Positions 1-55,101 of a DNA stretch of 55,101 nucleotides are shown piece by piece. Location: the IMG/VR virus record IMGVR_UViG_3300036770_003769, positions 1 to 55,101 of that record; one strand, written 5' to 3'. This DNA is from a virus. Every line of letters begins with the position of its first letter. Position 1 is the first letter of the stretch. Under the pieces are notes generated by a model. That model saw nothing but the letters and a program-made list of their open reading frames with translations, searched no databases and had not been told where the DNA came from. The translations under genes were made by a program, and so were the position numbers.

Positions 1-2705
1 CCCTGAGAACCTTGAACACCTTGTGCACCTTGTTCACCAACCTGTCCCTGTTCGCCTTGATGACCTTGAGCGCCTTGATAACCTTGATCACCTTGCGCAC
101 CAATCGTACCTTGAACGCCTTGTGCGCCTTGTGTACCTTGACGACCTTGTTCGCCTTGAACGCCTTGGAAACCTTGAGCGCCTTGGTATCCTTGCTCACC
201 CTGATAACCTTGAGCACCTTGTACACCTTGAGGACCTTGTGGACCAACATCACCAACATCACCAGTACGAGCAAATGTAATTAATACATCGTCATTATTA
301 CTGAATGTTGATTCTTCGCCAGACAAATATCCGCAAGTTACTTCAAAATATGTGCTGTGTATTGCAAGAGATGAGATTGTATACAACACAAAGTTGTTAT
401 CATCAAACTTGCTTGTAACTCTAAAGTGACCTTTAATCGTTGATGTTGAATCATCAATCGTCACCAAGAAATTGTACACATTTGATGTGTTATCATCAAG
501 ATAGTCAATGTACAATTTATTGGCTAATGTAAAATCTGTATTATTAAATTTAAGGAACCCTGTTCCTGGGTCTGTATTGGCGGTATTGTTGCTATAACTG
601 TAATCAAATGTGGCACCACCAAAGTTACCATCACGACCTTGATAGCCTTGCTGACCCTGAACGCCTTGGAAGCCTTGTTGACCTTGTACGCCTTGGCGAC
701 CTTGGAAGCCTTGTTCACCCTGACGACCTTGATAACCTTGCGCACCCTGATCGCCTTGGAAACCTTGAGCGCCTTGCTCACCTACAGCACCTTGTATGCC
801 TTGATTACCTTGAACACCTTGTGCGCCTTGACGACCTTGGAAGCCCTGTTCACCTTGACGACCTTGTGCACCCTGTATACCTTGATATCCTTGCTCACCT
901 TGTGGTCCTTGAATGCCCTGATGACCCTGTTCACCTTGGCGACCCTGATTACCTTGAACGCCTTGTGAACCTTGTTGACCTTGTGAGCCTTGGCGACCTT
1001 GGAAACCTTGTTCACCTTGGTGACCTTGATGACCTTGTTCGCCTTGAACGCCTTGGAAGCCTTGCTCGCCTTGATGACCCTGTTCACCTTGTACGCCTTG
1101 GAAGCCTTGTGCGCCCTGTTCACCTTGAACGCCAGCAATACCTTGATGACCTTGAATGCCTTGTGCCCCTTGAATACCTTGGAAACCTTGATCACCTTGG
1201 ACACCCTGAACGCCTTGATGACCTTGTTCACCCTGTACACCCTGAGCACCTTGAACACCTTGGAAACCTTGTGCACCTTTATCGCCACGATCACCAGTAA
1301 CAATAAATGATAATACCACATTACCATTATTTGCAAATGGGGTTGTCGTTCCTGACAAATATGAAACAGGAACGTCAAAGTGATTGCCGTGGTCAATGTG
1401 ATTGGCTGTAATTGCAAAGAATACGAAATTAGAGGTATTCGATTCCTCAGTAATTTTGATCGTACCTTTGACGTCACTGGTAGAGTCATCAATTGTTTGA
1501 ATGAACGAAGCAATGTTAGAACTAAATCTGTCGATGACAGAGATACCCATAACATTTGCCTGAGCAAAATTAGTATTTGTTAAAAGAACAAATCCATCAT
1601 TAATGTTTTCTACGAATGTTTCAGTATCAAATTGATAATAGAAACTTGCACCGCCAAATTCACCAGTTTCACCTTTTGTGCCTTGTGAACCTTGTACACC
1701 TTGAAAGCCTTGTTCACCTTGTGCGCCTACATCACCCTGTACACCTTGCTCACCTTGTGGTCCTTGTGAACCTTGAATACCTTGGAAACCCTGCTCACCC
1801 TGCACACCCTGTTCACCTTGGAAGCCTTGCGCACCTTGATGACCTTGCTCACCCTGTACCCCTTGGAAACCCTGATGACCTTGAACACCTTGTGCACCTT
1901 GGAAACCTTGCTCGCCTTGTGGTCCTTGTTCACCTTGAACGCCTTGGAAACCTTGTATACCTTGCTCGCCCTGATGACCTTGGAAACCCTGATCGCCTTG
2001 AACACCTTGATAACCCTGTTCACCTTGAACGCCCTGCTCGCCCTGAACACCCTGTGCTCCTTGAGCGCCCTGAACGCCTTGGAAACCTTGCTCACCTTGA
2101 GCACCTAACTCGCCTTGTACACCCTGAAAGCCTTGTGAACCTTGCTCGCCTTGAACGCCTTGATAGCCCTGTTCGCCTTGAGCGCCATCAGCGCCCTGAA
2201 CGCCTTGTTCACCTTGTACACCCTGGAAGCCTTGCTCGCCTTGAACACCTTGATAACCTTGTGCGCCTTGAGTACCTTGTACACCTTGGAAGCCTTGCGA
2301 ACCTTGTTCGCCCTGACGCCCTTGTGCTCCTTGCAATCCTTGTGCACCCTGCACACCTTGAAAGCCTTGTGAACCTTGTTCACCTTGTACACCTTGTGTA
2401 CCTTGAAATCCTTGCTCACCTTGTGGACCTTGATCACCAACTAAACCTGTACCACCAGTTTCACCTTTATCACCCTTATCGCCCGTTTCACCTTGGAAAC
2501 CTTGCTCACCCTGACGACCTTGTGAACCTTGTACGCCTTGAGAACCTTGTTGTCCTTGTGAACCTTGCGCGCCTTGAACGCCCTGTGCACCTTGTGCACC
2601 TTGAACGCCTTGATAGCCTTGCTCGCCAAAGTCACCTTTTTGACCTTTTTGACCTTGGAAGCCTTGCTCACCTTGGTATCCTTGAAATCCTTGCGCACCA
2701 GAGAC
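1..2705 (-). repeat. 9-nt periodic collagen-coding repeat blocks
   Basis: Three blocks (about 1-255, 640-1285 and 1675-2705) are built of degenerate GGN-NNN-CAA triplet units encoding Gly-X-Gln. Near-identical units such as ccttgaacgcctt (plus strand) recur dozens of times. The blocks keep all six frames largely open, which produces many false ORFs. They are natural substrates for slippage or recombination that would change stalk length. Confidence 0.85.
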
Positions 2706-2813
2706 GGCAGCAATTAACTGATCCCAAGTTACGCCATTCCATTCATAGATTACTTCGCCAACGGTAAACTGTTGACCAATAAAAGGTGAATCTGGAAAAT
2801 TAGGTATTGACAT
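1..2813 (-). CDS. Collagen-like tail fibre protein, 3' end beyond window
   Basis: The frame starts with ATG at 2813 and stays open to the window edge, giving 937 visible codons, so the C-terminus is missing. Residues 1-38 form a short N-terminal domain (GEVIYEWNGVTWDQL) of a kind found at the start of phage fibre proteins. Gly-X-Gln/Gly-X-X collagen triplets follow, interrupted by two related globular modules at about residues 381-509 and 726-853. Each module begins GGAxFxY, contains TIDDSTSxxKG near its middle and ends in a TGDxGDxG linker. Collagen-like trimeric stalks with interposed beta domains are known in phage fibres, so a virion adhesion role is inferred. It lies 6 nt after the preceding fibre gene and is probably co-transcribed with it. 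Its receptor cannot be deduced. Confidence 0.85.
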   Translation of the reverse strand, partial: MSIPNFPDSPFIGQQFTVGEVIYEWNGVTWDQLIAAVSGAQGFQGYQGEQGFQGQKGQKGDFGEQGYQGVQGAQGAQGVQGAQGSQGQQGSQGVQGSQGRQGEQGFQGETGDKGDKGETGGTGLVGDQGPQGEQGFQGTQGVQGEQGSQGFQGVQGAQGLQGAQGRQGEQGSQGFQGVQGTQGAQGYQGVQGEQGFQGVQGEQGVQGADGAQGEQGYQGVQGEQGSQGFQGVQGELGAQGEQGFQGVQGAQGAQGVQGEQGVQGEQGYQGVQGDQGFQGHQGEQGIQGFQGVQGEQGPQGEQGFQGAQGVQGHQGFQGVQGEQGHQGAQGFQGEQGVQGEQGFQGIQGSQGPQGEQGVQGDVGAQGEQGFQGVQGSQGTKGETGEFGGASFYYQFDTETFVENINDGFVLLTNTNFAQANVMGISVIDRFSSNIASFIQTIDDSTSDVKGTIKITEESNTSNFVFFAITANHIDHGNHFDVPVSYLSGTTTPFANNGNVVLSFIVTGDRGDKGAQGFQGVQGAQGVQGEQGHQGVQGVQGDQGFQGIQGAQGIQGHQGIAGVQGEQGAQGFQGVQGEQGHQGEQGFQGVQGEQGHQGHQGEQGFQGRQGSQGQQGSQGVQGNQGRQGEQGHQGIQGPQGEQGYQGIQGAQGRQGEQGFQGRQGAQGVQGNQGIQGAVGEQGAQGFQGDQGAQGYQGRQGEQGFQGRQGVQGQQGFQGVQGQQGYQGRDGNFGGATFDYSYSNNTANTDPGTGFLKFNNTDFTLANKLYIDYLDDNTSNVYNFLVTIDDSTSTIKGHFRVTSKFDDNNFVLYTISSLAIHSTYFEVTCGYLSGEESTFSNNDDVLITFARTGDVGDVGPQGPQGVQGAQGYQGEQGYQGAQGFQGVQGEQGRQGTQGAQGVQGTIGAQGDQGYQGAQGHQGEQGQVGEQGAQGVQGSQ

Positions 2814-2819
2814 CTACGA

Positions 2820-5800
2820 TCACACTGGTGCGGAAATTCTTGAAATATTTAGGGTATTCACAGCGAACACTGGATCGAATAACAAACGCATTTGACCTGA
2901 ATTTATATCTGAGCCAAATGAACCAAGATATGATCCTGTGCTAATTGTTGCATACTCTGTCATATAAGTTGTTGATCCATCATGTAGCAATAGAATTTCT
3001 GTTGCTTGATATGATGATCCACTCTTAATTTGTATTAAGTATTTAACTGTGCGATATTCACTGATTGGTAAAATATCAACAACAGTTTGAGCAACAGCAG
3101 AAGTTGATCCTGTGTTTGCGGAAATTGTTATATTGTTAACTTTATATTCTGTTGCGAGTACAGACAATCTACCGTTTGATTCAATTGATGTGCTGGTTAC
3201 ATTTAACTTTGTTCCATTTTGTAAAACAGAAACATTACCTGTAAATGTGTCCCCAGTACGATTTGCTTTTTCTTGATTTAAAGTGTTTGCTGCAGCAATA
3301 GAAGCAGCAGTATTTGCGTCACTGAATAACAAATCACTTGAAGTGTTAACAATTGGTGATGGTGTGAGAGAAACCCATTGTGCGCTTGATCCATCATCAT
3401 AATAGATGTAGAATCTACCAGTATTTGCTCTCCACCACAATGCGACATTTGAGTTTGCGCTGCCAGGTGGCGTATCAGAAACATATAGTTCTGTATTTGC
3501 GTAAACACCACCACCGCCAAGTTTTGGATTATCAAATGTTAAGATAATCTTATTGTTTGACGGGTCGTCAGTACCTGAAATTGTTATATTTGAAGAATTG
3601 GCGCTAACAAAGTCGATTGTCCTTCTTGTTCCAACTGCAGAACCATCTACTTCAATTGGTGTGGTATTTGCAGTATTTGCAGCATCATATGCAGCGTTTG
3701 CTTGATCGTATGCTGATGATGCTTGAGTATATGCTAAATTTGCATCATCATGTGCCAGATCTGCGTTTGTTAATGCTGTGTTTGCCGCAACATATGCACC
3801 ATTTGCTTGATTATATGCATCTGTAGCAATTATAGTTGCAGCATTTGCTTGATCGTAGGCTAAACCTGCTTGAGCATTACCTTCAGCTAATGAAGCAAAC
3901 GATGTATACGTTGAACCATCATCAGTCCATTCCCACACATCGTCAGTTTCATTCCAACGAAGTGCAACATTTGCATTTGCGCCGCGATTAACTGTAATGA
4001 GAGCGTCAAGAGCAGCTTCACCAGTAACGTTTGAATTGAGAACAATTTCATTGTCCTCAACCAATAATGTTTCCACATTAAGTGCAGTACTGTCGCCGAG
4101 AACAGCAAGATTACCAGATACTACCAAGTCTCCAGTAATTGTGCCACCAGCAATTGGTAATTTTGTATTTGCCGCTTCATATGCTGCATTGGCTTGGTCA
4201 TACGCAGCATTTGCTAATGCTTGAGAGGCAGCAATACTTACATTTGAAACATTAGTAATGCGACCTTTTGAATCAACAGTGATTGTCGCAACATTTATTG
4301 AATCGCCATAAGTTCCTGCTGCTACGCCAGTTGAACCAAGTGTAAATTCTATATTGGCATTACCAGAAGCAGCACCTGCTCCAGCACCAACAGAAACAAT
4401 TACGTCTGCTGTATTTGTAAAGTTAAGTTGCTGTTGACTTAATGTTGAACCGCCGTTTGCGGAAATGCGAACTGTATTTGCTGCAGCGAAAGCAAATGGT
4501 GTTAGAGCACTGAGTACATAACTGTTAAGATCTGTGAATAAAGAAGTAAGATCAAAAATTTCACTGCGCGCTAATTTTGCTTGCGTGTATGCAGTGTTGA
4601 CAGTATTTGCAGTACCTGCAAGAGAAACGCTAGTGTTATTTACATCATCGCTTAATTGCACAACACCAGTTTGTGTTGTATTTGCTTCACGAATAGAAAC
4701 GTTTGCAACAACAACATTACTAGTATTTGAAGTTGTTACTGTGAGTAAACCACCTTCAATCGTTTCAATTTTTAAATTAGCAGCTTCATAAGCAGACAAC
4801 AAACTGCTATAAACATTATATCCTTGCACCAATATCGTATTGGCATTTACAGCGTTTGATTTTAAATTTGCAATAGAAACTTCGCCACCACCAACGACGC
4901 TAATACTTGTGTTACCAAGTTTTAATGTTTCACCAGAAAGATACAAATCTCTGAATGGGAATTCTACAGAACCAAGATCATAAGTTTGGAAAGCAGTTGG
5001 AATGATATTTTGTACAAACAATGTTGCAGCAACATTTAAGTTGCCCGTCATTGTATCGCCAGCTTTTAGTACACGCGTGTTAGCATTATCGTTTGCTGTA
5101 TTTGCTTGCAGATACGCAGAATTTGCTTGATCATAAGCAGCATTGGCTTGATTAAATGCTGCAATAGAATTGACATCGTCGCCTTTGTCGCCCTTTGAGC
5201 CTGTGGCACCTTGCGCACCATCTATACCAGCTGTACCTTGTGCGCCTGTATCGCCTTTGTCACCCTTTGAGCCTTGTGCACCGACATCACCTTGTGTGCC
5301 GTTCGTACCAGCTGCACCCTGTACACCTTGTGGACCTTGTTCGCCAGCAGCACCTTGAATACCTTGTGCGCCCTGCGCGCCATCTATACCAGCAGCACCT
5401 TGAGCGCCGATATCGCCTTTATCGCCTTTTGATCCTGTCGCGCCTTGAGCGCCATCTATACCAGCAGCACCTTGAATACCCTGCGCGCCAGTTGCACCTT
5501 GAACACCTTGAGCACCAGAACCAGTAGCACCTTGAACACCTTGTGCACCAATGGCACCCTGCACACCTTGAGCACCAATACCTGCGAATTCACCAGGAGT
5601 ACCTTGTGCACCCTGAACGCCTTGATAACCTTGTGCGCCTTCAGAACCTTGTGCGCCTTGTACGCCTGGAGAACCTTGTTCACCTGCTGCGCCTTGAACA
5701 CCCTGATGACCTTGTGAACCCTGAACACCCTGAAAGCCTTGAAAGCCTTGTTCACCTTGAGGACCACCAGGTGCGCCTGAAGCACCCTGAACGCCTTGTG

Positions 5801-5891
5801 CGCCTTGCGGACCACTTGCACCAGCAATTGGTGTTCCTGTTCCTAATACAACTGAACCAACAGCGTTTCGATTGGTTAAATTAATCTTCAT
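2820..5891 (-). CDS. Collagen-like tail fibre / virion structural protein
   Basis: A 1023-residue protein. Residues about 24-240 are collagen-like triplets (GAQGVQG, GSKGDKGD). From about 245 there is a run of A-Y-x-Q-A-N heptad-like repeats, which recur near residues 570 and 700-760 and suggest helical trimeric stalk segments alternating with beta-rich globular parts. The C-terminal 150 residues are beta-rich and lack low complexity. This architecture is typical of fibre proteins in marine T4-like phages; the assignment rests on architecture only. The start ATG overlaps the stop of the upstream gene (ATGA), so translation is probably coupled. The host ligand is unknown. Confidence 0.8.
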   Translation of the reverse strand: MKINLTNRNAVGSVVLGTGTPIAGASGPQGAQGVQGASGAPGGPQGEQGFQGFQGVQGSQGHQGVQGAAGEQGSPGVQGAQGSEGAQGYQGVQGAQGTPGEFAGIGAQGVQGAIGAQGVQGATGSGAQGVQGATGAQGIQGAAGIDGAQGATGSKGDKGDIGAQGAAGIDGAQGAQGIQGAAGEQGPQGVQGAAGTNGTQGDVGAQGSKGDKGDTGAQGTAGIDGAQGATGSKGDKGDDVNSIAAFNQANAAYDQANSAYLQANTANDNANTRVLKAGDTMTGNLNVAATLFVQNIIPTAFQTYDLGSVEFPFRDLYLSGETLKLGNTSISVVGGGEVSIANLKSNAVNANTILVQGYNVYSSLLSAYEAANLKIETIEGGLLTVTTSNTSNVVVANVSIREANTTQTGVVQLSDDVNNTSVSLAGTANTVNTAYTQAKLARSEIFDLTSLFTDLNSYVLSALTPFAFAAANTVRISANGGSTLSQQQLNFTNTADVIVSVGAGAGAASGNANIEFTLGSTGVAAGTYGDSINVATITVDSKGRITNVSNVSIAASQALANAAYDQANAAYEAANTKLPIAGGTITGDLVVSGNLAVLGDSTALNVETLLVEDNEIVLNSNVTGEAALDALITVNRGANANVALRWNETDDVWEWTDDGSTYTSFASLAEGNAQAGLAYDQANAATIIATDAYNQANGAYVAANTALTNADLAHDDANLAYTQASSAYDQANAAYDAANTANTTPIEVDGSAVGTRRTIDFVSANSSNITISGTDDPSNNKIILTFDNPKLGGGGVYANTELYVSDTPPGSANSNVALWWRANTGRFYIYYDDGSSAQWVSLTPSPIVNTSSDLLFSDANTAASIAAANTLNQEKANRTGDTFTGNVSVLQNGTKLNVTSTSIESNGRLSVLATEYKVNNITISANTGSTSAVAQTVVDILPISEYRTVKYLIQIKSGSSYQATEILLLHDGSTTYMTEYATISTGSYLGSFGSDINSGQMRLLFDPVFAVNTLNISRISAPV

Positions 5892-6220
5892 CTAGATACC
5901 TGCGGTGTGACAGTTACTATTCCCTCCATTATACGAACAGTCACATTCGCAGTATCCATCATTTTAACATCGTAAACATATCGTCCAGGAGAAATGTTAG
6001 CAGTAACTGCTGAACTCATGGTAATATTTAAATTACCATTTGGACCATTTATAATAGAAATTACTAAATTGGCAGTTGGATTTGTGGAATAATATGATTT
6101 GCGGATTTGACCCGAGAATGAATATCCGCTGACACTCATTGCAGTGCCATCGTCATTCGTTAAATCCATATTTGTATGAAAATCAGTTCCCTGATCTACA
6201 TATAAATCTATATAAGCCAT
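5888..6220 (-). CDS. Small beta-rich phage tail protein
   Basis: 110 residues. The ATG at 6220 is chosen over an upstream TTG because it forms a TGATG overlap with the preceding stop. The protein opens MAYIDLYVDQGTDF and alternates short beta strands, including a PGRYVYDVKM segment. Similar small Ig-like or BppU-N-like proteins sit next to fibre genes in many T4-like marine phages, where they are thought to help attach fibres to the baseplate. No catalytic motif is visible. It is flanked by overlapping genes on both sides, so it belongs to the fibre operon. The function is inferred from context. Confidence 0.65.
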   Translation of the reverse strand: MAYIDLYVDQGTDFHTNMDLTNDDGTAMSVSGYSFSGQIRKSYYSTNPTANLVISIINGPNGNLNITMSSAVTANISPGRYVYDVKMMDTANVTVRIMEGIVTVTPQVSR

Positions 6221-6726
6221 CAATTATCTCGTAAATATTCATACGTTAAGGTTTTTAGTGTGTCAAAATCAGAACAATTCACTATCCTTGTATCTGATGG
6301 CATATTTCTTAATTTTTCTTTTTTGGCAACGACTGCTGCTTTTAGTACAGCGTCGCCAGATTCGTCTGCGCGTTGATATTCAACATCTAATTTTGCAAGT
6401 TCAATATTGCGATGTGTTCGAATATAATTTAAGTGGCACTCAATCGCTTTACTCATATTAATAGTAAAACTAATTGGGGCAGAAACATCATCAAAGTTAC
6501 CTTCCAGCGCTGGCCAATAGGTTACGTTTGCGGTGTTTACTTCTGGAATTTTATCAAATTCTGCTTTTTCAGAAGCATTTTCTAGATCAATCACCTTAAA
6601 TTGAGAACCTGCAGGGATATCTTTAGCAATTGTTGCTTCAAAGGAGAGCTCTCCTGTTGGAATTAAAATTGCAAACGTGCCGCCGCTATTTTTCAGTTCA
6701 TTATTTGTATAAACGGCTACTCTCAT
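6220..6726 (-). CDS. Hypothetical protein of the tail-fibre operon
   Basis: 168 residues. The N-terminal half is beta-rich (MRVAVYTNNELKNSGGTFAILIPTGE), and residues about 100-150 are charged and helical with many Ala and Lys. I recognise no family with confidence. It is the first gene after a 79-nt gap containing a late-promoter-like element and overlaps the next gene by one base. The context suggests a tail accessory or fibre-assembly protein, but no diagnostic motif supports that. A good RBS (AGGAG) lies upstream of the ATG. Confidence 0.6.
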   Translation of the reverse strand: MRVAVYTNNELKNSGGTFAILIPTGELSFEATIAKDIPAGSQFKVIDLENASEKAEFDKIPEVNTANVTYWPALEGNFDDVSAPISFTINMSKAIECHLNYIRTHRNIELAKLDVEYQRADESGDAVLKAAVVAKKEKLRNMPSDTRIVNCSDFDTLKTLTYEYLRDN

Positions 6727-6772
6727 GCTAACGATCTCCTACTTTCGATTTATATGATAACAACGAATAATT

Positions 6773-6782
6773 GTATTTATTA
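6773..6782 (-). promoter_or_regulatory. Candidate T4-type late promoter
   Basis: The minus strand reads TAATAAATAC about 47 nt before the ATG at 6726, in one of the few real gaps in the structural operon. T4 late promoters consist of TATAAATA alone at -10. The same TAATAAATA core occurs before gp25, and the genome encodes the late coactivator gp33. Not experimentally shown. Confidence 0.45.
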
Positions 6783-6805
6783 AACGTTAAAATTATTGAA
6801 TTACA

Positions 6806-8296
6806 CTAATCCTGATCTTGATCTAATTCATCTTCTAGACCTCCACCACCGCCGCCAGGTGGTGGAGGTGGAGGTGGTGGTGGTGGAGGAGGAGGTGGTG
6901 GAGGTGGTGGAGGAGGTGGAGGTGGTGGTGGAGGTGCTCCGCCTCCTGCGATTGGATTACTAATCACAATGACACTACCGTCTGCTGGTATAAAATATTG
7001 TGTGTTATTAATATTTTCACCAGAAACGGCAAATGCAACTTGGAAGGAAGAAGTTGATTTAGAATATGTCTGTAAATGTCCTGTTCCCGAGTAATAAAAT
7101 CCAGTTTCAGAAGAATTAGGTTTTCTGGAACTTCCAATCACACAATAATTTGAATCGGAAAGACTAGTGATGAAATTTAAAGTATATAATTTAATTGTGC
7201 CTTCAGACCAAGATTGATTTGTGATTGAGATACTTGAAATGTTATTGCTTGCGAATATCGTTGGACTAAAGAACCCTACAAATCCGCCACCAAAATTAGC
7301 ATAAGCAACTACAAATTCTGGGTTGAAACCTACGTCGCCATCCGCGCCTACAATTCCCAAATCTCCAGTGTCCCCTTTTATCGGGGCAGGAGCGTTTTCT
7401 CCAGCATTTCCTAAATCACCAGGATCTCCTTTTTCGCCCTTTTCACCCTTCACAGCACCAATTGATTCGCCTTTCTGACCTTTTTCGCCATCATCACCTA
7501 ATTGACCATAACCAAATTCGCCTTTATCGCCTTTTTCGCCTTTTGTGCCACCAATAGATTCTCCAACTTCTCCCTTAAGACCATCAAATCCCTGCTCGCC
7601 CTGAAATCCTTGATTTCCACTCACGCCATCAACACCTTGCGCCCCCTGTGCTCCCTGAACCCCTGGTTGTCCTTTTTGACCCTTTTGTCCCTTTTGTCCA
7701 GTATCACCATCTAATAAAGGAATATCAATTTCTAAATTGACAATTTTTGTGTTAGACGTATTTGCAGTGACAATTACTGATGCAATACTGTTGCCATAAA
7801 AATTTAAACCGCGATCTAAACTTTGAAATTCACCTTCAACAAATAATGGCGTTTTTGATGGATATGCATCACCTTGAATCCAGCATATACCTGCATCATC
7901 AGCGCCAACAGTCAAATTTGTCGTTACAGTATTTTGTCCAATAATTAAAGTGTTAGAAACAATATTTTTTGTTTGAAGAGTATTTGCAACATCAAATATT
8001 ACTTGTGGGTTTGAAAATCTTGCATCATCACCTTCGTAATATGCTTCATCAGTTACAATTTTAGTTTTTGTTGTAAAATTATTTTCGACATTTGCATTGG
8101 CTACTACATCAAGTGTAGTTCCTGTTTGACGGTCAATATAAAGAGCGCCATTTTTAATATTTAAAACTGGACCAGAATCTTTATAATAATTTCCGTTACG
8201 AAGATCATTAGCAGAATTTGCAAGAAAATTAGTAACTTCACGCCAATCACTGAACGTGTTACTTAAAGTCACATGTGAAATATTTGCATTAGCCAT
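6806..8296 (-). CDS. Collagen-like tail fibre with polyproline C-terminus
   Basis: 496 residues. The N-terminal about 190 residues match the next gene upstream (LxNTFxxWRxxTN, LANSANDLRNGxYxKD), so both proteins probably dock to the same virion site. A collagen-like stalk follows (residues about 197-320, charged GEKGDKGE type). The C-terminal domain is again paralogous to the neighbour (SARKPxSSE, SGxGHLQ, VAFAxSGENINNT). Uniquely, this protein then ends in a run of 26 consecutive prolines, several glycines and an acidic tail (DELDQDQD). Likely a virion fibre or receptor-binding protein, by architecture. The start ATG is well supported by alignment with the paralogue. Confidence 0.8.
   Translation of the reverse strand: MANANISHVTLSNTFSDWREVTNFLANSANDLRNGNYYKDSGPVLNIKNGALYIDRQTGTTLDVVANANVENNFTTKTKIVTDEAYYEGDDARFSNPQVIFDVANTLQTKNIVSNTLIIGQNTVTTNLTVGADDAGICWIQGDAYPSKTPLFVEGEFQSLDRGLNFYGNSIASVIVTANTSNTKIVNLEIDIPLLDGDTGQKGQKGQKGQPGVQGAQGAQGVDGVSGNQGFQGEQGFDGLKGEVGESIGGTKGEKGDKGEFGYGQLGDDGEKGQKGESIGAVKGEKGEKGDPGDLGNAGENAPAPIKGDTGDLGIVGADGDVGFNPEFVVAYANFGGGFVGFFSPTIFASNNISSISITNQSWSEGTIKLYTLNFITSLSDSNYCVIGSSRKPNSSETGFYYSGTGHLQTYSKSTSSFQVAFAVSGENINNTQYFIPADGSVIVISNPIAGGGAPPPPPPPPPPPPPPPPPPPPPPPPPPGGGGGGLEDELDQDQD
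6857..6934 (-). repeat. Triplet repeat encoding 26 prolines
   Basis: Seventy-eight bases of AGG/TGG triplets on the plus strand (CCT/CCA on the coding strand) encode 26 uninterrupted prolines, followed by a glycine run. The run would stall ribosomes without EF-P, and as a near-pure trinucleotide repeat it is prone to slippage in length. Confidence 0.9.
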
Positions 8297-8307
8297 TTAA
8301 TTGAATC

Positions 8308-9663
8308 TTATTTAACTACAATCACGTCAGCATCTGTTGGATAATAATATTCTGTATTATTAATATTTTCTCCAGATAATGCAAATGCAACTCTAACATA
8401 ATTAGCATTTCTGCTTGTCAATTGTAAATGCCCACTACCTGAATAAAAATAACTTGATTCTGAGGAGCTTGGTTTTCTTGCAGAACCCGCAACAGCATAA
8501 TATTGATCTGCCATTGGTGTTGTGAAATTTAAAGTATATTGGACTAATGTTGTAAATGACCAAGAACCACCATCCCAACTTGAATTGGTCGCGACTGTGA
8601 TGCTTGATATATTGTTACTACTATTAACTGTAACTGAACCAAAAGAAGAACTAAAATTGGCGTATGCCTTAACCAATTGCGACCCTACAGCTGCTCCATC
8701 ACCCTTATCACCTTTGTCGCCTTGAGGACCTTGATCGCCCTTTTCACCTTTGTCTGATGATGTACCAGCAGTACCTTGAGGACCTTGATCTCCCTTATCG
8801 CCTTTATCGCCAACGTCACCACTTCCACCAATTTCACCTTTCTGACCTTTCGTACCTTGAAATCCCTTATCACCCTCACCTTGTTCACCTTTATCCCCTT
8901 TGACGCCCTCACCACCAATCGCAGATTCACCCTTTGAACCTTGAACGCCTTGCACGCCTTGAACGCCTTGGAAACCTTGTGCACCCTGTACGCCTTGGAA
9001 GCCTTGCGCACCTTGTGCTCCTGGTTCGCCCTTTTCACCATCAACACCAGGTTCACCTTTAACGCCTGGTGCGCCTGCAGTACTTGGTGCATCGATAATG
9101 ATGTCAGTAATTTTTGTATTTGCAACGTTGGCTGATACTGTAACAGTTGCAATACCATTACCACGGAAATTCAAGCCGCGACGTGTTGCAATAAACGAGC
9201 CATCTTGATAAATTGGTGTTCTTGATGGTGCTGGATCGCCATTAATAATACATTCACCATTTGAATAGTCAGAACCGACTGTCAAATCCGTTGTGATTGT
9301 ATTTTGACCAGTTATTAAAGTATTTGAAACTAGATTTTTAGTGAAGATTGTATTCGATACTTGAACATAGGCAGAAGTATTAGTAAATCTTGCATTTGCG
9401 CCATCTACAGTAATATCATCGGTTGATACAAAAGTTTTGACAGTCAATTGATTTGCAACAGAAGCATCAGAAGAAACAAGTAAAGTAGTTCCTGTTGGTT
9501 TTGTTATTGTGACATTACCAGAGGCAATAATTAAATCACCATTATCTTTGACATATGCACCATTGCGTAAGTCATTGGCAGAATTCGCCAACACATTAGT
9601 GATGACGCGCCATTCATTAAACGTATTGTTTAATTGTAATTGTGCAATATTCGCATTAGCCAT
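8308..9663 (-). CDS. Collagen-like tail fibre protein, paralogue of the next gene
   Basis: 451 residues. The N-terminal domain (MANANIAQLQLNNTFNEWR, LANSANDLRNG) and the C-terminal beta domain (YTLNFTTPMADQYY, SGSGHLQ, VAFALSGENINNTEYYYP) are paralogous to the downstream fibre. The central collagen stalk (residues about 195-320) is longer in GXQ units. It lacks the polyproline tail and ends ADVIVVK. The pair looks like a duplication followed by divergence of stalk and tip, consistent with two fibres of related specificity. The start overlaps the end of the upstream small coiled-coil gene by 8 nt. Confidence 0.8.
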   Translation of the reverse strand: MANANIAQLQLNNTFNEWRVITNVLANSANDLRNGAYVKDNGDLIIASGNVTITKPTGTTLLVSSDASVANQLTVKTFVSTDDITVDGANARFTNTSAYVQVSNTIFTKNLVSNTLITGQNTITTDLTVGSDYSNGECIINGDPAPSRTPIYQDGSFIATRRGLNFRGNGIATVTVSANVANTKITDIIIDAPSTAGAPGVKGEPGVDGEKGEPGAQGAQGFQGVQGAQGFQGVQGVQGVQGSKGESAIGGEGVKGDKGEQGEGDKGFQGTKGQKGEIGGSGDVGDKGDKGDQGPQGTAGTSSDKGEKGDQGPQGDKGDKGDGAAVGSQLVKAYANFSSSFGSVTVNSSNNISSITVATNSSWDGGSWSFTTLVQYTLNFTTPMADQYYAVAGSARKPSSSESSYFYSGSGHLQLTSRNANYVRVAFALSGENINNTEYYYPTDADVIVVK

Positions 9664-9880
9664 TCGAATTCTCTACCTTTTCTAAAAGTTTTTTCACTAT
9701 CTCTTTTAAATCGTTTACTTCATCTTTCAACTGATTGATCTGTTGCTCTTTTTCTTTATTTTTAGCAACTTCTCTTTTATACGCTTCGTCTTTATTTACT
9801 GCCTTACGATCAGTATTTAATAGCGCCATCGTATTGATGTCGCGAATATAAGGAGTATTTTTAACTTTAACGTATGTCAT
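9656..9880 (-). CDS. Small coiled-coil phage protein
   Basis: 74 residues from the ATG at 9880, preceded by an AAGGG RBS; an upstream in-frame start lacks one. The N-terminus MTYVKVKNTPYIRDINTMALLNTDR resembles a short protein located among structural genes in T4-like cyanophages. The C-terminal half is a strongly predicted coiled coil (EKEQQINQLKDEVNDLKE, KKLLEKVE). It sits between a large virion protein and the fibre genes, so a connector or assembly role is possible but unproven. Confidence 0.65.
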   Translation of the reverse strand: MTYVKVKNTPYIRDINTMALLNTDRKAVNKDEAYKREVAKNKEKEQQINQLKDEVNDLKEIVKKLLEKVENSNG

Positions 9881-9881
9881 A

Positions 9882-12575
9882 TTATCCCTTCGGTGTCGCA
9901 ATCGTGCGCATATCGAGAATAATTGGATACACAGTTGGATCTGTTGAAGTCATTGCAATTTTAATTGCAAAAGTCTTAAACTTACCGCCAATTGGATATG
10001 TTGTATCATTTTCAACATAACTCAATTCGCCTCTTTCGAGAGTTGGGCGATATTCAATTTGCACTGGAGTGAACAAATCCTTACTTGTGAAGTTTGTATA
10101 TTTGGTCATTATGCGCCAAGATTTATTTTGGAATGGATCTGGATCTTGAGCAGAAAGAACTTTATAGTACACATGAACATCAGTTCCTGGTGGTTTAATC
10201 ATGCGCAAGAATACGCGCATATCACCAGCATCAAATCCATCAGCAAGAACGATTTGCTTAGAAACATATTTGCTAAAGATGTTACCGCCTGTTCTACTTG
10301 TTTCACCAGCAACAACAGCAGTTGCCGTCGTGTTACCAGAGCCTACAGTTGGTGCGTCGATGGTAATTGTTGGTGTTGTAATATAACCAAATCCTGGGTT
10401 ATCAATTATAATGTGATCAACGGTATTTGATGATGCATTTCTTACTGCATATCCATTCGCACCAGTTCCATTACCATCAGCGTCCGTGATAGTTACATTC
10501 GCATTCGTCACATAACCAGTACCAGCGTTTGTGATTGATATTTTACCGTTTGAAATGCCAGCATTATTGATAACGTTACGCATTGCAATAACACCCAAAC
10601 GCTCACGATTCACAACAGGTGAAACGTCAGAGTCAGAAGTAGTCATTTCAAGTTGAACATTGATGCTTTGTTTTGAACCCGCACTCAATAAACGACGACG
10701 CGAGGAGGTTTTAATTGATGTGCTCAAATCACCACCAAAACTATAAAGTCTGTTTGGCGTAACAGTCACAAAGTCCGCATCAAATGCACCTGTGTTTGCA
10801 GATTTAGTTTTAATTTTGAAATCAATATCTGTAGTTGGGAAGTTAGATTGCGTTGAGTGCAAGAATAGACGATCCATCAATACCAATTTTGTTGGTGGAG
10901 TATGTTGGAAGCCTAGTCTTGCCACAATATCTTTCGAGAACACACATTTGTTGATAACGAACATCAAATCTTGATTCTGGTATGGCGTCCAAGTAGAAGC
11001 ATTTTGTGATCGGAAGAATGAGCCAACATATGGCTGTTCAGAAACTCTACGAGGTGGGTTTGCGCCAAGAATGTTCTGACCCAATTCAGAAATATAAACG
11101 TCATAATCTGGTGATTCGGATTGTACAATAACGGCATACTCAGTTTCAGGTAACAAGTATACTGGATCTCTGAAAGTGAATTTAGTTGATGTACTTGGAT
11201 CGTTTGCATCAGGAATATCTGAAGTTTTTACATCTTTCCATTCAACGACTGCAGTCGCCAAAACATTTTCAGTTGGGAAACCATTAAGAGTCGTTACAAT
11301 TCTGCAGCTGACTGGTAACTGTAATCGATCTACGCCACCTTCATCTTCTGCAGATTTTGGTTTTGCTTTAAAGAACAAATCAATGCTGCTTACGAAAATA
11401 CCGTAATTTTGTTTTGCACTCTTTGGTAGTGGAGTGAAGAACGTTTGTGCTACTGGATCTCTGCGGCGACGACGATTTGTCGTTGGCTGAGTTGTAGGTG
11501 GGGTAACAACTTGTGTTGGTGGCGTTTGTACAGGAGGAACAACAGTTTGTGTTACCAATCCCTGTGCAACATATTTTGCTGAAGCATAAAGACTATTGTC
11601 AATGTCTTTTGCTGATGTTTGATCAGTTATGACAAATAGTTTTTCGCCAGTCGTAAATTTAAAGTTTGGTGTTTCTGGAATATGGAAAATGCCAGAAAGT
11701 GTGGTATACTCGTCGACGGCGAGTTTACCGATTGAATACTTGGTATTTGTTGTAAACTCAATGGTTGGGGCAACATTTAAAACGAGTTCTGTGCCGTCAA
11801 TTACACTCTCAATTGTGCGAGCCTGACCCAATCCAGTTCCCGATGTGATATACACAACGTTACCAACAATAGAACTTGAAACATTTGTTGATGTAAATAA
11901 TGTTCTACTATTGCCACTATTTGCTCTAAACACAATACCCGAATTGTGCTGAGATGTTGCAATAGTTAGCGTATTTCCTGTTTCTGCAGATCTAATTACT
12001 TGTGAAGTTGCAAAACGATTATTCGCAACCACACTTGCAAGATTAGCAGAAAATGTGCTATTTAACTTGTATAGCGTACTGCGTGCATTTCCAACTGCCA
12101 CATTACCAGAAACAGGAGAAATTGCGAGAACAGAGTTTGCATGATCCCAATGCTCAACGCGACCAACAAAATCGCTGGTTGAATATAAATTGCTTGCGGC
12201 TGTAGAGGTTTGATAAACAATATCGTTAGCGACGAAATCTGTTGCAGTAAATGAACCAGCTGGCAAAGTCATATTTGCCGTCAAAAAGTTTTCATTTACA
12301 TAAAGAGTATTATTTGCTGTTGAAATTACTTTAGCATATGCTTTTGTGGTATTATTAATGATACCACCATTTTGCGCAAAGTTTGAACTCGCTACATTTT
12401 GCGACACAACAATTTTTGTTGGCTTTTGAACAAAATTATTTACTGAGGCGTCGTCGAAAAAGAAATTTACTTCTTTATCTGGTCGCAAATTTGTTGCGAC
12501 GAATAAAACCTCTCTTGCACGAACGAAAGGAATTACCTGTGCATTAACTAATGTTCTTTGTGCAGTGTCTGTCAT
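9882..12575 (-). CDS. Large virion structural protein (baseplate/tail)
   Basis: 897 residues. Several beta-rich segments are visible, with a Pro/Thr-rich linker near residues 345-370 (PPVQTPPTQ, then RRRRRDPVAQTFF). The middle part, PVAQTFFTPLPK onward with GIFVSSIDLFFKAKP, resembles proteins annotated as virion structural proteins in T4-like cyanophages. Near residues 690-770 it carries the GxGY beta-repeat module (NAGTGYVTNANVTITD, DNPGFGYITTPTITID) that also occurs in gp6-, gp7- and gp8-like proteins of this window. Position in the wedge gene series suggests a baseplate periphery role, like T4 gp10-gp12. No enzymatic motif is seen. Confidence 0.7.
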   Translation of the reverse strand: MTDTAQRTLVNAQVIPFVRAREVLFVATNLRPDKEVNFFFDDASVNNFVQKPTKIVVSQNVASSNFAQNGGIINNTTKAYAKVISTANNTLYVNENFLTANMTLPAGSFTATDFVANDIVYQTSTAASNLYSTSDFVGRVEHWDHANSVLAISPVSGNVAVGNARSTLYKLNSTFSANLASVVANNRFATSQVIRSAETGNTLTIATSQHNSGIVFRANSGNSRTLFTSTNVSSSIVGNVVYITSGTGLGQARTIESVIDGTELVLNVAPTIEFTTNTKYSIGKLAVDEYTTLSGIFHIPETPNFKFTTGEKLFVITDQTSAKDIDNSLYASAKYVAQGLVTQTVVPPVQTPPTQVVTPPTTQPTTNRRRRRDPVAQTFFTPLPKSAKQNYGIFVSSIDLFFKAKPKSAEDEGGVDRLQLPVSCRIVTTLNGFPTENVLATAVVEWKDVKTSDIPDANDPSTSTKFTFRDPVYLLPETEYAVIVQSESPDYDVYISELGQNILGANPPRRVSEQPYVGSFFRSQNASTWTPYQNQDLMFVINKCVFSKDIVARLGFQHTPPTKLVLMDRLFLHSTQSNFPTTDIDFKIKTKSANTGAFDADFVTVTPNRLYSFGGDLSTSIKTSSRRRLLSAGSKQSINVQLEMTTSDSDVSPVVNRERLGVIAMRNVINNAGISNGKISITNAGTGYVTNANVTITDADGNGTGANGYAVRNASSNTVDHIIIDNPGFGYITTPTITIDAPTVGSGNTTATAVVAGETSRTGGNIFSKYVSKQIVLADGFDAGDMRVFLRMIKPPGTDVHVYYKVLSAQDPDPFQNKSWRIMTKYTNFTSKDLFTPVQIEYRPTLERGELSYVENDTTYPIGGKFKTFAIKIAMTSTDPTVYPIILDMRTIATPKG

Positions 12576-12590
12576 TTTATTTGTACCTTA

Positions 12591-13310
12591 TTATACTCTA
12601 TCGTAACGATATCTTAAAAAATCCGTATCAATTGAACGACCACTTTGCGCTGCTGTTCTTCTTGAGGCATCAATACCTAAAGAATTCTCAATCACATTAA
12701 CGTCAACACCTTGACCAGATTTAGGTTGGTTATCCGTAGATGTACCGAAAAATTCAACTAACGAAGATATTGGACGCTGACCATCAACTGTTCTTGTAGT
12801 ATCAATAGTTGAAGCTGGCTCACTATTTAGAACTCCCCAAACACTTTCTTCTGAAGAATCAGCCAAAGTTGGTACATTTGTACCTGAAGTTGACGAAATA
12901 AGCGCGCCAGTAAATTGTGCAGCATTAATTGGAACGAGAGAGGACAATAGCAAATCGTTTGAGAAGTTTACTGGCAATATTGTAGAATTCAAAACACCTG
13001 GTTGAGTTGCCGCACCAACTAAATTATTCAAACCTTGAGTGTCTCCACTTTGATTTGTTGTAGTCGGTACGAGTTTATCCGAAACGAAGAAGTCACTTTC
13101 TGGATTCAATCTCAATTCACCTTCAAACCGAGCAAACTCGTAAGGCTGAACCGAAATGGCTTTTGTTGCAGTAACTTGCGAAACTGCAATTTCTTCAGTA
13201 AAATCTAAAGTAATGGTTTTATCGTTAATTCGATAACCACTCGTTCCTGAAATAGCGGATGTAAAAATTAATTCTAATGGAACTTTTTCAACATATGGTC
13301 CTAATGCCAT
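12591..13310 (-). CDS. Hypothetical virion structural protein
   Basis: 239 residues. The ATG at 13310 follows a short gap after the DUF4815-type gene. The N-terminus, MALGPYVEKVPLELIFTSAISG, is beta-like. The C-terminal 40 residues are basic and end RSIDTDFLRYRYDRV. I recognise no family. Its place between two large virion genes in a tight minus-strand operon suggests a baseplate or fibre-connector protein, in the same slot as T4 gp9/gp11. Confidence 0.6.
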   Translation of the reverse strand: MALGPYVEKVPLELIFTSAISGTSGYRINDKTITLDFTEEIAVSQVTATKAISVQPYEFARFEGELRLNPESDFFVSDKLVPTTTNQSGDTQGLNNLVGAATQPGVLNSTILPVNFSNDLLLSSLVPINAAQFTGALISSTSGTNVPTLADSSEESVWGVLNSEPASTIDTTRTVDGQRPISSLVEFFGTSTDNQPKSGQGVDVNVIENSLGIDASRRTAAQSGRSIDTDFLRYRYDRV

Positions 13311-13321
13311 TTTAAACTCCC

Positions 13322-16300
13322 TTACTCAATCGACGCTAAGAAGTCGTCGCTGGTAATATCTGCCGTTAAGAAACCTTCAAATGTGTCAACTACGATACCA
13401 TACTTTTCTTTCTCTCTCAAATTATCTTCATAAAGAATAGCAGTATCAGAAGCAAGTGCTTCAATTTGTGTCAATGCAGTGTAATTTTCTAGCGATTCAA
13501 TTCTTTTTTCTAGAGTACCAATATCGCGCATTGTGTATCTTCTATTCTCAACATATTCAAGTTTAATCTCGGATACATTTGCAGCATATGCTGGAGAATT
13601 AATGACGTAAAGAGTCATTGCATCTTGAGAGTCTGATGGTGGCACAGGGGCAACCGAAGATACACCTCTTACAACTTTGAACTCTTTATCTTTAGTTAAC
13701 ATCAATTTATCAATTCTTGGTAGATAAAATTGATATGATAGTTCCATAACTTCAGATGGTTTCTGAACTCGGCTACCAATATATGTAAATGATGGTTGTC
13801 CTGGAGTTCTTGTAGGTCTGAAATCAACACAATCGCGAAGGTTATAATAACCACCGCTTTGACTATAATAAATTGGAATAGAACCAGATGCATACTCTGT
13901 AGCAGGATATGAATCCACATTGAAGTAACCTGACGAAGCACCAGCAGAGTGATCGTAGTATTTGCACAATACAACTAGCTGACCCTTTGGTGCGTTGTAT
14001 CCTGGTTTCAATATGATGCTTGCATGATCGTAGAAGTTGTCTCTTTGACCGCCATCTAGATAATAATAATTTGTGATATCAATTGCGTTATCTACGTTTG
14101 GTGCGTAATTAATGTCTCCAGAGTCGTAAATCTTAATGATTTGAAGAACGTCTGGTACATAAAGGCTCATTGGTACGCCAGGTTCTGTTTCAATAACGCC
14201 AGCGCTGGTAAACCAAATATGTCCACGTGAACCGTCAATCTTCACAGAGGCGCCAATTGGTGCGCCGACTGAAGATCCATTAGATGGCGTATCAGAAGCA
14301 GTCAAAACTGTATTTGATGTGTTACCTACGACAGTTTTACGACGACGAGCAACAGATTCTGTTTGTGTGTCGTCAACTTTAACTGTTAAGATAACATCAG
14401 CCGTAATTGCTGCTCCAGCGCCAGTGTATATCGTAATTGATTTTTCGTTTGTCTGAAATACGCCAGTCGATCCTGTTGTGAGATCGACAATCGCTCCATT
14501 TGAGTATGTTGTTGATCCTGTGTTGCTGCGAACAATTACGACAAGATCAGTATTTGCTTGAGTGTCGGAAACAAATGAACCAGTTCTGCCGAAAGTAAAT
14601 GATTCGCCAGTTGATAGATGTCCGCCACCATCAGACAAAGTTATTTGACCATTACTTGTGAATGTAAGATTGGTTAGAACTTTGCGATGGTAATAGTCTG
14701 CGTTTGTGATAGATCCATTCGCAAGATAATTTTGACCCAAACGGAACACCATTGTATTCAAATTGGTATCAGTCAAATAGGTATTGCTTGTTGAATCTTT
14801 ACTGTCTGGGTGTATATCCATGCTAGCATAAACGCTAGTTATTGAATTCCAATTATCGTCCGTTGCTGATGGTGCATACATCACAGAATCGAGATCTTTA
14901 ATTGCAAAATCTATTCTTGCAGTTCCGCTTGGAACAGAAGTAAATGGTGGAGAAACTGTAGCAACTTTAGTGCTACCAACATAATTTGTAATCACACGAC
15001 TGTCGCCAGTAGAAGAAACCGTTACAACTGCATTTGTGTATGCATTATTGTACTGTGAATATTCGTTTGGTAAAGTGATTGTTGATAATGTACCACTTAC
15101 AGTTGTAAATGACAATGGTTGAACGTTTGCATCGCAAATGTATAGTAAATATGATGTTGATGATTCGCGATCAAAATTGCGTACTTTGGCAGTACCAATC
15201 TTCGTATTTGAATATGTTCCATATGAGAATCGATCAACATTTGCACTATCTACACAGTGCAAATCAATTGTTGGTAGAGAGAAGTTAAAGAACCCTTGAT
15301 TACTTGATTGCACATTTGCAACATACAAATAATTGCCATATTCGATGTTTAAATCAAAATCAGTAGAGGTTTGCTTGTCGCGAGCCTTTGTTGCAAGTAA
15401 TTGCGTTGCACCAATTGTCTCAAATTCGAATCCTTTAACGTATGCTTTACCTGGCGCCAAATTAATAATATATGTGTTACCAGTAGCATCTTTCGTATTC
15501 GCCGTGAGAGTTGCGCGAAAATTACGAACTGTATAATCGCCTGATTCGTCAAACGTACGACGAGCAAGGTTTTCTTCTAGTTTGTTGTAGATTGCATTAT
15601 CGGTTCTGCGAGTCCAAGTACCATTCTCAATACGACCCAATTCAAAGAAACTTAGATCGTCAGAGGAAGATAAATTTCGTTTTGTCAAACGCAAACCAAA
15701 CTTATAGCGATTGGCGCCTGGTGCTTGGAAATTTGCAGACTCAACAGCAGGATCTAATAAGGTAGAATCTTGCGATGCAGTTACAATGCTATCGTCAATC
15801 TCCAAACCTATTCTATAGTTCGGTGATGTGCCGTATGCATCAAGTGGGATAGTGGATGGCGCAACCATGACGAAATAACCATCAACATAAAATACACCTT
15901 CGCCAACGCTCAATACGCTACTTTTACCGATTGGGTCTGTAGTTGTTGCGATAGTTGCTTGGAATCTAGAGGTGTCAATACCAGTTGTTGCAATAGTTTG
16001 ACCGCTTGTAAATGCACCAGAGAGCATCTTAACGATAAGAGTTGGAAAACTTCCTGCTGCAGTTGAACTAAATGATGTGAGTACAGTCGCAGTCGTTCTA
16101 CCGTCTGGACTTACGATCTTACGACCAATAAAATTATCTAAATCGACATCTTCGTTTCCGAAGATTGGCAACAATTTAATATATGTGACGTTAGTTGTGT
16201 CTAGAGTTAATTCACCGCCGATAACTGGACTGCCGTCTTTAAAGATATGATCGCCGAACTTACGAATTTGATCGTGAATGATCGTTTGTATTTGCGTTAG

Positions 16301-16417
16301 TTCGCGCGCTTGTACGGGATATTCTGGACGAAAAAGAATTCGGACATAGTTATTGTCTTCGTCAAAATCGTCGAAGTATGGAGTAGAATTAAAAGTTTGC
16401 GCGTCAACCCTTGCCAT
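13322..16417 (-). CDS. DUF4815-type virion structural protein
   Basis: 1031 residues. The start is characteristic (MARVDAQTFNSTPYFDDFD, NNYVRILFRPEYPVQARELTQ, QIRKFGDHIFKDGSPVIGG), matching the DUF4815 family of T4-like and related phages. The rest is beta-rich with repeated sandwich-like segments, and the C-terminus contains a helical stretch (MRDIGTLEKRIESLENYTALTQIE) that may trimerise. In related phages this is a virion protein encoded next to baseplate wedge genes, so a baseplate/fibre attachment role is inferred. It lies 12 nt downstream of gp8 and appears intact. Confidence 0.75.
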   Translation of the reverse strand: MARVDAQTFNSTPYFDDFDEDNNYVRILFRPEYPVQARELTQIQTIIHDQIRKFGDHIFKDGSPVIGGELTLDTTNVTYIKLLPIFGNEDVDLDNFIGRKIVSPDGRTTATVLTSFSSTAAGSFPTLIVKMLSGAFTSGQTIATTGIDTSRFQATIATTTDPIGKSSVLSVGEGVFYVDGYFVMVAPSTIPLDAYGTSPNYRIGLEIDDSIVTASQDSTLLDPAVESANFQAPGANRYKFGLRLTKRNLSSSDDLSFFELGRIENGTWTRRTDNAIYNKLEENLARRTFDESGDYTVRNFRATLTANTKDATGNTYIINLAPGKAYVKGFEFETIGATQLLATKARDKQTSTDFDLNIEYGNYLYVANVQSSNQGFFNFSLPTIDLHCVDSANVDRFSYGTYSNTKIGTAKVRNFDRESSTSYLLYICDANVQPLSFTTVSGTLSTITLPNEYSQYNNAYTNAVVTVSSTGDSRVITNYVGSTKVATVSPPFTSVPSGTARIDFAIKDLDSVMYAPSATDDNWNSITSVYASMDIHPDSKDSTSNTYLTDTNLNTMVFRLGQNYLANGSITNADYYHRKVLTNLTFTSNGQITLSDGGGHLSTGESFTFGRTGSFVSDTQANTDLVVIVRSNTGSTTYSNGAIVDLTTGSTGVFQTNEKSITIYTGAGAAITADVILTVKVDDTQTESVARRRKTVVGNTSNTVLTASDTPSNGSSVGAPIGASVKIDGSRGHIWFTSAGVIETEPGVPMSLYVPDVLQIIKIYDSGDINYAPNVDNAIDITNYYYLDGGQRDNFYDHASIILKPGYNAPKGQLVVLCKYYDHSAGASSGYFNVDSYPATEYASGSIPIYYSQSGGYYNLRDCVDFRPTRTPGQPSFTYIGSRVQKPSEVMELSYQFYLPRIDKLMLTKDKEFKVVRGVSSVAPVPPSDSQDAMTLYVINSPAYAANVSEIKLEYVENRRYTMRDIGTLEKRIESLENYTALTQIEALASDTAILYEDNLREKEKYGIVVDTFEGFLTADITSDDFLASIE

Positions 16418-16429
16418 CTTATGTTACCC

Positions 16430-18031
16430 TTATTGAATTTTTACAATTAGTCTAATATTTTCAGCTTGCTGATCGTCACGAACTACTGTACAACGATTAT
16501 CGACATATAATAGTCTACCAGTAAATGGCGATACTTCAGTATCCTCTTTCGTTACAATGGAAGTTTTCGTTCCAGTAGTCGCGCCAATAACTGCGCTATT
16601 GAAGTTTGGCGTACCACGTGTATTATTCAAATGTAACGTTTTTGTATCAAAATCCCAATGAACGACTGTGCCAGTAAATTCTGAATTTGCAAGTTCAGAA
16701 CCTTGATAAACAGTTTCGTCCAAATCATATTTATTGCCTGACGGAGGAGTGGTTACGTTCAATTTTGTTGTTGTAGAATACACAAAATCGTTAGCAAAAG
16801 CCGCAGTAGAAGGATAAAGTCTTGGGTTGACAAGCAGCCCAATTTGACGATAATCAAGTTTTTCAGAACCCGAAATCGTAGGTATTTTACCACCTTCATC
16901 GCCGTCTAATTCGACCGCAAACATAACGTGCGAGGCTCCAAGTTCATAAACTGGATCCGACCCATGACCATTTGTTGGTGGAATTGAGACATCAAACTCA
17001 GCATTCGCGCCAGTCGCGCCTGTGTCGTTTATCGTAACGTTAGCGTAAGAGTAACCTGAACCGCCGTTTAAAATATTCAAATCTGTAATAACACCACTTT
17101 CAACTTTTGCCGTAACATTTGCCCCAGTTCCGTCTCCAGTTATTACAACAATTTGAGCAGAGTTACTGTTACCGCTGCTGATATAGCCCGTACCGCCATC
17201 TACAATTCGAATGATATCGATCGCACCAACGGCAGCTGATCTTGCTACAATAGTATCTGTAAGAACTGGCATCCAATCCTTACTCATAAACTTTATCTTC
17301 TTACTGGCTGGAATTGTATACAAATATTTCCATTTATAACCATCGGATAGTTCGATAAATGGTTCTTCAGGTAATTGACCTGCAACCGTAATTTCTGGTT
17401 GAATATCCGAGTTTGCACCACCATTATTGAATAAGCATTTAAAGACTTGATCTTTTGTGTTTCGCACATAAAACTTTTTAGCATAACGTGGCGAACTGTC
17501 GGTGATCTTATAAACCAGATTAGATGTGATGTTTGAGGAGCTAAACTGTGTGTTAACTGTTAAGTATGTGTTATTGCTTACGCTCACAACTTCACGAGCG
17601 ACGCCATTAATACGAATAATACTATTTGTGGAAACATTGGTGCTAAATTGAGTGTTACTACCAATTACGATCACCCCACTAGCCGCAACGTTGACTGTTC
17701 CTGGTAAAGTGTCAATTTTTACTGTAGTGAAAAGATCTACTTCATCATCATATTCATCATATGCTGTATTTGCTGTCCAATCTTCTCTTGGAATAACAAT
17801 TTGAATGTCTGATCCTGTGACTTTCTTTATCGCAATCATATCACGATAAATTTGATTCTCATATTCTGTAGTTTCTTGGGGAAGTTCAATCAAACTATCA
17901 GTTTCATCCCATTGCAATGGGCGACCAATAGTCACATAAGTGTTTGCCGTGGCACTCGCAAATACATTTGTGAATTGCTCCGCAAGTAATGCGCCAAAGT
18001 TCTTTAATAGTTTGCTACTGATGCTACTCAT
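16430..18031 (-). CDS. 8: Baseplate wedge subunit gp8-like
   Basis: 533 residues, longer than T4 gp8 (334). The T4 gp8 signatures are present: an N-terminal GRPLQW patch, VIPREDW at residues 79-85 (VIPRRDW in T4), FIELSDGYKWKYLYTIP matching the T4 GDGYVWEYLFEIP region, and a DRxxQ-type C-terminus. The extra length comes partly from an inserted GxGY beta-repeat module near residues 270-330. gp8 is a wedge component binding gp7/gp6 in T4. It lies directly between the gp7-like and DUF4815 genes, as expected for the wedge cluster. Confidence 0.8.
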   Translation of the reverse strand: MSSISSKLLKNFGALLAEQFTNVFASATANTYVTIGRPLQWDETDSLIELPQETTEYENQIYRDMIAIKKVTGSDIQIVIPREDWTANTAYDEYDDEVDLFTTVKIDTLPGTVNVAASGVIVIGSNTQFSTNVSTNSIIRINGVAREVVSVSNNTYLTVNTQFSSSNITSNLVYKITDSSPRYAKKFYVRNTKDQVFKCLFNNGGANSDIQPEITVAGQLPEEPFIELSDGYKWKYLYTIPASKKIKFMSKDWMPVLTDTIVARSAAVGAIDIIRIVDGGTGYISSGNSNSAQIVVITGDGTGANVTAKVESGVITDLNILNGGSGYSYANVTINDTGATGANAEFDVSIPPTNGHGSDPVYELGASHVMFAVELDGDEGGKIPTISGSEKLDYRQIGLLVNPRLYPSTAAFANDFVYSTTTKLNVTTPPSGNKYDLDETVYQGSELANSEFTGTVVHWDFDTKTLHLNNTRGTPNFNSAVIGATTGTKTSIVTKEDTEVSPFTGRLLYVDNRCTVVRDDQQAENIRLIVKIQ

Positions 18032-18037
18032 TCTTTT

Positions 18038-21000
18038 TTAAGCCCCAGGAATAATTTTATAATCTACGTCTGTGTATATTGGAGAAATTATATACACTTT
18101 ACTATTTCCTTCCAGATCTGTAAATACAGTATTGCATGTCACCCTATTTGTAACGTCATTAATCGTTTCAATTTCGGCGATAACTACCGTTCCACTATTG
18201 CTATTTGCTGTATTGGCGACATTTACACTAATTAAGTCGCCAATTTGCAAGAATGAACTTAATTCTATTGTTGTATCAAATACAGTTACAACATTTGAAT
18301 TGGTTGTAACGTTTGCGCGTCCAAACCCAACGAACGAAAGATTACTTTCCAAAACGATAGAAGTATCTGTAAGAATATCAGTAATGTATTTAGATTGCTC
18401 TCTATAACTGTTTCCAGTATCGATAACTAAAATGTCATTTGCATTTGCAGTCGTTAGGAATGAGGTTCCATTTCCAGATACTGCGGCTGAGTCGGCTGCA
18501 ATGTTTATCGTTCCAACAACTGCTGCAATAGTTACAACATTTAAACTTTCTTCTTTTGCCAACACATTCAATTGTTTATCGACATTATACTGTCCGAATA
18601 GAATTTGACCTGCAGGATGAAGAGTATTTAAGACGACATTTCTGTACGCATCTAACTGCTTATCTGTTGCAATTACATACGAATAATCATTATATTTTCT
18701 AGGACCTTGCAATCGCTTACCCGAACTCAAGAATCCATCTGTATTGAAGAAATAACCGTCATATTGAATCACACCGTTTGCAAAGAATGCATTTGCTTTA
18801 GCGCGACCATCACCGTAGGTTATAACTTTATATGTTCCATTTGCATATTGAGCGACATTAAAGGTAACATTTGAATCTGCCCTTACATTTGCAGTTGTAA
18901 ATGTATTTTGAACGTTAAGAGTTCCTGCATAGTTGTAAAGACGAAGCATAGCGTTTGCTTCATCATAACTATCAATTAATGCAGTAAAGTCGATGCTGGC
19001 GCCAGTATTTTGCCAAACTCTCTCACCAGATACAATGATCTTGTCAATTGCATCAGATGGGTTGACGTATATGTCTTTTACTTTCAATGAGACGTTTGGT
19101 GTTGCAATATAATCAAATCCACGCTGAACAATACGGAAATCTTCAATTACACCATTATCATCAACCGACGTATTTGCAATTTCGTTGTTACTTAAGATAC
19201 CAGCGATCAAAACTGCATTAGCCCCGCCAGTTGTTTGAACTGAAACGTTTGGAGCAAGATAATAACCCTCTCCACGTTCAGTTACTGTGATTTCAGTAAT
19301 GTCGCCTACACCACCAACTGCAGAAACGTGAGCATTTGCACCATAACCAACAGAAGTTGAACTATTGAATAAAATTAAATCGTTGACAGCATAACCAGTA
19401 CCGCCAGAAATAATTCTGACGTTGGCAATTTGACCCAGATCCTTCATTCTTGGGCGATTTTCGATGTAAACCTTTACATTTTCTGTGATGAGAGCAGAAA
19501 ATGGTAAATCTACCACAAGCAATACTGATCCATCTTCTTGCGTCAATGCTTGAACAATTTTACGCATTTCGCGCGTTGCGCGACTGTTCTTTTGTACAAT
19601 AAGAACATACGAACCTTCGTAATACTCGACTGGAGAAGTCGACAAATATAATGAACGTGTGTTTGGACCAGCGAGAGGAGTTGTGTCAATTGAAATCATC
19701 ACATCTTCATCAGCAACTAAATCGCTCGCATAGAACGTTTCAAATTCGATTGCTGGAGGACCAGCATATCCTGAACCGCCTTGACGAACTGTAACTACTC
19801 TAAGCGGAGCAACTTCTACGTCTGAGAATGAGAATGCTTGACCAAGAGTTGTTGCAATTGTTGAAGTTCCAATATTGACAAATCCAAAATCAGCAGCTTG
19901 CAATTCTGTATCTTTCTTAAATCCAATTGTGTCGGTATTGAGAGAAAGCGTTACGGCATTATCCGTATCAACTGCTCTCACAAAGATATTTGCGCCATGC
20001 CCTTCTGTTGGTGTTAATGTTGTGACGAATGTTCCAGTAAATGTTCGATAACCCAAGCCAGCATCAATCAAATCTACAGTTTCAATACCGCCTGTGCTTA
20101 CATTTTTAACATAGGCTTCCGCTTTAATTGCATCTGGCGTTTTTGCTAAACCGCCATAAAACACAACTGGGTCGCCTGGATATGAAATTGCATTTGTATC
20201 TGGGTCAATCTCTAAGCCGCGATATTTGGTTCCTCTTCGGTTTGGATCTACTTTAAGGTCGTAGATAGAACCAATCAATTCTTCGCTGATAGTAAATGTC
20301 TCTTCACCATCAACATAAGTTGTTGTGACTGTTTCTCCAGCAAAGAAGGGGCGGTTTTTTTCGTCGTCTTTACTTGAGATAAAAATTTCTAAAATTTGTC
20401 TGCCCGAGTCACGATCGATAGTTTTATAGGCACCTTCAATGATTCGACTTGCTTTTGACAATTCGCCTGTGAGAACTCTACCTCTCAATAGAGTTGTATC
20501 AATTGCAAATAATGTATTTGATGCAGTCAATCTAACTGCTTGAGGAAGAATCCATTTGCCGTGAGATGTTTTTAATATATCATCTCTTGGACTATAAAGA
20601 TCTATATTTGTATTGAATAATGATCGAAACAAAAACGCATATGATAAGTTTGGCTGAGTTCGTAAAGAATTAATCTGTTTTGCTAGTTTAGTTCTGTCGA
20701 GTGATTGTGACCCACAATCGTCAACCGCAAACTGTAAAGTGCCATCATCACGAACTGTTGTCGAAGATGTCGCAGTATTCGAAGTGCTTGTGTTCGATGA
20801 TGTGTTTGAGGAAGTATTTGAAGTTGGCGAATTAGGATTGCTAGGGTCTAGAGGAAAGTTTTGTAATTTAGATTTTGTAATCAATTCTTTAAATGCAGAT
20901 TCATCTAAATCGAATAGATCCTTTAACTTTTTATTATAATAAACAGTTCCACCAAGTTCTGAATCTTCTAACCATTCATAATATGCTTTTAAAAATTGTA

Positions 21001-21082
21001 CGAATTTAGGATGATCCTCTCCTACAAATGATGGCACTTGGGCATCAATTAAATTCGAAATATTTTCGTTCAGTTTTGCCAT
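18038..21082 (-). CDS. Baseplate wedge gp7-like structural protein
   Basis: 1014 residues, close to T4 gp7 (1032). The N-terminus (NLIDAQVPSFVGEDHPKFVQFLKAYYEWLE) is a helical domain seen in large baseplate-associated proteins of marine T4-like phages. A Ser/Thr/Asn-rich linker at about residues 90-110 (NTSSNTSSNTSTSNT) precedes beta-rich segments and several GxGY repeats (GGTGYAVNDL, RGEGYYLAPNV). The gp7 call relies on position (gp6-gp7-gp8 order of T4) and size rather than a diagnostic motif. Its start overlaps the gp6 terminus region closely (1-nt gap). Confidence 0.65.
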   Translation of the reverse strand: MAKLNENISNLIDAQVPSFVGEDHPKFVQFLKAYYEWLEDSELGGTVYYNKKLKDLFDLDESAFKELITKSKLQNFPLDPSNPNSPTSNTSSNTSSNTSTSNTATSSTTVRDDGTLQFAVDDCGSQSLDRTKLAKQINSLRTQPNLSYAFLFRSLFNTNIDLYSPRDDILKTSHGKWILPQAVRLTASNTLFAIDTTLLRGRVLTGELSKASRIIEGAYKTIDRDSGRQILEIFISSKDDEKNRPFFAGETVTTTYVDGEETFTISEELIGSIYDLKVDPNRRGTKYRGLEIDPDTNAISYPGDPVVFYGGLAKTPDAIKAEAYVKNVSTGGIETVDLIDAGLGYRTFTGTFVTTLTPTEGHGANIFVRAVDTDNAVTLSLNTDTIGFKKDTELQAADFGFVNIGTSTIATTLGQAFSFSDVEVAPLRVVTVRQGGSGYAGPPAIEFETFYASDLVADEDVMISIDTTPLAGPNTRSLYLSTSPVEYYEGSYVLIVQKNSRATREMRKIVQALTQEDGSVLLVVDLPFSALITENVKVYIENRPRMKDLGQIANVRIISGGTGYAVNDLILFNSSTSVGYGANAHVSAVGGVGDITEITVTERGEGYYLAPNVSVQTTGGANAVLIAGILSNNEIANTSVDDNGVIEDFRIVQRGFDYIATPNVSLKVKDIYVNPSDAIDKIIVSGERVWQNTGASIDFTALIDSYDEANAMLRLYNYAGTLNVQNTFTTANVRADSNVTFNVAQYANGTYKVITYGDGRAKANAFFANGVIQYDGYFFNTDGFLSSGKRLQGPRKYNDYSYVIATDKQLDAYRNVVLNTLHPAGQILFGQYNVDKQLNVLAKEESLNVVTIAAVVGTINIAADSAAVSGNGTSFLTTANANDILVIDTGNSYREQSKYITDILTDTSIVLESNLSFVGFGRANVTTNSNVVTVFDTTIELSSFLQIGDLISVNVANTANSNSGTVVIAEIETINDVTNRVTCNTVFTDLEGNSKVYIISPIYTDVDYKIIPGA

Positions 21083-21083
21083 T

Positions 21084-23147
21084 TTATGCTTCGATTGGTG
21101 TCAATTCTACGATAATACTTTGTGGATCGTCGTATTTCATAGTTATGACTTTATTTCTTACGGACTGAAATACAGTCGTTTGTGGTTTAGCATGAATACT
21201 TAATTGTTTGGCGTCATTTAAAATATCAAAGAAGTTAACATTATTTAATACTACTGTTCCTTCTTCATAATTGATGGTGCCGATATTATCGCGCAAAATA
21301 ACTTTTTGTTGATTTTCATCAAAATAATAACTTCTTAACGTACCGCTCTTTCCTTGCACAACAACTTTTGCGCTCGCACCGCGAGCTTCTGGTCCACCAC
21401 CAGAAATTTTAACAGTTGCAGTGGTATATTCAAACCCGCGCTTATCAACATTAATACTGCGAATTGTTCCATTATTAATTACAGCAGTTGCAGTTGCACC
21501 AGTTCCATCGCCAACAATTTCAACTGTTGGTGTTTCAGTATAATTCGTTCCTGGATTTAAAATCTCAATTGAATCAATACCTGAGAATGAGAAAGGAACT
21601 TCTTCAATAAAGCAAGAGCGAAGGGTATCCGTAGAATCGAAAACGGTAAATTCAGGAGAAGAATATAAACGATTATCTGTCGTACCACGAATTAATGGTA
21701 CTCCGAAATCAAGAGTATATGATCTTGCTGAAGCATTCAATAACGGTTTAATTTTCTTTTCAACGAACACATTTAATTCAGTACTCAAAATAGAAGGATC
21801 TGAATCGTCAATTCTTCTTATCAAACGAGAAGAACGGAATGATGCGTTAAACTTATTCAACTCAAGATTGACAAATGATGTGACTGCGGCTTTAATTACG
21901 CTCTCAACTTGAGATGGCGTTTTATTTGTTTTTGCTGGATCATACGTCGACTTGACTGTTAAATTCAAATAATTATAATCCGCATCTCTAAACTCTGGCG
22001 TAATTGTTAAAATACCAATTGGCTTTAACACAGTTTCTTTAATAAATTCTTTTTCAGTTTGTGTAATTTCAAAGCCATCTCTTGGTTTAGCAGAAATATA
22101 GACTCTACCAATTTCTGGTGGATTTTCTTCCTCGCCGCTCCAAACGGTGACTGAATCAAAATATGGATATTTCTTATTGATAATCGCAATGTAATCGTTT
22201 TTAGTTACAGCGCGATTTTGTGACAAATAACCCTTTGGTGCGCTGAAGCGAATACTTTCGATTGATTCAATATCTGCACCAGAAGCGGCAGTTTGAAGTG
22301 TAGTCACTGCGACATTATTAAAACCTTCAACAACATCAATCATTGTAAATGTGTTGGCTCTATTTGCAAGAGGACCATCAGTAATTAAATATGTCACAAC
22401 AACTAGATTTCCATCTTCTAGTTTTTTACCAATAACACCATCACCAAAATAGATTTGATATTTGCCATTATCAACTTCATCAATATAATAAACTGTACTA
22501 TTACTATCAACAGCACTTGCATCTTCCGCCAAAATGTATTTTTGTGTTGTTAGATTGGTTGAAGATTGTTGAACGGTGACTTCAATTGTCGAAGTATCAA
22601 TTCCAATATCAGGTATTTTAAAACGTTGTCTTGGATTGGAAACATTATCTACAACAAACGTATAAACTAATGGCGTACCTTGTTTAATTACAGCATTTGG
22701 ATATGTGAACTTATTATTCGCTTTAGTTATAACTTTATCTTGCAACAAGACAAACGGATAGTTTGTTCCACTGATATTTTCACTTCTAAAACGAGTAAAT
22801 CTTGGAATTAAAATTAGATTTTGAGTATCGCCAGCTGGAGGTGTGATTTCAATATTTACACGAGCAATTGGAGCCACTCTTGAACGTGGGGTATATCCTA
22901 AAAGTTTAGCGTGCGAAACAACAGATTGACGAAGATCGGCAGTATCTAAAAACATCTCATTCGCAATCATATTGGTATAATATGACATGTAGTGAGTATT
23001 GTATGCGAGAATATCTAATAAGATATTTAAACCAGCACCTTCAAAGTCGTAATCTGTAAACTCTTCTCTGGTTTTGAGGTAGTTCTTCAGATTCTCTTTG
23101 ATAGTCTGAAATTCTAATTCCGTTATTTGAATTTTCGATTCTGCCAT
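21084..23147 (-). CDS. 6: Baseplate wedge subunit gp6 (baseplate J-like)
   Basis: 687 residues against 660 for T4 gp6. The N-terminus is typical of gp6/baseplate J proteins: LKTREEFTDYDFEGAGLNILL, DILAYNTHYMSYYTNMIANE, then AKLLGYTPRSRVAP. A central APKGYLSQNRAVTKNDY segment is also conserved in J-like proteins. gp6 dimers form the inner ring that holds the six wedges together in T4. An extra GxGY beta module near residues 525-610 (NPGTNYTETPTVEIVG) is not in T4. It follows gp25 with a 10-nt gap and precedes gp7-like. Confidence 0.92.
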   Translation of the reverse strand: MAESKIQITELEFQTIKENLKNYLKTREEFTDYDFEGAGLNILLDILAYNTHYMSYYTNMIANEMFLDTADLRQSVVSHAKLLGYTPRSRVAPIARVNIEITPPAGDTQNLILIPRFTRFRSENISGTNYPFVLLQDKVITKANNKFTYPNAVIKQGTPLVYTFVVDNVSNPRQRFKIPDIGIDTSTIEVTVQQSSTNLTTQKYILAEDASAVDSNSTVYYIDEVDNGKYQIYFGDGVIGKKLEDGNLVVVTYLITDGPLANRANTFTMIDVVEGFNNVAVTTLQTAASGADIESIESIRFSAPKGYLSQNRAVTKNDYIAIINKKYPYFDSVTVWSGEEENPPEIGRVYISAKPRDGFEITQTEKEFIKETVLKPIGILTITPEFRDADYNYLNLTVKSTYDPAKTNKTPSQVESVIKAAVTSFVNLELNKFNASFRSSRLIRRIDDSDPSILSTELNVFVEKKIKPLLNASARSYTLDFGVPLIRGTTDNRLYSSPEFTVFDSTDTLRSCFIEEVPFSFSGIDSIEILNPGTNYTETPTVEIVGDGTGATATAVINNGTIRSINVDKRGFEYTTATVKISGGGPEARGASAKVVVQGKSGTLRSYYFDENQQKVILRDNIGTINYEEGTVVLNNVNFFDILNDAKQLSIHAKPQTTVFQSVRNKVITMKYDDPQSIIVELTPIEA

Positions 23148-23157
23148 TTTAAATAAC

Positions 23158-23553
23158 CTATCTTAATCTTTCTAGAAAAAGGTTTAATGTTACTGGTTCT
23201 ATGCGATTAATTAAGAAAAACTCAATCGTAACATTGTATCCCTGATTATCTTCATCTGCCTGAACATAAACATTGCGCAATTTTACTCGAGGTTCATAAT
23301 TGTTAATCGTAAGTGTGATTTCTTTTTGTAATAACGAGCCAGTTCCTGCATCCATTGGTTCGAACAACAAACGTCTGACATTAGATCCGATAGATGGATT
23401 AAATGGCTTTTCAAAATAGTTTAACAAAATTAGGTTTTTGACCGCCGTTATAATTGCACGATCTCCAACCTTCTTATCAACATCTTTTGTGACTGGATTT
23501 ATACTAAAATTTAAATCTAAATCTTTGTATAATCTTGCTGTGTTTGATGCCAT
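23158..23553 (-). CDS. 25: Baseplate wedge subunit gp25
   Basis: 131 residues, matching T4 gp25 (132). The core is typical of the gp25/TssE family: VKNLILLNYFEKPFNPSIGS followed by RLLFEP and an EPR motif (NNYEPRVKL) near residue 90. gp25 joins the gp6 heterotrimer core that links baseplate to sheath. The ATG at 23553 is preceded by a short leader containing a late-promoter-like TAATAAATA. The gene is complete and flanked by gp6 and gp5. Confidence 0.93.
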   Translation of the reverse strand: MASNTARLYKDLDLNFSINPVTKDVDKKVGDRAIITAVKNLILLNYFEKPFNPSIGSNVRRLLFEPMDAGTGSLLQKEITLTINNYEPRVKLRNVYVQADEDNQGYNVTIEFFLINRIEPVTLNLFLERLR

Positions 23554-23578
23554 TTTTGTGTCTGAATAGTAATAGGAT

Positions 23579-23587
23579 TATTTATTA
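23579..23587 (-). promoter_or_regulatory. Candidate T4-type late promoter before gp25
   Basis: The minus strand reads TAATAAATA 26-34 nt ahead of the gp25 ATG, within the 36-nt gap after gp5. It shares its nine-base core with the element at 6773. The match to the T4 late consensus TATAAATA is good but not perfect. Confidence 0.45.
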
Positions 23588-23589
23588 GG

Positions 23590-26448
23590 TTACGCCAAGC
23601 GATGGTAGCCTTGTTTGTACAATCTATGATTGTTGAACGTTGCGTTTTTAGTCACAGTTGTGCCAGCTGGGCGATTTCCAGATTTATTGTATGATATGTG
23701 AATCCATGGTAATCCGCTACCTGTTGTCTTATATTCAAGCAATAATTGATCGTGCGGTACGTTATCGCGGATCCAGAGGACAATATCGTAGTATTCTGAT
23801 TTGCTCAATCCTGGGAACTGCATATCAGCGGCTTGTCCAACCTCGTGCTGCGAACGTCCCGCCGAAGAACCCTGTGGCTTACGGAAAGCGTTCGTAACGA
23901 TCATATTTGAATATTTTTCTTTAATTGGGTCTAGGCAATTAACCGCAAGCAGCTTAAGATTACAGACGATATCGGCTTTCGTTAACCCACGTTGTGGAAT
24001 AACAGGCTGCTTCTCTACAATGGCATTTGATGAGAGTTTACCCAAACTCCAGTACTTGGATAGCATCATATTCGGATCAAATTCTTCCTGATCTGATGGT
24101 ATGCCGCAATCATTTACCTTACCGCTAGGAGCCTTTGGTGGCTCTGTATTTGATTCGTTTGTGGCAATTTCCTTTAGTTCAGATGGGTCGTAAACGCCAT
24201 TATCAATTTGTTTCTTAATCCATTCATCTGCGCCCTTCTCGCCCGCATCAAAGAAGAATCCTGCCCGATCGGCTGGAGTTGGTTCAATGAAGCCAGCAGA
24301 TGGGTTACCACATTTACCACCTGCACTCAATACGCCAGAAACAAGCGAAGAACCATCCTTCAATCCACTCAATGCTCCAGAAAGCGGTCCCAATTGCCCC
24401 TCAAAGTTTGAGAATTTGGTTATATCAGCGGTCGCAGTTAATCCTTTCGTTATGTCTTTAATTGCGCCAACGTCAGCTGCTGCACCAGATAGAGAAGATG
24501 TGAGCGAACCAATTTCACCCATGTTCTTTTCTAGATTCTTAAATCCATCAGTAACTGCGCTTAGTTGTTTATTTGCACTCAGTTCGTTTGCAATACTTGA
24601 AATGTCTTTGATTTGATTATTCAAACCACCAAGATTTTCACTAAACGAACTCAATCCTTTAATGCCATCTTTAAATCCACCAACGTTACCCAAGTCTGTA
24701 GGTAATGAATTAATTTTTTGTGAAAGTTCTAATACTTTGCCAGTTACTTCCGAACCAGCCAAGGTTTGAATATCTTTACTTGCGCCTTGCAAGTCATTAA
24801 AATTATCTACAATACCATTAATCTTAGATAGATTTGGAATCTTAGCAGTTACTTCTGGAATGTCGATAAGTTTATTAACATCACTGACGAATTTGTTTAG
24901 ATCTGGGATTTTTGTCAACTCTTTCGTCGCGTCCGAGATTTGTTTCAATTGACCTGCTGCATCTTTAATGTTTTTAATTCCATCAATATTTTTCGAGACG
25001 TCTTTAATCTGATCCAACTGACCTTTGATTTGATCTAGATTGAAATCGGCACCCAGTTTATCTTTAATGGTGTCTGTGATTGAAGTGAGTTTTGAAACCT
25101 CACCTAGTTTTTCAGAAAGTGCAGTTACGTCGCCGAGTTTGGCGCTAATGTCGCCAATGTTACCCAAACTTGATGTTAGTGATTCAAGATTCTCGAGACC
25201 TGGAAGTTTAGTCAACATATCCATTCCAGGAATATTTGCAAGGTTTGTTAATCCACCCAACGCTCCCGTCAATTGAGAGGCTGCTGCAGCAGCGGCACCA
25301 CTAGCGGCTCCTGCAGCACCTGCCGCAGCACCAGCAGCACCACCAGCGGCATCCGCGCCTGCAGCTGCACCACCACCGCCGCCACCTCCCCCACCAGCAG
25401 TTGGTGATGGTAAGAAATCATTTGAAACTGCAAGACCACTCTTACCGATAATTACTGCAGGGGCATCAATATCTAATAAAAATCCACCAGTAACTCGAGT
25501 GGCAGCAAGAGACGATACCGAAACTTGACTGCCGCTGATTTTGACGGAGCCTAATGCATTTAAATTAATATCTTTTGTAGCATTTAAATCAATCGTACAA
25601 TCAGATTGTATCTTAGCGTCGCCTTTGACTTTGATGTTTGCTGCACCATCAACAGTGATATTGCATTGACCCATGACATAAATGTTATCATCACCCATAA
25701 TAACTTGATAATTGTTCTTTACAACCTTCTCAACTTTCGATCCAGAAGGATACATTTCATAAAATGTTCCTGTTCTGTGAGCGACGTGTATACGTTCCCA
25801 TTCAGGCGTATCGTCAACTTCAAACACATGACCTGATTCAGTTTCTTGAGCGTTGTTATATGGGTATGATGCATTGTATGCTGGGCTTGGTTCTTTCCAA
25901 GAGCCACCACCTGCAATTGGAACCTCTACTAGATTCTTTTTACGATCTTTAATTAGAGTTTGTCCAATATCTTCATTTCTTGTAAAACGACTTGAAGATG
26001 GTTCACCTGGTCGTTCTGGATTTTTCTTCGGATCTTCATTTTGAATTTCAACGCCAGTGCCATCTTTTTTATATGTTCGCGATTTAACTTTTCTTGGGAC
26101 TTTTGTCAAATCAGAACGTTGGTCAGAAAATCCTCTAGAAAAATCAGTTTCACTATTATTGATTCCAGGTAAAATACCCATAACAACTGGATGTTGAGCA
26201 TACTCACCGTCCATAAAGAAGCCGCAAACAAACTCACCCTCTTTTGGAGCAAAATGTGCATCACGATTTACAGGCAACATAATAGTTGCCCATGGCAATT
26301 TCGTTGTTGGGATTTCTTGGAGATCTTCGGAATGCCAGCCAAAGCAACGAACTTTGACGCGACCAAGCATTGCTGGATCGTTGCGATCTTCGACAACGCC
26401 GACCCACCAAACAAACCCATTTAAACCCATGTAATCTTTTGACATCAT
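23590..26448 (-). CDS. 5: Baseplate hub spike gp5 with C-terminal M15 peptidase
   Basis: 952 residues (T4 gp5 is 575). Residues about 8-100 form the gp5/VgrG OB-fold (FVWWVGVVEDRNDPAMLGRVKVR, FVCGFFMDGEYAQHPVVMGILPG). About 210-330 match the needle beta-helix (VIMGDDNIYVMGQCNITVDG, INLNALGSVKISG). A Gly/Ala-rich linker (about 350-390) leads to about 350 residues of amphipathic helical repeats. The C-terminal about 120 residues carry the M15-type zinc peptidase motif SQHEVGQAAD and a second-ligand WIHIS. In T4 a lysozyme domain sits between the OB-fold and the needle; here no such lysozyme is evident and the wall-cleaving domain is apparently C-terminal. Peptidoglycan cleavage during penetration is inferred. 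The gene overlaps the end of gp27. Confidence 0.88.
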   Translation of the reverse strand: MMSKDYMGLNGFVWWVGVVEDRNDPAMLGRVKVRCFGWHSEDLQEIPTTKLPWATIMLPVNRDAHFAPKEGEFVCGFFMDGEYAQHPVVMGILPGINNSETDFSRGFSDQRSDLTKVPRKVKSRTYKKDGTGVEIQNEDPKKNPERPGEPSSSRFTRNEDIGQTLIKDRKKNLVEVPIAGGGSWKEPSPAYNASYPYNNAQETESGHVFEVDDTPEWERIHVAHRTGTFYEMYPSGSKVEKVVKNNYQVIMGDDNIYVMGQCNITVDGAANIKVKGDAKIQSDCTIDLNATKDINLNALGSVKISGSQVSVSSLAATRVTGGFLLDIDAPAVIIGKSGLAVSNDFLPSPTAGGGGGGGGGAAAGADAAGGAAGAAAGAAGAASGAAAAAASQLTGALGGLTNLANIPGMDMLTKLPGLENLESLTSSLGNIGDISAKLGDVTALSEKLGEVSKLTSITDTIKDKLGADFNLDQIKGQLDQIKDVSKNIDGIKNIKDAAGQLKQISDATKELTKIPDLNKFVSDVNKLIDIPEVTAKIPNLSKINGIVDNFNDLQGASKDIQTLAGSEVTGKVLELSQKINSLPTDLGNVGGFKDGIKGLSSFSENLGGLNNQIKDISSIANELSANKQLSAVTDGFKNLEKNMGEIGSLTSSLSGAAADVGAIKDITKGLTATADITKFSNFEGQLGPLSGALSGLKDGSSLVSGVLSAGGKCGNPSAGFIEPTPADRAGFFFDAGEKGADEWIKKQIDNGVYDPSELKEIATNESNTEPPKAPSGKVNDCGIPSDQEEFDPNMMLSKYWSLGKLSSNAIVEKQPVIPQRGLTKADIVCNLKLLAVNCLDPIKEKYSNMIVTNAFRKPQGSSAGRSQHEVGQAADMQFPGLSKSEYYDIVLWIRDNVPHDQLLLEYKTTGSGLPWIHISYNKSGNRPAGTTVTKNATFNNHRLYKQGYHRLA

Positions 26449-27746
26449 TACTTTTTAGCCTTCAGTAGCAAAGCGCCATTAGAAGCGTCACTCAATGTTC
26501 CTTCTACAGCATCCTTAACAACTTCGAGATAAGTGGTATGGGCTGCTGGAGTAACTGTATGACGCACTCCTATCACGAGCATTTTACCAGAATAAAATTC
26601 ATCTAATTTCTGGTCTCCAGTTATAGACTGAGCGAATTTCGGCAAATTGATGAAGATAATATCGCCGACTTTAATGAAAGGATCGCCAGGTATCGTAACT
26701 GTCGCTCTAAAATTATGCAACAAAGAGTGTTCCATACTTCTGAAGATAAACTGCTCTGAGTTGTTTGGAAAATCGTCCAAATCCAAATTAGCAGTCGTTG
26801 AAACGGAATACTTCTCGAAAGATTGGAACGTTGTAAGTAGAGAATCGCCTTTTCTATTCGTCAAATTGTTGACAGGAAATCCTTTACCGAGAGCAGGATA
26901 ACTATGTCTGTTTGTGATGTTTAAATCGTTTTCAGTATATGTGCGACGAACGACATTAAGGTTTTTCATTCTACCTGCAAATCCGCCAGTAGACATCGTT
27001 GTGAGCGTATCGTAGTTTTGATTAATAATAATTTCATTAATGCTACTTGCACTGACTTCTGGTCTTGGTGCATCTAAAACTTTAGGTGTTAAAGAATAGG
27101 TTTTATAAACCTGGCTATTTAAAATACTTTCTAATGATCTAAAGTTATATCCATCGCGATTTTCGTAGAAAAAATAAAACGAACCATTTTTATTTGTTGC
27201 GCGAGAAGCAAAATATTGAATTGCTTGGAACGGATGCATATATGGTATTACAACATTTGTTTCGCCGAAAGCAGGTTCGAAGTTTGTTAATTTGAGTTTA
27301 CGAACATTAACATTTAAATCATTACGCAATATTGATAAAACTGATGCATCAGCAGGACCAGTAAATGCGCGACTAATCTTATATTGATTAGAAACAAACT
27401 GATCTTCTGTCACAAAATGCATGACAAATGCAGTTGAGTTTTTATTCTTTACGACTTTATTTGATATTTTATAAACGCGAAAAAACTCTTCAATTGGTTC
27501 GCCAAGGGAAGGTTTATCTAAAATGATATGTAAAAATTCACCACCATGAATATCCATGGTGCTACTCATGTCGTTAGAATCTGTAACAAAAATATGCCCA
27601 GACAATGCGCTAGTATAGATGTCTTCAAAAATAGACAATTCACTAAATGAAGTGTATAGATTATAGATGGCGCCTGTCGACGAGATTAACTCGAGCGCCT
27701 TTATCTCAAAGTCACCAAATCTTAAAATACCAGGACCGTCAGCCAT
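26448..27746 (-). CDS. 27: Baseplate hub subunit gp27
   Basis: 432 residues (T4 gp27 391). The order of beta-rich segments and motifs (FEDIYTSALSGHIFVTDSNDM, EPIEEFFRVYKI, PYMHPFQAIQYFASRA) is that of gp27-type hub proteins, whose trimer carries gp5 and sits at the start of the tail tube. It lies immediately upstream of gp5 in an overlapping arrangement, which supports co-assembly. The start ATG at 27746 is one base from the gp53 stop. No anomaly is seen. Confidence 0.88.
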   Translation of the reverse strand: MADGPGILRFGDFEIKALELISSTGAIYNLYTSFSELSIFEDIYTSALSGHIFVTDSNDMSSTMDIHGGEFLHIILDKPSLGEPIEEFFRVYKISNKVVKNKNSTAFVMHFVTEDQFVSNQYKISRAFTGPADASVLSILRNDLNVNVRKLKLTNFEPAFGETNVVIPYMHPFQAIQYFASRATNKNGSFYFFYENRDGYNFRSLESILNSQVYKTYSLTPKVLDAPRPEVSASSINEIIINQNYDTLTTMSTGGFAGRMKNLNVVRRTYTENDLNITNRHSYPALGKGFPVNNLTNRKGDSLLTTFQSFEKYSVSTTANLDLDDFPNNSEQFIFRSMEHSLLHNFRATVTIPGDPFIKVGDIIFINLPKFAQSITGDQKLDEFYSGKMLVIGVRHTVTPAAHTTYLEVVKDAVEGTLSDASNGALLLKAKK

Positions 27747-27747
27747 A

Positions 27748-28410
27748 TTATCTTAATAATTCCTTTAATTCATTTTCAATTTGTGACGCATACTCAGGAT
27801 TGAGTATGTTAATTATTCGTTTCTTTTCGTTTTCTAAAAACTCATAATCGTAATTAGAAACGGCAATGTAGGTTTCAGTTCCTGTTATAGTAGAGCCATC
27901 AGACAATGTGTATGTGTATGGAACGACTATTGGCGCACTATTTACTGTCGGTAAAGTTTCGAATCTATCGGCTAATGAATTTGTTGAAAAGTTATAATCT
28001 TTGTCTGTGACTGTAAACTTGCGCTCATTGATTCGACCATCAACACTATTATACTCTTCAATTGTGACTTCATAGTGATGGAGTTCAGTTTTAGCGTCTT
28101 CAATAGAACCATATTTTGAAATGATATAATTTTCGAGTTCTTTGCTATGCAAGACCCAATCATATTTCGGATCAATAATTGAATTAGCGTATAAAATAAT
28201 CCAATGCTTTTGCACATCACCATAAAAATTATATGCAACGATTTCTGGGGTCTCACCTTCTTTGATTTCGTATTTGTAGTACAGTAATGAATTGTCAAGA
28301 ACTTCTCGAAGAATCTTGACTCTTGACATCACATTTGTAACTAATGAGTAATCAGCGTTTGCTGTATCAAACGAATAGAAAATTTGTGGGAAGTAAGTAA
28401 AATATGCCAT
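27748..28410 (-). CDS. 53: Baseplate wedge subunit gp53
   Basis: 220 residues (T4 gp53 196). The N-terminal MAYFTYFPQIFY start and a LysM-like segment at residues 51-85 (EGETPEIVAYNFYGD, then HWIILYANSIIDPKYDW) match T4 gp53, where the corresponding stretch is PEELANAIYGNPQLYWVLL. gp53 clamps neighbouring wedges at the gp6/gp25 core. A C-terminal helix (YEFLENEKKRIINIL) is also as expected. The start overlaps the gp48 stop by one base. Confidence 0.9.
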   Translation of the reverse strand: MAYFTYFPQIFYSFDTANADYSLVTNVMSRVKILREVLDNSLLYYKYEIKEGETPEIVAYNFYGDVQKHWIILYANSIIDPKYDWVLHSKELENYIISKYGSIEDAKTELHHYEVTIEEYNSVDGRINERKFTVTDKDYNFSTNSLADRFETLPTVNSAPIVVPYTYTLSDGSTITGTETYIAVSNYDYEFLENEKKRIINILNPEYASQIENELKELLR

Positions 28411-29693
28411 CAGTATCCTTCTTGAATCTTATTCTTCGTAATGAGTTCAACTTCAGTAAAATCTAAACGCATACGAGTTTCAATTGGAACGCCATCGGCA
28501 AATGTTTGCCATTGACCGCCTGGAGCATAATCGACGTCGACGCGATTCAATACACATCTACCAATTTTAGGTAGGAATTTATTCTGAATTGAGCCATGAC
28601 GGAGTTCAATTCCAAATTCAGATGGTGGAACGAAGAACATTGGCATACTAGTTCCACCTGGGAAAATTGAACCGTCGCCTACTTTTTCAGAAATAGGATT
28701 TGTTTCGGCAGCAGCATGGAATTTAAATGTTTCAATAATCTCACGAACTCGTTCTGCTTCCTTTTGACTTTTTGGCTGAAACATAAATTCGAATTGGAAG
28801 TTTCTGAAATTAGTACCACGATAGATAACTTCAAGCATTGGGTTTTGTGCATAACCCATATTGAAAAGGCTCAGGTCTGCAAAGTTGCTACCAACTAGAG
28901 GACCGCCCAAAATAGGAACCTGACTCGTTGAGCCGAGCGCTCCTGCAGCAAGAGCAGTATATGGGTTTGCTGCGCCTGGTAATGATTTAATAGCCTCTAG
29001 AAATTTAGCAGGATCATTAGCGATACTCGAAAGATCGGGCATACCACCCGTTGATGAATATGCGCCAGCCAACATACCAAGCATGCCGCCAGCTTCCTTT
29101 ACGCTGATTTGATCATAATCGTGACCATAAGTCGTGAAGAAGTTAGCAGGCATATACATGGAGATCATTTTACTGATCTTCTGTGCCGTTCTTTCCAACT
29201 TCAATCCAGTAACTTTAGTTTGTTCTTGAATGAATTCTGTTGCAATTGCACCTTTAATACTCGATTGTGTTTTAGAATTCGTAAACACGGAAGAAACTGC
29301 ACCCCCGACAGCACCAGCTGCACCTGCAGCAACTTTAGCGACGGTTCCAAGGAAACCCCCACCGCGAACAAGGTTTCCTGCGGTTGCGCCACCAAGAGCA
29401 GCGTCTTTACCTACCTGAAATGCACCTTGGAGAGTGAATCCAGTTTGGGCTAAACTTGTAGCATCCCCAAACGATCCAATTCCATCATAATTACTCAAAC
29501 CGCTAGTCCCACCAGGTATTTTAGCAATGGTTTTATTAAAAGAACTTTTTTGGGGTAAATAAATAGTAAAATCGATAGCATGAGGATAATTTTCTTCTAA
29601 ATCCAGTGGATATGCTACTCGTATATTTTGTCCATCATTTCGCAATTTATTGCGATCTGCGACCTGAGAGTCGGACGTAGTTATTTCTGCCAT
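28410..29693 (-). CDS. 48: Baseplate tail-tube cap gp48-like
   Basis: 427 residues (T4 gp48 364). The C-terminal half has hallmarks of the tube-cap family: NPMLEVIYRGTNFRNFQFEF, FMFQPKSQKEAERV, IIETFKFHAA, and the terminal DFTEVELITKNKIQEGY. The N-terminal third holds a Gly/Ala-rich hydrophobic segment (about residues 85-135), unusual for T4 gp48. gp48 caps the hub and, with gp54, starts tube polymerisation. It is the first minus-strand gene of the structural operon and starts only 19 nt from the divergent gp4. Confidence 0.8.
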   Translation of the reverse strand: MAEITTSDSQVADRNKLRNDGQNIRVAYPLDLEENYPHAIDFTIYLPQKSSFNKTIAKIPGGTSGLSNYDGIGSFGDATSLAQTGFTLQGAFQVGKDAALGGATAGNLVRGGGFLGTVAKVAAGAAGAVGGAVSSVFTNSKTQSSIKGAIATEFIQEQTKVTGLKLERTAQKISKMISMYMPANFFTTYGHDYDQISVKEAGGMLGMLAGAYSSTGGMPDLSSIANDPAKFLEAIKSLPGAANPYTALAAGALGSTSQVPILGGPLVGSNFADLSLFNMGYAQNPMLEVIYRGTNFRNFQFEFMFQPKSQKEAERVREIIETFKFHAAAETNPISEKVGDGSIFPGGTSMPMFFVPPSEFGIELRHGSIQNKFLPKIGRCVLNRVDVDYAPGGQWQTFADGVPIETRMRLDFTEVELITKNKIQEGY

Positions 29694-29712
29694 TTGAGTT
29701 CTACTATTAAGA

Positions 29713-30153
29713 ATGAAGTATTTTCAAGGATATTTTAAACCTAAAAATCCTAGCAAATATTTAGGTGACTCGCAAAACATAATTTACAGGTCTAGTTACG
29801 AGTATCGTGTAATGACCTACTTTGATACCAACCCCAACATCCTTAAATGGGGCAGCGAAGAGTTTCATATCCCATACTTTTCTCCAGTAGATCGTTCTTG
29901 GCACCGATATTTCCCAGATTTCATCATCAAAGCGAAGGGTAAAGACGGGAACACAAAAACTATTGTAATTGAAGTGAAACCTTCAAGCCAGACCGTTCCC
30001 CCTAAAGTTGGACAAAAACCGACTCGAAGGTACATTAATGAAATTGTTACTTGGGGTGTGAATGAAGCCAAGTGGAAAGCCGCGCAGGAATACTGTTTAG
30101 ATCGCGGTTGGAGTTTCCAGATCATCACAGAAAAGGATTTAAACATTAAATAA
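29713..30153 (+). CDS. 4: Head completion protein gp4
   Basis: 146 residues, close to T4 gp4 (150). Visible residues fit a TnsA-like nuclease fold: E30, D69 in RYFPDF and the E87-x-K89 pair in VIEVKPS. Family members are needed for T4-type head completion, though how the nuclease-like fold acts there is unclear. It opens the plus-strand block, with the start ATG 19 nt from the divergent gp48 ATG. The order gp4 then gp2-like mirrors the T4 2-4-53-5 neighbourhood with local rearrangement. Confidence 0.88.
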   Translation: MKYFQGYFKPKNPSKYLGDSQNIIYRSSYEYRVMTYFDTNPNILKWGSEEFHIPYFSPVDRSWHRYFPDFIIKAKGKDGNTKTIVIEVKPSSQTVPPKVGQKPTRRYINEIVTWGVNEAKWKAAQEYCLDRGWSFQIITEKDLNIK

Positions 30154-30161
30154 ATATTCCC

Positions 30162-30743
30162 ATGGCTAATGTATTAGATAGACTCAGCGCTCAAATGAAT
30201 CAGGCTGGCGTTGCTCAACGCACGGCGCAAGCGCGCACATGGCTAAAAAACAAAATATCGGAATTGCGATCAGTTCGTCGTAATACAATCATTCAAGATA
30301 AAAGTAGAGCCGCGACGGGATTCTATCCAGGTCGCATGTACTTCTACTTTTATGATCCAAAAATGAAGAAAACTTTACCTTATTATGACAGGTTTCCATT
30401 AGTGATTCCTGTCGAGAAATATAAAGATGGGTTTCTCGGGTTAAATCTGCATTATCTACCAGTAAAGTATCGTTTAATATTGTTAGATAAATTATATGAA
30501 ACTTTAAATAATGAACGTTATGATGACACAACTAAAATGCAACTATCCTACGATTTACTCGCAGGTGCTGCTCGATATGAAGAATTTAAACCTTGCTTAA
30601 AACGTTATCTAACGTCACACATAGCGTCAGGTTTAATTGAGATTGAACCGTCCAATTGGGAAATAGCACTGTTCCTACCTGTTGAAATGTTTGTCGGTGC
30701 CACGAAAGAACAAGTTCACCGCGAATCGCTGGAGATGATCTAA
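30162..30743 (+). CDS. Probable DNA end protector gp2-like
   Basis: 193 residues. The conserved block FYPGRMYFYFYDPK, LPYYDRFPLVIP, GFLGLNLHYLP is shared by proteins annotated as DNA end protector (T4 gp2) in T4-like phages. T4 gp2 is longer (274), so the assignment is tentative. gp2 in T4 binds DNA ends at the portal and blocks RecBCD. The neighbourhood (next to gp4) agrees with T4. The N-terminus is basic (TWLKNKISELRSVRRN), suiting DNA contact. Alternative: a short tail/neck protein of unknown role. Confidence 0.6.
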   Translation: MANVLDRLSAQMNQAGVAQRTAQARTWLKNKISELRSVRRNTIIQDKSRAATGFYPGRMYFYFYDPKMKKTLPYYDRFPLVIPVEKYKDGFLGLNLHYLPVKYRLILLDKLYETLNNERYDDTTKMQLSYDLLAGAARYEEFKPCLKRYLTSHIASGLIEIEPSNWEIALFLPVEMFVGATKEQVHRESLEMI

Positions 30744-31865
30744 ATGGCATTCACAATACCAGGTTTTGAACCGAAACAACCGCCACAACAAACCACGCCT
30801 CCTGCGCAACAGATTCCTCCGCCACCAGCGGATAACAGTCGCACGACTCTAGGTTTGGATAGTAGCGTTGTTCGAAATATTTTTTCCATTGACAACTTCA
30901 GAGCGAAAATTAATTCGTTTGGTGGGTTGCAGAAAACAAACCGATTTTATGTTGAAATTTTCAGCCCACGTTGGACTAACGATGTGATGGATCGTATGAA
31001 GTTTCTTTGCGAAGCCGCAGAGTTGCCTGGTAAAACGATTATGACCAACGATGCTAAAATCTATGGTCCTGCTTATAAAGTTGCGACAGGAACTGTGTTT
31101 AATGAAATTACATTAACGTTCCTTTGCACGAACGATATGAGAGAAAAAACTCAATTTGAACTTTGGATGAACTGTGTTCAAGATCCAAAAACGTTCAATA
31201 TGCAATATCGCGATTCATACGTCGGAACTGTCTCTGTCATCGCTTTAAGTGAGACGCCAGAAATTCAAGATCCAAAGGCGGCTGCAGCGGCTCAGGCAAA
31301 CAATCCAATGTCGCTAATTGATAAGATACCATCAAACGTTATTGATTTGACGGTTGATGCATTTAGAGCAATTAAACGCAGAGTTGATGGTGGAGCGTCA
31401 GAAAATCCTGCCGCACAAAGTAGCCCAGAAGTTCCAACTCCAAAAGTATATTGGGTTAAGTTGATTGATGCATTTCCAGTTGCAATTGCTCCAGTGCCAT
31501 TAAGTTGGTCTGACGATGGCTTTATGAGAATTCAAGTCACCTTTGCCTATCACCGTTGGGAAAGTATTTCAGAAACGATTGCTAAAATGGAAGAAGTTGT
31601 GGTACAAGGAAGCAGACTTTCAAATCCAATTAAGTTAGCACAAAAACTTTCTTCGTTAGTTAATAGCGCGAACAAAGAGAATTTGAAAAATATGGCAATT
31701 GGTCGTTTAGAGAATACAATACTAAATTCATTCAACGACACTGACGGAACGTTGAGGCAAATTTCAACTAGCGGAGAAAAATCAATAAACAATGCATTGA
31801 ATAACATCTCCGAAAAAGTTGGATTCAAGTTGAATAAAATATCATTTAATTCTGGTAGAAGATAG
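30744..31865 (+). CDS. 54: Baseplate tail-tube initiator gp54-like
   Basis: 373 residues (T4 gp54 320). After a Pro/Gln-rich N-terminus (residues 8-33) comes the tube-protein fold also seen in gp19: NRFYVEIFSPRW, CEAAELPGKTI, TLTFLCTNDMREKTQFELWM. A middle linker (about 175-230) is followed by WVKLIDAFPVAIAPVPLSW and FAYHRWE, which are typical of gp54. gp54 sits on gp48 and nucleates the tube. The ATG follows the upstream stop directly, suggesting translational coupling. Intact. Confidence 0.82.
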   Translation: MAFTIPGFEPKQPPQQTTPPAQQIPPPPADNSRTTLGLDSSVVRNIFSIDNFRAKINSFGGLQKTNRFYVEIFSPRWTNDVMDRMKFLCEAAELPGKTIMTNDAKIYGPAYKVATGTVFNEITLTFLCTNDMREKTQFELWMNCVQDPKTFNMQYRDSYVGTVSVIALSETPEIQDPKAAAAAQANNPMSLIDKIPSNVIDLTVDAFRAIKRRVDGGASENPAAQSSPEVPTPKVYWVKLIDAFPVAIAPVPLSWSDDGFMRIQVTFAYHRWESISETIAKMEEVVVQGSRLSNPIKLAQKLSSLVNSANKENLKNMAIGRLENTILNSFNDTDGTLRQISTSGEKSINNALNNISEKVGFKLNKISFNSGRR

Positions 31866-31879
31866 CAAGTGGAGTAATT

Positions 31880-32614
31880 ATGTTACCTAAAATTGATCAT
31901 CCAATTCATGAGATTGAATTGAATTCTATAAAGAAGGTTGTTAAATTTAGACCATTTCTCGTAAAAGAAGAAAAGATTCTTTTAATGGCTTTAGAAGCCA
32001 ATGATGAGACGTCAATGATTAACGCCATTCGTCAAATTATTCAAAACTGCGTTATTGAACCGCAAAACTTTAGTGTTGATGATTTGGCAATCTATGATTT
32101 AGAATACTTCTTTATAAAACTTCGTGCCCATTCAATGGGAGAAATTATCGAAACAAAGTATACATGCCAGCAAGTCGCTCCTGAAAGCGGAGAGAAGTGC
32201 GGCAATCTTATGGATGTAAAAGTAAATCTATTTGACGTAAAATTAAAGAATATGGATTGCAACCCAATTATCAAGTTCACTGATAAGATTGGCGTTAAGA
32301 TGAAGCATCCGAATATTAATTCTTTACAACAAATGTCTGAGATTAATTTCTCAGAAAGCGTCAAAAATGTAATTGATTTCATTTACGATTGTGTTGATTC
32401 CGCTTTTGATGAGAATCAGACATATGCGAAGGATGAAATTAGCCGAGAAGAGTTTACTGAGTTTGTCGAAAATATGACAAAGAATGACTTCGATAAATTT
32501 GAAGCATACTTCACATCATTACCGAAGTTATCTCATGTGATTGAGAAAGGTTGTTCAAGGTGCGGATTTGAACATAAAATCGTCTTGGAGGGAATCGGCG
32601 ATTTTTTCGATTAA
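31880..32614 (+). CDS. 26: Baseplate hub/tail chaperone gp26-like
   Basis: 244 residues (T4 gp26 208), from the ATG at 31880 with a GGAG RBS. The N-terminal segment VVKFRPFLVKEEKILLMALE is characteristic of the gp26 family. Four cysteines, C96/C107 and C225/C228, look like a zinc site. T4 gp26 is a hub-assembly protein, and the family resembles the tail assembly chaperones of other phages. The last codons are GAT TTT TTC GAT TAA, which contain the slippery heptamer T_TTT_TTC. A -1 shift there fuses the protein to the next gp51-like segment. Confidence 0.85.
   Translation: MLPKIDHPIHEIELNSIKKVVKFRPFLVKEEKILLMALEANDETSMINAIRQIIQNCVIEPQNFSVDDLAIYDLEYFFIKLRAHSMGEIIETKYTCQQVAPESGEKCGNLMDVKVNLFDVKLKNMDCNPIIKFTDKIGVKMKHPNINSLQQMSEINFSESVKNVIDFIYDCVDSAFDENQTYAKDEISREEFTEFVENMTKNDFDKFEAYFTSLPKLSHVIEKGCSRCGFEHKIVLEGIGDFFD
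32602..32608 (+). other. Putative -1 ribosomal frameshift site
   Basis: T_TTT_TTC lies in the correct zero-frame phase (X_XXY_YYZ), two codons before the gp26 stop. Slipping back by one base enters exactly the frame that encodes the gp51-like segment. No clear downstream pseudoknot was folded by eye. Confidence 0.65.
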
Positions 32615-32811
32615 GCCTTTGTAATGAAAATCTGAAGAACTTTTTTAAAACTAACTTTGCATTGATAAAACACCACAACTTTAATGTGGCTGAGTTGGAA
32701 AATATGATCCCTTGGGAGAGGGAGACATATGTGTTGCTAGTCATACAGTACTTGAAGCAAGAGCAAGAGCGTCAACAATTAGAGCAATTAGCGAAAAAGA
32801 AGAGTAGATAA
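32608..32811 (+). CDS. 51: gp51-like segment, likely made as gp26-gp51 frameshift product
   Basis: This frame runs open from the slippery site to TAA at 32809-32811 and encodes about 67 residues. They include FNVAELENMIPWERETY and a charged helical C-terminus (LKQEQERQQLEQLAKKK). The MIPWERE motif is typical of gp51 proteins of T4-like phages. T4 gp51 is an assembly catalyst for the baseplate hub and is an independent gene. Here the frame lacks an ATG before the conserved motif; only weak TTG (32662) or GTG (32686) codons without a good RBS are present. Expression by frameshift from gp26 is the best reading, like the lambda G/GT pair. Independent initiation is not excluded. Confidence 0.7.
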   Translation, partial: RLSLCNENLKNFFKTNFALIKHHNFNVAELENMIPWERETYVLLVIQYLKQEQERQQLEQLAKKKSR

Positions 32812-32813
32812 AA

Positions 32814-34550
32814 ATGCCAAACGAATCGTCATCCCCTACACCAAGTCCACTTGCAACGCTAATTGGTGGTGGCAAACAGCCACAAACAAAAAAGGCTACT
32901 CCAAAACAAAAAGTTGACGGTATGCGTTCATATACAGCTGGACGTTCTGTTGGAGATTTTCTTGCTGCACAATCCGAAAGTCCATTCCTACGATCCATGT
33001 ATGCTTATAGTAAGACGATTCGTCAGCGTAGAGAAATGGAAGACAGAAAAAAAGCAGGTATGCCAACAGAGGAAGGTTTAGAAGGAGAAGAAGGTGGGCA
33101 AACTCCGAAAAAACGCACAGGCATTAGAACAATTCAAACATTTCGTCGTCAACTTAAGACTGTTGAAAAGGTGACTGTTGAAACACAAAAAGACACTAAA
33201 GAAGTTATCAAAGCAATCAGTGAGATAAAAAAAGGTATTTTGGGTATCAAGAGTGCTATTAGCAATTTAAGAAGTTCACTCGGTAAAATCACAAGTTCAA
33301 TTACACCGTCGCCAGAAAATTCAATTGCTGCGTCAGCTGCACGTATGTATGATACTGCTGGAGCAGATACAAAAGAGTTATTAAAACCAATTGACGTGAA
33401 ATCTTCTGGTGGTGAAGATTTTATGTATTACAGAGGCGCACCACAAGGTCGACAATTCTATAAGAAAGGTAAATCAGGAACAGCTGGTGCAATTGCATCA
33501 AAGGAATTGAGTCAAGATCTTTATGCACAATTGGATAAGAAATTATCCATGATTAGCGCACAAATGAATGGTGGCGTTGACGATCAAGGAAAAGTATTAG
33601 CGCCAAAAGATTATGGTCCATTAAAAGAAGTGGACGATAAAGAAGAAGTTGAAAAGTTAGAAAAAGCATTAGATGCTGCATTGAGGAAAGTTCTACCTAG
33701 TGCATTAGAAGAGGCTGGAATGGGTCAACAAATGCCAATGCCTGGTGGTGGCGGTGGTGGTATATTAGATGGACTTGGAAGTTTAGCCATGAGAGGTGTT
33801 GGGGCATTGGCTCGTGGTGCTGGTGCATTGGGTAAAAAAGCATTTCAAGGAGTCAAAAACCTTGGAAGTAAAGTCGGAAACTTTATGCGCGGTGGTGCTG
33901 CACCAGCATTAACGCCAACAATGCCAACAGGAACTGCTGCTCCAGCAACAACAGTACCAGCAGCTAAAGTTGCTGCAGCTGAAACTGCAGGGACAACAGC
34001 AACAAAAGGTGCAGCAGCTGCAACAAGTGCTGGCGAAGCGGCTGCGAAAACAGGAACAAAAACTGCAGCCAAAGCAGCAGGTAAAGGTGTATTGAAATCT
34101 GCTCTAAAGAAAATCCCAATCATCGGCGCTGTTGCAGGATTAGGTTTTGCTGCAAGTAGATTAATGGCTGGTGATAAAACGGGTGCGGCATTAGAAGCTG
34201 CCTCTGGATTAGCGGGAACGATTCCTGGAATTGGTACTGCCGCTTCTGTTGGACTTGATGCAACTCTTGCTGCTCGTGATGCTGGAATGTTTGGTAAAAC
34301 TGCATCCGCACTTCCTTTGAATAACGACATACCAGCAACAATTGTTGAACGCTCTAGTGCACAATTAGATGCAACGAAAAATTCTGCTGCACCTATTGTG
34401 ATAAATGCGCCATCATCACCACCAGCAGTTCCTCCTCCACCACCACAACAAAAAGTTATAACTGGAACGCCTGTGGTGCGCAATCCTGATGATGCATTCA
34501 TTAGAGCAACATCAAGAGACTTCTATCATCCAGCATCAATGTACAAATAA
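32814..34550 (+). CDS. 29: Tape measure / hub protein gp29-like
   Basis: 578 residues, nearly the length of T4 gp29 (590), the tail-length determinator. The N-terminal half is charged and helical (FLRSMYAYSKTIRQRREMED, VKTVEKVT-type heptads, STNLRSSL). The C-terminal half is Gly/Ala-rich with hydrophobic stretches (GVLKSALKKIPIIGAVAGLG, AASGLAGTIPGIGTAASVGL), as expected of a tape measure that must later leave the tube. It follows gp26/gp51 directly, the usual chaperone-then-tape-measure order. If length scales as in T4, the tail tube would be about as long as T4's. No enzymatic domain is seen. Confidence 0.75.
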   Translation: MPNESSSPTPSPLATLIGGGKQPQTKKATPKQKVDGMRSYTAGRSVGDFLAAQSESPFLRSMYAYSKTIRQRREMEDRKKAGMPTEEGLEGEEGGQTPKKRTGIRTIQTFRRQLKTVEKVTVETQKDTKEVIKAISEIKKGILGIKSAISNLRSSLGKITSSITPSPENSIAASAARMYDTAGADTKELLKPIDVKSSGGEDFMYYRGAPQGRQFYKKGKSGTAGAIASKELSQDLYAQLDKKLSMISAQMNGGVDDQGKVLAPKDYGPLKEVDDKEEVEKLEKALDAALRKVLPSALEEAGMGQQMPMPGGGGGGILDGLGSLAMRGVGALARGAGALGKKAFQGVKNLGSKVGNFMRGGAAPALTPTMPTGTAAPATTVPAAKVAAAETAGTTATKGAAAATSAGEAAAKTGTKTAAKAAGKGVLKSALKKIPIIGAVAGLGFAASRLMAGDKTGAALEAASGLAGTIPGIGTAASVGLDATLAARDAGMFGKTASALPLNNDIPATIVERSSAQLDATKNSAAPIVINAPSSPPAVPPPPPQQKVITGTPVVRNPDDAFIRATSRDFYHPASMYK

Positions 34551-34576
34551 AAAAGGGAGGCTTTCGCCTCCCTTCT
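34551..34576. terminator. Bidirectional terminator between tape measure and gp32
   Basis: A GGGAGGC/GCCTCCC stem with a 4-nt loop (34555-34572) is flanked by A-rich and T-rich runs on both strands. It ends the plus-strand tail genes and the minus-strand gp32 transcript, which converge here. Confidence 0.85.
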
Positions 34577-34604
34577 CTTAATATAACCAACTCGGATTGG
34601 TATA

Positions 34605-35474
34605 TTAATCTTCAGCCAACTTTCCGAAGAAAGCCATTGAATCATCATCGTCAGTAGCGGCAACGCCGACATCTTCATCAGCCAGTTCGAGATCTTCAGC
34701 CTTCGACTTTGCACGCGCAGCGGCAACGCCATCAAGACCAAGAACGCGATCTAACTTCGACTTCAATTCATCGTAAGACTTAAAGTGCTTCGGATCGAGG
34801 AATTCCTTGAGAGAATATTCCGCTTTCCAAATACTTTCGATCTTATCGTCATCACCATCAAACAATGGAGACGGAGTATCAAACTCAGACTTATCGTAGT
34901 TACGATAGCCTTCAACCTTACGGATCTTGAGTTTGAAGTTAGCACCATCCCAGAAGCTGAACGGATTGACTGCCTTCTCATCTTCAAATTGCGGTTCGAT
35001 CTTTTCCTTGATCTTATCAAAGATTTTCTTACCGTACTTGTAGAGGAAAACTTTTCCTTCGTTGGCAGGATTTGCAGTATCCTTAATGACAAGAACGTTT
35101 GAGATATAAGTCAAACGACGCTTCTGCTTGCGAGCAATTTCCTTGTTCGCTTCAATGCCAGAGTTCCAGAGTTGAGTGTTGTACTCAGACACAGGATCCT
35201 TCTGACCAAGAGTCGTCAAACTGTTCTCAATGTACCAACCACCAGGACCTTGGAAGCCATGACTGAACACTTGAACCCACGGCATACCATCTTCCCCATC
35301 GACAGCAGGGGCATCAAGAAAACGAATGACAGCGTAGCCATTACCAGCGGCATCAACCTCTGGTTGCCACATGCGTTCATCTTCTTTTGAACCACTGTTC
35401 TTTGTGGTAGATTCGAGTGCTCGAGCGAGCTTTCCAAGAGAGGAGTTCTTCTTGAGTGCAGATAGATTAGACAT
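34605..35474 (-). CDS. 32: Single-stranded DNA-binding protein gp32
   Basis: 289 residues (T4 gp32 301). The order is typical of gp32: a basic N-terminal LAST-like region (SALKKNSSLGKLARALEST), the OB core (MWQPEVDAAGNGYAVIRFLDAP, VQVFSHGFQGPGGWYIENSL, GKVFLYKYGKKIFDKI) and an acidic tail (ADEDVGVAATDDDDSMAFFGKLAED). The zinc-finger cysteines of T4 gp32 are absent: the region reads SLTTLGQKDPVSEYN. The same loss is known in cyanophage-type gp32. It coats single-stranded DNA at the fork and recruits gp59/gp41. It is driven by its own promoter (35539-35567). Confidence 0.93.
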   Translation of the reverse strand: MSNLSALKKNSSLGKLARALESTTKNSGSKEDERMWQPEVDAAGNGYAVIRFLDAPAVDGEDGMPWVQVFSHGFQGPGGWYIENSLTTLGQKDPVSEYNTQLWNSGIEANKEIARKQKRRLTYISNVLVIKDTANPANEGKVFLYKYGKKIFDKIKEKIEPQFEDEKAVNPFSFWDGANFKLKIRKVEGYRNYDKSEFDTPSPLFDGDDDKIESIWKAEYSLKEFLDPKHFKSYDELKSKLDRVLGLDGVAAARAKSKAEDLELADEDVGVAATDDDDSMAFFGKLAED

Positions 35475-35538
35475 ATGTATTACCTCGTATGTATTGTATT
35501 AGTAGTATTAATTGTATCCACATTTTCATAACAACAAT

Positions 35539-35567
35539 AGTATATATTAAACCGCGACAGGAGTCAA
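35539..35567 (-). promoter_or_regulatory. Sigma70-type promoter for gp32
   Basis: The minus strand reads TTGACT, a 17-base spacer, then TATACT, 65 nt before the gp32 ATG. The -35 box lies inside the C-terminal codons of gp59. A GAGGT RBS follows downstream. Confidence 0.8.
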
Positions 35568-36155
35568 CTCCTTCTTGATCATGAATTTAAACATACTATC
35601 ATTCAACGGAGCATAAGCAAAAAAGAATGGCTTATACTTATTGAATTTCTTGTAAAGATCACTCCATATAAAGTCATCTTCAATCTTTGTATTCCAACGA
35701 TCAAACAACTTGATTGCGTGATCTAATATGATTAGTGAATCCAGATTAATTTCCTTTTGCATGTATAGATTGAGAAGTTCAGGGAACTGCCCATCCTTAC
35801 AGCGTAATGAATCACCAAAGTTAATTTGTTTAAGTTTGTTTAGATCTTCGTTAAAATTTTCAGCGCGTGCGGATTGCCAAGTTTTCCAATCTTTAAAAAG
35901 TTGTTTTGCTTCGTCTTTGAGTAGTTCACTTATCCAATTTTTATCTTTATGAAAGAAGTTCACTGCATAAAAATATGGCAGTTCACCTTCGTCATACATT
36001 CTTGCTATTCTGTGAAATGAGTATTTGTCTTTTCTTAAATCAAACGTTTCAATTGTCGTTCTTGATTTGCCATTGTATTGAAAGTAGTCGAAGTGATCAT
36101 TAGTGAAATGCAATCTCACTGACATGTAACAAACATAGGCGTCGTAGCCATTCAT
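35547..36155 (-). CDS. 59: Loader of gp41 helicase, gp59-like
   Basis: 202 residues (T4 gp59 217). The N-terminal half, with YKxYLxxxxHFT-like YVCYMSVRLHFTNDHFDYFQY and DLRKDKYSFHRIARM, matches the helicase loader family (T4: RRDKYFFQKLSEKY). The rest is helical with LYMQKEINLDSLIILDHAI. gp59 binds fork DNA and gp32 and loads gp41. The gene order gp33-gp59-gp32 on one strand is as in T4. It overlaps gp33 by 4 nt. Confidence 0.85.
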   Translation of the reverse strand: MNGYDAYVCYMSVRLHFTNDHFDYFQYNGKSRTTIETFDLRKDKYSFHRIARMYDEGELPYFYAVNFFHKDKNWISELLKDEAKQLFKDWKTWQSARAENFNEDLNKLKQINFGDSLRCKDGQFPELLNLYMQKEINLDSLIILDHAIKLFDRWNTKIEDDFIWSDLYKKFNKYKPFFFAYAPLNDSMFKFMIKKELTPVAV

Positions 36156-36373
36156 ATTGGCAATCTAGATGACCTTTGTATGAAACGTAACGTCTGTGCT
36201 TCAACTTCAATTTTAGATTTTAGGTTTTCGTTGACGAGACTGGCAGCAACTTCAACCTCAAGACCACTTTCTTCGCAATAATGAGTTATAGCGTCAATTA
36301 GACTTAAATTCATCTTACTAGCCATTTCTTCAATCATTAAACAAAAATTATTTTTTTCTTCGCGAGTTGCCAT
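36152..36373 (-). CDS. 33: Late transcription coactivator gp33-like
   Basis: 73 residues, shorter than T4 gp33 (112) but similar to cyanophage gp33 in layout: MIEEMASKMNLSLIDAITHYCEESGLE, then VAASLVNENLKSKIEVEA and a C-terminal SRLPI. The C-terminus of gp33 in T4 binds the sliding clamp and its core bridges to RNA polymerase at late promoters. The neighbour gp59, with a 4-nt overlap, supports the call. Its presence agrees with TATAAATA-like elements before late genes in this window. Confidence 0.75.
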   Translation of the reverse strand: MATREEKNNFCLMIEEMASKMNLSLIDAITHYCEESGLEVEVAASLVNENLKSKIEVEAQTLRFIQRSSRLPI

Positions 36374-37416
36374 CAGCTTGGTCCAAATACTTCGTTAATT
36401 ACGCGATTGACTTTGATGAATTTACCTTTATGGTAGAGTTGATACAGATCCTCAGCACCAACATAAGTGCATGCAGAACGAATACCACCCAAAAGATGTT
36501 TCACAGTGTTTGACACTTTACCGCGATACGGTATATAGACCTCTTTTCCTTCACTGGCTCGATAGTCAGCAACACCACCATTGTGAAGTTCTTGTGCAGC
36601 CTTCGAAGCCATACCATAGAATGGTATCCTGCTTGCGTCTTTGATATTATCTCTGAATCCTGGCGGCAAGCCTTCTTCATGCGCTGCAAACATACCACCA
36701 ATCATAACAAAGTGCGCACCTGCAGCGAATGCTTTGGCTACATCTCCAGGGCAGGTACAACCACCATCAGACATAATACGACCACGCGCTGATTCTGCTG
36801 CATCATAACATTCAAGAACCGCAGAGAGTTGTGGGTAACCAACGCCAGTCATCTTACGAGTCGTGCAAACTGATCCAGGACCGATGCCAATCTTAACGAT
36901 ATCCGCACCGACTTCAATGAGAGACTCAACTGCTTCTGGTGTTACGACATTGCCTGCAATTAAACCATACTCTGGATAGTTCTCTGCAAACTCGCCAACA
37001 AAATCTAAAAATCTAGAAGTATAACCATTAGCAACATCAATACAAACTGCGCGTGGAATGGGTATATCATTGTCGATACAGTGGGCGTGGAAATTTGTAA
37101 ACTTGTCTAGATCAGTGTTATTAGCGCCAAGAGAATAAATTGCATAATGTGCAACGTCACGCTCTGTATCGTAAAAGTCAATTAGCGCATTTAGAGGATA
37201 ATGTTTATTTAATGCAGTAAGGATATTATCGCGACTCAATGCTGTAGCCATCTCGAAAGTACCAACACCGTCCATGTTTGCTGCAACGATTGGAACTACA
37301 TCTAGGTCGAAAAAATCAACTTCAAGATCAACCAATTGACGCGAATGTAGATCTGAGTGTTTTGGCACTAGAAGTACATCAGCAAAATCTAATTTCGTTT
37401 CAACATCTATCTTCAT
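36373..37416 (-). CDS. guaC: GMP reductase
   Basis: 347 residues, the usual length for bacterial GuaC. The active-site loop is clear: [20 protein letters not shown] with catalytic C184, then [19 protein letters not shown] and [11 protein letters not shown]. The loop [22 protein letters not shown] distinguishes GMP reductase from IMP dehydrogenase, which also has a CBS insert that is absent here. It converts GMP to IMP with NADPH, feeding adenine nucleotide synthesis. The start has an AAGGTG RBS. It overlaps gp33 (TGATG) and lies in the replication operon. A phage copy could rebalance the purine pool during replication; that is inference. Confidence 0.9.
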
Positions 37417-37426
37417 ATATTACACC

Positions 37427-37969
37427 TTACTCATAAAATATGTGCGCACCAATTTTGGTGATACGCTGTTTATGTTTAGCCCAGAAAGGTTTTACATAGT
37501 CAGCATGATAGTATAACGCATTACGCAGTTCAGGTAAAGTATTTTTTTCACCTGAGATTATATCCTCAGACATCTTGTGTATATGTTTCCAGTGTATGTC
37601 TTGGAATCTGGTATTGGAAATCTTTCTTTGACAAACCCAGCTGAATTCACAAGTTGTCTTTCTTTCATATACGACTCTACAAATTGAGTTAGCAAAGTCT
37701 TCATGTTTAACGCGATTAAGCGTCACAGTCGCGACTGCCAACTGACCTTTTTTAGACTCGCCAGCAGATTCGTAATAAATGTTATCTGCCAAACAAATTG
37801 CTTGTTCCTTATCGAAATTGTGACCCAGTAAATTTTCAATGTTATCTTTTAGATAAAGTTTATATGCTCCGTACATTATCAACGGGAATACTATTAAGAA
37901 TATGATAACATAATAAAAGATAAAAGAAACAATTTTCTTTCTTAAGAACTCAAAACTTTCTTCATTCAT
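37427..37969 (-). CDS. Membrane-anchored SleB-type cell wall hydrolase
   Basis: 180 residues. Residues about 12-36 form a hydrophobic segment (IVSFIFYYVIIFLIVFPLIM) acting as a signal anchor. The rest is a Hydrolase_2/SleB domain: LADNIYYESAGESKKGQLAV, TVTLNRV, CEFSWVCQ and HADYVKPFW. SleB-family enzymes are lytic transglycosylases that cut peptidoglycan; the glutamate in YYESAGE is the likely catalytic acid. It is paralogous to the upstream gene, separated by 3 nt. A role in lysis is likely, with the N-terminal anchor exporting the domain through Sec. Confidence 0.85.
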   Translation of the reverse strand: MNEESFEFLRKKIVSFIFYYVIIFLIVFPLIMYGAYKLYLKDNIENLLGHNFDKEQAICLADNIYYESAGESKKGQLAVATVTLNRVKHEDFANSICRVVYERKTTCEFSWVCQRKISNTRFQDIHWKHIHKMSEDIISGEKNTLPELRNALYYHADYVKPFWAKHKQRITKIGAHIFYE

Positions 37970-37972
37970 AAA

Positions 37973-38587
37973 TTAATTCTGATAGAACAAATGATTGCCA
38001 ACTTTCTTTACAAACGTTTTAGTGCGAGACCAGTTAGGTTCAACATAATGAGCGTGAAAAAATTTAGCGTCGCCAACAACATTACTGTCTTTCTTCGCAA
38101 CAAGCATTTGCTGAGAGATTCGCATTGATTCAGTCCAACTCGCAGCGCGAACATTCACTCGCTTTTTGCCTTCACAGACCCAACTAAATTGGCAGACACC
38201 TTTAGCCTTTTGGTAGACTACGCCACAAACTGTTTTTGGATATGCTGAACTTCTGACTCGATTGAGAGTTACTTCGGCAACAGCAACTTTACCTGCATAT
38301 GGTTCACCACCTGCCTCGAAGTAGATATTGCGAGCAAGGCATTCAACTTCTTTCATCAAAGCCTGTTGTTTATCATAAGATAATTGAAAGAAAGCCATCT
38401 CGTTATGCATATAAGTCATTTCTTGAACAAGACGAGTATTGACAATCATCTGATGTTCAAGAGTATCCTTTGTCTTTAAATGTGAAGACATCGGAACGTA
38501 GATAGCCAAGAAAAGAAACGCAAACAACCCACCAACTTTAAGAATGAAATCATGATACTTATCAACAAAATTTTGAACTGCATTCAT
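37973..38587 (-). CDS. Membrane-anchored SleB-type cell wall hydrolase, paralogue
   Basis: 204 residues. A hydrophobic anchor lies at about residues 15-33 (KVGGLFAFLFLAIYVPM), followed by a helical linker and the SleB domain (LARNIYFEAGGEPYAGKVAV, EVTLNRVRS, CQFSWVC, HAHYVEPNW). The domain aligns over its whole length with the downstream gene, showing a tandem duplication. Start ATG follows an AGGGG-type RBS. Both enzymes are probably exported to act on the murein layer at lysis; division of labour between them is unknown. SleB hydrolases are common in alphaproteobacteria and their phages. Confidence 0.85.
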   Translation of the reverse strand: MNAVQNFVDKYHDFILKVGGLFAFLFLAIYVPMSSHLKTKDTLEHQMIVNTRLVQEMTYMHNEMAFFQLSYDKQQALMKEVECLARNIYFEAGGEPYAGKVAVAEVTLNRVRSSAYPKTVCGVVYQKAKGVCQFSWVCEGKKRVNVRAASWTESMRISQQMLVAKKDSNVVGDAKFFHAHYVEPNWSRTKTFVKKVGNHLFYQN

Positions 38588-38634
38588 TTCAGGTTCCCCT
38601 TTATTGCGCAGTGAAATTGAATTAACTGTGTCTG

Positions 38635-38640
38635 ATTATA
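38635..38640 (-). promoter_or_regulatory. Possible promoter -10 before the SleB pair
   Basis: A perfect TATAAT on the minus strand lies 48 nt before the first SleB ATG, in a 60-nt gap. No good -35 box is found at 16-18 nt, so the call is weak. Confidence 0.3.
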
Positions 38641-38647
38641 TGTTTAA

Positions 38648-39229
38648 TTAATTGTGAATGTATAACCCCTTTTCAATTTTCTTAGAGACATATGGTAGAT
38701 TGCAGAATTTGTTTACATACTCAACTGCAAAGTAGCCATCGGCATTAAGTTTTGTTGTATCTAATCTCATTGTTTTAGCATACACAGTTCTTGTTGCATA
38801 ATTACCAATATCAATCTTATTCACTTCGATCTTCGAATCATGCTTTTCCCACTTAATGTGACTATTGTAGAAATTGCAATGAATGAAATTTGTACTATCA
38901 TCAGCGACTGCTAAAAACTCCTGAACAAAGTTCGGGAAATAATAGTTATCATCGCCGCTCATCACCAACCACTCTTCGCGAGCATTAGCAATACCATAAT
39001 TCCGTGGGCTATGTCCCCAATCGCGGTTTGGTCCATCAATCACACTGAAACGAATTTTATCTTCAGTATGGTTCTCGAACATCTTTACAACACTATCAAA
39101 CCCTTCATAATGCCCATCGGCAACAACATGAATAGACCAGTTTGGATTCGTTTGAGCAGCAATACTCGAAATCATACCCAACAAAGGTATAGTTCTATTA
39201 CATGTTGGAATTACAAATTCTATTTTCAA
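38648..39229 (-). CDS. Family 2 glycosyltransferase
   Basis: 193 residues. The start MKIEFVIPTCNRTIPLLGMI and the SRAAQTNPNWSIHVVADG-like stretch are typical of GT2 (GT-A fold). The acidic donor-binding motif is probably SGDDNYYFP near residue 95; GPNRDWGHSPRNYGI is the usual helix following. Only the GT-A core fits in this length, so the protein is minimal. It starts with ATGA overlap on the epimerase stop, so the pair is translationally coupled. A sugar-transfer role on virion, lipopolysaccharide or DNA is possible; acceptor unknown. Confidence 0.8.
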   Translation of the reverse strand: MKIEFVIPTCNRTIPLLGMISSIAAQTNPNWSIHVVADGHYEGFDSVVKMFENHTEDKIRFSVIDGPNRDWGHSPRNYGIANAREEWLVMSGDDNYYFPNFVQEFLAVADDSTNFIHCNFYNSHIKWEKHDSKIEVNKIDIGNYATRTVYAKTMRLDTTKLNADGYFAVEYVNKFCNLPYVSKKIEKGLYIHN

Positions 39230-40218
39230 GGTTTTTTCCAGAAACTGTAGATACCCTTCTCAACCTCGTAACGATCCCACATAAATCGTTCACGCATAGG
39301 TTGTATTCTAGCCCATTCCCACATACAAGTCAACCCCTCCTTAAGAGATGTTTTGTCGGAATAGCCAAGGAGATCTACTGATTTCTGGTAAGTTGGATGT
39401 GAATATTTCACTTCATGTCGTGGTTCGAGATGTACCGTTACACCTCCACCCATAACTTCTGTAAGAATAGAGTTTGCTTCCTTGATGGTGTATTCTTTCG
39501 TACCGCCAAGATTGATAATTTGTTTCGAACAGTTCTCTTGAACTGCTGCCTTCCATAATCCTTCCAAACAGTCATCGATGTAACTGAATGCGCGCATCTG
39601 CATTCCATCTCCAAAGATGGTCATTGGAAGATTGTTTAAATGTTGCCACATCCAGATGCCAAGAACATTACGATACTTGTCCCAGATGTTTTGCTTAACG
39701 CCATACACATTATGTGGACGAATGATACACCAATCAAGACCGTGCTGCTCACCCGCAATTTGAATATCGCGTTCGCATGCCATCTTTGCGACTCCATAAG
39801 GGTCTATTGGCATCAAAGGATCTGTCTCGCTAAATGGTGGAGTGCCTTCTCCGTAAACTGCGAGTGAAGAAGTAAATACAATTCTTTTCACATCATGTGT
39901 AATACATTGATTCACAACTCTTGCAGTTGAAACAAGATTGTTGGTGTAGTTGTATGAACGAATGAATGGTGAAAGACCTTCTGCAGCGTATGCGGCGAAA
40001 TGAAACACATAATCGAATTTATAGTCTTCGAACAAACGATCAAAATCATGTGCTGCAAGATCTAGTTTAGCGAGAGTGACTTTTGGGTTTACATTTTCTA
40101 GATAACCGCCACTCAAGTCGTCAATACCAATAACGTTGACACCTGGCTTATTTTCAATAATCCAATCAGCCAAACGAGAACCAAGTAATCCTGCAACTCC
40201 AGTAATCAATACGTTCAT
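39226..40218 (-). CDS. NAD-dependent nucleotide-sugar epimerase/dehydratase
   Basis: 330 residues of the extended SDR family. The NAD-binding glycines are G7, G10 and G13 (GVAGLLG); the catalytic residues are the TSS at 116-118, Y141 and K145 (YGVAK). The DDLSGG segment at the second beta strand and the FHFAAYAAEG strand are as in UDP-glucose 4-epimerase-like enzymes (GalE, WbpP type). Length is normal. RBS GGAGG precedes the ATG. It probably makes a nucleotide sugar for the coupled GT2; the exact substrate cannot be read from sequence. Confidence 0.85.
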   Translation of the reverse strand: MNVLITGVAGLLGSRLADWIIENKPGVNVIGIDDLSGGYLENVNPKVTLAKLDLAAHDFDRLFEDYKFDYVFHFAAYAAEGLSPFIRSYNYTNNLVSTARVVNQCITHDVKRIVFTSSLAVYGEGTPPFSETDPLMPIDPYGVAKMACERDIQIAGEQHGLDWCIIRPHNVYGVKQNIWDKYRNVLGIWMWQHLNNLPMTIFGDGMQMRAFSYIDDCLEGLWKAAVQENCSKQIINLGGTKEYTIKEANSILTEVMGGGVTVHLEPRHEVKYSHPTYQKSVDLLGYSDKTSLKEGLTCMWEWARIQPMRERFMWDRYEVEKGIYSFWKKP

Positions 40219-40248
40219 ACATCCTCCAAAACGAATAGTGATGTGAAT

Positions 40249-41100
40249 TTATTTAGCTCTTTTATATGTTTCTGGAAATCTAAAGAGTGAATCGTGACCA
40301 AATTGATCTTCTGGCATTTCAGCGATTAACCTCGAACCACAGTGTAGCATTTTCTTATGAATCAAATACATCGATCGATAATATGCATATGCTCCTTTAT
40401 TCATACCATATTGTTCGGTCATTTTATAATGAAAATAGTTAGAGTCAAATGGGTGCTGCAGCCACTTTAGATTTTTTTCTTGTGAAAGGAAAATAGAAAT
40501 CATTCGCTCGTGTACAAATGGGTAGTTGATAATCGGGTGCCCTAGATGAGTTTTCTTAGCAAACCCATACATAAACGAATACATTTGTTTGTCTTGTTCG
40601 ACGATTTCGAGACATTTTCGCCAAAATGCAAACCAACGATCCCAGAATTTCTTATTACCAACCCAAAAAGTACATGTTGAAAACAATGAAGGGTGAAACC
40701 CATCATTTAAAAGATCAATATCAATTTCGAGTTTATCGAGCAGCGCTTGCGTAAACTTCAAAAGCCCTGGATGAGATAAATCGCCATTTATAAATGTATT
40801 TTTATACATTGCCGCTTCAACAATACATGGATCAATAAAATACAAATCATGACCAGGATTATTTTGAATCCAATCCAAAAAGAACTTTCCAGAAGTACCA
40901 ATCTTTTGTTGCCATCTCCAACTGACGAGACCCCAATGATCTTTCGGATTATTTTTGTGCATATCATATAGTTTGACATGCAATGGATATTCCCTCAATT
41001 GTGGCGTTTTATTGATTACATTATTGAATGGAATGAACGAAGGATCTAAAAGAATTGTTTGACGATCTTCGTAATATGATTGATGTATCGATACTTGCAT
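40249..41100 (-). CDS. Uncharacterised protein of the sugar cassette
   Basis: 283 residues from the ATG at 41100 (GTGAG RBS). A longer in-frame start would run back through the tmRNA terminator and is rejected. The protein is rich in aromatic residues (HWGLVSWRWQQKIG, FFLDWIQNNPGHDLYFIDP, FWDRWFAFWRKCLE) and lacks a signal peptide. The DLYFIDP stretch and W/Y-rich layout are reminiscent of sugar-processing proteins in LPS clusters, but I cannot assign a family. Its position upstream of the epimerase and GT2 suggests a related role. Confidence 0.55.
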   Translation of the reverse strand: MQVSIHQSYYEDRQTILLDPSFIPFNNVINKTPQLREYPLHVKLYDMHKNNPKDHWGLVSWRWQQKIGTSGKFFLDWIQNNPGHDLYFIDPCIVEAAMYKNTFINGDLSHPGLLKFTQALLDKLEIDIDLLNDGFHPSLFSTCTFWVGNKKFWDRWFAFWRKCLEIVEQDKQMYSFMYGFAKKTHLGHPIINYPFVHERMISIFLSQEKNLKWLQHPFDSNYFHYKMTEQYGMNKGAYAYYRSMYLIHKKMLHCGSRLIAEMPEDQFGHDSLFRFPETYKRAK

Positions 41101-41121
41101 ATTAAACTCACAATAAAATAT

Positions 41122-41146
41122 AAAAAGGTGGCGGCGAACCGCCACC
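41122..41146 (-). terminator. Rho-independent terminator after tmRNA
   Basis: On the minus strand an 8-bp GGTGGCGG/CCGCCACC stem with a TTCG loop is followed by TTTTTA. It closes the tmRNA transcript directly after its 3' pseudoknot-like region. Confidence 0.92.
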
Positions 41147-41446
41147 TCTCTGACTCATTCTGTTACCAAGTGAGTCAACTCTGTTACTCTTATACCGCAA
41201 TTAAGCAGCAAGAGGCATGTCGTAAACATCATCGTTTGCGTTTACTTGTTTTGCGCTGATTAAGTCAGTCGCCTCACTGGTTGCTGTCAGGTTATTACTT
41301 GCCCTGTCGAAGCCAAATTCATCCCCGTCGGATAGCCATCACGTACATTTCTGCAGAGGTGATGGGCGTCTGATATTTGGTGGAGATGTCGGGGGTCGAA
41401 CCCGAGTCCAGAACACCTTTAATTGTCAGTTTACAACCATTATTCT
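41147..41446 (-). ncRNA. ssrA: Circularly permuted (two-piece) tmRNA
   Basis: On the minus strand, the acceptor piece comes first: a T-arm TCGGG-TTCGACC-CCCGA, then CATCTCC and encoded ACCA ending at 41378. An intervening segment (41327-41377) holds a CCATCAC/GTGATGG hairpin. The coding piece then starts at 41326 with GGGGATG, which pairs with CATCTCC to rebuild a 7-bp acceptor stem, followed by the diagnostic AATTTGGCTTCGAC of tmRNA 5' ends and the tag frame at 41239-41201. The last part includes a TGACTCA/TGAGTCA stem and a terminator. Permuted ssrA genes are known in alphaproteobacteria, some betaproteobacteria and cyanobacteria; the RNA rescues stalled ribosomes. The 5' boundary (about 41446) is estimated. 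It lies 3' of ahpD and may share its transcript. Confidence 0.93.
41201..41239 (-). other. tmRNA tag reading frame ANDDVYDMPLAA-stop
   Basis: The frame GCA...TAA encodes ANDDVYDMPLAA. It starts with the conserved A-N-D and ends with a hydrophobic LAA degron, as in known tags. The preceding AAGTAAAC is where the resume region usually lies. The middle (DVYDMP) is unlike the common ALAA-type proteobacterial tags. Confidence 0.88.
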
Positions 41447-41449
41447 TAT

Positions 41450-41962
41450 TTAGCCAGCAAGAACCTTCGCTACTGAATTCACAACAGCAGCAATGCGACC
41501 GATATCTCGAAGTTGCTCAACTGTAAGACCTTCTTTCTTGAGAGTGTCATAATGAGCCTTGACGCAGAAGTGGCATTTGCCTACGATTGAGGCTGCTAGA
41601 GAATATGCTTCGAAGTTGACCTTTGAAGTGCCACCGTGATTCATGATAGCATTCATACGAAGTTGTGCAGGCAATCCTTTGAGTGCAGGATCGTCAGCCA
41701 TTTCAACGTATGGATACCAAACATTATTTTGAGCCATAATTGCAGCAGCAGTCAACGCGGCGTCGGCTTCCTTACGGTCCTCAAACTCTGCGTCGATTGC
41801 TGTTGCTAATCGAGAATTACCTGCAGCAAATGCCGCTGCAAGTGCGCATCCTTGCGCAACCAATGGGTCAAGGGAACTTCGAAGCAGTACTGCATCAAGA
41901 TTCAACTTTGTATCTTTTGCGTAATCTGGTAGACCTTCTTTAACTACATTGACCCAATTCAT
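41450..41962 (-). CDS. ahpD: AhpD-like alkylhydroperoxidase
   Basis: 170 residues (mycobacterial AhpD 177). The CxxC active site is C130-HF-C133 in KCHFCVKAHYDTL, and the preceding MNAIMNHGGTSKVNFEAYSLA matches the AhpD helix with the proton-relay residues. AhpD has a weak peroxidase activity and can recycle AhpC through its dithiol with lipoyl cofactors. The gene starts 1 nt after the EF-hand gene with an AGGAAGT RBS, in the same operon as ahpC. Just downstream lies the tmRNA. Such a pair in a T4-like phage is rare to my knowledge. Confidence 0.88.
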   Translation of the reverse strand: MNWVNVVKEGLPDYAKDTKLNLDAVLLRSSLDPLVAQGCALAAAFAAGNSRLATAIDAEFEDRKEADAALTAAAIMAQNNVWYPYVEMADDPALKGLPAQLRMNAIMNHGGTSKVNFEAYSLAASIVGKCHFCVKAHYDTLKKEGLTVEQLRDIGRIAAVVNSVAKVLAG

Positions 41963-41963
41963 T

Positions 41964-42212
41964 TTATACTTCCTTTGGTGTTTCTGTGCAGCGTGAGAAC
42001 AAATAGGCTTTTGCTGTGCGCATTTCTACGTTGCTCAAAAAACCATCTCCGTTCTTGTCTGCTCTTTCAAACAATGCACTTGATACAGTGCAATAACGAT
42101 TCAAATCTTCAAAAGAAACTTTGCCATCCTTGTCAAAGTCATACTGCGTCACGCGGTCTTGAGCCATCGCTGGCGCAGATAACATAATCAATCCAATGAT
42201 TAATTTCTTCAT
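41964..42212 (-). CDS. Secreted EF-hand protein
   Basis: 82 residues with a signal peptide (MKKLIIGLIMLSAPAMAQ, cleavage after AMA). Two EF-hand loops follow: D-F-D-K-D-G-K-V-S-F-E-D and D-K-N-G-D-G-F-L-S-N-V-E, both with the required acidic positions 1, 3, 5 and 12 and glycine at 6. It is therefore a small periplasmic calcium-binding protein. It sits between ahpC and ahpD and is probably co-transcribed. Its role is unknown; it may have come with the cassette from a bacterium. Confidence 0.75.
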   Translation of the reverse strand: MKKLIIGLIMLSAPAMAQDRVTQYDFDKDGKVSFEDLNRYCTVSSALFERADKNGDGFLSNVEMRTAKAYLFSRCTETPKEV

Positions 42213-42224
42213 TTAAGTTTTCCT

Positions 42225-42797
42225 TTATTTTGATAGAGTCGCCTCACCAATAGCACGATTGCACTGGCAAAGTTCACCCGTCTGCAAAGCATCGAGGATA
42301 CGAAGTGTTTCCTCTGGATTGCGTCCGACGTTTAGATTATTCACTGTGACATGCTGAATAACATTTTCTGGGTCAACAATAAATGTTGCTCGAAGAGCAG
42401 CACCTGCTGGCTTGAAGAATACCCCAAGATGATCAACGAGGCTGTCGCTCTCATTGTAATAGGCATCGCTGCTCCGAGCAGTATCAGCAAAGAACCAGCA
42501 AGTGGTTTTCTTGAGATCTTCATGAGCATTCTTCCATGCCAACTTACAGAACTCGTTATCTGTTGAACCGATCAAAAGAACCGCATCGCGGTCAGCAAAA
42601 TCTTTGTTCAACTTGTCATAAGCAACGATTTCCGTTGGGCAAACAAACGTGAAATCTTTTGGATAGAACACAATAACTTTCCACTTGCCTGCAAATGATG
42701 CTTCTGTAATTTCTTCGAAAGCATTTTCAGGCGTAAGAGCACCAGGCTTCACACCAGTGATACGAAATTCTTCTAACTTTTCTCCAACTGTCTTCAT
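42225..42797 (-). CDS. ahpC: Typical 2-Cys peroxiredoxin AhpC
   Basis: 190 residues from the ATG at 42797, which has an AGGAG RBS 7 nt upstream; a start at 42818 is less likely. Peroxidatic cysteine is C53 in FTFVCPTE; a resolving cysteine is C177 or C179 in GELCQCN. The KDFTFVCPTEIVAYD and ADRDAVLLIGSTDNEFCKLAW stretches are typical of AhpC/Prx1. It reduces hydrogen peroxide and organic peroxides in the cytoplasm; reduction probably comes from the AhpD encoded downstream (AhpF is not in the window). A 27-nt leader follows a weak terminator-like hairpin. Confidence 0.93.
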   Translation of the reverse strand: MKTVGEKLEEFRITGVKPGALTPENAFEEITEASFAGKWKVIVFYPKDFTFVCPTEIVAYDKLNKDFADRDAVLLIGSTDNEFCKLAWKNAHEDLKKTTCWFFADTARSSDAYYNESDSLVDHLGVFFKPAGAALRATFIVDPENVIQHVTVNNLNVGRNPEETLRILDALQTGELCQCNRAIGEATLSK

Positions 42798-42840
42798 GTT
42801 AAACTCCTGTATAATCAAAACCTATACACAACGTATATAT

Positions 42841-42904
42841 GAAAAAAAGAAACCTCTATCGCACCTTTTACGATAAAATAATTCAATAGAAATAATTGAT
42901 AGAG
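42841..42904 (-). terminator. Possible terminator/leader structure before ahpC
   Basis: On the minus strand, CTCTATC and GATAGAG flank about 37 nt and are followed by TTTCTTTTTTT. A competing TATCG/CGATA hairpin directly precedes the T run. It may end the small upstream gene or form an alternative leader for ahpC. Confidence 0.4.
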
Positions 42905-42908
42905 ACTA

Positions 42909-43094
42909 TTAGGCAACCATGCCGTATTCTTCTCGAAGGATCTTCTTATATGGTTTACCTTCAGCGATCAATTGCTCTACCAACTTAAGACGGTCGGCGA
43001 GACTTCTAAACTTTTCGTTTTTATTTTGACCGCTGGCGATCTGTAAAGCAATTACGATATCGCGAAGTTCATCTTCACTTATTGGTAGATCCAT
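42909..43094 (-). CDS. Small helical phage protein
   Basis: 61 residues, mostly helical and charged (ELRDIVIALQIASGQNKNEKFRSLADRLKLVEQLIAEGK). It overlaps the upstream gene end by 20 nt. No family recognised. Ends KILREEYGMVA. Probably a cytoplasmic accessory protein. Confidence 0.6.
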   Translation of the reverse strand: MDLPISEDELRDIVIALQIASGQNKNEKFRSLADRLKLVEQLIAEGKPYKKILREEYGMVA

Positions 43095-43446
43095 CTTTCA
43101 AACCCTCATTATATGCATCAACTTCCAGATCAGCTTGAATCCTTTCTAGGTTATTAACACAACCTTCAAGCCAAGCCTTTCTGGCACCATCATTATTACG
43201 ATATTTCGCAGGAACATTTCTACGACATTCACGAACAAAGTCTCTGCGAGCATACCTCTCACCATCAGCCATTCGCGCACCAATCAGCGCACCGAGTGCT
43301 GTGGCAATCTTTTGACCATCGCCATCACCGATAGTGCTCCCAATGACACCACCAACAACTGCGCCAATCAACTTATCTGTCTCGTCACTTTGCGCATATG
43401 CTGCGCTCGAAAATAACAAGATTGATGTAACAATTAAGTATTTCAT
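43075..43446 (-). CDS. Secreted glycine-zipper protein
   Basis: 123 residues with a signal peptide (MKYLIVTSILLFSSAAYA, cleavage before QSDE). Next comes a glycine-zipper membrane-like stretch (LIGAVVGGVIGSTIGDGDGQ, ATALGALIGARMADGE), as in 17-kDa surface-antigen type proteins and outer-membrane-associated small proteins. No lipobox is seen, so it is a soluble or membrane-inserted periplasmic protein. The C-terminus is acidic and has two cysteines. It overlaps the exonuclease-like gene by 4 nt. Function unknown; possible envelope interaction during infection. Confidence 0.65.
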   Translation of the reverse strand: MKYLIVTSILLFSSAAYAQSDETDKLIGAVVGGVIGSTIGDGDGQKIATALGALIGARMADGERYARRDFVRECRRNVPAKYRNNDGARKAWLEGCVNNLERIQADLEVDAYNEGLKDGSTNK

Positions 43447-44123
43447 TTGAAACTATGCGTCCTATAATACTCGTCAATGTAACCTTGCAACTTCTCGCGA
43501 TAAACTTTAAGATCATCACCTTTGACAGACATTGTCTGACAGAAGTCCGCTGTATCAACACCGATGATAATGACAACTTGCTCGAAAGGAAGCCCAGTCA
43601 ACTCGGTGAACATTGTACCGTATGCAACGCCCTGCATAAAGTAATTTTCAATGTCTTCCTTTTTCTTTAAACGAACTGAAGTCTTGAAGTCGATAACAGA
43701 AAGAACACCGTTATATTCAGCAACACAGTCAACCTGTCCTGCAAGTTTAAGTTCATGAGAAAAGAGTTTAGATTCCAAACAATGAATGTTGTTAATCTTA
43801 ACTAACTCTTTTTTCATCTTCACGAAAAGATTGCGCACGTTCGGCATCATGTTTTCGCGAAGGACATCTACTTCTTCATTCAGTAAATGCCGTTCAATGG
43901 CTTTGTGAACACCAGTGCCTCTGGTCGTCGCCTTGCGCGAGATCTCGTTGGCTTTTTCTTCGCCAACTCTTGCGCGCCACTCCATGAGTTCTTTCTTTTT
44001 ATAGTTCGAAAGAACAGTTGTAACGGAAGCGTATTTCTCACCAGTCGGAGTAACGTAACAGCGAGTGCCATCAACGTTCTCTTGTACTAGTTTCGGAAAG
44101 TCATGATGTATATGATTAAACAT
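43443..44123 (-). CDS. PD-(D/E)XK exonuclease-like protein
   Basis: 226 residues. The signature is ELKLAGQVDCVAEYNGVLSVIDFKTS: the GQVD aspartate, then V-I-D-F-K as D-x-K, with an upstream glutamate in RGTGVHKAIERH. This is the arrangement of the RecB/Cas4/MGME1-like PD-(D/E)XK nucleases. Related single-domain genes occur in T4-like marine phages and are presumed to process DNA ends. It is driven by a strong promoter at 44152-44180. Confidence 0.75.
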   Translation of the reverse strand: MFNHIHHDFPKLVQENVDGTRCYVTPTGEKYASVTTVLSNYKKKELMEWRARVGEEKANEISRKATTRGTGVHKAIERHLLNEEVDVLRENMMPNVRNLFVKMKKELVKINNIHCLESKLFSHELKLAGQVDCVAEYNGVLSVIDFKTSVRLKKKEDIENYFMQGVAYGTMFTELTGLPFEQVVIIIGVDTADFCQTMSVKGDDLKVYREKLQGYIDEYYRTHSFK

Positions 44124-44151
44124 GAAAGATACTCATAAAGGACGACACTCT

Positions 44152-44180
44152 ATTGTAACATATTATATCTTACAAGTCAA
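44152..44180 (-). promoter_or_regulatory. Sigma70-type promoter for the nuclease gene
   Basis: Minus-strand TTGACT, 17 bases, then TACAAT. The -35 is extended with TTGACTTGTAAG, identical to that at 47497-47525. It overlaps the end of phoH, 28 nt before the nuclease ATG. Confidence 0.8.
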
Positions 44181-44974
44181 ATATTTTTATTCAACGGTAC
44201 AACTACAACGTTCCCTTCGTTGTCTGACAGATATTGGTTCTTCTCATATCTCTCTGTTGCAACTAAGAAGTCTTTAACAAGAGAAGAACGAACAATATCG
44301 TCAGTGGTAAACTCTACGCTAGTGAAAGAAGCCATAAGTTTTGCGATCTCATGAAACTTCTTCAGACCAGATTTGTCTTTATTATTTCGATACAAGTCAG
44401 TTTGTCGATAGTCGCCGCAGAAGATAATCTTCGAACGATGACCCACACGAGTCATGATTGTAGACAATTCTTCAAACGTCATATTCTGGCATTCATCTAC
44501 GATGATTACAGCATCGTCGAAACTCATACCACGAATGAAACTGGTAGAGATAAATTCAATACGACCACATTCCTTCAATGCGTCGTATGCATCACGTCGA
44601 CCAAACAGCGTATGACAGATCTGCATATAAGGTTGTTCGTAGAGGCTCATCTTTTCTTCTACTGATCCAGGAGTGAAACCTAGATCACGAGACTGTACTG
44701 CTGAACGAACGATTACAACTCTATGAAATGAAGACGTTCTATCCAGAACCTCTTGAAGTGCTTGATAACAAGCAATGAACGACTTACCCGTACCAGCGGA
44801 TCCATATAACATAACGAAATAGTCACCACGTTTATATGCTTCGAAAAACTTAGATTGATTATCTGTCAGCGGTTCAAATTGTTTCAATTCAGCCGCTTTA
44901 ATACGTTGAGGTTTTTTCTCGACCTGTTGGTCTGAAAATTCTATGAATGTATTAGAGTTTTTCTTTTTTGACAT
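44177..44974 (-). CDS. phoH: PhoH-like ATPase
   Basis: 265 residues. Walker A is GSAGTGKS (residues 58-65) and Walker B is VIIVDECQNM (D159, E160); the GDYRQTDL segment and VRSAVQSRDLGFTPGSVEEK region are typical PhoH. PhoH is an ATPase/RNA helicase-like protein common in T4-like phages of aquatic hosts, with an unclear role in phosphate limitation or RNA metabolism. The RBS is GAGGG. It overlaps the upstream FmdB-like gene stop (TAAATG). Confidence 0.92.
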   Translation of the reverse strand: MSKKKNSNTFIEFSDQQVEKKPQRIKAAELKQFEPLTDNQSKFFEAYKRGDYFVMLYGSAGTGKSFIACYQALQEVLDRTSSFHRVVIVRSAVQSRDLGFTPGSVEEKMSLYEQPYMQICHTLFGRRDAYDALKECGRIEFISTSFIRGMSFDDAVIIVDECQNMTFEELSTIMTRVGHRSKIIFCGDYRQTDLYRNNKDKSGLKKFHEIAKLMASFTSVEFTTDDIVRSSLVKDFLVATERYEKNQYLSDNEGNVVVVPLNKNI

Positions 44975-45301
44975 TTACCCTCGCTTTCCAAGATTGCGAA
45001 TTTTTTCGCTGTGCTTCTTGATGATCTCTTTAGTCTTAATATCTTTCGTACTTTTACGAAGATACTTATCGGCTAATGGGCTTGCTGGGTGTTTCTCAGC
45101 AACTTTAGACATTACTTCTTTCCAAGTATTGTCTGTCTTGATACCGTCGCTTACGGTTGTACCATAGAGTAATGGTGGCACAGTGCCATGGTATCTTTCT
45201 AAATGCGGATTGTCTGCCTTAAATTGATCATAGGCAGACATTGACATGGAGTGTTCTTCAATTTTACCAGTATTGGTATTCAAAAATTCATATGTTGGCA
45301 T
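44975..45301 (-). CDS. FmdB-like small phage protein
   Basis: 108 residues. The opening MPTYEFLNTNTGKIEEHSMSM resembles FmdB-type regulatory proteins (MPxYEF) and recurs next to phoH in T4-like cyanophages. The CxxC pair of bacterial FmdB is missing. The C-terminus is basic (KSTKDIKTKEIIKKHSEKIRN). Function unknown; it may bind RNA or DNA. Confidence 0.6.
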   Translation of the reverse strand: MPTYEFLNTNTGKIEEHSMSMSAYDQFKADNPHLERYHGTVPPLLYGTTVSDGIKTDNTWKEVMSKVAEKHPASPLADKYLRKSTKDIKTKEIIKKHSEKIRNLGKRG

Positions 45302-45304
45302 AAA

Positions 45305-45922
45305 TTATCCAGTGTATCGTTTAGACTTCCCGTCTGGTTTAACATGATGTGCATTGAAGCGAATGTGTGGAAACTCATGCTTCAATTTCAAAAAGTGATG
45401 TAGATTGTGTTCGCTGTCGTCATACAACGACACGTGAGAATAATTCCCACTCTTTAAATGATCGCGAATGATACTTGCTTTCTTTTCAGCAACCGTACCA
45501 TCTGTTTTTAAATTGCCTGCGCGATGAACGTGAATACCATCAATATCCACACCATGCTTACGAAACGTTCCAAGAAACTTATCTCTATCGTCGAAGTCGG
45601 CACGAGCAGTATTGATGATGACCTTACCGCCAGTTGCCTTGGCTTTCGTATGCAATTGCTTCATCTTGTGAAGCATACGCTGATTAGGTTTGGATTCCGT
45701 ATCGAATTTCTCGGCTGAACGGAACTCAGCATAATCGTAATGATGCCCAGCGGGAAGTTTATGTGTGTTATATTCAGAGTTGGTAAGAGAGCCGACGTGT
45801 TTCTTACCTTTCATAACACGAATCTTTGCCGTGGTATGGAATAACGTGTCGTCTACGTCGAAGACGTGTAGACCACGGTTATGATTTATTTCTTCTTGTA
45901 TAAAGTCGAGGAATTTCTTCAT
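45305..45922 (-). CDS. HAD-superfamily phosphatase
   Basis: 205 residues from the ATG at 45922, supported by AAGAGG immediately before it; a longer frame would overlap the upstream gene. Motif I is HVFDVDDTLF (D22 nucleophile, D24). Motif II is probably VIINTARAD and motif IV is SLYDDSEHN. The resemblance is to phage-encoded HAD nucleotidases and to the phosphatase half of T4 Pnkp, but no kinase domain is present. It is likely a nucleotide or 3'-phosphate phosphatase. It lies 4 nt after the next gene's stop. Confidence 0.75.
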   Translation of the reverse strand: MKKFLDFIQEEINHNRGLHVFDVDDTLFHTTAKIRVMKGKKHVGSLTNSEYNTHKLPAGHHYDYAEFRSAEKFDTESKPNQRMLHKMKQLHTKAKATGGKVIINTARADFDDRDKFLGTFRKHGVDIDGIHVHRAGNLKTDGTVAEKKASIIRDHLKSGNYSHVSLYDDSEHNLHHFLKLKHEFPHIRFNAHHVKPDGKSKRYTG

Positions 45923-45926
45923 CCTC

Positions 45927-46475
45927 TTATTTATACCAAGAAGGGATCTCTCTGTTAGTCCATCGCGCAAAACGTTTCTTGTAAACTCGATAATAGTTTT
46001 TATATGCAGTGATCGAGTCTCCAGGAACCTTCACATCCTCTGGCATGGCTTGAGGAGGCTCAGAGAAGATACCAGTTCGAGGGATATTATCAGGGGCGAA
46101 ACTCAGTTTCTGAATGACTAGCGAGGACTTGTGTTGCTTATCATTCGCGCCACCGTAGCGATGGCGATATTCTTGACAGAGTTCAGAAGCCATATTCCAG
46201 AGCCACTGATAGTGATCGAAAGACTCACGAACCCAAATGGCAGAAGGATGATTCCAACTCACTGCATGGTACATCGTATCTTCACGATACTGATCTAACT
46301 TCCAGCGATGAATCTTGCGATTGTTTTTGCTTTTGTCGAAATAATGATTGCCATCTAGAATACGATGGGCTGTTGAAAGCAATTGCGCATACTCAACGAT
46401 CATCTTGACGACATGTTTGTCGCAATGCTCTTGAGCGCAGATTTTCGTATCACGATTTAGATAAAAGATGTTCAT
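45927..46475 (-). CDS. Conserved phage protein of unknown function
   Basis: 182 residues from MNIFYLNRDTKICAQEHCDKHVVKMIVEY, a start shared by a phage-wide protein family; the ATG at 46475 follows GAGG. The upstream extension is a shadow over the neighbouring gene. Conserved His/Cys/Asp residues (CAQEHCDKHVVKM, HRILDG, WNHPSAIWVR) suggest a metal or nucleotide site, but no reaction is known to me. Downstream is the HAD gene. Confidence 0.7.
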   Translation of the reverse strand: MNIFYLNRDTKICAQEHCDKHVVKMIVEYAQLLSTAHRILDGNHYFDKSKNNRKIHRWKLDQYREDTMYHAVSWNHPSAIWVRESFDHYQWLWNMASELCQEYRHRYGGANDKQHKSSLVIQKLSFAPDNIPRTGIFSEPPQAMPEDVKVPGDSITAYKNYYRVYKKRFARWTNREIPSWYK

Positions 46476-46710
46476 GCACCGCCTCAATTGTTTTGTCATC
46501 CTTTTCCCAATATTCTTCAATCGCTCGTTTAGCGTATTCAAGTTCAACATACTGACCGAGGATCAATTCCTCAGCAGCATTGATTGGAATCTTCGCAGCC
46601 CAGATGATTGTATGCACGACATTGTATGCATGACCAATAACCAAGCCATTGTGAGATTGGTGATAGTAATGATTGTTTTTGTCGGCAAGACGCCATTGAC
46701 GATTAATCAA
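46450..46710 (-). CDS. Small phage protein with TTG start
   Basis: 86 residues. The start is TTG at 46710 with a GGGAG RBS 7 nt upstream and a TTGA overlap with the preceding stop. The sequence is aromatic (RLADKNNHYYHQSHNG, VVHTIIWAAKIPI) with a helical end. No family recognised. Confidence 0.6.
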   Translation of the reverse strand: MINRQWRLADKNNHYYHQSHNGLVIGHAYNVVHTIIWAAKIPINAAEELILGQYVELEYAKRAIEEYWEKDDKTIEAVHEHLLSKS

Positions 46711-46961
46711 TTGAGTCTCCCAGAAGAACTTTGAAATTCAGAGAATGTTTTAACCAAATCGCGACTGTCAGAAATAGTATCGACCATCGCATTGTATTCT
46801 TCAGGATCTAACGCAGACTTGTACATCATCATTGCCAACTTCGTCATCACCGCAGCGCAAGCCATTGGAGAAAAGTTTTCATCAACAAGTTTATGAGTCA
46901 GCATCAAGTAAGATGCTTCAAGACCCATTAACTCTTCATCGGATGTATTAACTGTAGACAC
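46707..46961 (-). CDS. Small conserved phage protein with GTG start
   Basis: 84 residues starting at a GTG (46961) with a GAGGTG RBS. Helical: EELMGLEASYLMLTHKLVDE and PMACAAVMTKLAMMMYKS, a pattern seen in small T4-like marine phage proteins. Function unknown. Confidence 0.6.
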   Translation of the reverse strand: MSTVNTSDEELMGLEASYLMLTHKLVDENFSPMACAAVMTKLAMMMYKSALDPEEYNAMVDTISDSRDLVKTFSEFQSSSGRLN

Positions 46962-46974
46962 AATTCACCTCGGT

Positions 46975-47001
46975 AAAAAAGAAGGGGGACCGAAGTCCCC
47001 C
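46975..47001 (-). terminator. Rho-independent terminator after the winged-helix gene
   Basis: Minus strand GGGGGAC-TTCG-GTCCCCC followed by TTCTTTTTT, 18 nt after the stop at 47019. A near-identical element lies at 54615-54641. Confidence 0.92.
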
Positions 47002-47018
47002 AGAGAGGATTTTTATGA

Positions 47019-47450
47019 TTAACCGATGCCCAGACTTGCCTTCAAGTCATTCAACTCAGCGTCGTCGATCTCAGAGATGTCAAGATCCGAATCCAGAATA
47101 GGAGTGACTGCACTGACTGCCGCAGCCTTCTTCGACGCACTTGTCTTTACTGTTTTGACTGTAACCGACTTCATTGGCTTCGATTTACTCGGCTTCGTCG
47201 CCTTCGTGCCACGACGACCGTTCTCGCCGATAGTGCACTCATTCGGATTCAGCAGAGTGTAGCCGATGACCTTCCGTCCCTGCTTCTGAACCTCAATCTC
47301 CGCACCATACAGTGTACGCAGACCATAGAAGTAGACAGGAACCGACGACTCACGAACACCAAGAGCCTTCGCAGCCTCGCCACGAGTGACACCCTTGCTG
47401 CCAGCAGCCTTCAACAAAGAGAACAACATATAACCTTGATGATTAGCCAT
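47019..47450 (-). CDS. Winged-helix DNA-binding protein with basic tail
   Basis: 143 residues. Residues 1-72 look like a winged helix (YMLFSLLKAAGSKGVTRGEA, KALGVRESSVPVYFYGLRTLYGAEIE, GRKVIGYTLL). The C-terminal 70 residues begin with a histone-like run (TKATKPSKSKPMKSVTVKTV) and end with an acidic tail (DLDISEIDDAELNDL). A DNA-binding or nucleoid-associated regulator is inferred. It is driven by the strong promoter at 47497-47525 and ended by the hairpin at 46975. Higher GC than the structural genes. Confidence 0.72.
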   Translation of the reverse strand: MANHQGYMLFSLLKAAGSKGVTRGEAAKALGVRESSVPVYFYGLRTLYGAEIEVQKQGRKVIGYTLLNPNECTIGENGRRGTKATKPSKSKPMKSVTVKTVKTSASKKAAAVSAVTPILDSDLDISEIDDAELNDLKASLGIG

Positions 47451-47496
47451 TTTGAATTACCTCACAAAAAACATAATATAACATAACAACAATACA

Positions 47497-47525
47497 AGTA
47501 TAAATGATTACACCTTACAAGTCAA
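47497..47525 (-). promoter_or_regulatory. Strong sigma70-type promoter for the winged-helix gene
   Basis: Minus strand TTGACT, 17 bases, TATACT; the -35 region reads TTGACTTGTAAG as at 44152-44180. The leader to the ATG at 47450 is about 40 nt with a GAGGTAA RBS. Confidence 0.88.
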
Positions 47526-47537
47526 CTATCGCAAGAA

Positions 47538-47678
47538 TTACAGGCTATGCAACGGATTTCGTTGCCGCAAGAACGCGAGTGCTTCTTGCTTGCTACCAAA
47601 CTTGCCACTGATCGGAGTCTGATGCCGACCACGGACGATGTACCAACCGCCTAACAGTCGATTGAATACAACTTTCAT
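47538..47678 (-). CDS. Small basic phage protein
   Basis: 46 residues from the ATG at 47678, which overlaps the upstream stop by one base (TAATG). MKVVFNRLLGGWYIVRGRHQTPISGKF is compact and beta-like. A longer frame is a shadow. Unknown function. Confidence 0.55.
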   Translation of the reverse strand: MKVVFNRLLGGWYIVRGRHQTPISGKFGSKQEALAFLRQRNPLHSL

Positions 47679-47887
47679 TAAGCCACCACTGCTTCGGTTT
47701 GGGCTTGCTCTCGCACGAGCCACTCGCGGAGGCGAGTCCATCGTGCTTTCTTACCGTCGGTCAAACTCTTGCGAGCCAGAACCAAATCCACACGAACGAT
47801 CGCATCAGCATGCTTGACCGCACCAGTGGAAACCAGAGTCTTGATTTCGCTGACGCTCGCGAGCACAAGAGGATTCGCAGTATTCAT
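47678..47887 (-). CDS. Small phage protein, higher GC
   Basis: 69 residues (ASVSEIKTLVSTGAVKHADA, RKSLTDGKKARWTRLREWLV). Helical, no family recognised. Part of a GC-richer group at 47.5-48.4 kb. Confidence 0.55.
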   Translation of the reverse strand: MNTANPLVLASVSEIKTLVSTGAVKHADAIVRVDLVLARKSLTDGKKARWTRLREWLVREQAQTEAVVA

Positions 47888-47975
47888 ATTAAATTTCCTT
47901 TATCAACCTTGTACAACAATTCTAACGCACAGCAAGAGAAAAGGCAAGGGGAAAAACCCCTTGCCAATCAATCAC

Positions 47976-48350
47976 TTACGAGTTCATCGCAGCAATTTGC
48001 TCAGCCGTGTAAACCGTAACAGGGCTGGCTTTGCGCTGGTTCTTGCGAATGTTCTTCGGCGCGTTTGCCTTCATACGCAAGTCAGCCAGTCGAGCCTCCG
48101 CTTTCGCGATACGATCCGCGACTCGCTGGGCTCGCTTCGCCTCACGCGCTGCCTTCACAGCCGCACGATGTTCTTCCTTCACGACGCGATTAATCCACGT
48201 CTCGCGGCGAATCTCAGCACGCAGTGCCTTTTGCATTGCACGCGATGCCTTAATCGCGTCCCGAGTCGCCTTCATGGCGCCGATCATATCCTTCACAACC
48301 TGACGCTCACGAGCCAGATTCGCCTTCATTTGATTTACTGTAAGACCCAT
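47976..48350 (-). CDS. Basic alanine-rich coiled-coil protein
   Basis: 124 residues, strongly basic and helical: ERQVVKDMIGAMKATRDAI, EIRRETWINRVVKEEHRAAV, RAQRVADRIAKAEARLADL. The composition (many R, K, A) resembles small nucleic-acid-binding or histone-like phage proteins. It is likely driven by the promoter at 48407-48435. The plus-strand ORF over the same bases is rejected. Confidence 0.6.
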   Translation of the reverse strand: MGLTVNQMKANLARERQVVKDMIGAMKATRDAIKASRAMQKALRAEIRRETWINRVVKEEHRAAVKAAREAKRAQRVADRIAKAEARLADLRMKANAPKNIRKNQRKASPVTVYTAEQIAAMNS

Positions 48351-48367
48351 AATTCTATACCTTTTTC

Positions 48368-48398
48368 CTATTCGGGGCGGGACCTATTTCCCAACCCC
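48368..48398 (-). other. 10-residue leader frame at a transcription start
   Basis: An ATG at 48400-48398 begins MGLGNRSRPE and stops at 48368. It lies at the predicted +1 of the promoter at 48407-48435, so it would be leaderless. Weak evidence; recorded because the promoter at 52602 also places an ATG at +1. Confidence 0.25.
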
Positions 48399-48406
48399 AT
48401 AAGACT

Positions 48407-48435
48407 ATTATCGCTGAAATGGGCTCAGATGTAAA
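48407..48435 (-). promoter_or_regulatory. Sigma70-type promoter for the basic coiled-coil gene
   Basis: Minus strand TTTACA, 17 bases, GATAAT, about 50 nt before the ATG at 48350. Two copies of the CGTAAGTTGTTGATT motif lie just upstream. Confidence 0.78.
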
Positions 48436-48453
48436 GCGAAAAAACTCTTGTAA

Positions 48454-48515
48454 AATCAACAACTTACGAAAGCCTCAGATCAGGGTAAAAACCCTAATAG
48501 AATCAACAACTTACG
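48454..48515 (-). repeat. CGTAAGTTGTTGATT repeat pair before a promoter
   Basis: Two perfect copies of CGTAAGTTGTTGATT (48454-48468 and 48501-48515) flank a small AGGGT/ACCCT hairpin at 48482-48495, just upstream of the promoter at 48407. Two more copies lie at 52650-52702. They look like regulator-binding sites. Confidence 0.75.
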
Positions 48516-48519
48516 ACAG

Positions 48520-48588
48520 CCCCTATAAAGCCCCCTCGACCGTTATAGGGGGGCTGAGTTGGGGGGAGGGGTAGGCTAGGGGTCAGGG
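48520..48588. other. Hairpin plus G-quadruplex-like tract
   Basis: CCCCTATAA and TTATAGGGG form a 9-bp stem (48520-48551). The overlapping plus strand then carries G-runs of 6, 6, 4, 4 and 3 with loops of 7, 1, 7 and 3 bases (48548-48588), a textbook G4 motif. It lies 3' of the I78-like gene, in the 254-nt gap 48351-48604. Confidence 0.6.
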
Positions 48589-48604
48589 CTAGAAACCGCC
48601 CAGA

Positions 48605-48802
48605 TCAGCCGATATGCGCTCGGCTTACAACCCCATTTTCGATCGTTACCGTTATTCGATCGGTGCGCCAGTCGATCGTCCTACCCTGCCGTTGACCGTC
48701 GCGCTCGGCAACTCGGAACAACATGTGTTCGTCATTTGTTCTTTTTCTTGCCTCTTCTTCGGTCATCCCAACAAGACAAAATGGAATTTCAGTTACAGTC
48801 AT
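48605..48802 (-). CDS. I78-type peptidase inhibitor-like protein
   Basis: 65 residues: PFCLVGMTEEEARKRTNDEHM, FRVAERDGQRQGRTIDWRTD, RITVTIENGVVSRAHIG. The G-M-T-E-E-E-A start and the closing NGxVxxxxxG match the I78 proteinase-inhibitor family, common in alphaproteobacteria and usually secreted. Here there is no signal peptide, so a cytoplasmic target is suggested. ATG overlaps the preceding TGA. Role in phage is unknown; protection from host proteases is one idea. Confidence 0.75.
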   Translation of the reverse strand: MTVTEIPFCLVGMTEEEARKRTNDEHMLFRVAERDGQRQGRTIDWRTDRITVTIENGVVSRAHIG

Positions 48803-48948
48803 TCAACTGGCGATCGAATAGTTTTCACGATGATGTAGCAATGAAACACCACCGCTAGTGTCATCAAGAATCCGATGAATGTTCCTGCATTTGTGTATGC
48901 AAGCCAACATGAAATTAGAAAAAGAATAATATCAAGAATTGGAATCAC
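48799..48948 (-). CDS. Small membrane protein, GTG start
   Basis: 49 residues from GTG at 48948 (AAGGTG 7 nt upstream). Two hydrophobic segments: IPILDIILFLISCWLAY and GTFIGFLMTLAVVFHCYIIV. The C-terminus KTIRSPVE is probably cytoplasmic. An earlier ATG (49032) would overlap the neighbouring gene more. Function unknown; possible holin-like or superinfection protein, but no evidence. Confidence 0.5.
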   Translation of the reverse strand: MIPILDIILFLISCWLAYTNAGTFIGFLMTLAVVFHCYIIVKTIRSPVE

Positions 48949-49222
48949 TATCAAACACCTTACCGTGTTCACGCACCAGTTGTTCAAATTGACGAAAGAG
49001 TTTATTGAATTTGACTTCGTAGAGAGCCTCAATACCCATCAGCATATTCGCGATCTTATCTTCGCGATTTGCTTCTAGTGGAGCATCAAGCATATACTCA
49101 GTGACTGTGTTGAGATCATTGGTTACATTCCAGCATTCCATGATCTGTTGTTCGAACTTGAACCGATCGAACTTTTCATAAACTTGACCACCGTCATCTA
49201 TAAAGATTTTACTCACTTGCAT
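48932..49222 (-). CDS. Small helical phage protein
   Basis: 96 residues from the second ATG (49222), preceded by GGAGAGA; the ATG at 49231 is also possible. Charged and helical (KFEQQIMECWNVTNDLNTVTE, IANMLMGIEALYEVKFNKLF). Unknown function. Confidence 0.6.
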   Translation of the reverse strand: MQVSKIFIDDGGQVYEKFDRFKFEQQIMECWNVTNDLNTVTEYMLDAPLEANREDKIANMLMGIEALYEVKFNKLFRQFEQLVREHGKVFDSDSNS

Positions 49223-49433
49223 TCTCTCCATAATATTTCAAAACTAACTTGAACGCCTCAATGTGCTTTTCAAGAAGTATCACATCAAACTCTTGTTCTG
49301 CGACAAAAATTGCCATGCCATCACCATCCTTACGCTCTGCGAGATCCTTCTGAAGATTTTCAAGAATGTTATGCATTGAAGCACGAGCAATACCGTCAAC
49401 AGTATCCCAATCAAGTTCAACGTTTAAATTCAT
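49209..49433 (-). CDS. Small phage protein
   Basis: 74 residues from MNLNVELDWDTVDGI; the ATG at 49433 has a GGGAG RBS. Helical (RASMHNILENLQKDLAERKD, LLEKHIEAFKLVLKYYG). A related short protein occurs in many aquatic T4-like phages. Function unknown. Confidence 0.6.
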   Translation of the reverse strand: MNLNVELDWDTVDGIARASMHNILENLQKDLAERKDGDGMAIFVAEQEFDVILLEKHIEAFKLVLKYYGENASE

Positions 49434-49669
49434 GTTCGCTCCCATACATGCCCACAATCAGGACACTTCCAATATGCAGTTTCGTCTCTAACGCGATCAT
49501 AGATTCCGATCGCACGACCCCACTGACCTTTCTCACGAGTTGCACCATATGCTTTGGCAGCCTTATCTGCCTCTTGTTCGCTTCCAGTTTTCTGAAAGAA
49601 GTGTTCCCAAATAGAACCACCATCAAGATTCGCATTACAGTTTGGGCAATATCCATGTTCGTTTTTCAT
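49430..49669 (-). CDS. Zinc-ribbon phage protein
   Basis: 79 residues from MKNEHGYCPNCNANLDG. Two CxxC pairs (CPNC and CPDC) with 50 residues between form a probable zinc ribbon. A helical middle (EADKAAKAYGATREKG). Driven by the promoter at 49676-49704. Possibly nucleic-acid or protein binding. Confidence 0.68.
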   Translation of the reverse strand: MKNEHGYCPNCNANLDGGSIWEHFFQKTGSEQEADKAAKAYGATREKGQWGRAIGIYDRVRDETAYWKCPDCGHVWERT

Positions 49670-49675
49670 ACTTCT

Positions 49676-49704
49676 ATTATACCCTATCAAGAGTTACAAA
49701 ACAA
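49676..49704 (-). promoter_or_regulatory. Sigma70-type promoter for the zinc-ribbon gene
   Basis: Minus strand TTGTTT, 17 bases, perfect TATAAT. The gap to the ATG at 49669 is only 6 nt, so the transcript start would lie at or near the start codon. Confidence 0.75.
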
Positions 49705-49706
49705 GG

Positions 49707-50051
49707 TTATTCTTGCTCTGCTTTTGGTTTACGACGAAAGAACTCAGAAACCTTCCAGTTCCAATTATACACAGCATGCGTGAATCCGATATAGATTCGC
49801 AAGTACGGTAACGACACACCAACTCGAAGATTCCAGAAGTCCACTTCAGCATCGACGCCAAACCTAATATCATCCAATGTCCGAACGTGAAAGATCAACC
49901 AATGCACACCAAAAGAAGTGGTGTTATATCTGTCTGCCTTTCGATGAAAGAATCGAGGAACGATAGGGCAGAGATCATTACACCACCACTTGTGTAGCGG
50001 ATAATGTTCCCACCATTCCAGTTCGCGATGTGCTTGTATATCTTCTACCAT
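49707..50051 (-). CDS. Hypothetical phage protein
   Basis: 114 residues rich in aromatic and charged residues (ELEWWEHYPLHKWWCNDLCP, VHWLIFHVRTLDDIRFGVDA). No family recognised. C-terminus is basic then acidic (FFRRKPKAEQE). Overlaps the upstream gene by 7 nt. Confidence 0.55.
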   Translation of the reverse strand: MVEDIQAHRELEWWEHYPLHKWWCNDLCPIVPRFFHRKADRYNTTSFGVHWLIFHVRTLDDIRFGVDAEVDFWNLRVGVSLPYLRIYIGFTHAVYNWNWKVSEFFRRKPKAEQE

Positions 50052-50275
50052 TTGTTTCCCACCTCTACCTTTTCACCAAGTTGTTGAATCAAGTTATCAA
50101 AAGTTCCTTCAACTTCGATGCCATTGACCATGAGATAATTTTGCTCGCTACCAACCTGTGTGTAGATCTCTTTGATCTCGCTTTCACGAAATGCATATTT
50201 GCGTGGGCGTTCAGAAGTGCGAAACGAATTCTGTGCGCTTCGTTTACTTTCAGTGAATACAAATATTCTTTCCAT
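50045..50275 (-). CDS. Hypothetical phage protein
   Basis: 76 residues with a basic N-terminal half (SKRSAQNSFRTSERPRKYAFRE) and a short beta segment (NYLMVNGIEVEG). Overlaps the next gene by 1 nt. Unknown. Confidence 0.55.
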   Translation of the reverse strand: MERIFVFTESKRSAQNSFRTSERPRKYAFRESEIKEIYTQVGSEQNYLMVNGIEVEGTFDNLIQQLGEKVEVGNKW

Positions 50276-50481
50276 TATTTTATTCCTAAACGATTAACTT
50301 TGAACCATTCTAATTGACTAACTGCTTCATCATGTCCATGCCATTCTAAATTATCCATACACTCACGAACAATCAACTCGGCAAACTCTCGCATCTGCTC
50401 AAAAGTGTAACCGTGTATATCACCTTTCTCAGGATCATATCCTAACCACTCTTGATCAGGTAGTTTGATTCGTTCGTTCAT
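50275..50481 (-). CDS. Small phage protein
   Basis: 68 residues from the ATG at 50481, which overlaps the preceding TGA (TGATG). GYTFEQMREFAELIVRECM followed by acidic residues is common among phage small proteins. Unknown function. Confidence 0.6.
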   Translation of the reverse strand: MNERIKLPDQEWLGYDPEKGDIHGYTFEQMREFAELIVRECMDNLEWHGHDEAVSQLEWFKVNRLGIK

Positions 50482-50645
50482 CACTCAACTCCAAAAAATC
50501 TCCGCACTCGCGCAACGAAAGAATTTGCTTTTCGTTCTTGTTTCAATTGTTCCTGGTAAACAATGACCTCAATGGCTTCACTGAAGCCAATTAGTTCACC
50601 TTTACGAACTTTTTCACTCAACATTTCCAATCGTTCGTTCATCAT
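50481..50645 (-). CDS. Very small phage protein
   Basis: 54 residues (MMNERLEMLSEKVRKGELIG, EAIEVIVYQEQLKQERKANS, RVRRFFGVE). ATG overlaps the preceding stop (ATGA) and the next gene start. Helical. Too short for usual calls, but the tight overlaps on both sides support it. Confidence 0.55.
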   Translation of the reverse strand: MMNERLEMLSEKVRKGELIGFSEAIEVIVYQEQLKQERKANSFVARVRRFFGVE

Positions 50646-51001
50646 ACAACCCGATAAGTCTGTTCGGTCTCACGAACCCAAAAGACAATGTTGTCTGCTT
50701 CATCATCCCACTTCGTGTTCGGTGCATGTTCTGCAAGAATTTGTTCAGTTGTTTGCAGTCCACCCAAATACGATTCGCCGAAAGAGGCAAGACGTGTTTG
50801 GTAGTCGCTTTCCTCTGCAGCATCCCAACCAAACTCTGCTTCAAATGCATCGCAGTGATCGCAGGATCCAAATGAACCTTGCACCCAACCACGCTCACCA
50901 CGATACTCTACAAGAGCAACCCATGAGCCTTGCCAGTCACCAAAGTGTTCGAATGCAATTACATTTGCGCCAGCAGCAATCAATGCAGATTGATATGACA
51001 T
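50642..51001 (-). CDS. Hypothetical phage protein with CxxC
   Basis: 119 residues from the ATG at 51001 (an upstream GTG is less likely). Motifs: HFGDWQGSWVALVEYRGERG, SFGSCDHCDAFEAEF (CxxC), NIVFWVRETEQTYRVV. A recurrent phage family of unknown function, possibly with a metal site. Confidence 0.62.
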   Translation of the reverse strand: MSYQSALIAAGANVIAFEHFGDWQGSWVALVEYRGERGWVQGSFGSCDHCDAFEAEFGWDAAEESDYQTRLASFGESYLGGLQTTEQILAEHAPNTKWDDEADNIVFWVRETEQTYRVV

Positions 51002-51003
51002 CA

Positions 51004-51156
51004 CTAAACTCCTTGAACTTCTTCGCCTTCATCAGAAGAAACCCAATAGTGGGAAGATCGAGCAGCAAACTCTTGTGCAGCCTCTAATGAAGCGAACACA
51101 CCTGCCACTGAAGGACCAAGCCCACGATCTTCCTCTAATACAACATAAACTCGCAT
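51004..51156 (-). CDS. Small phage protein
   Basis: 50 residues: MRVYVVLEEDRGLGPSVAGV, SLEAAQEFAARSSHYWVS. Alpha/beta, with SLEAA helix as in small phage anti-host or structural-accessory proteins. Stop lies 3 bases before the next ATG. Confidence 0.55.
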   Translation of the reverse strand: MRVYVVLEEDRGLGPSVAGVFASLEAAQEFAARSSHYWVSSDEGEEVQGV

Positions 51157-51162
51157 AAATCC

Positions 51163-51573
51163 TCACGCAACCTTTTTTGCTACAGCACCGATATGTTTGC
51201 AGTCCTTGCGGAACTCAAAGCCAGTACAGGTGCAACTAAACTTCCCATTTACACGCTGAACAAGATAGACCTTCTTGCCATCTGTGCTCTTGACTTTCCA
51301 TGCCTTGCTGTCAGTCGCCACCTGCTGCGCACCACCAACAATGTATTCAATCTTCACCACGTGCTGTGACTTCGCATTGAACTCACTCACAGGATGATCA
51401 GGCGCACCAGTCTCAACAGCGAACATGAACGGATCGCGGAAGATTGACGGAACAACCACACCCTCGCGAGTGTATGTCACATAGCCATTGTCACTATTGC
51501 GATACACAACCGTGTTCGGATACATCGTAGTGACGCGAACACGCGAACCAATTTTAGGGACTGATACAGCCAT
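51163..51573 (-). CDS. SWIM-type zinc-finger protein
   Basis: 136 residues from the ATG at 51573. The C-terminus has CTCTGFEFRKDCKHIGAV, a C-x-C-x(n)-C-x-H SWIM motif. The rest is beta-rich (SRVRVTTMYPNTVVYRNSDN, VVKIEYIVGGAQQ). SWIM fingers bind DNA or protein and occur in recombination and DNA-processing factors. A DNA-associated role is inferred. Confidence 0.7.
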   Translation of the reverse strand: MAVSVPKIGSRVRVTTMYPNTVVYRNSDNGYVTYTREGVVVPSIFRDPFMFAVETGAPDHPVSEFNAKSQHVVKIEYIVGGAQQVATDSKAWKVKSTDGKKVYLVQRVNGKFSCTCTGFEFRKDCKHIGAVAKKVA

Positions 51574-51794
51574 TATCGCCACTTCTCCTTAAGAAGATCA
51601 TCAACATGATTACCCCATTCTCCCAGATTCACTATGTACTGATCGATGTTGAATAGATCAGCATTATGTGAAACATCATGTAAGATAGATGACAAATCTC
51701 GCAACGTTTTCTCTAATTGATGTACTCGCTTTTCGAGCACCCAAACTTCTGCATCAGATTTATCAATCACTTCGTTCACTGTATCTTGTAACAT
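51573..51794 (-). CDS. Coiled-coil phage protein
   Basis: 73 residues from the ATG at 51794. A heptad segment (EVWVLEKRVHQLEKTLRDLSSI) predicts a coiled coil. Overlaps the next gene start (TAATG). Unknown function. Confidence 0.55.
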   Translation of the reverse strand: MLQDTVNEVIDKSDAEVWVLEKRVHQLEKTLRDLSSILHDVSHNADLFNIDQYIVNLGEWGNHVDDLLKEKWR

Positions 51795-51795
51795 A

Positions 51796-52218
51796 TCACG
51801 CACCCGTCCATCGATGATTAGAATAAGAACTCGGATTCAACACATTACCACGAGCAAAATTCTTTGCAGGTTGAGCCCATGATGCAGCCTTCAGAATGTC
51901 GCCAACCTTCCACTGGTCATGCGCCTTCACGCAGATAAAACCGTGAACAGACCGAGAACCATAATGCTTGGAAACAACCTTCAGAAACTTGCGACCACGA
52001 TTGTAGTCAATTTCAAACTTGCTTTCTGCTCTGAGGTCGACACCACTCTTGTCCCAACGATAATAATCTCTGACCAAATGATCAGCGTACATCGTAAGGG
52101 CGATATCAAGATCATATTCAGGCATGACCTTCGGTGTGTTCCGAGCAGTGATCTCATCCAACTTGGATTGAAGACCGCGAATTTCGTTTTTAATTTCTTG
52201 AATCATTTGAGCGTCCAT
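51796..52218 (-). CDS. Hypothetical phage protein
   Basis: 140 residues. Helical N-terminus (MIQEIKNEIRGLQSKLDEI), then a mixed domain (DLDIALTMYADHLVRDYYRW, FIVKAHDQWKV-like). Seen in related aquatic phages, function unknown. Confidence 0.6.
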   Translation of the reverse strand: MDAQMIQEIKNEIRGLQSKLDEITARNTPKVMPEYDLDIALTMYADHLVRDYYRWDKSGVDLRAESKFEIDYNRGRKFLKVVSKHYGSRSVHGFICVKAHDQWKVGDILKAASWAQPAKNFARGNVLNPSSYSNHRWTGA

Positions 52219-52595
52219 TAGAAACCCACCTTCACTGAACCAGAGAGATAACCATACCGCACACCGAGATGATACTCGAGATACTCGGTGTCACCGTTGG
52301 TGTCATAAGTATCGTGGAGATGGCGAATCGCATCTTCGCGACTGCAACTATTCAGATACGACAGAATGTTGGGAATCACAATCCTCTCAAGATGCCTCTC
52401 AACAGCAAGTTGCTCTTGACGCTCACGTTCAGCCTCCGACTCGGCTTCGGCGATGAGAAAGTCCCAAACCATCTGCTTTTCGTCAGCAGTACCCTTTTCC
52501 CACTTCGCCCAGAAGTCTGCGCGAGGACGTGACCCATAAGCCTCTTTGTAGAGGTCCGAGACGATTCGTTCGTCGAACGTATATTGCTTTTCCAT
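52218..52595 (-). CDS. Hypothetical phage protein
   Basis: 125 residues from the ATG at 52595; an ATG at 52601 touches the -10 box and is less likely. Acidic helical middle (EAESEAERERQEQLAVERHL). The promoter at 52602-52630 places +1 at or near this ATG, so a leaderless message is possible. Last gene of its operon with the upstream coiled-coil genes. Confidence 0.6.
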   Translation of the reverse strand: MEKQYTFDERIVSDLYKEAYGSRPRADFWAKWEKGTADEKQMVWDFLIAEAESEAERERQEQLAVERHLERIVIPNILSYLNSCSREDAIRHLHDTYDTNGDTEYLEYHLGVRYGYLSGSVKVGF

Positions 52596-52601
52596 ATTCA
52601 T

Positions 52602-52630
52602 ATTATCTCATAAAAAGCCCGAAAAAGCAA
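52602..52630 (-). promoter_or_regulatory. Sigma70-type promoter
   Basis: Minus strand TTGCTT, 17 bases, GATAAT. Its -35 lies in an AAGGGG/CCCCTT hairpin that abuts CGTAAGTTGTTGATT repeats. Confidence 0.72.
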
Positions 52631-52702
52631 GGGGTAAAAACCCCTTAAGAATCAATAACTTACGCCAACCCCCCAAAACCCCTGTAAAATCAACAACTTA
52701 CG
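52629..52702 (-). repeat. Hairpin and CGTAAGTTGTTGATT repeat pair
   Basis: An AAGGGGT/ACCCCTT hairpin (52629-52646) is followed upstream by one near-perfect and one perfect copy of the 15-base motif (52650-52664 and 52688-52702). Mirrors the 48.4-kb region, with the order of hairpin and repeats changed. Confidence 0.72.
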
Positions 52703-52712
52703 CTAGAATTTA

Positions 52713-53741
52713 TCAATTTTCTATGTATTTTATGAATTGATTTGCTGATTTTTGCCAGTTTATTCCACCAACACTCATGTATGTTGACAAACGATCTACA
52801 TTCAACGCAAAACAAACCGCAGTTGATAAATCTTCATCAACGTATCCATTGACTCCATTTTTAATTTGATCAATTGGTCCTGTTACTGGGTATGCGGCAA
52901 CTGGCGTTCCGCAAGCCATGGCTTCGAGAATGACAATTCCATAGGTATCAACCTTGCTTGGGAAAACGAACACATCTGCTGATTGATAGCATTGCGCTAG
53001 TTGTGTGCCAAATTTATATCCAATAAAGCGAATATTAGGATATTTCTTTTGTAGTTTGTTTTTATATGGACCATCACCAACAACGACTTTGATAACTTCT
53101 GCTGTTGGTGGAACGCATCCAGAAACATCTAACTCGCAAAATTCATCTAGATTCTTTTCTTTACTTACACGCCCAACATATAATAGAACAACTTTGTTGT
53201 CTCTATATTTGTCATTGAACCGAAAATGCGCATCATATCCTTTACCAAGAACAACCGAGTTCCAGTGAGAATTTTCTTTTGCGTTTGATTCAGAAGAACA
53301 CATAACGTATTTTGCATTCTTATGAAACCAATCGAAATACCATTTAGTCCATGAAACTGGAATATTGAACATCTCATTTAGAAATTCTGGGAACTTGGTA
53401 TGGTATGATGTTGTGTATCGAATTCCAAGTTTTTCGAGAACTCGTTTGGCTTGAAAACCAAGAATGCCTTCCGTGGCAATATGATATCGAGTATCATGTC
53501 CTAGTTTATGCCAATGCACGTCTCGCTCTTCAATTATCTGAAACATGGTCTTGTAACTACAAAACGGAAGTGTGACTTCTTTGTAGAATGGGAATTTCAT
53601 ATTGCTAAACAATCCTGGATGAATGACATCCACTGTCACACCAGGAGGCAGGTTTGCAATGATGTTTTTGTACGTTGTCACCACACCATTTACTTGCGGT
53701 TCCCACGCATCTGTGATGAGAACTATTTTTGTCCGTGCCAT
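52713..53741 (-). CDS. Family 4 glycosyltransferase
   Basis: 342 residues from the ATG at 53741; longer starts overlap the LpxH-like gene. Two Rossmann domains: KIVLITDAWEPQVNGVVTTY at the N-terminus and LLYVGRVSKEKNLDEF, then VFVFPSKVDTYGIVILEAMA at the C-terminus (EX7E-type donor site). It resembles alpha-mannosyl- or sulfoquinovosyl-type transferases. It is paired with the LpxH-like gene, so an envelope glycolipid target is likely. This pairing is known in bacterial operons. Confidence 0.85.
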   Translation of the reverse strand: MARTKIVLITDAWEPQVNGVVTTYKNIIANLPPGVTVDVIHPGLFSNMKFPFYKEVTLPFCSYKTMFQIIEERDVHWHKLGHDTRYHIATEGILGFQAKRVLEKLGIRYTTSYHTKFPEFLNEMFNIPVSWTKWYFDWFHKNAKYVMCSSESNAKENSHWNSVVLGKGYDAHFRFNDKYRDNKVVLLYVGRVSKEKNLDEFCELDVSGCVPPTAEVIKVVVGDGPYKNKLQKKYPNIRFIGYKFGTQLAQCYQSADVFVFPSKVDTYGIVILEAMACGTPVAAYPVTGPIDQIKNGVNGYVDEDLSTAVCFALNVDRLSTYMSVGGINWQKSANQFIKYIEN

Positions 53742-54466
53742 TCTACTATCTCCCATCTTCCGTCATAGTGTTCAACTAATGCTGTGCAAGATTCTACCCA
53801 GTCACCATCGTTCATATATTCAATGCCGTTGATTGTTTTGATTTCTGCTCTATGCACATGACCACAAATCACACCATCGGCTTTTTGTTTTCTACAGTAG
53901 TCTGCAATCAAATCTTCGAAATTGTTTACATATGAAACTGCTTCTTTCGTTTTGTTTTTGAGATACTGACTCAAACTCCAGTGCGGCATATCAAACCAAT
54001 TACGAACTTTACTTACAAGAACGTTTAGACGCAACAACACATTATACAGCATATCGCCAAGATGATACAGCCATTGAAGTTTGGTTCTCAATACACCATC
54101 GAACAGATCACCGTGAATCACCATATATGTTTTACCATTCACACCTTCATGTCGACATTGATTGACTAGATCAATATTACCGAAATGAATATCGAACGGC
54201 AATAGATCACGAAACGCATCGTCGTGATTGCCAACAACATAAGTGACCTTCGTATTATTTTTTGCTGCCTTGAGAATTTTACGAATCACATCAGTGTGTG
54301 ATTGCAGCCAATAGAATTTTCTTTTCAATCGCCAGCCATCGATAATGTCGCCGACGAGATATAAATTTTCGCTTGAGTTATTTTTCAGAAAATCGCATAG
54401 CAAATCTGCTTTACATCCCCTTGATCCAAGATGGACATCGGAGATAAAGATTGACTTGTATTGCAT
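53723..54466 (-). CDS. LpxH-like calcineurin-type phosphoesterase
   Basis: 247 residues. Metallophosphoesterase motifs in order: SDVHLG (D10, H12), VGDIIDGW (D40), VGNHDD (N80, H81), VIHGD (H118), CGHVHRAE. This order is that of UDP-2,3-diacylglucosamine diphosphatase and its relatives. It may hydrolyse a lipid-A precursor or a UDP-linked intermediate. The ATG at 54466 lies just after a hairpin that covers its RBS (54471-54489). It overlaps the GT4 gene by 19 nt. Confidence 0.85.
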   Translation of the reverse strand: MQYKSIFISDVHLGSRGCKADLLCDFLKNNSSENLYLVGDIIDGWRLKRKFYWLQSHTDVIRKILKAAKNNTKVTYVVGNHDDAFRDLLPFDIHFGNIDLVNQCRHEGVNGKTYMVIHGDLFDGVLRTKLQWLYHLGDMLYNVLLRLNVLVSKVRNWFDMPHWSLSQYLKNKTKEAVSYVNNFEDLIADYCRKQKADGVICGHVHRAEIKTINGIEYMNDGDWVESCTALVEHYDGRWEIVEWHGQK

Positions 54467-54470
54467 TGAA

Positions 54471-54489
54471 GACTCCTAGAACTGGAGTC
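54471..54489 (-). promoter_or_regulatory. Hairpin covering the LpxH-like RBS
   Basis: Minus strand GACTCC/GGAGTC, 7-nt loop, encloses the AGGAG RBS 5-10 nt before the ATG. A TATACT at 54490-54495 would put +1 near the base of the stem, but no -35 box is seen. Confidence 0.5.
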
Positions 54490-54614
54490 AGTATATAGAT
54501 CAGGATTATTAAGATTTAGTTAAAATTTGATACAAAATACAACATAATCAAAATTAAAGTTATTCCTATTGCTGATGAAATAAGACTATACAAAATCAGC
54601 GATAAAGGATGCTC

Positions 54615-54641
54615 CAAAAAAGAAGGGGACCGAAGTCCCCC
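54615..54641 (-). terminator. Rho-independent terminator after the TonB-receptor gene
   Basis: Minus strand GGGGAC-TTCG-GTCCCC followed by TTCTTTTTT, 27 nt after the stop. Almost identical to the element at 46975, which suggests both belong to one genome. Confidence 0.9.
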
Positions 54642-54667
54642 TCTCTTGTTTTTGTTACTGGGTAACA

Positions 54668-55101
54668 TTAGAACTTGAACTTAACGCCAAGTTGCATTGC
54701 CCAGCGTGATTCACCACGGTTGTCGCGGAGAGTTAGGTCACGAACATCCGTTGTACGGAAATCGTAAACATACTTTCCTGATGCGTCAACACCAGCAAAT
54801 CGAGCAACACCAAAGGCACCTGGGAATCCGACTTCTTCAATCTTACCCCAGTCCTTATTGATCATGTTACCGATGTTCATCACATCGAGCCACACTTCAC
54901 CCTTCATACCAGCATACACTGGCAATTCTTGGCTCAAGCGAAGATCAACAGTATGAACCCAAGGAGCGTTGTCGCCGTTTACTTCAGCAATGCCACCTTG
55001 ATGCTTTGCAAGATTTTTATTGCTTGCAAGATAATCAAAGAATGCTTGCTCCATAGCAGCGCCACCCTTGAATACAACTTCACCCTTGTTTGGCACATAG
55101 A
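54668..55101 (-). CDS. Oar-like TonB-dependent receptor, C-terminal part
   Basis: About 144 residues visible; the frame runs past the right edge, so the N-terminus is missing. Sequence motifs match the C-terminal barrel of Oar-type TonB-dependent receptors: FKGGAAMEQAFFDYLASNKN, GDNAPWVHTVDLRLSQELPV, GEVWLDVMNIGNMINKDWG and the terminal strand SRWAMQLGVKFKF ending in F. These proteins are outer-membrane barrels that take up large substrates. It is unexpected in a phage; either the phage carries a receptor gene or the contig joins host DNA. The shared terminator favours one genome. Confidence 0.82.
   Translation of the reverse strand, partial: YVPNKGEVVFKGGAAMEQAFFDYLASNKNLAKHQGGIAEVNGDNAPWVHTVDLRLSQELPVYAGMKGEVWLDVMNIGNMINKDWGKIEEVGFPGAFGVARFAGVDASGKYVYDFRTTDVRDLTLRDNRGESRWAMQLGVKFKF

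Follow-up and report, generated by a model that had tools for sequence, protein, structure and literature searches.

Why would a T4-like virus carry a tmRNA gene in two permuted pieces, and what is the hairpin that lies between them? We addressed this question in the IMG/VR record IMGVR_UViG_3300036770_003769, analyzed at its full length of 55,101 bases (here called the window), which may be a fragment. The window is from a T4-like virus (gp32, gp59, baseplate wedge, tube cap, PhoH, and PF12322). A first-pass annotation had read a complete permuted tmRNA from the letters of this T4-like phage, and the reading was borne out. ARAGORN called a permuted tmRNA as the sole RNA gene of the window (41470 to 41110, minus strand; tag ANDDVYDMPLAA), and the locus matched the full models of both tmRNA_permuted (RF04321; 41123 to 41474, minus strand; 139 bits; E = 2.8e-27; Rfam gathering threshold 47) and beta_tmRNA (RF01850; 132.8 bits; E = 2.4e-40; gathering threshold 84), each above its threshold. 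We conclude that positions 41123 to 41474 of the minus strand are a complete circularly permuted tmRNA of the beta type. The gene and its conserved neighbors are laid out as follows, in the direction of transcription:

42225 to 42818, minus strand: AhpC/TSA peroxiredoxin gene (Pfam PF00578), a conserved neighbor of the tmRNA
41450 to 41962, minus strand: AhpD-like (CMD family) gene (Pfam PF02627), upstream of the tmRNA, a conserved neighbor with 67 to 97% identity among relatives
41378 to 41444, minus strand: acceptor (3' tRNA-like) piece of the tmRNA, first in the gene, with P2 strand, T arm, CATCTCC, and ACCA
41327 to 41377, minus strand: spacer of 51 nt that separates the two tmRNA pieces; most relatives have one of 44 nt
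41201 to 41326, minus strand: coding piece of the tmRNA, with the acceptor 5' strand GGGGATG, the TTCGAC D-loop region, and the resume/tag region
41201 to 41239, minus strand: tag frame ANDDVYDMPLAA-stop, GCA...TAA (ARAGORN)
41122 to 41146, minus strand: intrinsic terminator GGTGGCGG-TTCG-CCGCCACC-TTTTT, which ends the tmRNA transcript and aligns to the 3' hairpin of RF01850

In the acceptor piece, the T arm (CGGGTTCGACCCCCG) is followed by the acceptor 3' strand CATCTCC and then by ACCA at 41381 to 41378. The 7-bp acceptor stem that had been rebuilt from the two ends holds: GGGGATG and CATCTCC form seven pairs that include G3-U70, the alanyl-tRNA synthetase signature of tmRNA. The tmRNA ends proposed earlier, 41326 and 41378, agree with the GGGGATG start and the ACCA end as read from the sequence, and the outer coordinate given for the locus, 41446, lies close to the acceptor piece's 5' boundary, which is conserved: TAATGGT is kept there in relatives, and the 20 nt upstream of the gene are only 37% identical. 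The tag retains the AND...LAA form, and a degron-like tag is also kept in related phages (ANDDVYNMALAA, ANDDYYEMALAA, and ANDDSFTPMALAA). No SmpB was found among 26 phage records; the window tmRNA must therefore rely on host SmpB. A role of the tmRNA in taking over ribosome rescue or in tagging proteins remains plausible. A bacterial donor of the gene was sought in Polynucleobacter and Rugamonas, neither of which gave a real match, and a TAAATA late-promoter motif upstream of the tmRNA was set aside, as this motif is frequent throughout the window and has no clear association with genes.

The first-pass annotation had also regarded a permuted tmRNA as unusual for a phage, and this part of its reading did not stand. 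Buchholz et al. (2022) counted 402 phages with tmRNA, with a two-piece form in 53 of the distinct structures, and two-piece tmRNAs had already been described in marine phages (PMC9004378). In IMG/VR, the pattern CATCTCCACCA-spacer-GGGGATG occurred in >100 stretches among the matches listed, some of which were not true tmRNAs, and dozens of the pattern-matched loci were called permuted tmRNAs by ARAGORN. We therefore rejected the phage tmRNA itself as a novelty. Close relatives of the window gene were found on ∼25 contigs, most of which share the order AhpC, EF-hand protein, AhpD, and tmRNA. Cultured Stenotrophomonas phages (Menderavirus) carry a permuted tmRNA that is weakly beta-type; in phage Marzo (L240, 3934 to 4306) it has the tag VAANDDSYTVRIAA and is flanked by tRNA genes. 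The Stenotrophomonas hosts of these phages use a one-piece tmRNA.

Several other features of the window were recorded. The AhpC peroxiredoxin, EF-hand, and AhpD/CMD-like proteins are encoded together upstream of the tmRNA, in a module (41450 to 42818, minus strand) that is kept across ∼20 related phage contigs and is likely a phage-borne set detoxifying peroxide. An IMP dehydrogenase/GMP reductase-like protein (36373 to 37416, minus strand) is likewise kept among relatives, and three large proteins with collagen-like repeats (2820 to 9663, minus strand) are probably tail fibers.

What, then, occupies the spacer? The intervening hairpin reported earlier is present; what had been overlooked is that it is a conserved RNA in its own right, with a link to AbiD/AbiF toxin genes in bacterial genomes. 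It is located as follows:

41329 to 41370, minus strand: Abi_2-linked RNA hairpin motif GACGCCCATCACCTCTGCAGAAATGTACGTGATGGCTATCCG, identified by covariation, by bacterial copies beside Abi_2, and by a score of 54.7 bits with the refined model R2 (below), a score that is not independent since the window was included in that model

The hairpin consists of a covarying 7-bp stem, a CUC/C internal loop, a 4-bp inner stem (UGCA/UGUA), and a GAAA tetraloop, and the window copy shows the defining features of the family, an invariant CCUCU.CA..UGUACG-type loop and a 7-bp stem that covaries. Among relatives of the tmRNA, which were gathered without regard to the spacer, the stem arms were invariant and the 18-nt loop was 96% identical, compared to 77% for the tag codons and 58% for the region after the tag. 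Spacers of unrelated phage tmRNAs were mostly AT-rich and had no sequence in common with that of the window. Across phage copies, 99% of stem cells were paired, and 31 cells were changed on both sides, compared to 7.0 ± 2.2 in shuffles; both sides were changed at four of the seven outer-stem pairs, and sliding the register of the stem abolished the signal. With bacterial copies added, there were 32 double-changed cells versus 8.8.

The same hairpin recurs outside this tmRNA. The motif was found in IMG/VR on 57 contigs by one loop pattern and on 65 by another. In tmRNA spacers, phage tRNA arrays, and stand-alone phage sites alike, the loop (CCUCUGCAGNAAUGUACG) was retained and its stem covaries, although the loop, and not the stem, was part of the search pattern, which partly accounts for the loop being invariant across contexts. 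Eight copies lie between tRNA-Ala and its neighbor in the tRNA array, which is tRNA-Gln in most cases (L248, L250, L264, L283, L293, L295, L297, and L299), two immediately before tRNA-Thr (L294 and L301), and two between a tmRNA and tRNA-Thr (L249 and L284). One is within a different tmRNA with the tag ANDEQFALAA (L296), and others stand alone (L298, L300, L302, the L332 group, L334, and L341). In the tRNA and tmRNA cases that were read, the hairpin shares the strand of the tRNAs. In four of the tRNA arrays (L264, L283, L293, and L297), further conserved non-tRNA segments adjoin the hairpin (for example, GTGGCTAGTCTGACC...). Searches of INPHARED phages and of plasmids by blastn returned short chance matches only; a Microviridae match (H50; 11 bits) was dropped, and stemless matches of the L328 type (20 bits) were taken as chance.

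Bacterial copies connect this hairpin to a toxin family. Phage copies alone were used to build a covariance model (R1), which was searched against 369 genomes from the class that contains a Polynucleobacter genome, and a refined model built from the phage and first bacterial copies (R2) was searched against 398 genomes of the phylum and later against one order; E-values from both models are rough. R1 gave seven bacterial matches, the five strongest of which included three at an Abi_2 gene or its C-terminal part (L303, L304, and L306) and one at a remnant (L305). Within the 398 genomes, R2 found three copies at intact Abi_2 genes (L312, L313, and L314), one at a remnant (L311), and one alone (L310). 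The one-order search added L345, in which the inner stem carries a double change (UGCG...CGUA in place of UGCA...UGUA). An intact Abi_2 gene (501 to 1544) follows this copy directly, and a phage portal-like gene lies near, such that the locus is probably a prophage. The R1/R2 matches L308 and L309 (∼21 to 24 bits), away from Abi_2, were taken as chance. In total, six of the confident bacterial copies are beside intact Abi_2 (L303, L306, L312, L313, L314, and L345), three are at Abi_2 remnants (L304, L305, and L311), and two are orphans (L307 and L310), making 11 copies, a small number of independent loci. Since Abi_2 occurred in only 11 of 143 genomes, chance adjacency is estimated at ∼1e-4 per match, and by this estimate the association of hairpin and Abi_2 exceeds chance by far.

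The toxins that adjoin the hairpin matched Pfam PF07751 (188 to 193 bits) and PADLOC AbiD (200 to 227 bits), and the nearest solved structure is an Abi family protein (PDB 8vz6; E = 9e-30). The five intact hairpin-linked toxins placed in a tree retain the HEPN motif RNxxxH and share a 99/99 branch with one other row, in a tree that left out several sampled proteins and is otherwise weak. In this small tree the R2-linked toxins cluster, with 11 of 500 shuffles scoring as low. The hairpin does not always lie upstream of the toxin gene; at several of the bacterial loci the two converge. Close upstream of the hairpin, 5 of the first 10 bacterial loci have a sigma-70-like promoter with at least 10 of 12 matches, compared to ∼3% of shuffles. 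Taken together, that the window hairpin belongs to an RNA family linked to Abi_2 (AbiD/AbiF) is well supported.

We then compared this family with the RNA already associated with Abi_2. The window spacer gave no match to the Rfam abiF model (RF03085) and was rejected as a member of that family. Rfam abiF RNA was found at 4 of 12 other Abi_2 loci, and most of 13 sampled Abi_2 loci had neither type of hairpin at a confident score. A more distant relative of the window tmRNA, homologous to it and located on a record of 161,237 bases (L086), has, in the corresponding spacer, a genuine abiF motif (7339 to 7374; 41.5 bits; threshold 37), the only such case in the IMG/VR pattern scan. In Clostridioides difficile, AbiF is toxic and is neutralized in cis and in trans by the abiF-hairpin RNA through direct binding; changes that break the stem abolish neutralization, and compensatory changes do not (PMC12373285). 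By analogy with abiF RNA, the bacterial hairpin would be the antitoxin of the adjacent AbiD toxin.

No Abi_2 gene was found in the motif-bearing phage records searched, in sets of 13 and 23 (4 shared) that include records of 108 to 173 kb and many fragments. Given a hairpin with no Abi_2 in these records, an RNA decoy or antidote is the simplest account. We consider it probable, by analogy with known antitoxin RNAs, that the locus yields a permuted tmRNA together with a spacer hairpin that mimics an AbiD/AbiF antitoxin and thereby blocks abortive infection. One transcript would give two products, an apparently functional beta-type tmRNA, made up of two processed pieces and needing host SmpB, and an excised hairpin of ∼45 nt imitating the noncoding RNA partner of one clade of AbiD/AbiF toxins (Abi_2, HEPN ribonucleases). 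Given how two-piece tmRNAs are known to mature, host tRNA-processing enzymes would be expected to free the hairpin, with RNase P acting at the coding piece and 3'-end trimming at CCA. The freed hairpin may then take the place of the cellular antitoxin RNA on the HEPN toxin dimer, keeping the toxin inactive, such that the infected cell would not abort; toxin binding, protection, and a benefit to the phage are all inferred here.

Other explanations for the conserved spacer were weighed against this one. The tmRNA itself could be what is adaptive, through ribosome rescue or tagging for host proteases, the hairpin being secondary or directed at another target such as host RNA. The completeness of the tmRNA and a degron-like tag that relatives retain are consistent with this, as is the wide occurrence of phage tmRNAs (PMC9004378); nevertheless, hairpins without a tmRNA and the link to Abi_2 would be left unexplained, and we regard this account as unlikely. 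The functions of the tmRNA and of the hairpin are, in any case, mutually compatible. That the hairpin merely aids maturation, by holding the pieces together or as a cleavage signal, with its conservation reflecting that role, appears very improbable. Other permuted tmRNA spacers do form hairpins (AT-rich, 26 to 35 nt); however, these lack any likeness in sequence to that of the window, and the motif also occurs in tRNA arrays, at stand-alone sites, and beside bacterial Abi_2. Nor would such a role account for invariant arms and a 96% identical loop where the tag region is at 77% and the post-tag region at 58%.

A further alternative is that the hairpin is the antitoxin of an AbiD/AbiF system of the phage's own, directed against rival phages; the toxin gene would then lie elsewhere or have been lost recently. 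Abi_2 systems are found in prophages (PMC12373285), the L345 copy is near a portal-like gene, and the two bacterial orphans and three toxin-remnant loci indicate that the RNA can outlive its toxin. Against this, no Abi_2 was found in the motif-bearing phage records searched, even those of 108 to 173 kb, and a relic would not be expected to have been placed repeatedly and independently in tRNA-type transcripts with its structure intact. We consider it quite unlikely that the phage maintains the hairpin for a toxin of its own. The reading that we prefer remains that of an RNA decoy against a host toxin.

We also lean, with less assurance than for the window itself, toward a broader interpretation, in which several phage lineages hide RNA decoys against AbiD/AbiF, HEPN toxins ancestral to Cas13, in tRNA-type transcripts, and the tmRNA spacer acts as a slot for exchangeable cargo. 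One type of decoy would fill the slot in the window family and a genuine abiF motif in L086, gaps in tRNA arrays would serve likewise, and the RNA processing that matures phage tmRNA and tRNAs would also deliver the antidefense RNA. If the decoy reading is correct, AbiD/AbiF abortive infection has an RNA inhibitor, of which we found no earlier report, and a segment of permuted tmRNA previously regarded as waste gains a purpose. Why phages carry tmRNAs and tRNA arrays would then become directly testable, and the hairpin family would flag phages likely to overcome Abi_2 toxins. The new RNA family and its covariance model mark Abi_2 toxin loci missed by Rfam abiF.

The locus can be placed among known systems. 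It resembles the permuted tmRNAs of RF04321 and RF01850 in its acceptor-spacer-coding order, full-length matches, G3-U70 pair, tag frame, and terminator, and differs from them in being phage-borne and in having a defense-linked RNA hairpin in place of the usual spacer. With the OM43 phage Melnitz and other marine phages (PMC9004378) it shares a phage-encoded two-piece tmRNA in a T4-like myovirus. The tmRNA of Melnitz, however, is of the alphaproteobacterial kind and is linked to a glutamine riboswitch; that of the window is beta-type with a hairpin. Like abiF RNA (RF03085) and RCd22, the window RNA is a short hairpin with a CCUCU...AUG loop and an association with Abi_2 (PMC12373285). It differs from abiF RNA in its inner stem and loop, in its link to a different cluster of Abi_2 proteins, and in that no toxin gene was found beside the phage copies; RCd22, the best-studied AbiF RNA, has two motifs, and the phage hairpin has one. 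A precedent in function would be phage phiTE, which escapes ToxIN via RNA antitoxin mimics (PMC3475682). Its pseudo-ToxI consists of type III ToxIN tandem repeats, is experimentally proven (PMC3475682), and lies within neither tmRNA spacers nor tRNA arrays. The phage hairpins described here have a proposed role of the AbiD/AbiF type, read from sequence. In both cases, a phage RNA resembles a host antitoxin RNA, a putative one in the case of the hairpin, and that of phiTE defeats abortive infection (PMC3475682).
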